Part shown: positions 1 through 24,929 of the stretch, in pieces
Numbering within the stretch: the stretch's first letter is position 1
Layout: every line of letters starts with the position of its first letter
Source: a virus
Virus record (IMG/VR): IMGVR_UViG_3300043466_004237
Coordinates: 1-24,929 of that record
Direction: 5' to 3' (one strand)
DNA: 24,929 bases
Program-made: the position numbers and the translations under genes
Notes under the pieces: model-generated
Told to the model about the DNA's origin: nothing
The model's database searches: none
Seen by the model: only the letters and a program-made list of their open reading frames with translations

Positions 1-132
1 ACCCAAAATTTTAAATGGTTTTCCTTCAGATAATTCCAATACCAGGTTCCAATCATTATCAAAATAATGAAATGGTGGAAGTGTTATTATTTCTTCTTGT
101 TCTTTTAATAGTTTTCGGATTAAAGTTTTCAT
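1..132 (-). CDS. LRR-like paralogue, partial (runs off left edge)
   Basis: Only the first 44 residues are visible. They are the family's invariant N-terminus: a leader MKTLIRKLLKE, then QEEIITLPPFHYFDNDW, WNLVLELSEGKPFKILG, after which the window ends. The ATG (130-132, minus) overlaps the TAA of the preceding copy by one base (TAATG), so the two are probably translationally coupled. The repeat part is expected to lie to the left of the window. Function is unknown; see the copy at 132-545. Confidence 0.85.
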   Translation of the reverse strand, partial: MKTLIRKLLKEQEEIITLPPFHYFDNDWNLVLELSEGKPFKILG

Positions 133-545
133 TATAAATAAATATTACCACCAACATTAACTTGTTGTCTTATTTCATTTTTTGTCATTGTCTTAGCTAT
201 TGGTGTATTTTGTAAATCCAAATAACCACCAACTTCGGTTAAATTTCCAATTGATTGGAGATTTTTGCACCCAAATAAATCCAAATAACCACCAACTTCG
301 GTTAACTTTCCAAGTGATTGGAGATTTTTACAAATATATAAATACAAACCACCACCAACAGCATAACAATTGCCAAGAGTTGTTATTTCTTGATTATTAC
401 TTAAATTAACATCACCCAAAATCTTAAATGGTTTTCCTTCACTTAATTCCAATACCAGATTCCAATCATTATCGAAATAATGAAATGGTGGAAGAGTTAT
501 TATTTCTTCTTGTTCTTGCAATATTTTTCTGATTAAAGTTTTCAT
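132..545 (-). CDS. LRR-like repeat protein with packaging-type leader (short copy, 3 repeats)
   Basis: A 137-residue member of a paralogous family with twelve copies in this window. Three parts are visible: (1) a conserved N-terminus of about 47 residues, starting with the leader MKTLIRKILQE and containing DNDWNLVLELSEGKPFKILG; (2) three repeats of about 20-21 residues of the type LQSLGNLTEVGGYLDLYNCKN, a leucine-rich solenoid-like pattern (LxLxxCxxLxSLGxLTxVGG); (3) a conserved C-terminus with TPIAKTMT and EIRQQVNVGGNIYL. It lies upstream of, and overlaps by one base, the next copy at 1-132. No catalytic motif is visible. A binding or recognition role is a guess from the repeat type only. 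The start is fixed by the leader shared with all copies. Confidence 0.85.
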   Translation of the reverse strand: MKTLIRKILQEQEEIITLPPFHYFDNDWNLVLELSEGKPFKILGDVNLSNNQEITTLGNCYAVGGGLYLYICKNLQSLGKLTEVGGYLDLFGCKNLQSIGNLTEVGGYLDLQNTPIAKTMTKNEIRQQVNVGGNIYL

Positions 546-571
546 TACTTTTATTTTAGAAATAATTAAAA

Positions 572-817
572 TTATTCAATTTTTTTATATTTAAATTTTT
601 TAGAAATATTAACAACAAAAAACTTACCTTGAGATTCTGATAATCTAAATTGTGTATAAATATTATGTGGAACATCAAAGTATTCATACTTTAAACCATT
701 ATTAAATTTAACAACTAAATTATTTAATTCAACATCATATTCAGTTTCTGAGATATTTGAGGATTGAATTCTATTATAGATTTTTGAGCCTTCAATTTTT
801 TCATTTATTATTGCCAT
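572..817 (-). CDS. KTSC-domain small protein
   Basis: An 81-residue protein starting [20 protein letters not shown]. The stretch [32 protein letters not shown] and [18 protein letters not shown] fits the KTSC-domain pattern (SSNI..YD....L.V.F.NG..Y.Y.DVP...Y......S.GK.F...I). Such small proteins are common in phages and bacteria and are sometimes fused to other domains; their biochemical role is not settled. I chose the ATG at 817 over an upstream TTG because the conserved domain starts soon after it. It is divergent from the clpC-like gene across an AT-rich 88-base gap and runs towards the LRR-like genes. Confidence 0.7.
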
Positions 818-905
818 AATAATATATATATTTGTAATATACAAAATATTTAATAATATTATTTATTTATTTCAATTTAAGTTGATTATTTTATTAAAAA
901 AAATT

Positions 906-1196
906 ATGCTTGATTATATGGATGAAAATAATAAAAATCCTCAAAAAAAAATTGAGGATGCTTCAACACCAGCTTTAAACAATTTTAGTCGAGATTTAAC
1001 AAAGTTAGCTCAAGAAGGTAAATTAGACCCTGTTATTGGTAGGGATAAAGAAATTGTCAGGATTGCACAAATTTTATCAAGAAGAAAGAAAAATAATCCT
1101 GTTTTAGTGGGTGAGCCAGGCTGTTTATTGGGTGATATGATAATTGAGGTTGAAAAAATTTCTAACGATAATTCGCATAAAATTGAAACTATGTAG
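906..1196 (+). CDS. ClpC-type ATPase N-terminal fragment fused to a split-intein N-half
   Basis: A 96-residue product. Residues 1-72 are the start of a ClpC-type AAA+ chaperone, with [39 protein letters not shown] and VLVGEPG, which is the beginning of the Walker A loop of ATPase domain 1. The usual Clp N-terminal repeat domain is missing. The sequence then switches inside the P-loop to an intein start ([14 protein letters not shown]) and ends at a TAG after 24 intein residues. The remainder of the P-loop, CGKT, is encoded downstream at 1956. Splicing in trans would give GEPG-CGKT. An alternative ATG lies at 918; I prefer 906. An upstream TTG at 882 is unlikely. The product can be active only if joined to the protein encoded at 1557-3758. 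Confidence 0.85.
1122..1193 (+). other. Split-intein N-half (24 residues, Cys1)
   Basis: Intein block A: Cys1 followed by [13 protein letters not shown], the CxxGD signature of intein N-termini. It is only 24 residues long and lacks block B (the T/S-x-x-H motif), which is instead in the C-half. This is the layout of the atypical split inteins, such as the phage terminase TerL intein with a roughly 25-residue N-part, and not of the usual DnaE-type split of about 100 + 35 residues. Read on from its last residues (KIETM) into the C-half start (KITIKEFFEMIK), the two join into a normal-looking intein beta-hairpin. Confidence 0.8.
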
Positions 1197-1198
1197 TA

Positions 1199-1560
1199 TT
1201 TATAGGTAATGGCATTTACCAACGCCAGAATACCCCAAGATATTTTAATGGAATACGATTTAAAAGCATTGGTGAATTTGACATTGCAAAATTTTTGGTT
1301 GAAAACAATATAACATTTATATATGAAAAGAATTATCTAAATTCTAAGTTTAAATTTGATTTTTATTTGCCTAATCAAAACATTTATATTAAATATTTTG
1401 GTATGTTAGATAAAAAAACCATAATAGTTTTGATTCAATACTAAAAAAATATTATGATAAAATGAATGAAAAAATTTTATTTTGTCAAAAAAATAACTTA
1501 AATTTAATTCATGAAACAAACTACGTTGAATTAATTAAAAAACTAAACAGTATTATATGA
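1199..1560 (+). pseudogene. Decayed EDxHD/PD-(D/E)XK-type homing endonuclease gene between the intein halves
   Basis: Two frames together encode one recognisable endonuclease-like sequence. From 1199: FIGNGIYQRQNTPRYFNG, then KSIGEFDIAKFLVENNITF, YEKNYLNSKFKFDFYLP and NQNIYIKYFGMLDKK. At an A-run near 1411-1417 the frame must shift by one base to continue NHNSFDSILKKYYDKMNEK, ILFCQKNNLNLIHETNYVEL and IKKLNSII, ending at TGA 1558-1560. The pattern GE...IA.FL...I.F.YE....F.FDFYLP..NIYI.YFG resembles Vsr-like/EDxHD endonucleases found between intein halves in fractured genes. It has no in-frame ATG at its 5' end, a one-base frame break, and Lys where I recall an acidic residue in relatives (NIYIEYFG). 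It is probably inactive. Its stop overlaps the ATG of the next gene (ATGA). Confidence 0.7.
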
Positions 1561-1955
1561 AAATAACAATAAAAGAATTTTTTGAAATGATTAAAATGGA
1601 TGGTGGTACTTTTAAAATAAAAACACCATCAGGATTTAAATTGGTTGGTAATTTATACCAAAAAAAGAATAAAAATTGTATCAGAATAAAATTATCAAAT
1701 GGTTTGGTATTATCTGGTTCTGATGAACACTTTGTTGAAGTTGCAGAAACCTCAGTAAATCCATTTGTACAATTTGAAAATAATTCTTATTGGATTGCTT
1801 TAGGTAATATAACTGAAGGTGAATTGATTTGGTGTGAAACTAATGAATTAGCTGAAGTTATTGAATGGGAAGAAATTGGTATTCACGACACATACGATTT
1901 AGAGGTTCTTGATAATGAAAGAAAATACATATCGAATGGAATTGTTTCACATAAT
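1557..1955 (+). other. Split-intein C-half (133 residues, ends His-Asn, Cys+1)
   Basis: Begins MKITIKEFFEMIKMDGG. It contains FKIKTPSGFKLVGNLYQKKN, a block-B-like NGLVLSGSDEHFVEV (S-x-x-H), then the C-terminal blocks: HDTYDLEVLDNERKYI (block F) and SNGIVSHN (block G, penultimate His and terminal Asn). The next codon, TGC at 1956, is the extein Cys+1. There is no endonuclease domain inside. The ATG sits exactly where the endonuclease frame stops (ATGA overlap), so the three genes could be translated as a coupled unit. Confidence 0.85.
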
Positions 1956-3758
1956 TGCGGAAAAACTTCTGTTATTGAGGGACTTGCAATTAAAATAAAT
2001 GAAGGTGATGTCCCAAGAACCTTGGTAGATAAACGAATTTTATCATTGGATATAACTTCAGTTGTTGCGGGAACAAAATATCGTGGTCAGTTTGAAGAAA
2101 GGATGAAAGTTATTATTGAAGAACTTGAAACAAACCCCGATGTTATTTTGTTTATTGATGAAATCCACACAATTGTGGGTGCGGGAAATTCTTCGGGGTC
2201 TTTGGATGTTTCAAACATTCTAAAACCCGCACTATCACGTGGTGATATTCAATGTATTGGTGCAACAACCATTGATGAATACAGAAAAAGTTTTGAAAAG
2301 GACGGTGCACTTGAAAGAAGATTTCAAAAAGTTATTATTGATAGTGCCTCAAAAGATGAAACAATTGAAATTCTGACAAACATCAAAGAAAAGTATGAAA
2401 GTTTTCACGGGGTGAATTACTCCGATGAAGCAATTAAACTTTTTGTTGATTTGGCTGATAGATATATTACCGACAGGGAATTTCCCGATAAAGCAATTGA
2501 CATTATGGATGAGGTTGGCTCAAGAGCACAGCTAAATTTAAAAATTCCCGAAATAATTGAAGAGCTAAAGCTACAAGCCAAAGAAATTAAAGAGAAGAAA
2601 GTTGAAATTGTAAGGGTTCAAAAATATGAAGAAGCGGCTGATTTACGAGATAAAGAACGGAAAATTCTCCAAAAACTTGAAGATGAAAAGAAAAAACATC
2701 ATGAGGCAATAAAAAATAAAGAACGTGTAAATGTTAGTATTGACTTGGTTTATGATGTTGTATCATCAATAACAAAAGTTCCAATAAGCAAACTATCCGT
2801 TGAAGATACCAAATCTTTAACGCAGCTTGAATCAACACTAAATGAAAAGATTATTGGGCAATCAGATGCAGTTAAAAGAATTGCAAAGTCAATCAAAAGA
2901 AATAGAATTGGTATAAAAGACCCTAACAGACCTATTGGTTCATATATTTTTTTAGGTTCAACTGGTGTAGGAAAAACATTTTTAGCTAAAGAATTAGCTA
3001 AAGAAGTTTTTGGTTCTGAAGACGCTTTAGTTAGAATCGATATGAGTGAGTATCAAGAAAAAATTAGTCTATCTCGATTAATAGGTTCAGCTCCTGGTTA
3101 TGTTGGATATGAAGAAGGTGGACAATTAACTGAAAAAATTAAAAATAAACCATATTGTGTATTGTTATTTGATGAAATTGAAAAAGCTCATAAAGAAATT
3201 TTTCAACTATTACTTCAAGTTTTAGACGAAGGACATTTAACAGATAGTTTAGGTAGAAAAATTAATTTTAAAAATTGCATAATTATTATGACTTCAAACA
3301 TAGGAGTTAGAAAACTTCAAGATTTTGGAAATGGTATAGGTTTTGGAAAAAATAATAATTCATATGCTCTTGAAGAACACAGGAAAGATATTTTACAATC
3401 AGAACTTAAAAAGTTTTTTGCACCAGAATTTTTAAATCGTATTGATGATGTTATTGTTTTTAATAAATTAAATAAAGAAGATATTTTTAAAATTGTAAAA
3501 ATTGAACTATTAAAGCTTGAAAAAAGAATCCTGGACTTAAATTATAAGATATCATTCAATGAGTCTGTTATTAATTTAATTAGTAAAATTGGATTTGATG
3601 ATACATATGGGGCAAGACCTATAAAAAGAGCAATTCAAGATAAATTAGAAGACTTTATTTCTGAAAATATTTTATTAAATAACATTAAAAATAAATCAAA
3701 CTACGAGATTTTTGTTGATGATAGTGAAATAATCAATTTTAGGAAAATTAAGAATTAA
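1557..3758 (+). CDS. Split-intein C-half fused to ClpC-type AAA+ ATPase (rest of both ATPase domains)
   Basis: A 733-residue protein. Residues 1-133 are the intein C-half, ending in VSHN. Residue 134 is the +1 Cys completing Walker A as CGKT. ATPase domain 1 then shows Walker B VILFIDEIHT and arginine-finger region ALERRFQ. About residues 350-385 hold a UVR-like coiled segment (QKYEEAADLRDKERKILQKL), typical of ClpC. ATPase domain 2 has Walker A GSTGVGKT (about 467), Walker B VLLFDEIEKAH, sensor region TSNIG, and FLNRIDDVIVF. An IGF tripeptide in GNGIGFGKN (about 595) sits where ClpA/ClpC/ClpX carry the ClpP-docking loop, so use of host ClpP is plausible. With the fragment at 906-1196 it would form a full ClpC core lacking the Clp N-domain. 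Codon use differs between domains 1 and 2. It converges on the next gene with a 4-base overlap. Confidence 0.9.
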   Translation: MKITIKEFFEMIKMDGGTFKIKTPSGFKLVGNLYQKKNKNCIRIKLSNGLVLSGSDEHFVEVAETSVNPFVQFENNSYWIALGNITEGELIWCETNELAEVIEWEEIGIHDTYDLEVLDNERKYISNGIVSHNCGKTSVIEGLAIKINEGDVPRTLVDKRILSLDITSVVAGTKYRGQFEERMKVIIEELETNPDVILFIDEIHTIVGAGNSSGSLDVSNILKPALSRGDIQCIGATTIDEYRKSFEKDGALERRFQKVIIDSASKDETIEILTNIKEKYESFHGVNYSDEAIKLFVDLADRYITDREFPDKAIDIMDEVGSRAQLNLKIPEIIEELKLQAKEIKEKKVEIVRVQKYEEAADLRDKERKILQKLEDEKKKHHEAIKNKERVNVSIDLVYDVVSSITKVPISKLSVEDTKSLTQLESTLNEKIIGQSDAVKRIAKSIKRNRIGIKDPNRPIGSYIFLGSTGVGKTFLAKELAKEVFGSEDALVRIDMSEYQEKISLSRLIGSAPGYVGYEEGGQLTEKIKNKPYCVLLFDEIEKAHKEIFQLLLQVLDEGHLTDSLGRKINFKNCIIIMTSNIGVRKLQDFGNGIGFGKNNNSYALEEHRKDILQSELKKFFAPEFLNRIDDVIVFNKLNKEDIFKIVKIELLKLEKRILDLNYKISFNESVINLISKIGFDDTYGARPIKRAIQDKLEDFISENILLNNIKNKSNYEIFVDDSEIINFRKIKN

Positions 3759-4228
3759 AATGTATCATCATAATTATTTATTTTTTGATTAACATTTTTA
3801 ATTATTAAATACAAATTTTTTAAAAATATTCTATCAAATTTTTTTAATGGCGTTGTTATTGATTTAATAACGCCATTTGTTTTATTGAACCAAAATATTC
3901 CAGTCACATTATTTATTTTTTTCAAATCATATGCAATTCCATCTTTAATTAATTGTTTACCCCATGTTGGATATATTTCATTAATATCTTCAATACTAAT
4001 TCCAATTGGATAATTCGATAAAATTCTATTTAAAATATTTACATACTCATCTTTACTTATAAATGTATCATCATCAGCTTTATCCAAAATTTCTTTTTTA
4101 TCCTTTGGCAAGTCTTCATACTTTAAATTATATAAATTCATCATATCTAATATACTATCAATTTCTTTTTGATATTTAATCTCATTAAGTATTTTTTTTA
4201 ATTGTTTTTCAGTTATTAAAAATTCCAT
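3755..4228 (-). CDS. Hypothetical protein with packaging-type leader
   Basis: A 157-residue protein of unknown function. It starts MEFLITEKQLKKILNE, a leader ending in L-N-E as in several neighbours; this is why I chose the ATG at 4228 over one at 4243. The middle is charged and helical (DLPKDKKEILDKADDD). The C-terminal half has YPTWGKQLIKDGIAYDL and TGIFWFNKTNGVIKSITTP, which looks like a small alpha/beta region. No family recognised. The gene converges with the clpC-like gene (4-base overlap) and has a GATATTTAC motif four bases before its start. If the leader works as in T4, residues after about 16 would be the mature part. Confidence 0.7.
   Translation of the reverse strand: MEFLITEKQLKKILNEIKYQKEIDSILDMMNLYNLKYEDLPKDKKEILDKADDDTFISKDEYVNILNRILSNYPIGISIEDINEIYPTWGKQLIKDGIAYDLKKINNVTGIFWFNKTNGVIKSITTPLKKFDRIFLKNLYLIIKNVNQKINNYDDTF
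3846..3877 (+). terminator. Possible intrinsic terminator for the clpC-like transcript, inside the opposing gene
   Basis: An inverted repeat AATGGCGTT...AACGCCATT (loop of 14 bases that can itself pair ATT/AAT) is followed on the plus strand by TTGTTTTATT. It lies 87 bases downstream of the clpC-like stop. It is the strongest GC-containing hairpin I noticed in this AT-rich area. It overlaps the coding sequence of the minus-strand gene at 3755-4228, so it may simply reflect coding sequence. Confidence 0.4.
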
Positions 4229-4232
4229 AAAA

Positions 4233-4241
4233 GTAAATATC
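4233..4241 (-). promoter_or_regulatory. GATATTTAC motif before the hypothetical gene
   Basis: Minus-strand GATATTTAC, four bases upstream of the ATG at 4228. It is one of about ten copies of an (A/G)(A/T)ATATTTA(T)-like element close to starts in this window. Its role as a promoter or initiation element is inferred from recurrence only. Confidence 0.3.
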
Positions 4242-4279
4242 ATATAATTTTTAATTATTTGATTTTTTTTTAATCTATT

Positions 4280-4288
4280 AATATTTAT
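4280..4288 (+). promoter_or_regulatory. AATATTTAT motif before the gene at 4304
   Basis: Plus-strand AATATTTAT, 15 bases before the ATG. It belongs to the recurrent start-proximal element. Proposed from recurrence, not from a known consensus. Confidence 0.3.
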
Positions 4289-4303
4289 TATTAAAATATA
4301 GAT

Positions 4304-5026
4304 ATGAAATTAACAAATTTTTTTAATGATATTATTAATGAGAACAAACCAATTGCTGGTGAAAGATTAGATGTTATAGTCCCTAAATTAGGCGAAATGC
4401 TTTATGAAATTTTAAAAGAAAACCCAAGTCAAATTATTTCAATGCCTGAAATAAAAAATTTTTTAGAGTATTATAAATATAGTTCAGAGTTTCAAGACTG
4501 GGTTAAAAATGGTAGAAAACCAATAGTTTTATTAGAGCTTGTTAAAAAATATCTTGAAAAATATATAAATTACAATTTGACAGATAATAAAACAACAAAA
4601 TTTGTTCGAGATTTAAAAACTCGTTATCCAGACTTAAAGATTAAAATAACGCAGTTATTTAATCCAGAATATATTCCAAGGATTGAACGCACTAAATTAA
4701 AAAATATTGAATTAATAAACAAAAAAGAAGAAGAAAATAAATTCAACGAATTTGCTTTAGATAGAGCATCTGAAATTGTTAATAATTATTACAGCGAATA
4801 TAATTCAGCAATAGACAATTTGAAAAATATTTTAAATGGTATTAAATCTCAAGAGTCACCAGTTAGCGGTGAGAAATATTCAAAAAAATTAGATAAAATC
4901 ACAAATAATGTAATTAAAAATTATGAAAAAATGAAGAATGTTGTTGATGATTATCAAAATTCTATAGAATCCAGTATGGAAAATCTAAAAGATATACTTG
5001 ATGATATTGAAAGTAGAAGAAGATAA
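4304..5026 (+). CDS. Hypothetical helical protein with packaging-type leader
   Basis: A 240-residue protein starting MKLTNFFNDIINE|NKPIAG, with a leader ending I-N-E. The rest is rich in Lys, Glu, Asn and Ile and looks almost wholly helical. The C-terminal 100 residues have heptad-like spacing and two related segments, NLKNILNGIKSQE and NLKDILDDIESRRR, suggesting a coiled coil or helical hairpin. No enzyme motif is seen. It could be an internal virion or scaffold-associated protein, but that rests only on the leader. It has an AT-rich leader region with an AATATTTAT motif, and converges tail-to-tail with the small basic gene at 5027-5167, with no gap. Confidence 0.75.
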   Translation: MKLTNFFNDIINENKPIAGERLDVIVPKLGEMLYEILKENPSQIISMPEIKNFLEYYKYSSEFQDWVKNGRKPIVLLELVKKYLEKYINYNLTDNKTTKFVRDLKTRYPDLKIKITQLFNPEYIPRIERTKLKNIELINKKEEENKFNEFALDRASEIVNNYYSEYNSAIDNLKNILNGIKSQESPVSGEKYSKKLDKITNNVIKNYEKMKNVVDDYQNSIESSMENLKDILDDIESRRR

Positions 5027-5167
5027 TTATCTACCTTGACCTCGATATTTTTTTACATAGTTTTTTGAATTCTTATGATTTGAGGATTTTGTTTTAGCGT
5101 GAACATTCGGACGTGATACTTTATTTTTAACTTTCTTTGTTGAACTTTCAGTTTTAAACTTTGCCAT
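5027..5167 (-). CDS. Small basic protein (46 residues)
   Basis: A short gene starting at the ATG 5165-5167. It encodes a very basic peptide: MAKFKTESSTKKVKNKVSRP at the N-terminus, then NVHAKTKSSNHKNSKNYVKK and the tail YRGQGR. It has about 16 Lys/Arg/His in 46 residues and only one acidic residue. Nucleic-acid binding or a role in condensing DNA is plausible but unproven. I recall similar small SRP-x-x-HAKTK...YxGQGR proteins in other phages of this kind, which supports it being a real gene. Base composition inside the gene is less AT-rich than its flanks. The gene begins where the plus-strand gene at 4304 ends, and an AATATTTAT motif lies 12 bases before its start. Confidence 0.7.
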   Translation of the reverse strand: MAKFKTESSTKKVKNKVSRPNVHAKTKSSNHKNSKNYVKKYRGQGR

Positions 5168-5179
5168 AATTTTTTTTAT

Positions 5180-5188
5180 ATAAATATT
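5180..5188 (-). promoter_or_regulatory. AATATTTAT motif before the small basic gene
   Basis: Minus-strand AATATTTAT, 12 bases upstream of the ATG at 5167. It is a member of the recurrent start-proximal element and lies back to back with a plus-strand copy at 5208-5216. Confidence 0.3.
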
Positions 5189-5207
5189 AGTTATCTCAAA
5201 AAAAATA

Positions 5208-5216
5208 GATATTTAA
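5208..5216 (+). promoter_or_regulatory. GATATTTAA motif before the membrane-protein gene
   Basis: Plus-strand GATATTTAA, 15 bases upstream of the proposed TTG start at 5232. Weak evidence that the TTG-started gene is expressed. Confidence 0.25.
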
Positions 5217-5231
5217 TTATATAAACACATT

Positions 5232-5492
5232 TTGGTAAAAAAAAATCAAATAAGTAAAAAAAAAATTGCAACAGTATCATTGATACTTTGTACATTTTTT
5301 AATCCGTTGGGGTTTGATGCGTTATTTGCTTTAATTATGAAATATACTAATTCATATTGGATAACTGATTTAATATTCTATGGATTATCTTTTATTTTTT
5401 TTGTTGTTTATTTAATATTATCACCAAACACAAAAAAAAATATTCACAAGTATAAATTAAAGTTGAGTAATATTTATAATAAAATTATATGA
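5232..5492 (+). CDS. Small membrane protein, TTG start
   Basis: An 86-residue protein, MVKKNQISKKKIATVSLILC..., with a basic N-terminus and two hydrophobic segments: about residues 13-36 (IATVSLILCTFFNPLGFDAL) and 44-63 (TDLIFYGLSFIFFVVYLIL). A basic tail rich in Lys follows. This is a two-span inner-membrane topology with both ends probably cytoplasmic. The start is a TTG; the first ATG would begin inside the protein at residue 36 and lose the first span. Its stop overlaps the next gene's start (ATGA), so the two are probably coupled. No family recognised; a holin-like role is possible but there is no specific support. Confidence 0.6.
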   Translation: MVKKNQISKKKIATVSLILCTFFNPLGFDALFALIMKYTNSYWITDLIFYGLSFIFFVVYLILSPNTKKNIHKYKLKLSNIYNKII

Positions 5493-6493
5493 AGAAAATT
5501 ATAACATTAAGTGAAAGCGAATTTAAATCTTTTTTGATGGGGGTTATTAAAGAATACGAAGAAAAAACAACTCCAGGTAAATATTATGCATTAGGCGGTT
5601 TATATTTTTATGTTAACGATGGTAAAATGTGTTTAGCTGAAAAAAAAGATGGTGAAATTATTCCAAATTATAATATAGATTTTCCATCAACAAAAGAACT
5701 TTCGGCTGAGTGGACTGAACAAACTAAAGAGTTTGATGACCCAAATGTTAAAGGTAAAGAATTAAAATTTTTAGGATATAATAAAAAAATGCAAAACGCA
5801 ATGAAATATGGTGAAGAAATTCATAAAAAAAATGAACCAATTTCAAATTTTGGGGCTATTAAACCAATAGTATTTTATTCACAAAGATATGAAGCCCCAA
5901 CATTAGGCGGTTTTGTTGTCGGAACAAATTATCCAGATTCTGTTGAAGGAAATATGGTAAATATTGAAGGTAAAAAAGGTAATAAAATATTTTTCCAACA
6001 ATCAGCTTTTAATGGTAAATATGGAATCTCTCTTGAAGTCTCAATGTATGGCCAACCTATTAATTTAGAAGATTTTGGAATTAAACAAAACATGTTAAAA
6101 TTGCCAAAAACATATAATGTTGGAGATTTTTTTGAAGAAAATAGTGCAACCCCAAAATTTTTAGAAAAAGCATCGTTTTTAGAAGGTATTAAAGATTTTG
6201 TTAAAAATGGTGGTAGAATAAATAAAGTTACTATTGAAGCTTCAACTTCTAAAATACCTGCAGGGCATGTTGATAATAATGTAGCAAAAAACAAATGGAA
6301 GGAGTTAAATGAATATAATGATACTGTTTATGGTAATAACGATGACGGTACAGGAAACCTTCAATTGTGTAAACATAAAGCATATAATACTTATAATGCT
6401 TTAAAAAAAGTTATCCCAGAATTGGCGAATGCTCCATATATTTTAAAGGCTGCAGGTCCTATGGGGGAATATGTTCATGTTAAATTCGAATGA
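5489..6493 (+). CDS. Hypothetical protein with packaging-type leader and OmpA-like C-terminal region
   Basis: A 334-residue protein starting MKKIITLSESEFKSFLMG, then VIKE|YEEKTTPGKYYALG. The leader type (LSESEF...VIKE) recurs on unrelated phage proteins. The middle, from about residue 25, reads as a beta-rich region (YYALGGLYFYVNDGKMCLAE). The C-terminal 120 residues contain FVKNGGRINKVTIEASTSKI, then GNLQLCKHKAYNTYNALKKV. Their order and spacing recall OmpA-like peptidoglycan-associating domains (I.IEG.TS...N..L...RA..V...L), but key Arg and Asp residues are not clear. The gene is coupled to the membrane-protein gene upstream (ATGA) and overlaps the convergent sigma gene by 19 bases. Function is uncertain. 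Confidence 0.75.
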   Translation: MKKIITLSESEFKSFLMGVIKEYEEKTTPGKYYALGGLYFYVNDGKMCLAEKKDGEIIPNYNIDFPSTKELSAEWTEQTKEFDDPNVKGKELKFLGYNKKMQNAMKYGEEIHKKNEPISNFGAIKPIVFYSQRYEAPTLGGFVVGTNYPDSVEGNMVNIEGKKGNKIFFQQSAFNGKYGISLEVSMYGQPINLEDFGIKQNMLKLPKTYNVGDFFEENSATPKFLEKASFLEGIKDFVKNGGRINKVTIEASTSKIPAGHVDNNVAKNKWKELNEYNDTVYGNNDDGTGNLQLCKHKAYNTYNALKKVIPELANAPYILKAAGPMGEYVHVKFE

Positions 6494-7002
6494 TTCATTA
6501 ATTTTTTTAAGAGTTTTCTACATTTAAAAAGTTGAGAGCGACAAGTTCCTTCATCAATGTTTAAAACTTTTGCAATTTCTTTATTCTCAAAACCTTCAAT
6601 AACATTTAAATATAAAATTTTCTTATACCCCTTTGGAAGACGTTTAATTAAGTTAATTATCTCATTAAACTCTAAAAAATCATATGTTGGATATTCAAAT
6701 GTTAATGATTCAAAATTTTCAAGATATACTTCTTTTTTGTTACTTGTTTTATTCAATTTATCAATTGAAGTATTTTTTGCAATTTTTTTAATCCAACCAT
6801 CAAAAGAACCTTTTCTTGAAAATTTTTCAATATTCATAAATACTTTAATAAATGTTTCAGTTGTAGCATCTTGAGCATCTTCAAAGTTTTTAGAATATTT
6901 TAAACAAACTTTAAGTATCTTTTCACTATACTTTTCATATAGTATGTTTTGATATTTTGGAATTTTTAATTTACAATTTTCAATTAATTCTTGTTCTGTC
7001 AT
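6475..7002 (-). CDS. ECF-type RNA polymerase sigma factor
   Basis: A 175-residue protein with the two-domain layout of ECF sigma factors. Sigma region 2: YEKYSEKILKVCLKYSKNFE, DAQDATTETFIKVFMNIEKF and SFDGWIKKIAKNTSIDKLNK (core binding and -10 recognition). Region 4: LPKGYKKILYLNVIEGFENK, EIAKVLNIDEGTCRSQLFKC and RKLLKKLM (helix-turn-helix for -35 recognition). It would redirect host RNA polymerase to a set of phage promoters. I start it at the ATG 7000-7002; a TTG at 7017 also exists. A TATATTTG box 12 bases upstream suggests its own promoter, although it also lies last in the minus-strand run of LRR-like genes, 21 bases behind them. ECF factors are common in Bacteroidota genomes but unusual in phages. 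Confidence 0.85.
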   Translation of the reverse strand: MTEQELIENCKLKIPKYQNILYEKYSEKILKVCLKYSKNFEDAQDATTETFIKVFMNIEKFSRKGSFDGWIKKIAKNTSIDKLNKTSNKKEVYLENFESLTFEYPTYDFLEFNEIINLIKRLPKGYKKILYLNVIEGFENKEIAKVLNIDEGTCRSQLFKCRKLLKKLMNHSNLT

Positions 7003-7014
7003 ATTTTTTTGATG

Positions 7015-7022
7015 CAAATATA
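7015..7022 (-). promoter_or_regulatory. TATATTTG (Bacteroidota-type -7 box) before the sigma gene
   Basis: Minus-strand TATATTTG matches the Bacteroidota -7 consensus TAnnTTTG and sits 12 bases before the sigma-factor ATG, between the truncated LRR copy and the sigma gene. I do not see a convincing upstream -33 TTG. Transcription would start close to the start codon. Confidence 0.45.
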
Positions 7023-7023
7023 C

Positions 7024-7305
7024 TTAATAATTTTGAGTATTTATAATACCTCCAACTTCAGTTAAATTTCCAAGAGATTCAAGATTTTCACACTTATATA
7101 AATACAAATGACCACCAACAGCATAACAATTGCCAAGAGTTGTTATTTCTTGATTAAACCTTAAATCAACATCACCCAAGATTTTAAATGGTTTTCCTTC
7201 AGATAATTCCAATACCAGGTTCCAATCGTATTCGAAATATTCAAATGGTGGAAGTGTTATTATTTCTTCTTGTTCTTTTAATAGTTTTCTAATTAATTTT
7301 TTCAT
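7024..7305 (-). CDS. LRR-like paralogue, truncated after two repeats
   Basis: A 93-residue protein. It has the full conserved N-terminus (MKKLIRKLLKE leader, FEYDWNLVLELSEGKPFKIL) and the first repeats (NCYAVGGHLYLYKCENLESL, GNLTEVGG), but then ends GIINTQNY and stops. The usual tail (TPIAKTMT...EIRQQVNVGG) is missing. I see no continuation in another frame before the sigma gene, so this is a deletion and not a frameshift. It is the terminal copy of the array, coupled to the preceding copy by TAATG. It may be a remnant. Confidence 0.75.
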   Translation of the reverse strand: MKKLIRKLLKEQEEIITLPPFEYFEYDWNLVLELSEGKPFKILGDVDLRFNQEITTLGNCYAVGGHLYLYKCENLESLGNLTEVGGIINTQNY

Positions 7306-7781
7306 TATAAATAAATTTTACCACCAACATTAACTTGTTGTCTTATTTCATCTTCTGTCATTGTATCAGCTATTGGTGTATAACTCAATCCCAAATAACC
7401 ACCAACCTTGGTTAAATTTCCAAGTGATTCAAGATTTTCGCAAAAATATAAATCCAAATCACCACCAACTTTGGTTAAATTTCCAAGGGATTGGAGATTT
7501 GTGCAATTATGTAAACTTAAAGCACTACCAACTTCGGTTAAATTTCCAAGTGATTGGAGATTTGTACAATTATATAAATCCAAAAAACCACCAACAGCAT
7601 AACAATTGCCAAGAGTTGTTATTTCTTGCTTATCAATTAAATCAACATCACCTAAGATTTTAAATGGTTTCCCTTCACTTAATTCCAATACCAGATTCCA
7701 ATCATTATCAAAATAATGAAATGGTGGAAGGGTTATTATTTCTTCTTGTTCTTGCAATATTTTTCGGATTAAGTTTTTCAT
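7305..7781 (-). CDS. LRR-like paralogue (4 repeats)
   Basis: A 158-residue protein with leader MKNLIRKILQE, the conserved DNDWNLVLELSEGKPFKILG block, four repeats (LDLYNCTN, LSLHNCTN, LDLYFCEN, LGLSYT ends) and the tail TPIADTMTEDEIRQQVNVGG. The start is the ATG of MKNLIRK. Upstream in-frame Met codons lie inside the preceding copy's C-terminal extension and are rejected. The unusual repeat unit VGSALSL is shared with the copy at 10561-10977. One base separates it from the preceding copy's stop. It carries the packaging-type leader; function unknown. Confidence 0.85.
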   Translation of the reverse strand: MKNLIRKILQEQEEIITLPPFHYFDNDWNLVLELSEGKPFKILGDVDLIDKQEITTLGNCYAVGGFLDLYNCTNLQSLGNLTEVGSALSLHNCTNLQSLGNLTKVGGDLDLYFCENLESLGNLTKVGGYLGLSYTPIADTMTEDEIRQQVNVGGKIYL

Positions 7782-7782
7782 A

Positions 7783-8340
7783 TTAAAATTTAACATAGAA
7801 TTCAAAATAAATATCACCATTAACATTAACTTGTTGTCTTATTTCATATTCTGTCATTGTCTTAGCTATTGGTGTTTCCCAAATATATAAATCATTACCA
7901 ACTTCAGTTAAATTTCCAAGTGATTGGAGATTTTTACATTTTTGTAAATTTATCCAACCACCAACTTCTGTTAAATTTCCAAGTGATTGGTGATTTTTGC
8001 AATTATATAAATCCAACCAACCACCAACTTCGGTTAAATTTCCAAGTGATTGGAGATTTTCGCAATAAAATAAATCCAAATAATCACCAACTTCTGTTAA
8101 ATTTCCAAGGGATTCAAGATTTATGCAATTATATAAATTCAAGTAACCAGCAACAGCATAACAATTGCCAAGAGTTGTTATTTCTTGATTATTACTTAAA
8201 TCAACATTACCCATAATCTTAAATGGTTTTCCTTCACTTAATTCCAATACCAGATTCCAATCATTATCAAAATAATGAAATGGTGGAAGGGTTATTATTT
8301 CTTCTTGTTCTTGCAATATTTTTCTGATTAAGTTTTTCAT
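7783..8340 (-). CDS. LRR-like paralogue (5 repeats, EFYVKF tail)
   Basis: A 185-residue protein. After the conserved N-terminus (here KIMGNVDLSNNQEITTLGNC) come five repeats ending YNCIN, FYCEN, YNCKN, QKCKN and WET, then TPIAKTMTEYEIRQQVNVNG and an extension DIYFEFYVKF instead of the usual IYL end. Both the extension and the following start region are nearly identical to those of the next copy upstream (8342-8896), showing recent duplication of the whole unit. One base separates stop and start. The start follows the shared leader MKNLIRKILQE. Confidence 0.85.
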   Translation of the reverse strand: MKNLIRKILQEQEEIITLPPFHYFDNDWNLVLELSEGKPFKIMGNVDLSNNQEITTLGNCYAVAGYLNLYNCINLESLGNLTEVGDYLDLFYCENLQSLGNLTEVGGWLDLYNCKNHQSLGNLTEVGGWINLQKCKNLQSLGNLTEVGNDLYIWETPIAKTMTEYEIRQQVNVNGDIYFEFYVKF

Positions 8341-8341
8341 A

Positions 8342-8896
8342 TTAAAATTTAACATAGAATTCAAAATAAATATCACCATTAACATTAACTTGTTGTCTTA
8401 TTTCATATTCTGTCATGGTATTAGCTATTGGTGTTTTTGCTAAATTCAAATAACCGCCAACTTCGATTAAATTTCCAAGTGATTGGATATTTGTCTTTCT
8501 CAAATCCAAATCACCACCAACTTTGGTTAAATTTCCAAGTGATTGGTGATTTTTGCAATTATATAAATCCAACCAACCACCAACTTCGGTTAAATTTCCA
8601 AGTGATTGTAGATTTGTACAATTTTTTAAATCCAACCAACCACCAACTTCTGTTAAATTTCCAAGGGATTCAAGATTTATGCAATTATATAAATTCAAGT
8701 AACCAGCAACAGCATAACAATTGCCAAGAGTTGTTATTTCTTGATTATTACTTAAATCAACATTACCTATAATCTTAAATGGTTTTCCTTCACTTAATTC
8801 CAATACCAGATTCCAATCATTATCAAAATAATGAAATGGTGGAAGTGTTATTATTTCTTCTTGTTCTTTTAATATTTTTCTGATTAAGTTTTTCAT
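8342..8896 (-). CDS. LRR-like paralogue (5 repeats, EFYVKF tail)
   Basis: A 184-residue protein, nearly identical to the copy at 7783-8340 over the N-terminus, first repeats (YLNLYNCINLESLGNLTEVG) and C-terminal extension (VNVNGDIYFEFYVKF), but with different middle repeats: KNCTN, YNCKN, RKTN, AKT. The difference is confined to repeat units, as expected if units are swapped or gained by recombination. Leader MKNLIRKILKE. Its ATG overlaps the stop of the copy at 8893-9492 (ATGA). Confidence 0.85.
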   Translation of the reverse strand: MKNLIRKILKEQEEIITLPPFHYFDNDWNLVLELSEGKPFKIIGNVDLSNNQEITTLGNCYAVAGYLNLYNCINLESLGNLTEVGGWLDLKNCTNLQSLGNLTEVGGWLDLYNCKNHQSLGNLTKVGGDLDLRKTNIQSLGNLIEVGGYLNLAKTPIANTMTEYEIRQQVNVNGDIYFEFYVKF

Positions 8897-9492
8897 TGAA
8901 AAAAAATATTACCACCAACATTAACTTGTTGTCTTATTTTATTTTCTGTCATTGTATGTGCTATTGGTGTATTTTCTACATCAAAAAAACTACCAACATA
9001 TTTTAAATTACCTAAAGATTTTATTTGACATCGACTGACATCCAAATATCCACCAACTTCGGTTAAATTTCCAAGGGATTGGAGATTTTGGCAAGCTATT
9101 AAATTCAAATAGCCGCCAACAGAATACAAGTTCCCCAAAGTTTTTAATTCATAATTATCAGATAATTTAACTTTATCATTAACTTTTCTTAAATTACCAA
9201 GTGATTTAATTTTTGTAAATCCTAAATATAGCTCACCACCAACTTCAGTTAAATTTCCAAGTGATTTAAAATTATTACAATTCCAAATATTTAAATAACC
9301 ACCAACAGCATAACAATTGCCAAGAGTTGTTATTTCTTGATTACTCATTATGAAAACGTCACCCAAAATTTTAAATGGTTTACCTTCAGACGCTTCCAAT
9401 ACCAGATTCCAATCATTATCAAAATGTATAATAGGCGGAAGAGTTATTATTTCTTCTTGTTCTTGCAATATTTTTCTGATTAAAGTTTTCAT
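8893..9492 (-). CDS. LRR-like paralogue (6 repeats, most divergent)
   Basis: A 199-residue protein and the most divergent of the array. It has PPIIHFDNDWNLVLEASEGK in place of PPFHYF, and repeats with basic or irregular units: IKSLGNLRKVNDKVKLSDNY, ELKTLGNLYSVGGYLNLIAC, YLDVSRCQIKSLGNLKYVGS. It contains a second cap-like unit (ELKTLGNLYSVGG) resembling the first unit (EITTLGNCYAVGG), hinting at an ancient internal duplication. It ends TPIAHTMTENKIRQQVNVGG NIFFQ. Leader MKTLIRKILQE; coupled on both sides by overlaps. Confidence 0.85.
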   Translation of the reverse strand: MKTLIRKILQEQEEIITLPPIIHFDNDWNLVLEASEGKPFKILGDVFIMSNQEITTLGNCYAVGGYLNIWNCNNFKSLGNLTEVGGELYLGFTKIKSLGNLRKVNDKVKLSDNYELKTLGNLYSVGGYLNLIACQNLQSLGNLTEVGGYLDVSRCQIKSLGNLKYVGSFFDVENTPIAHTMTENKIRQQVNVGGNIFFQ

Positions 9493-10028
9493 TATAAATA
9501 AATATCACCACCAACATTAACTTGTTGTCTTATTTTATTTTCTGTCATTGTCTTAGCTATTGGTGTATTTCTTAAATCCAAACTACCACCAACTTTGGTT
9601 AAATTTCCAAGTGATTGGAGATTTTGGCAATGATATAAATCCAACCAATCACCAACTTCAGTTAAATTTCCAAGTGATTCAAGATTTTCGCAAAAATATA
9701 AATCCAAATAACCACCAACAACAGTTAAACTTTCAAGGGATTGGATATTTGTCTCTCTTAAATCCAAATCACCACCAACTTCTGTTAAATTTCCAAGGGA
9801 TTGTATATTTTTACAATTATATAAATCCAAATCACCACCAACAGCATAACAATTGCCAAGAGTTGTTATTTCTTGATTATGGTCTAAAAAAACATCACCC
9901 AAAATTTTAAATGGTTTACCTTCAGACACTTCCAATACCAGATTCCAATCATTATCAAAATGTATAATAGGAGGAAGTGTTATTATTTCTTCTTGTTCTT
10001 TTAATAGTTTTCGGATTAATTTTTTCAT
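9492..10028 (-). CDS. LRR-like paralogue (5 repeats)
   Basis: A 178-residue protein with leader MKKLIRKLLKE, the PPIIHFDNDWNLVLEVSEGK variant, and five repeats (YNCKN, RETN, YFCEN, YHCQN, RNT). It includes the irregular unit IQSLESLTVVGGYLDL and the unit VGDWLDLYHCQN, also present at 10028-10564 and, on the other strand, at 20364-20903. Tail TPIAKTMTENKIRQQVNVGG. TAATG overlaps occur on both sides. Confidence 0.85.
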   Translation of the reverse strand: MKKLIRKLLKEQEEIITLPPIIHFDNDWNLVLEVSEGKPFKILGDVFLDHNQEITTLGNCYAVGGDLDLYNCKNIQSLGNLTEVGGDLDLRETNIQSLESLTVVGGYLDLYFCENLESLGNLTEVGDWLDLYHCQNLQSLGNLTKVGGSLDLRNTPIAKTMTENKIRQQVNVGGDIYL

Positions 10029-10564
10029 TATAAATAAATATTACCACCAACATTAACTTGTTGTCTTATTTTATTTTCTGTCATTGTCTTAGCTATTGGT
10101 GTATTTCTTAAACCCAAACTACCACTAACTTCGGTTAAATTTCCAAGTGATTCGAGATTTTGGCAATGATATAAATCCAACCAATCACCAACTTCAGTTA
10201 AATTTCCAAGTGATTGTAGATTTGTACAATTTTCTAAATCCAACCAACCACCAACTTCTGTTAAATTTCCAAGTGATTGTATATTTGTATTTTTTAAATC
10301 CAACCAACCACCAACTTCAGTTAAATTTCCAAGTGATTTAAAATTATTACAATTCCAAATATTTAAATAACCAGCAACAGCATAACAATTGCCAAGAGTT
10401 GTTATTTCTTGATTAAACCTTAAATCAACATTACCCAAAATTTTAAATGGTTTTCCTTCAGACACTTCCAATACCAGATTCCAATCATTATCAAAATGTA
10501 TAATAGGCGGAAGAGTTATTATTTCTTCTTGTTCTTGCAATATTTTTCTGATTAAGTTTTTCAT
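10028..10564 (-). CDS. LRR-like paralogue (5 repeats)
   Basis: A 178-residue protein. First repeats AGYLNIWNCNNFKSLGNLTE are shared with the copy at 8893, the fourth unit VGDWLDLYHCQN with the copy at 9492, and the last unit VSGSLGLRNTPIAKTMT with the plus-strand copy at 20364. This patchwork is the clearest case of unit exchange between copies and between clusters. Leader MKNLIRKILQE. Its ATG overlaps the stop of the first array gene (ATGA at 10561-10564). Confidence 0.85.
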   Translation of the reverse strand: MKNLIRKILQEQEEIITLPPIIHFDNDWNLVLEVSEGKPFKILGNVDLRFNQEITTLGNCYAVAGYLNIWNCNNFKSLGNLTEVGGWLDLKNTNIQSLGNLTEVGGWLDLENCTNLQSLGNLTEVGDWLDLYHCQNLESLGNLTEVSGSLGLRNTPIAKTMTENKIRQQVNVGGNIYL

Positions 10565-10977
10565 TGAAAATAAATATTACCACGAACATTAACTTGTTGT
10601 CTTATTTCATCTTTTGTCATTGTCTGTACTATTTGTGTATTTCTTAAATCCAACCAACCACCAACTTTGGTTAAATTTCCAAGTGATTCAAGATTTTTGC
10701 AATTATATAAACTTAAAGCACTACCAACTTCGGTTAACTTTCCAAGTGATTGGAGATTTGTGCAATTATGTAAATTCAAGTAACCACCAACTTCAGTTAA
10801 ATTTCCAAGGGTTATTATTTCTTGCTTATCAATTAAATCAACATCACCCAAAATTTTAAATGGTTTTCCTTCACTTAATTCCAATACCAGGTTCCAATCG
10901 TAGTCGAAATATTCAAATGGAGGAAGTGTTATTATTTCTTCTTGTTCTTGCAATATTTTTCTGATTAAAGTTTTCAT
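10561..10977 (-). CDS. LRR-like paralogue (3 repeats, fused first unit), first gene of the array
   Basis: A 138-residue protein with leader MKTLIRKILQE. The normal first unit LGNCYAVGG is missing; the sequence reads EIITLGNLTEVGGYLNLHNC, so a deletion has joined the cap unit to a later unit. It ends NTQIVQTMTKDEIRQQVNVR GNIYFQ. The start at 10977 lies 65 bases inside the 3' end of the cupin-like gene, in another frame. A TATATTTG sequence lies three bases before the ATG, but it is also cupin coding sequence and may be chance. Confidence 0.85.
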   Translation of the reverse strand: MKTLIRKILQEQEEIITLPPFEYFDYDWNLVLELSEGKPFKILGDVDLIDKQEIITLGNLTEVGGYLNLHNCTNLQSLGKLTEVGSALSLYNCKNLESLGNLTKVGGWLDLRNTQIVQTMTKDEIRQQVNVRGNIYFQ

Positions 10978-11245
10978 TAGCAAATATAATTTTAATTTTT
11001 AAATTATTAGAACCTTTTATTACTCTATGCCATAAATATTTTGGTATTTCAATAACTTGGTTTTTAATTAGTGAAATTGGCAATTGATTATCCAATTGAA
11101 TTTTCCAATCAGTATCATGTAATGGAATAATAAATCTATTCTCTTCGTCTTGATGCCATTTTAATTCATTTTCATCAACATTTTGTGAAAATATTCTAAT
11201 TCTAAAATTATCACCAAATATTTGTTCAAAAGGTAAGCTATCCAT
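10913..11245 (-). CDS. Cupin-like protein, C-terminus overprinted by an LRR-like gene
   Basis: A 110-residue protein. ELKWHQDEENRFIIPLHDTD, WKIQLDNQLPISLIKNQVIE and IPKYLWHRVIKGSNNLKIKI fit a small cupin beta-barrel of a type seen in phages (WHxDxExR.. DWxxQxDxxxP...IP...xHRVIKG). His and acidic residues in WHQDEE and the His of WHRVIKG could bind a metal. The natural end is probably near KIIFANEN. The last 20 or so residues (NFNQKNIARTRRNNNTSSI) are simply the LRR-like gene's leader read in another frame, so the array seems to have been inserted here. One base follows the upstream gene's stop. Confidence 0.65.
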   Translation of the reverse strand: MDSLPFEQIFGDNFRIRIFSQNVDENELKWHQDEENRFIIPLHDTDWKIQLDNQLPISLIKNQVIEIPKYLWHRVIKGSNNLKIKIIFANENFNQKNIARTRRNNNTSSI

Positions 11246-11246
11246 A

Positions 11247-11876
11247 TTACCACTTACGTTTAGACGATAACCCTAATTTTTTAGAATATCTTGAAACATT
11301 ACAACTCCAGTATCCTGCAGTTGTTCTATCTTTTTTCTGGTTACATTTATGTCGTGCTCTAAACGATTTGGCAGCTTTAGCATTATTATTTTTAACTCTT
11401 AATTTTGGGTCACCAAATGTCACTTTTTTAATTGTCCCCTTTGGAGTTTTAACGTATACTGCAAATTTTTTAGGCCCACCTGGAGTTCTAAATGGACTAT
11501 TCAATCTTACTTTTTTACCTCTATGTGTGGCCTCTTTAATTAATTCTTCAACATCATCCTCATAAATTGGGGCATCCAAATAAACAATTGAACCATCTTC
11601 TAATATTGCTTCCTCACCTAAATTAGTTTCAACTAAAAATATATCATCTTCATTTAATTTAATTAAACCTTTGTTATATAATTCTCTAACTTCATTAATT
11701 AATTTAAAATATGATTCAGAATATATTCTGAATATATTTTCACTTAATGTTATATTATTTTTTAAATGATATTCTAAATTATCAGAAATTGGTATTTGTT
11801 TAATTAAAACCATTTTATCTAATGTTTTTCTTTCAACATGTTCACGAATAATATTTTTTAACAAATTGCTTTTCAT
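11247..11876 (-). CDS. Conserved phage protein with basic SFRARH...YWSC C-terminal domain and packaging-type leader
   Basis: A 209-residue protein. Leader MKSNLLKNIIRE|HVERK. An acidic middle (VETNLGEEAILEDGSIVYLD) is followed by a very basic C-terminal domain of about 85 residues: GKKVRLNSPFRTPGGPKKFA, VYVKTPKGTIKKVTFGDPKL, AKSFRARHKCNQKKDRTTAG and YWSCNVSRYSKKLG. The order PFRTPGGPKKF-VYVK-V.FGDP-SFRARH.C-YWSC is one I recognise from many phage genomes (I recall the label DUF5872, not certain). There it occurs as a separate protein or as a domain of head-related proteins. The two Cys and His could bind metal. First gene of the minus-strand run; a GATATTTAT motif lies just upstream. Confidence 0.75.
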   Translation of the reverse strand: MKSNLLKNIIREHVERKTLDKMVLIKQIPISDNLEYHLKNNITLSENIFRIYSESYFKLINEVRELYNKGLIKLNEDDIFLVETNLGEEAILEDGSIVYLDAPIYEDDVEELIKEATHRGKKVRLNSPFRTPGGPKKFAVYVKTPKGTIKKVTFGDPKLRVKNNNAKAAKSFRARHKCNQKKDRTTAGYWSCNVSRYSKKLGLSSKRKW

Positions 11877-11882
11877 ATTAAA

Positions 11883-11891
11883 ATAAATATC
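11883..11891 (-). promoter_or_regulatory. GATATTTAT motif, minus arm of divergent promoter region
   Basis: Minus-strand GATATTTAT, six bases before the ATG at 11876. Together with the plus-strand copy at 11924-11932 it forms a mirror-image pair in the 60-base gap between two divergent leader-bearing genes. This is the best case for the motif having a regulatory role. Confidence 0.4.
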
Positions 11892-11923
11892 TTAAATTTT
11901 ATTAAAATTTAATTATTAATATA

Positions 11924-11932
11924 GATATTTAT
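11924..11932 (+). promoter_or_regulatory. GATATTTAT motif, plus arm of divergent promoter region
   Basis: Plus-strand GATATTTAT, four bases before the ATG at 11937, an exact copy of the minus-strand motif at 11883-11891. If it is a -10-like element, the transcript would be almost leaderless. Confidence 0.4.
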
Positions 11933-11936
11933 ATAT

Positions 11937-12563
11937 ATGAATACAAAATTATTAAATGAAATAAATAAAATTAAAAAACTTTCAATAATTGAACAATCAT
12001 CAAATAGTCAGTTATTAGATGATTTAAAATCTTTTTTCTCAACGGCTTCTCAACAATTACTTCAACGTGATGATGTTAAAAAATTAAAAAGTTTTTACGA
12101 TAATTTATTATCTAATAACTCAAAATCTGAAAAAGTACCAGCACCAAATATTGACATAAATAATATTAATGATATTAATTTTTATGAAGAAGTTTTAAAA
12201 TGTCTTGGGGCTCCTGTTACAAAGAACAATGTTTTATTTATGTTAGCTTGGAGACAAGCTGAAGGGGGTCTTGCAAAAAATAACCCATTTAATACTATGT
12301 GGAAAAGACCGAATTCAACAAATTTTGCGAGAGGTATTCAAAATTATGCAACAAAAAAAGATGGAATTATTGCAACTTGTAGTACTTTAAAACAAGCAAA
12401 TTTTCAAAAAATTAAACAAGGGTTAATTGATGATGTCGGTTTAAAGGAAATGGCAAATATTCTTGGTAATTCACCTTGGGGCACAGATTTGAAACTAATT
12501 ACTGCAGTAGTTAATGGGTACTTAGCTGGTAAATCGCCAAAACCAAAAAAAATTGTAGAATAA
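11937..12563 (+). CDS. Lysozyme/transglycosylase-like protein with packaging-type leader
   Basis: A 208-residue protein. Leader MNTKLLNEINKIKKLSIIE|QSS. After a Ser/Asn-rich linker, about residues 85-195 hold a lysozyme-like domain: VLFMLAWRQAEGGLAKNNPF, NTMWKRPNSTNFARGIQNYA, TKKDGIIATCSTLKQANF. The Trp...Ala-Glu-Gly-Gly...Asn-Asn-Pro-Phe-Asn-Thr pattern followed by G(I/V)QNY....DG..AT..TL matches a lysozyme-fold peptidoglycan-cleaving domain found in phage lysins and tail lysins; the Glu of AEGG would be the catalytic acid. With the leader and no signal peptide, an entry-associated or packaged muralytic enzyme is as likely as a late lysis enzyme. Function assigned by motif only. Confidence 0.65.
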   Translation: MNTKLLNEINKIKKLSIIEQSSNSQLLDDLKSFFSTASQQLLQRDDVKKLKSFYDNLLSNNSKSEKVPAPNIDINNINDINFYEEVLKCLGAPVTKNNVLFMLAWRQAEGGLAKNNPFNTMWKRPNSTNFARGIQNYATKKDGIIATCSTLKQANFQKIKQGLIDDVGLKEMANILGNSPWGTDLKLITAVVNGYLAGKSPKPKKIVE

Positions 12564-12586
12564 TTTTTTTATCTCCAAGAATATTG

Positions 12587-12594
12587 TATCTTTG
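12587..12594 (+). promoter_or_regulatory. TATCTTTG Bacteroidota-type -7 box, probably leaderless transcript
   Basis: TATCTTTG matches TAnnTTTG exactly. It ends five bases before the ATG at 12600, so the expected start of transcription is at or next to the start codon. A clear -33 TTG at the usual spacing is not seen; a T-run lies there. Confidence 0.5.
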
Positions 12595-12599
12595 CAGCG

Positions 12600-13028
12600 A
12601 TGAGTATAAGGTATCAATATGATTTGGAATTGGCAACCAAAATTGCAAAACAGGCATATTTGTGGTGTGTCGATAATTTAGGAACCCCTAAAAATGCTAA
12701 ACCTTGTAAGATTAGGGTTGATAAAACAATGTATCAAAAATACAAAGGTTATTATTGTGATGGAAAAATGATTGTTTACTTAAAAATCTGCAAATCTTAT
12801 TCAGATGTTATTAGAACTGTCATCCACGAATATATTCATTATTTACAATTGAGAAATGATTCACAATACGTTAAATACCATAAATATTCTAAGCTTTTAG
12901 GGTATAATAATAATCCATATGAACTTGAGGCAAGAATGGGTGAAAAATTGCACTATCAAAGCTGTTGGTATACAATAAAAAAATCATGCAAAGAATTATC
13001 CAATGTCAGAAAGTGTTCTAACATATAA
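12600..13028 (+). CDS. HExxH zincin-like protein 1 (putative metallopeptidase)
   Basis: A 142-residue protein. VIRTVIHEYIHYLQLRNDSQ contains the zinc-binding HExxH helix, and NNPYELEARMGEKLHYQ, 31 residues after the motif's last His, supplies a conserved Glu in a helix, typical of the third ligand of gluzincin-like folds. The N-terminal half (LELATKIAKQAYLWCVDNLG, KPCKIRVDKTMYQKYKGYYC, KMIVYLKICKSY) forms the helix and beta-strands that usually precede it. Probably a small cytoplasmic zinc peptidase; the substrate is unknown. It has no leader. It probably has its own promoter (TATCTTTG) and overlaps the next gene by 26 bases. Confidence 0.7.
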   Translation: MSIRYQYDLELATKIAKQAYLWCVDNLGTPKNAKPCKIRVDKTMYQKYKGYYCDGKMIVYLKICKSYSDVIRTVIHEYIHYLQLRNDSQYVKYHKYSKLLGYNNNPYELEARMGEKLHYQSCWYTIKKSCKELSNVRKCSNI

Positions 13029-13452
13029 TAGCGTTTTTAACAATGAGATTGTCGTCATTATTATTTTTAATAATGATGCCCAATACTCGGTCTTCAAACC
13101 ACATTTTGAAATTTTAGGTTATGGGTTTTTTATGGTTAATGAAAAAACTATTGTAATTGATGGCGAGGCAATATTGAAACATGGTGATTATAATTTAGTA
13201 AGATTTATTGAAGCTCATGAAGTGGCACATTATTTATTAGGACATACTGAGACCCATAGTCAATCTGACGAATTAAATGCCGATATTTTAGCGTATATTT
13301 TATTGAAAAAACATAATTTTTTACAATCTATTGAATATTTAATAAGTAACTTCAACTCAAGACATAGTATTGATTGGGATGAAAAATTAATAGAAAATTT
13401 AAAATATGAGTTATCTTATAGCCAACTTGCCACCAGTACAATGTTATATTAA
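13003..13452 (+). CDS. HExxH zincin-like protein 2 (ImmA/IrrE-like fold possible)
   Basis: A 149-residue protein. VRFIEAHEVAHYLLGHTETH has the HExxH motif, and SDELNADILAYILLKK, 12 residues after the motif, supplies a third Glu in the pattern H-E-x-x-H...E-x-x-A-D, as in ImmA/IrrE-type and related small zincins. The N-terminus has beta-strands (EIVVIIIFNNDAQYSVF, YGFFMVNEKTIVIDG). ImmA-like proteases cleave phage repressors and other regulators, but the substrate here is unknown. Start inside the previous gene (26-base overlap); no packaging-type leader. Overlaps the next gene by 47 bases. Confidence 0.7.
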   Translation: MSESVLTYNSVFNNEIVVIIIFNNDAQYSVFKPHFEILGYGFFMVNEKTIVIDGEAILKHGDYNLVRFIEAHEVAHYLLGHTETHSQSDELNADILAYILLKKHNFLQSIEYLISNFNSRHSIDWDEKLIENLKYELSYSQLATSTMLY

Positions 13453-14044
13453 AAAAGAATTCTTATATGATTTTAATTCGGGGCATGGTGAATTCGAACC
13501 TTGCTATTGGGTTTCAATTAAGTCAATAAAAGGTCGTGCATTATATTTTGAATCTCTTCTAACTAATTATGGTGCATTATATGATAAATTACCACTATCA
13601 GCATATGTTTGGAAAACTGACATTCAGAATGATGAACAATTTAATTTAGATTATTTAGAAATTTGGGATGGGTTATCATACAATATTGAAGTTATTGAAA
13701 AGTCTTTATTATCTGGGCTGCGATGTAAAGTATTACTTAAGAATAAAACTCTCTATAATGGTCATTATATGTTTACAATTGATTCATGTCATAGTAATCC
13801 AAATGAATTAAATGTAACGCTTTCTGAAACACCAAATGAACACAAGTCTTTTAATATTATTAAGTTGGACAATGGCCAATTCGCAGCGCAGCCAAATAAT
13901 CGAGTTTTATTTTTTGACCAATCATTAACACCAAAAGGTGTAACAATTCCAGATTTTAAAGTTTCAACAAAATATTTTAATTGTGAGGATGGTTTAAAAT
14001 GGTCTGCTGGTGATAGCGATGATTTTTTTTATGACCTCGTTTAA
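13406..14044 (+). CDS. Conserved T4-like phage protein (unknown function)
   Basis: A 212-residue protein. MSYLIANLPPVQCYIKKEFL, GHGEFEPCYWVSIKSIKGRA and YGALYDKLPLSAYVWKTDIQ are reminiscent of a conserved hypothetical protein in T4-like phages (ANLPP..C..R.EYL.D...GHGEFEPC.WVS.KSI.GRA..FE....YGA.YDKLP..A). The remainder is beta-rich with several Cys and His (IDSCHSNPNELNVTLSETP, CEDGLKWSAGDSDDFFYDL). No catalytic motif is evident. Conservation beside packaging and structural genes suggests a virion or DNA-packaging role, which is inference. It overlaps the zincin gene upstream by 47 bases and converges with the next gene (4 bases). Confidence 0.65.
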   Translation: MSYLIANLPPVQCYIKKEFLYDFNSGHGEFEPCYWVSIKSIKGRALYFESLLTNYGALYDKLPLSAYVWKTDIQNDEQFNLDYLEIWDGLSYNIEVIEKSLLSGLRCKVLLKNKTLYNGHYMFTIDSCHSNPNELNVTLSETPNEHKSFNIIKLDNGQFAAQPNNRVLFFDQSLTPKGVTIPDFKVSTKYFNCEDGLKWSAGDSDDFFYDLV

Positions 14045-14247
14045 TTTTTTTTAAATTCTTTGGCATAATCTCCCAAGGTTTTCTTTTTTTCGGGTATGTG
14101 TGAATAGTTTTTTTTATATTTCACTTCAACACAATATGGACCATTCGGAGTAATTCTTAAATCATATTTCCAAATTGTTGTATGTGTATTTTCATCATAT
14201 ATTACATCCCATTTAATTTTTTTATCTAAATCTTTATTATTATTCAT
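14041..14247 (-). CDS. Small hypothetical protein
   Basis: A 68-residue protein, MNNNKDLDKKIKWDVIYDEN then THTTIWKYDLRITPNGPYCV, EVKYKKNYSHIPEKKKTLGD. A beta-hairpin-like middle (TIWKYDLRITPNGPYCVEVKY) is flanked by charged ends. No family recognised. It is supported as a gene by its position: it converges with the preceding gene by 4 bases, and an AATATTTAT motif lies 18 bases before its start in a divergent gap. Confidence 0.6.
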   Translation of the reverse strand: MNNNKDLDKKIKWDVIYDENTHTTIWKYDLRITPNGPYCVEVKYKKNYSHIPEKKKTLGDYAKEFKKN

Positions 14248-14265
14248 AATTCATTTATTATTATT

Positions 14266-14274
14266 ATAAATATT
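14266..14274 (-). promoter_or_regulatory. AATATTTAT motif in the divergent gap
   Basis: Minus-strand AATATTTAT, 18 bases before the ATG at 14247. The same bases read on the plus strand as TATAAATATT, eight bases before the ATG at 14280, which resembles a T4 late promoter (TATAAATA). I cannot tell which strand, if either, is used. Confidence 0.3.
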
Positions 14275-14279
14275 AATAA

Positions 14280-14861
14280 ATGAATTTAAAAATTGGAAAG
14301 CCAAGGCATATTGTCAGAACAATTGTTAAAGATGTTTTTAACATATTTAAAAATCAAAAAACTGGGGAATATTATTTACCAGAATATTTTAATGATGAAA
14401 AACATTTTTATGAATTTAATTCTTTAGCGGCAACATTTAATGTTGAATTATTAATAAATCAAAATGTTGATATTGATGATTTTTATTTAGATGGTGAATA
14501 TGATATTGAAGATGAAACAATGATTATTCAAATATCATATAATCCGAATAATTGTGAAAAAATCTACTATAATTTAATAGGTGAATTAAATGAATTAGTA
14601 AGACATGAATTACAGCATATAATTTTAGATATTAATAACGTTAAATTAAAAAAATCCAAAAATAAAAATTATTATCTTCAAGAGGAAGAATTAATTTGTC
14701 AGTATTATGGATTTAAACGGATGTCATTTATAACCAAAACATCAATTAATGACTGTTTGGAGTATTGGTTTAGCAAATATAAGTTTCGGCATAAATTGTC
14801 GGATAAAAATATTAAAAAAATTATTGATGCAATTTTAAAACTTCATCACGAAAATTATTAA
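14280..14861 (+). CDS. HExxH zincin-like protein 3 (putative metallopeptidase)
   Basis: A 193-residue protein. GELNELVRHELQHIILDINN holds an HExxH motif (HELQH), followed about 26 residues later by EEELICQYYGFKRM, which may supply a further acidic ligand. The N-terminal half is alpha/beta with FNDEKHFYEFNSLAATFNVE and an acidic stretch (NVDIDDFYLDGEYDIEDETM). The C-terminal residues are basic. RHELQH-type small proteins are known from other T4-like phages, where they are labelled putative peptidases without biochemical proof. It is the third zincin in 2.3 kb and not obviously a duplicate of the other two. Confidence 0.65.
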   Translation: MNLKIGKPRHIVRTIVKDVFNIFKNQKTGEYYLPEYFNDEKHFYEFNSLAATFNVELLINQNVDIDDFYLDGEYDIEDETMIIQISYNPNNCEKIYYNLIGELNELVRHELQHIILDINNVKLKKSKNKNYYLQEEELICQYYGFKRMSFITKTSINDCLEYWFSKYKFRHKLSDKNIKKIIDAILKLHHENY

Positions 14862-14880
14862 TTTTTTTGTATTAAATGTG

Positions 14881-14887
14881 TATTTAT
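14881..14887 (+). promoter_or_regulatory. TATTTAT motif before the zinc-ribbon gene
   Basis: Plus-strand TATTTAT, 19 bases before the ATG at 14907 in an AT-only leader. A weaker member of the recurrent element. Confidence 0.25.
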
Positions 14888-14906
14888 AATTATAAAATAT
14901 ATAATT

Positions 14907-15350
14907 ATGAATTTTTTTGCAACAAAAATAACAGATGATGAGAAACAGAATATCTTAGATAAACATAAAACACTTTATGATGGATATTCTGTTAAGCAGT
15001 CTAATAATAATGAATATCCTTTATATGTTCAAGATTTGGCAAACGACAAAGAAGGTGTTACAATGACTTCAGATAATAAAATAAGAGGTTATACAAATAA
15101 TATTAGAATATCTGAATCAATTGAGGAGGGTTCAGTTTGTGAGCAATGTGGCGGCAAAATTGTTGAAAATGTTTGTTCAGAATGTGGAGAACAATATGTT
15201 GAAGATTTGAATGGTAAATTTGATTACATTGAAAATGACGAAATTGATTACGATTCCGATTTAATGAACTCTGGGGATTTAGATGAAATTGTTAAAGAGC
15301 AATTAAAAGAATCTTTAGAAATGTTTAAAAGACTTACAAAATATAATTGA
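14907..15350 (+). CDS. Acidic protein with a zinc-ribbon-like CxxC pair
   Basis: A 147-residue protein. The N-terminus MNFFATKITDDEKQNILDKH, KTLYDGY resembles a second leader type in such phages (I-S/T-x-x-E-K...IL..H). Residues about 78-95, VCEQCGGKIVENVCSECG, have two CxxC pairs spaced for a zinc knuckle or ribbon. The last 50 residues are strongly acidic and end in a helix (DLDEIVKEQLKESLEMFKRL). No enzyme is implied. First gene of a three-gene operon with 1-base gaps; the products are all small and acidic or polar, suggesting a complex or assembly accessory function, unproven. Confidence 0.65.
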   Translation: MNFFATKITDDEKQNILDKHKTLYDGYSVKQSNNNEYPLYVQDLANDKEGVTMTSDNKIRGYTNNIRISESIEEGSVCEQCGGKIVENVCSECGEQYVEDLNGKFDYIENDEIDYDSDLMNSGDLDEIVKEQLKESLEMFKRLTKYN

Positions 15351-15351
15351 T

Positions 15352-15651
15352 ATGGAAATAGCAGAGGTTGTTTACTATTTTGTAGATGATTTAACGAATA
15401 CTTTAGAAGTACAATTTAGGTTAATTAACGATTCTGAAGATGAAATAAGAATTGATAAAATTGATTTAAATGATGTAATAAATTTTGGAATTGAATTAGA
15501 TTTACCCAATAACTCTTTTTACGATTATGATGAAGACGATATTGAATATGATAATCAATATTCTGAAATTGAAATTAATGAATCCGATTTATTATCATTT
15601 TTAAATGAATACTATGTAATAAATCCAAATAATTTACCAAATATTATTTAA
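15352..15651 (+). CDS. Small acidic protein
   Basis: A 99-residue, very acidic protein (for example DLNDVINFGIELDLPN, FYDYDEDDIEYDNQYSEIEI). An alpha/beta start, MEIAEVVYYFVDDLTNTLEV, looks like a small beta-sheet domain. The gene starts one base after the previous stop (TGA-T-ATG) and ends one base before the next start. Function unknown. Extreme acidity could mean DNA mimicry or chaperone-like binding to a basic partner, but nothing specific supports this. Confidence 0.6.
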   Translation: MEIAEVVYYFVDDLTNTLEVQFRLINDSEDEIRIDKIDLNDVINFGIELDLPNNSFYDYDEDDIEYDNQYSEIEINESDLLSFLNEYYVINPNNLPNII

Positions 15652-15652
15652 T

Positions 15653-15895
15653 ATGTTAAGTATTGAAGATTTTATAAAAGAATACGAAAAAGTTAGTGGC
15701 TCATCAGTTGTTAAATCAGAAATGGGTGAGCAAGATGCAAATACTGCCCCAGAATCTGAAAAAGCTAATGTTACAACATGGTCACAAATTGTTGGTTCAA
15801 AAGTTAGTAGAGGTAAAGCAAATCCTTTAATGAAAAGTGATGAAAAATGGGTATCAGGTGTGGCAAGAACTGGTCCAGCTAATCAACTTTTTTAA
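15653..15895 (+). CDS. Small hypothetical protein, possibly leader-bearing
   Basis: An 80-residue protein starting MLSIEDFIKE|YEKVSGSS, a short leader-like segment with I-K-E. The rest is polar and probably disordered, then TTWSQIVGSKVSRGKANPLM and WVSGVARTGPANQLF. The conserved-looking Trp/Arg/Gly end suggests a peptide that docks onto something else. Last gene of the three-gene operon (1-base gap upstream). No family recognised. Confidence 0.55.
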   Translation: MLSIEDFIKEYEKVSGSSVVKSEMGEQDANTAPESEKANVTTWSQIVGSKVSRGKANPLMKSDEKWVSGVARTGPANQLF

Positions 15896-15932
15896 AATTT
15901 TTATTTGATTTATTTTTTTTTAGATTTTTAGT

Positions 15933-15940
15933 ATATTTAT
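15933..15940 (+). promoter_or_regulatory. ATATTTAT motif before the gene at 15954
   Basis: Plus-strand ATATTTAT, 13 bases before the ATG. A member of the recurrent start-proximal element, in a 58-base AT-rich gap. Confidence 0.3.
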
Positions 15941-15953
15941 CTAATAAAAATAG

Positions 15954-17222
15954 ATGAATAATACTAAAAATTTACAATTTGAAGGAATATCTTTTAATGG
16001 CTCATATTTATTTACCAATAATGGTGTTGTTAATATTTCAGAAGATTTAAATGGTCAAAATATTTTAGAATATTCAAATGAAAATTTGAATATTGCTGTA
16101 AATATATTAAAAGAAAATTTTAATTTTTTATACAAAAATTCTAAAGTGTCTTTAGATGAATATTTAACAATCCCAAGAAAATTTTTAAATGTTCTTTTAG
16201 AAGACATTAACCATCCTAATATAGTAACTGTTGTTAATGAATGGGAAAGAAAATATGGCAACAAATTATTACTTATTAATGAATCATTTGATAATTTAAT
16301 TATTGAATCGAGGGTCAATAATTCTTGGAATGCCATAAATTTAATTATTGAAGATTTTTGGAGTGATACTTGGGTTGGCCGAGGTCTAAAATCTGTGGGT
16401 AAAGGAATTTCATCTGCAGCTTCAGCTGTTAAAAAAGGTGTATCAAATACCTGGGATTGGGTTAAAAACAAAGTAACTGCCGCATATAATTGTTTAACAA
16501 ATGACACTGTAGCATGTTTAATGGAGAATTTTAGAAGTTTTGCATATAGTGCTGTTGGTGTTGGTATAACTACAGCAATAGAAGTTGGATTGCCTGGGAT
16601 TGGTAATATACCAAATACTATTATTTATGGTTCATTACTAATATGGGACATTTATAAATGGTATAGTGGTAAATACACTTCTGGAGAATATAAATTCGAA
16701 TTTAGTGATATTATATTTGACATTCTTGGCATAGCATTCCCATTATTAATTAAAGCTATCGGTAATAAAATTAAAGCTATCGGTAGTTTTTTTGGTTTAG
16801 GTAAAGCTGCAGCACAAAAAGGTGGAATTTTTGCAAAAATATTCAATGGAATTAAAAGTGGGGTTTCTGCAGTAATAAATGCTATTAAAAATGCTGCAAG
16901 TTGGCTTGGTAATAAATTAGGAATTAAATTTTTAGCAAATTTTGGAACAAAAGCTGAATCCCAATTATCCAAATTTGTAGATGATATGGATAATGGTGCA
17001 AAATCTGTTACTAAAGGTAAAGTGATTAAAGCTGGTGTAAAAAGTTTTGTTGTAACATCTGCAGTATGTCAAGCTTTAGGTCTTAACTGGAATTGTAAAG
17101 AAAAAGATGTTCAACAAGCAATAAATACTGGTAAAATAACTGAAAAAGACTATCAAGAAGCTTTAAAGAGTGTTGAGAATAATAGCGATATAAATTGGGA
17201 TGAAGCTGAATTTGAATTATAA
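15954..17222 (+). CDS. Large probably membrane-active protein
   Basis: A 422-residue protein of unknown family. The N-terminal 130 residues are soluble-looking. From about residue 135, LIIE|DFWSDTWVGRGLKSVG starts a run of amphipathic, Gly/Ala/Lys-rich helices (KGISSAASAVKKGVSNTWDW). Hydrophobic segments follow at about 195-230 (SAVGVGITTAIEVGLPGIGN, IYGSLLIWDIYKWY) and 250-268 (DIIFDILGIAFPLLIKAIGN), then more amphipathic helices (GVSAVINAIKNAASWLGNKL). This resembles membrane-active or pore-forming proteins and phage internal or ejection proteins. It heads a co-oriented set with the peptidoglycan-binding-like genes downstream (8-base gap), consistent with an envelope-crossing role. L-I-I-E sites could be processing points. 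Confidence 0.6.
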   Translation: MNNTKNLQFEGISFNGSYLFTNNGVVNISEDLNGQNILEYSNENLNIAVNILKENFNFLYKNSKVSLDEYLTIPRKFLNVLLEDINHPNIVTVVNEWERKYGNKLLLINESFDNLIIESRVNNSWNAINLIIEDFWSDTWVGRGLKSVGKGISSAASAVKKGVSNTWDWVKNKVTAAYNCLTNDTVACLMENFRSFAYSAVGVGITTAIEVGLPGIGNIPNTIIYGSLLIWDIYKWYSGKYTSGEYKFEFSDIIFDILGIAFPLLIKAIGNKIKAIGSFFGLGKAAAQKGGIFAKIFNGIKSGVSAVINAIKNAASWLGNKLGIKFLANFGTKAESQLSKFVDDMDNGAKSVTKGKVIKAGVKSFVVTSAVCQALGLNWNCKEKDVQQAINTGKITEKDYQEALKSVENNSDINWDEAEFEL

Positions 17223-17230
17223 AAAATATT

Positions 17231-18607
17231 ATGGAAAAAAAATTAATAAACGAGGAGATTTCAAAAATTAAATTGTTAATGGGTTATGATAACTCAAAAA
17301 CTTTGAATGAAAATGTTTCAAATACATTAGTAAACGATAATACTCAAGTTTTAAGTGAACAAACTGGGAAATCAATATTAAAATCATTATTTGGATTTTC
17401 AGATGATGCCGCAATACAAGCTGCAAAAGCTGCTGGTACTGCTGAATATACTGCGGCAAAAAGTTTATTTGACGATGTTATTAGTGAAGTTGGTAAAATT
17501 GTTGATAATAAAACTACGTATAGCACTGGTGACGAAATAATTAAAGGTTTAAGTTCTGGAGCTATTAGAAGTTCTCAAGCACTTGGTAAAATTGCAAAAG
17601 GATTACTAAGAACTGGTAAAGTTACTGGAAACCTTAGAAAAATTTTAATAAATAGAGCTGGAAAAATTGGTAGTACTACTGATGAGTATATCAAATTGAT
17701 TGATGACGATATTAACAAAAGTGTTACAAGAATTAAAAACCGATTAATTAAAAAAGGATATCCTACAGATATCGCTGAGGATATTGCTAAAAAAACTGTA
17801 GAATATGTAAAAGGTGGCGCAACTACTGCTGGTAGGATATCAAGAACTGCATCAAGAACAGCGTCAAGAAGTAGTAATGCATTTAATAAAATTAAATCAT
17901 CATTTGGCGAAAAATGGTCAAAATTATCTTTAAAACAAAAATTCTTAGCTATTTTAGCAGCTGGTGGTGGAATTTTGGTATTAATAGGATTTTTACAAAG
18001 TGAAGAGCCTGAGTTATATCCAGATTGTTTACTTGAAAAAATGTCAGACGAGGATGTTAAAAAAATGAGTGGACTTGATTACATTTTAATATCAAAAACT
18101 GGAGTTCGACAGCTTGATATTAGTGGTGGTATTAAAGTTTTTGCTAATAAAAATTGTGAAAGTGCTGATGGAAAATTTGAAGGTTCCTGGGATGACGGGG
18201 GTTCAGTAATAAACGTTGAGCTTGGTGGAAGAAAGTTCTCAATACCCTGTGGTGGAAGTTTAGGTAGTGGTGCAGGTTCCGAAGAATCCTCATATGTTGA
18301 ATGTCCAAATGAACCTTTCCAAATGTACTGTAAAAATGATAGATATATTAAACAATTACAAGAGTGTTTAAACAAATTGGGTAATAATTTAAAAGTTGAT
18401 GGTTATTTTGGCCCAAAAACTTTGGAGGCTTTGCAAAAAGTTTCTGGCTATGAATCAGTAACTGAAAATACACAAATTAAAGTTTCCGATATTACAAAAA
18501 TTTGTGAACAATCGAATGTTGAATCTAACACAACTCAAACATCAACAAACAATGCAGTAAGAAAACCAAGAATTGGTACTCTTGACATAAATCCTGAAGG
18601 TGAATAA
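17231..18607 (+). CDS. Leader-bearing protein with a membrane segment and C-terminal peptidoglycan-binding-like domain
   Basis: A 458-residue protein. Leader MEKKLINEEISKIKLLMG then YDNSKTLNE|NVSN, with another site VLSE|QTGKS. The middle is Ser/Thr/Gly/Lys-rich and helical. About residues 237-255 (FLAILAAGGGILVLIGFL) form one membrane span. After it come a Cys-containing domain (ELYPDCLLEKMSDEDVKKMS) and, at about 370-425, a PG_binding_1-like domain: YIKQLQECLNKLGNNLKVDG, YFGPKTLEALQKV. Likely role: a virion-associated or injected envelope protein binding the cell wall. The stretch YDNSKTLNE is almost repeated in the next gene's leader (YDSSKTLNE). Confidence 0.7.
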   Translation: MEKKLINEEISKIKLLMGYDNSKTLNENVSNTLVNDNTQVLSEQTGKSILKSLFGFSDDAAIQAAKAAGTAEYTAAKSLFDDVISEVGKIVDNKTTYSTGDEIIKGLSSGAIRSSQALGKIAKGLLRTGKVTGNLRKILINRAGKIGSTTDEYIKLIDDDINKSVTRIKNRLIKKGYPTDIAEDIAKKTVEYVKGGATTAGRISRTASRTASRSSNAFNKIKSSFGEKWSKLSLKQKFLAILAAGGGILVLIGFLQSEEPELYPDCLLEKMSDEDVKKMSGLDYILISKTGVRQLDISGGIKVFANKNCESADGKFEGSWDDGGSVINVELGGRKFSIPCGGSLGSGAGSEESSYVECPNEPFQMYCKNDRYIKQLQECLNKLGNNLKVDGYFGPKTLEALQKVSGYESVTENTQIKVSDITKICEQSNVESNTTQTSTNNAVRKPRIGTLDINPEGE

Positions 18608-18615
18608 AAAATAAT

Positions 18616-19512
18616 ATGAAAACTGAACAAATACAAGAAATAATACAAAGAAATTTATTATTAATAAATTACGATTCATCAAAAACTTTGAATGAACAAG
18701 GACGAACATTTGCAAAATTAGCAAATTGTTTAATATCTACAAAAACATGGAATAATTCAACTAATGAAACACCAGGTACGATTAAATGTAATATGTTCAA
18801 TCGTAATTCAAATATGAATTTTTGTATACAATATGAAGCACAATCTACGCAATATTATAGAGCTGATGGATATGTGTGGAATTTTAAACAAGGTACTGCT
18901 ATCAGCGATATGAACACTCAAAATGCCATTAAAATTGGTAAATGGAGTTGTAATGGTACTAAATTAAATACAGATTGGAGTTATGATTACAAAACAAAAA
19001 CAAGCATAAATACCAATTTAAATAGATATAATTTAGATTCGTGGTCTGGAGGCACAAGTGGTGATTCAAAATCTCAAAAAAATACTACGCAATCTGCTCA
19101 GAAAAGAACGTATAAGAAGTTGAATGATAATTTTAAAATATATTCATTCAATAAAGAACATATTGGTAAATTACAATCATGTTTAAAAATGAGTATACCT
19201 GATAAAGAAATTGGTTTTTTTGGTCCAAAAACATTTAAAGCTTTAAAAAATACTACAGAATTTTCTGCTATTACCAATAATACGCCTATAACAGTTCAAC
19301 AAATTAATGATTATTGTACAAAAAAAACACAGGAACTTACAGATTTAAACTCACAAGAAATTAAAACATTACCAAACGATTCTAATCCTAAAAGTGAACC
19401 TGTTCAAAATTTACAACAAAATGCTAAAACTCAAAATAAACCGTTAAATCGTGCTGAAAGAAGACAACAAAATGCTTCTAAAAGTAATTCTCAAAACGTT
19501 GAAGGAGACTAA
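18616..19512 (+). CDS. Leader-bearing protein with a peptidoglycan-binding-like domain
   Basis: A 298-residue protein. Leader MKTEQIQEIIQRNLLLIN, YDSSKTLNE|QGRTF. Residues 30-140 form a Trp/Asn/Cys-containing domain (CLISTKTWNNSTNETPG, IKIGKWSCNGTKLNTDWSYD). At about 180-235 there is a PG_binding_1-like unit, HIGKLQSCLKMSIPDKEIGF, FGPKTFKALKN, parallel to the one in the gene upstream. The tail is Gln/Asn/Lys-rich and disordered. It starts 8 bases after the previous stop. Together with its neighbour it forms a pair with the same order (leader, domain, wall-binding domain). Confidence 0.7.
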   Translation: MKTEQIQEIIQRNLLLINYDSSKTLNEQGRTFAKLANCLISTKTWNNSTNETPGTIKCNMFNRNSNMNFCIQYEAQSTQYYRADGYVWNFKQGTAISDMNTQNAIKIGKWSCNGTKLNTDWSYDYKTKTSINTNLNRYNLDSWSGGTSGDSKSQKNTTQSAQKRTYKKLNDNFKIYSFNKEHIGKLQSCLKMSIPDKEIGFFGPKTFKALKNTTEFSAITNNTPITVQQINDYCTKKTQELTDLNSQEIKTLPNDSNPKSEPVQNLQQNAKTQNKPLNRAERRQQNASKSNSQNVEGD

Positions 19513-19516
19513 GATT

Positions 19517-20347
19517 ATGAAAAAAAATATATTTGAACAACAAAGTAGTTCTGCTGACTTAAAAGCTATGAGAGATGAGTATAAATGCTCATTTTTAAGT
19601 GGTGGTGAAATTTTTCCAAACACCACAATACCTGGAACAACTGTTACAAATAATACAGTAATTGTTAAGGATGCTCAAAATTCAAGTCCAAATGGGACAT
19701 ATAATGCAGGTGATAAATTAATTATTACTAACGAACAAGTTGGTGAAGTATGGGTGTACTATGTAGTTCCAAAAGATGATTGGGATAAATCGAGAAGAAA
19801 AGAAGGAAATAAATTTGTAATAACTTTAAAAGATGAATATAATGAAGGTCTTTGGAAGTGTTCAAATTATACAAAAGTAACTTCAGGAATAAGTCAAGAA
19901 AAAACTGCACAACAAGAAAAAGTTATTAATGATTATGTTCAAGGTGGATGGAAAGACTTAGGAGGTCTTATTGCACCACATGAGATAAATAAATATATAA
20001 CAATTAATTTAAAAGATTTTTATCCTAAAGAATTTCCAAATGATTATATTTTAGTTAAAGATATTATAGCAATTGATGAGGAAGATGTAATTATTGAATT
20101 AAATGAATTAATTCAAAGTCGGAAATATGGAGACCGTAAAGTTTGTTCACAAATTATTGAACGTTATAATATTTTATCTGAAAAAAATACAAGAATTGAT
20201 GATGTTAAATTAAAAAATTATAAAGATGCTGTAAAATATTGCGAAAGCAAAATTCAAGGTGGATGGAAAGACTTAGGAATTACAAAAAAAAGAATTGAAC
20301 AATTAAAAACTAAAGATAATAGATATAATTTAACAAAAGTTCCCTAA
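19517..20347 (+). CDS. Leader-bearing protein with two GGWKDLG repeats
   Basis: A 276-residue protein. Minimal leader MKKNIFE|QQSSSAD. The N-terminal half is beta-rich with a Cys (DEYKCSFLSGGEIFPNTT, KLIITNEQVGEVWVYYVVP). The C-terminal half carries two near-identical motifs, VQGGWKDLGG and IQGGWKDLGI, about 107 residues apart and each at the start of a charged helical region. The start is the ATG at 19517, with AAGGAG ten bases upstream: a rare Shine-Dalgarno-like site here, though it is also coding for the previous gene's end. Upstream Met codons would overlap the previous gene and lack the leader. Function unknown; probably part of the same set as the two wall-binding-like proteins. Confidence 0.7.
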   Translation: MKKNIFEQQSSSADLKAMRDEYKCSFLSGGEIFPNTTIPGTTVTNNTVIVKDAQNSSPNGTYNAGDKLIITNEQVGEVWVYYVVPKDDWDKSRRKEGNKFVITLKDEYNEGLWKCSNYTKVTSGISQEKTAQQEKVINDYVQGGWKDLGGLIAPHEINKYITINLKDFYPKEFPNDYILVKDIIAIDEEDVIIELNELIQSRKYGDRKVCSQIIERYNILSEKNTRIDDVKLKNYKDAVKYCESKIQGGWKDLGITKKRIEQLKTKDNRYNLTKVP

Positions 20348-20363
20348 ATAATTATGTTTCAGG

Positions 20364-20903
20364 ATGAAAAAATTAATCCGAAAAATATTAAAAGAGCAAG
20401 AAGAAATAATAACTCTTCCACCATTTGAATATTTCGAATACGATTGGAATCTGGTATTGGAATTATCTGAAGGAAAACCATTTAAAATTTTGGGTAATGT
20501 TATTTTAGGCGGTGATAAAAAAATAACAACCCTTGGTAATTGTTATGCTGTTGGTGGTAATTTAAATTTATTTGAGTGCCGAAATCTCGAATCACTTGGA
20601 AAGTTAACCAAAGTTGGTGGTCATTTGTATTTAAATTGGTGCCAAAATCTCGAATCACTTGGAAATTTAACTGAAGTTGGTGATTGGTTGGATTTATATC
20701 ATTGCCAAAATCTCCAATCACTTGGAAATTTAACTAAGGTTGGTGGTTATTTGAATTTAGATGATTGCAAAAATCTCCAATCCCTTGGAAATTTAACCGA
20801 AGTTAGTGGTAGTTTGGGTTTAAGAAATACACCAATAGCTAAGACAATGACAAAAAATGAAATAAGACAACAAGTTAATGTTGATGGTAAAATTTATTTA
20901 TAA
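20364..20903 (+). CDS. LRR-like paralogue on the plus strand (5 repeats)
   Basis: A 179-residue protein with leader MKKLIRKILKE and the conserved FEYDWNLVLELSEGKPFKIL block; then VILGGDKKITTLGNCYAVGG, five repeats (FECRN, NWCQN, YHCQN, DDCKN, RNT) and TPIAKTMTKNEIRQQVNVDG. The units VGDWLDLYHCQN and VSGSLGLRNT are shared with the minus-strand array 10 kb away, so clusters exchange units across strands. It starts 16 bases after the previous gene and is coupled to the next by TAATG. Confidence 0.85.
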   Translation: MKKLIRKILKEQEEIITLPPFEYFEYDWNLVLELSEGKPFKILGNVILGGDKKITTLGNCYAVGGNLNLFECRNLESLGKLTKVGGHLYLNWCQNLESLGNLTEVGDWLDLYHCQNLQSLGNLTKVGGYLNLDDCKNLQSLGNLTEVSGSLGLRNTPIAKTMTKNEIRQQVNVDGKIYL

Positions 20904-21562
20904 TGAAAAAATTAATCCGAAAACTATTAAAAGAACAAGAAGAAATAATAACACTTCCACCATTTCATTATTTTGATAATGATTGGAATCTGGTATTGGA
21001 ATTAAGTGAAGGAAAACCATTTAAGATTTTGGGTGATGTTGATTTAGGCGGTGATAAAAAAATAACAACCCTTGGTAATTGTTATGCTGTTGGTGGTTTT
21101 TTGGATTTATATAATTGTACAAATCTCCAATCACTTGGAAATTTAACTGAAGTTGGTGGTTGGTTGGATTTAAGAAATACAAATCTTGAATCATTTGGAA
21201 ATTTAACAGAAGTTGGTGGTAATTTGGATTTAAGAAATACAAATCTCGAATCACTTGGAAATTTAACTGAAGTTGGTGGTGATTTGGATTTATTTGGGTG
21301 CAAAAATCTTGAATCACTTGGAAATTTAACCGAAGTTGGTGGTTATTTGAATTTATATGATTGCAAAAATTTCCAAGTGATTGGGAATTTAACAGAAGTT
21401 GGTAGTAGTTTAAGTTTATATAATTGCCAAAATCTCGAATCACTTGGAAATTTAACCAAAGTTGGTGGTTGGTTGGATTTAAGAAATACACAAATAGCTA
21501 AGACAATGACAGAAGATGAAATAAGACAACAAGTTAATGTTGGTATTAAAATTTATATGTGA
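20903..21562 (+). CDS. LRR-like paralogue on the plus strand (7 repeats, longest copy)
   Basis: A 219-residue protein with leader MKKLIRKLLKE, the DNDWNLVLELSEGKPFKILG block and seven repeats. It includes two consecutive near-identical units (NTNLESFGNLTEVGGNLDLR, NTNLESLGNLTEVGGDLDL), a sign of recent unit duplication, and an odd unit FQVIGNLTEVGSSLSLYNCQ. Tail NTQIAKTMTEDEIRQQVNVG. It is the longest copy in the window, against 137-199 for the other intact ones. It directly precedes the terminase gene. Confidence 0.85.
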   Translation: MKKLIRKLLKEQEEIITLPPFHYFDNDWNLVLELSEGKPFKILGDVDLGGDKKITTLGNCYAVGGFLDLYNCTNLQSLGNLTEVGGWLDLRNTNLESFGNLTEVGGNLDLRNTNLESLGNLTEVGGDLDLFGCKNLESLGNLTEVGGYLNLYDCKNFQVIGNLTEVGSSLSLYNCQNLESLGNLTKVGGWLDLRNTQIAKTMTEDEIRQQVNVGIKIYM

Positions 21563-21581
21563 TAAAAAAAAGAATATTGGT

Positions 21582-21590
21582 AATATTTAA
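21582..21590 (+). promoter_or_regulatory. AATATTTAA motif before the terminase gene
   Basis: Plus-strand AATATTTAA, 14 bases before the terminase ATG at 21605. A member of the recurrent start-proximal element. Confidence 0.3.
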
Positions 21591-21604
21591 AATAAAGAAC
21601 AATT

Positions 21605-23374
21605 ATGCCAATAACAAAAGAAGAAATTATTTTAGAATATTCAAAATGTATTTCAGATACACCATACGCATTAAAAACATATTTACAAACTTATGATAAC
21701 ACAGTTTCTCAATATGTACCATTAGAATTATTTGACGACCAAGAAAATTTAATTAACGATTATGATAATTATAATGAAAATATTGCGCTAAAATATAGAC
21801 AAGCTGGTGTTTCAACAGTAACTGCAGCGTGGACATCAAAAAAACTTGCATTTGCTAAAAAATCAAAACCTGAAAAAGTTTTAATAATTGCAAATAAATT
21901 AGATACTGCAGTTGAAATGGCTAATAAAGTTAGAGGGTTTTTAGACCAATGGCCAAAATGGGTAGATGTTCAATATACCACAGAAAAAAATTCACAAAGA
22001 CATTATAAACTTAGAAATGGGTGTGAAGTTAAAGCTGTTGCAACCTCAAAAGATGCATTAAGAGGATATACTCCAACAATATTAATTTTTGATGAAGCAG
22101 CATATATTGAAGCTGATTCTGATTTTTGGGCAGCTTGTATGGCTTCATTATCTACAGGTGGTAAAGTTATTGTAATATCGACACCAAATGGATTTGACCC
22201 AATTTATTATGAAATTTATGACCAAGCTCTTCGTAATATGAATGAATTTAAAATTACGGAAATGATTTGGTATAAAGACCCACGATATGCCAAGGATTTA
22301 AAGCTACTTAAAATTGATGATATAATACATTATTATTTAAATCGAGAAGAGTATAAGAATATTGAAATATTAGACTTTTCAGATACAGACCCAAGAAAAA
22401 GAAATTTTGATGAAATAAAAAAATATATTGCTTTAGGGTATAAACCAACTTCTACATGGCATGAGAAGATGGTTAAAAAATTAAAATACGATAAACGAAA
22501 AATTTCGCAAGAACTTGAAAATAATTTTCTTGGTTCTGGTGATAACGTATTTGACTCAAGTATGATGCAAAGAATTCACAATGATATGATTTGTGAACCT
22601 GAAACAAAATTAATGAGTGGTGCAATATCAAAGTGGAAAGACCCAATAATTAATCATAAATATATTATGGGCATTGATGTGTCAAGGGGTGATTCTGAAG
22701 ATTTTACATCAATTGAAATTATCGATTTTGATGCCAGAGAGCAAGTATTTGAATATGTTGGAAAAATACCTCCAGATGTTGCTGCAGAAATTGCCTATAA
22801 ATGGGGTAAAATTTATAATGCATATATTGTTATCGACCTTACAGGTGGTATGGGTGTATCAACATCACGTAAATTACAAGAAATGGGTTATAAAAACTTA
22901 TATTATGATGGTATCGAACTTGGCAATAAATGGAAATATGACCAAAAAACTTTAGATAAAATACCTGGAATAAACTTTAATAATAAGCGTGTTCAAATTA
23001 TATCCGCTTTTGAAGAGGCTTTAAGACATGGATTTACAATTAAAAGTCGAAGACTTTTTAATGAAATGAATACTTTTGTGTATATTAATGGCAGACCAGA
23101 CCACCAAAAAGGCCATCATGATGATTTAATTATGGCAATATCTATGGCAATATATGTTGGCGAAAATTCATTTACGCAATTAACCAAAGTAACTGAACAA
23201 ACTAAAGCTTTAATAAGTTCTTGGACAGTTTCTTCAAATGAAAACGTTGCAAAACAAATAGAATTTAATCCAAATATGCCTCAAGGAAACCCTTATTATG
23301 ATTCACAATTTAATAATAAATCTACACTAAATGATTATCAACAATATTCTTGGCTTTTTGGTAAAATTCGTTGA
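21605..23374 (+). CDS. terL: Terminase large subunit (T4 gp17-like)
   Basis: A 589-residue packaging motor. The N-terminal ATPase has a P-loop variant in NIALKYRQAGVSTVTAAW (about 62-75), Walker B TILIFDEAAYIE (about 158-166), and a coupling-like STPNGF. The C-terminal RNase-H-like nuclease has its acidic residues in YIMGIDVSRGDSEDFTSIEI (Asp about 356), VIDLTGGMG (Asp about 412) and KGHHDDLIMAISMAI (Asp-Asp about 505). It translocates DNA into the prohead through the portal and cuts it at the end of packaging. The length matches the T4 type. Unlike many relatives, no intein interrupts it. The portal gene follows 38 bases later. The sharp match to the TerL family makes this the anchor for calling the window phage. 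Confidence 0.95.
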   Translation: MPITKEEIILEYSKCISDTPYALKTYLQTYDNTVSQYVPLELFDDQENLINDYDNYNENIALKYRQAGVSTVTAAWTSKKLAFAKKSKPEKVLIIANKLDTAVEMANKVRGFLDQWPKWVDVQYTTEKNSQRHYKLRNGCEVKAVATSKDALRGYTPTILIFDEAAYIEADSDFWAACMASLSTGGKVIVISTPNGFDPIYYEIYDQALRNMNEFKITEMIWYKDPRYAKDLKLLKIDDIIHYYLNREEYKNIEILDFSDTDPRKRNFDEIKKYIALGYKPTSTWHEKMVKKLKYDKRKISQELENNFLGSGDNVFDSSMMQRIHNDMICEPETKLMSGAISKWKDPIINHKYIMGIDVSRGDSEDFTSIEIIDFDAREQVFEYVGKIPPDVAAEIAYKWGKIYNAYIVIDLTGGMGVSTSRKLQEMGYKNLYYDGIELGNKWKYDQKTLDKIPGINFNNKRVQIISAFEEALRHGFTIKSRRLFNEMNTFVYINGRPDHQKGHHDDLIMAISMAIYVGENSFTQLTKVTEQTKALISSWTVSSNENVAKQIEFNPNMPQGNPYYDSQFNNKSTLNDYQQYSWLFGKIR

Positions 23375-23412
23375 TTTTTAAAAAAAAATAATTAAATTAT
23401 AAATTATAAATT

Positions 23413-24929
23413 ATGAGTAATCAAAATACTAATCTAACAGTGTGGCAAAGACTTGCACAAGCTTTTGGGCCAAATTCATTATTAAATCAAGACTATCCAG
23501 TATATAAATTTGATAAAAAAGAATTATTAAAAACTACAAATAAGCAAGAATATGAACTTGCAAAATTACAAGCACAACAATCTTTATATTTATCAACCCA
23601 ATGGGCAAAAGTTGAAAATAATCTATATACACAAGGTGTATACTTTGAACCTACCAGATTAGCATCATATTATGATTACGAAAGTATGGAATATTCAATT
23701 GCGGGTGACACTAAAATAGCAACCCCCGATGGTTTTATTACCATTGAAGAACTTGCGAAAAAAGGTAGAGACCATGAATTTATAACATATGCTTATGACC
23801 ATAACCTTGGAAAGGTGGTTCCTGCGTTAGCAAGAAATGCACACTACACACGAGATGAGATGACATATAAAATTACTTTTGATGACGGGTCTCATATAAT
23901 TGCAACTTATGGCCATAGATTTTTAAAACGTGATGGTGTTTTCTGTGAAGTTGAAAATTTAAAACCAGGTGATTCTATGATGCCTTTTTATAGGAAATCA
24001 TTTTATGATAATCAAAATTATAATTGGGTTTATGTCTGCAATAAAAATGAAGGTCATCATGGTTGGGTATCTGAACATAAATTAATTGCTGAATGGTATT
24101 ATGATACTAAAGTTGGCGAAGATGAAGAAGTTTATCATATAGATTTTAATGGTAAAAATAATTTGCCTGAAAATTTAAAAATATGGAATATTTCTGAACA
24201 TAGAGCATATCATGCAAGGTTAAATAATGAAAAATTGTGGGCTAATCCTGAATATAGACGCAAGATGCTTGAAACTTCTAAAAGAACTAACAAACATCAA
24301 TGGAATGGCGTAAGAAGTGGGAGAAATAACCCCGCATATATTCAATTAAGTTTTAATATGTTAGTTGAAACAGCAAAAAGTGAGAGAACGCTTGAAAAAA
24401 CTGCAAAGGCTTTAAATGTTTCAATTAAAAAAATCCAAAATGAATTAAAATTTAATGGTTTTAAAAATTGGGATACTTTTTTGGATGTTTATAAAATATC
24501 AAAATATGTACCAATCTCCGAGAACTATAAATCAATTAATTTTGATGTAATTCCTTGGGATTTATTAGTTGAGGTTGCTAAAAAAGAAAGATTAATCAAA
24601 AATGTTTGTAAAAAATTAAATATAACCCATGGAAAGTTACGTTCAACATTAAGACAAGGCGGTTACAACAATTGGACAGTTTTTACTCAAGCATATGGTA
24701 TTGAAATGGGTAAAACTGGAAGAAAGAAAGTTGAAGCAGTTGAGGAAGAATCTGTTGTAAATCACAAGATAGTGTCAATTGAACCTTATGGTGTTGTACC
24801 TGTCTATGATTTAACCGTACCAGGCTATAAAAACTTTGCTACAGATACCATCTTTTCACATAATACTCCTGAAATATCAACAGCCTTAGATATTTATGCT
24901 GAAGAATCAACTACAGCTGACCAAGATGG
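23413..24929 (+). CDS. Portal protein (T4 gp20-like), intein-containing, 3' end beyond window
   Basis: The visible 505 residues are an N-extein of 94 residues (MSNQNTNLTVWQRLAQAFGP, YDYESMEY), a 390-residue intein, and the start of the C-extein, TPEISTALDIYAEESTTADQ. Joining gives MEY-TPEISTALDIYAEEST, the highly conserved YDEME..PEI..ALDIYADE motif of T4-type portal proteins. The portal forms the dodecameric ring at the head vertex through which DNA is pumped and to which the tail joins. Its position after terL fits. The protein must splice to be functional. Confidence 0.9.
   Translation, partial: MSNQNTNLTVWQRLAQAFGPNSLLNQDYPVYKFDKKELLKTTNKQEYELAKLQAQQSLYLSTQWAKVENNLYTQGVYFEPTRLASYYDYESMEYSIAGDTKIATPDGFITIEELAKKGRDHEFITYAYDHNLGKVVPALARNAHYTRDEMTYKITFDDGSHIIATYGHRFLKRDGVFCEVENLKPGDSMMPFYRKSFYDNQNYNWVYVCNKNEGHHGWVSEHKLIAEWYYDTKVGEDEEVYHIDFNGKNNLPENLKIWNISEHRAYHARLNNEKLWANPEYRRKMLETSKRTNKHQWNGVRSGRNNPAYIQLSFNMLVETAKSERTLEKTAKALNVSIKKIQNELKFNGFKNWDTFLDVYKISKYVPISENYKSINFDVIPWDLLVEVAKKERLIKNVCKKLNITHGKLRSTLRQGGYNNWTVFTQAYGIEMGKTGRKKVEAVEEESVVNHKIVSIEPYGVVPVYDLTVPGYKNFATDTIFSHNTPEISTALDIYAEESTTADQD
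23695..24864 (+). other. Intein with HNH homing endonuclease in the portal gene (Ser1, Asn390, Thr+1)
   Basis: A 390-residue intein. Block A SIAGDTKIATPDGFITIEEL with Ser as residue 1; block B GSHIIATYGHRFLKRDG; block F VPVYDLTVPGYKNFAT; block G TIFSHN; extein +1 is Thr. About residues 120-175 hold an HNH endonuclease: SEHKLIAEWYYDTKVGEDE, VYHIDFNGKNNLPENLKIWN and ISEHRAYHARLN. Two related DNA-binding-type repeats of about 45 residues follow (about 221-265 and 289-335), sharing LVExAKxER...LN...L...G..NW..F...Y. The intein is in frame with no stop, so it appears intact and possibly mobile. Confidence 0.9.

What the first reader, a model, noticed from the sequence alone, without database searches (positions are those of the whole stretch)
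1199..1560. Decaying endonuclease gene caught between intein halves
The segment between the halves reads as a Vsr-like/EDxHD endonuclease only if a one-base frame change is allowed at an A-run (about 1411-1417). It lacks an ATG and has Lys where relatives usually carry an acidic residue. Its last codons still overlap the next start as ATGA. This looks like the late stage of the homing cycle: endonuclease lost while the split intein persists because ClpC needs it.
Basis: partly seen in the sequence, partly recalled or inferred. Interest (0 to 1): 0.6.

Follow-up and report, generated by a model that had tools for sequence, protein, structure and literature searches.

The report
Dead homing endonuclease inside split ClpC intein
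Between the two halves of a naturally split intein in a phage ClpC gene lies the leftover tail of a selfish DNA-cutting enzyme that is now broken in at least four ways, and related phages carry intact, broken, shrunken and fully deleted versions at the same spot, so the decay half of the selfish element's life cycle can be seen at a single site.

Summary
Eleven related IMG/VR phage loci carry a complete or contig-cut endonuclease gene (388-393 aa when complete) between the same two ClpC intein halves. The window keeps only its C-terminal ~110-aa nuclease domain (1229-1560). About 845 bp, the N-terminal ~278 aa and the start codon, are gone. The frame breaks at the A-run 1412-1418, and a glutamate kept in all 13 aligned relatives is Lys (1391-1393). 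One site shows every stage: intact, frameshift only, 360-, ~240-, 121- and 71-bp remnants, and 6-29-bp gaps with no endonuclease. Intein-free ClpC alleles are common. Window and L016 inteins are sisters while their ClpC genes reject sisterhood (p-AU 2e-37), so the intein moved between ClpC lineages before both lost the endonuclease. The C-intein stays under strong purifying selection (dN/dS ~0.04). A sequencing error in the A-run cannot rescue the gene. This is a known kind (atypically split intein with intervening Vsr-fold endonuclease; homing-cycle decay) in a host gene I found undescribed, with an unusually complete decay series.

The parts
906..1121 (+). ClpC-like (Hsp100) N-extein, ATG at 906 or 918, ending ...VLVGEPG (first half of the D1 Walker A motif)
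   Evidence: ORF list and sequence; intein-free homologues continue GEPG-CGKTA
1122..1196 (+). 24-aa N-intein [24 protein letters not shown] plus stop TAG (1194-1196); atypically short N-half
   Evidence: sequence; same 24-aa N-intein in 15 of the 16 related loci, 26 aa in the other
1197..1228 (+). TATTTAT motif and hairpin (stem 1205-1212 / 1219-1226) that in relatives lies between the N-intein stop and the endonuclease ATG; 6 of 8 consensus pairs still formed here
   Evidence: consensus fold with covariation, score 0.392 against 0.144 shuffled; nearly the same sequence in L249 before an intact endonuclease start
1229..1560 (+). endonuclease remnant: C-terminal nuclease domain only, no start codon, frame break at 1412-1418, stop TGA 1558-1560 overlapping the C-intein ATG
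   Evidence: alignment with intact copies
1391..1393 (+). AAA = Lys where all 13 aligned relatives have the conserved Glu of the nuclease core (I-E-Y/F-x-G)
   Evidence: alignment A8; aligned (weakly) with Glu65 of T7 endonuclease I, which reads Lys in 1FZR
1412..1418 (+). A7 run at which the reading frame of the remnant changes
   Evidence: three-frame translation
1557..1955 (+). 133-aa C-intein ending in His-Asn, followed by +1 Cys
   Evidence: profile match to VidaL, gp41-1 and CatC inteins; NCBIfam intein_Cterm; 15-member alignment
1956..3758 (+). ClpC-like C-extein (CGKTSVIEGL... to stop), 600 aa
   Evidence: Pfam AAA_2, AAA_lid_9, ClpB_D2-small; PHROG 4871 ATP-dependent protease

Best explanation
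An atypically split intein (24-aa N-half, 133-aa C-half) sits in the first Walker A motif of a phage ClpC-like ATPase. It spread by homing driven by a ~390-aa endonuclease (N-terminal region of unknown fold, C-terminal Vsr-fold nuclease) encoded between the halves, cutting intein-free ClpC. In the window this gene is dead: an internal deletion removed the start and the first ~278 aa, a frame change hit the A-run, and a core Glu became Lys. The intein halves are kept, probably because ClpC is made only by trans-splicing. Shown: anatomy, lesions, homologues, decay series, horizontal movement, selection on the intein. Inferred: cleavage of the empty allele by intact relatives, trans-splicing, the order of lesions, and why the intein is retained.
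For: Intact endonuclease at the same site in related phages. Remnant aligns with the C-terminal nuclease domain only. Glu to Lys at a position fixed in 13 others. 5-7 breaches of otherwise invariant nuclease positions in the window against 0-4 in other copies. Graded remnants and complete losses. At least 6 state changes on the intein tree. L025 (no endonuclease) and L042 (intact) share 287/290 bases of C-intein. Dozens of intein-free alleles, 13 presence/absence changes on the ClpC tree. Window and L016 inteins are sisters (95/85) but ClpC rejects this, p-AU 2e-37. dN/dS of the C-intein ~0.04 for window against L016, both without functional endonuclease. Nuclease domain matches I-Bth0305I and Vsr structures.
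Against: No reads are available, so the frame change itself could be an assembly or base-call error. Neither splicing nor cleavage was tested. dS is saturated, so the selection estimates are rough and relaxed selection on the remnant is only suggested by numbers.
Confidence: 0.92

Rival explanations
1. Intact or nearly intact endonuclease gene: the frame change is a homopolymer error in a metagenome assembly.
For: The break lies in an A7 run. L031, otherwise full length and with no breach of conserved sites, breaks frame in a G-run, which may be such an error.
Against: Even without the frame break the window lacks ~278 N-terminal residues, a start codon and the conserved Glu. A homopolymer error cannot explain an 845-bp shortfall.
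Confidence: 0.03
2. A short nuclease-domain protein is made from the remnant by ribosomal or transcriptional slippage at the A-run and still works, for example as a nicking or DNA-binding fragment.
For: The remnant coincides with a complete structural domain (residues ~278-388 of the model) and is stop-free on both sides of the break.
Against: No ATG at the head, conserved Glu replaced by Lys, more conserved-site breaches than any other copy, and sister lineages delete the region completely.
Confidence: 0.03
3. The endonuclease-free mini split intein is ancestral, and endonucleases invaded the gap between the halves later, so short gaps are not losses.
For: Endonuclease-free loci are widespread on the intein tree, whose deep forks are poorly supported.
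Against: 71-, 121-, ~240- and 360-bp stretches homologous to the 3' end of the intact gene show loss directly. L025 and L042 differ by 3 of 290 C-intein bases yet differ in the endonuclease.
Confidence: 0.05

Closest known systems
Fractured genes with split inteins and a free-standing endonuclease between the halves (Dassa et al. 2009; from memory, paper not held)
   Same: Gene broken in two by a split intein, with an endonuclease gene between the intein halves in intact relatives.
   Different: Host gene is a ClpC-like Hsp100 ATPase, for which I found no report in the held papers; here the endonuclease is a remnant and other stages of loss are visible at the same site.
[quoted passage not shown]
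   Same: Very short N-half, long C-half; the C-intein profile aligns with VidaL residues 25-141.
   Different: Class shown by sequence only; 24-aa N-half, inserted in a P-loop of ClpC; splicing untested.
I-Bth0305I and the EDxHD homing endonucleases (PMC3943268)
   Same: C-terminal Vsr-fold nuclease domain behind a longer N-terminal region; best structural match 3R3P, probability 0.99, TM 0.63 on the target length.
   Different: Intact ClpC-site copies read IEYFG without the following His seen in annotated EDxHD relatives (IEYDGxxH); the window copy has also lost the Glu.
T7 endonuclease I (phage Holliday-junction nuclease)
   Same: Weak profile match placing the conserved E, E, D, E of the nuclease domain on those of T7 endonuclease I; the chain in 1FZR reads Lys at the position that is Lys in the window.
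   Different: E-values 0.24-0.95, so a lead and not proof of relationship.

Membership tests
Atypically split intein | N-half of roughly 15-30 aa encoded apart from a C-half of more than 100 aa | tested here: met
   24 and 133 aa on separate ORFs
Atypically split intein | Splice-junction and block residues: Cys1, block-B His, C-terminal His-Asn, +1 Cys | tested here: met
   C1 in the N-half; H58, H132, N133 invariant in 15 homologues; CGKT follows
Atypically split intein | Sequence relationship to characterised members | tested here: met
   Profile hits VidaL 6VGV E 1.5e-6, gp41-1 1.7e-7
Atypically split intein | Protein trans-splicing activity | not testable with these tools
   needs expression of both halves
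Vsr-fold / EDxHD homing endonuclease | Vsr-like nuclease fold | tested here: met
   AlphaFold2 model of the intact relative L216; Foldseek top hit I-Bth0305I catalytic domain, also Vsr 1VSR and 1CW0. Tested on the relative, not on the remnant
Vsr-fold / EDxHD homing endonuclease | Conserved acidic core and His of annotated EDxHD members | tested here: not met
   Intact ClpC-site copies keep E, E, D, E but not the His after IExxG; the window has Lys for the last Glu. The exact letters of the motif rest on memory
Functional homing endonuclease gene (window copy) | Start codon, single open frame, full length, intact core residues | tested here: not met
Homing (mobile) intein | Empty sites in related alleles and horizontal movement | tested here: met
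   Intein-free ClpC in 90 contigs considered for the tree; intein/ClpC tree conflict p-AU 2e-37
Homing (mobile) intein | Site-specific cleavage of the empty allele by the intact endonuclease | not testable with these tools
   needs a cleavage assay

The most novel reading that the evidence does not exclude
Splitting of an intein by an intervening endonuclease gene acts as a one-way ratchet: after the endonuclease is lost, even when only 6-29 bp separate the halves, they are never re-fused into a cis-intein, so the host gene stays permanently broken in two. No re-fused intein was seen at this site among the loci examined.
Probability: 0.35. Interest if true: 0.65.

Novelty: new member of a known kind. 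Interest (0 to 1): 0.5.

Why it matters
Homing-cycle models predict that endonucleases decay after a site is fixed while the splicing element lingers. Here one insertion site in one phage gene shows each step from empty site through intact element and successive remnants to an endonuclease-free split intein, with repeated losses and clear horizontal movement. That makes loss rates, the order of lesions and the question whether split inteins can ever re-fuse testable by comparison. It also adds a phage ClpC-like ATPase as a fractured gene and a set of natural short-N split inteins of possible practical use.

Tried and rejected
Searching viral contigs with the remnant itself found nothing; the C-intein alignment worked instead. 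Pfam and NCBIfam have no model for the endonuclease. Rfam has no match for the hairpin. No relative of the C-intein in genome contigs; named phages hold only distant split inteins (TerL, UvsX). Full-length endonuclease profile against PDB sequences gave nothing meaningful. dN/dS of the remnant is uninformative because dS is saturated. Considered and rejected: intact gene with a sequencing error; active slippage product; later invasion of an ancestral mini-intein. T7 endonuclease I literature on the Lys variant was not held.

Full report
What is there. The window is a fragment of an uncultured phage: its only genome record is this 24,929-base IMG/VR contig, and its large terminase is 25-28% identical to that of Flavobacterium phage immuto and other T4-like phages. 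ORF 882-1196 encodes the ClpC N-extein and a 24-aa N-intein. ORF 1557-3758 encodes a 133-aa C-intein followed by the rest of a ClpC/ClpB-type ATPase. The break lies in the first Walker A motif, GEPG^CGKTS. The C-intein profile matches the solved inteins gp41-1, VidaL and CatC, and begins at VidaL residue 25, so this is an atypically split intein.

Checking the observation. Reading the 360 bases between the halves in three frames confirms the stop-free frame up to the A7 run at 1412-1418, homology continuing in another frame to TGA at 1558-1560, no ATG at the head, and the ATGA overlap with the C-intein. The two pieces hit phage endonucleases by tblastn (best 4e-8, Geobacillus virus E3; one hit, Klebsiella phage Muenster, is annotated EDxHD).

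What the intact gene looks like. Searching viral contigs with the C-intein, then with alignments of it, of the endonuclease and with an N-intein DNA pattern gave 20 distinct related loci besides the window at the same ClpC site. Complete endonuclease genes (388-393 aa) lie between the halves in L017, L018, L024, L027, L032, L035, L042 and L216, and a full-length one in the more distant +1 Thr lineage L242; L178 and L249 show intact 5' parts at contig ends. Against these the window keeps only the last ~110 residues: about 278 N-terminal residues and the start are gone, and the gap is 360 bp instead of 1202-1214. It is a hairpin that in relatives stands between the N-intein stop and the endonuclease ATG, with covariation well above shuffled and slid controls (0.392 against 0.144 and at most 0.17); 6 of its 8 pairs still form in the window.

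The nuclease. An AlphaFold2 model of the L216 protein (mean pLDDT 81, C-terminal domain mostly near 90, pTM 0.35) has a C-terminal domain whose best PDB match is the catalytic domain of I-Bth0305I (probability 0.99, TM 0.63 on the target length), with Vsr also listed; the E-values are weak (0.18), so the match rests on the probability and on the agreement with annotation. The window remnant is this domain. In a 14-sequence alignment the Glu of I-E-x-x-G is present in every sequence except the window, which has Lys. A weak profile match puts this Glu on Glu65 of T7 endonuclease I, and the chain in 1FZR reads Lys there; from memory that is an inactive mutant. Across the domain the window breaches 5-7 of 28-32 otherwise invariant positions, against 0-4 (mean about 1) for other copies. 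L031, with only a frame break in a G-run, breaches none, so it is either very recently dead or an error.

A decay series at one site. Gap between N-intein stop and C-intein ATG: intact 1202-1214 bp; L031 1214 bp but frame broken; window 360 bp; L268 (identical in three metagenomes) about 240 bp with an 18-aa N-intein; L021 121 bp; L022 71 bp; and 6-29 bp without recognisable endonuclease in L016, L023, L025, L030 and L039. The retained remnants are all from the 3' end of the gene, next to the C-intein start. On the intein tree functional against non-functional endonuclease needs at least 6 changes; L268 lies outside that tree. L025 and L042 differ in 3 of 290 C-intein bases, yet one has the whole gene and the other none.

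Movement. A scan for uninterrupted GEPGCGKT found 120 contigs; many are ClpC of the same type, 62-70% identical to the window exteins and without intein. On a ClpC tree intein presence changes 13 times. The inteins of window and L016 are sisters (95/85), but their ClpC exteins reject this (log-likelihood difference 117, p-AU 2e-37). L021 and L022 are 99% identical in the C-intein and about 88% in flanking ClpC (Fisher 2e-13). So the element moved between ClpC lineages, and window and L016 then lost the endonuclease, probably independently: synonymous divergence between their inteins is near saturation, while the window remnant is still about as similar to L216 as intact copies are to each other.

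Why the intein stays. The C-intein of window and L016, neither with a functional endonuclease, shows dN 0.08 against dS about 2, strong purifying selection although dS is near saturation. Since the intein interrupts the P-loop, loss of splicing would cost the ATPase. That step is inference.

Verdict. The element is a new member of a known kind, with an unusually complete natural series of homing-cycle decay.

Noticed in passing
window 1197-1228; L017, L018, L024, L027, L031, L032, L035, L042: A TATTTAT motif and a covarying hairpin stand between the N-intein stop and the endonuclease start; possibly it controls endonuclease translation, as hairpins do for some T4 endonucleases (from memory).
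   Followed up: partly
L021 about 6010-8506; L027 about 5900-8534: A second atypically split intein with its own open endonuclease gene interrupts the second (D2) P-loop of the same ClpC gene (GVGK^T), so these ClpC genes are broken in three; in L021 the D1 endonuclease is dead while the D2 one is open.
   Followed up: partly
L280 819-4694 (contig of L235): In a distant ClpC split-intein locus (+1 Thr) two endonuclease genes of 613 and 617 aa, one on each strand, lie between the halves, which are about 3.9 kb apart.
   Followed up: partly
L231, L232, L233, L234, L236: Related short-N split inteins with endonuclease-like genes lie in other phage P-loop ATPases (AAA proteins, PhoH-like, recombination nuclease-like).
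   Followed up: no
window 23413-24927: The gene after the terminase carries a contiguous intein (NCBIfam intein N- and C-terminal regions) with a large insert that looks like an endonuclease domain.
   Followed up: partly
window 132-545 (-), 7305-10983 (-), 20364-21562 (+): A family of about nine similar small genes (MKxLIRKILxEQEEIITLPP...) with leucine-rich-type repeats (Pfam Recep_L_domain in one), in tandem arrays; function unclear, possibly diversifying.
   Followed up: no
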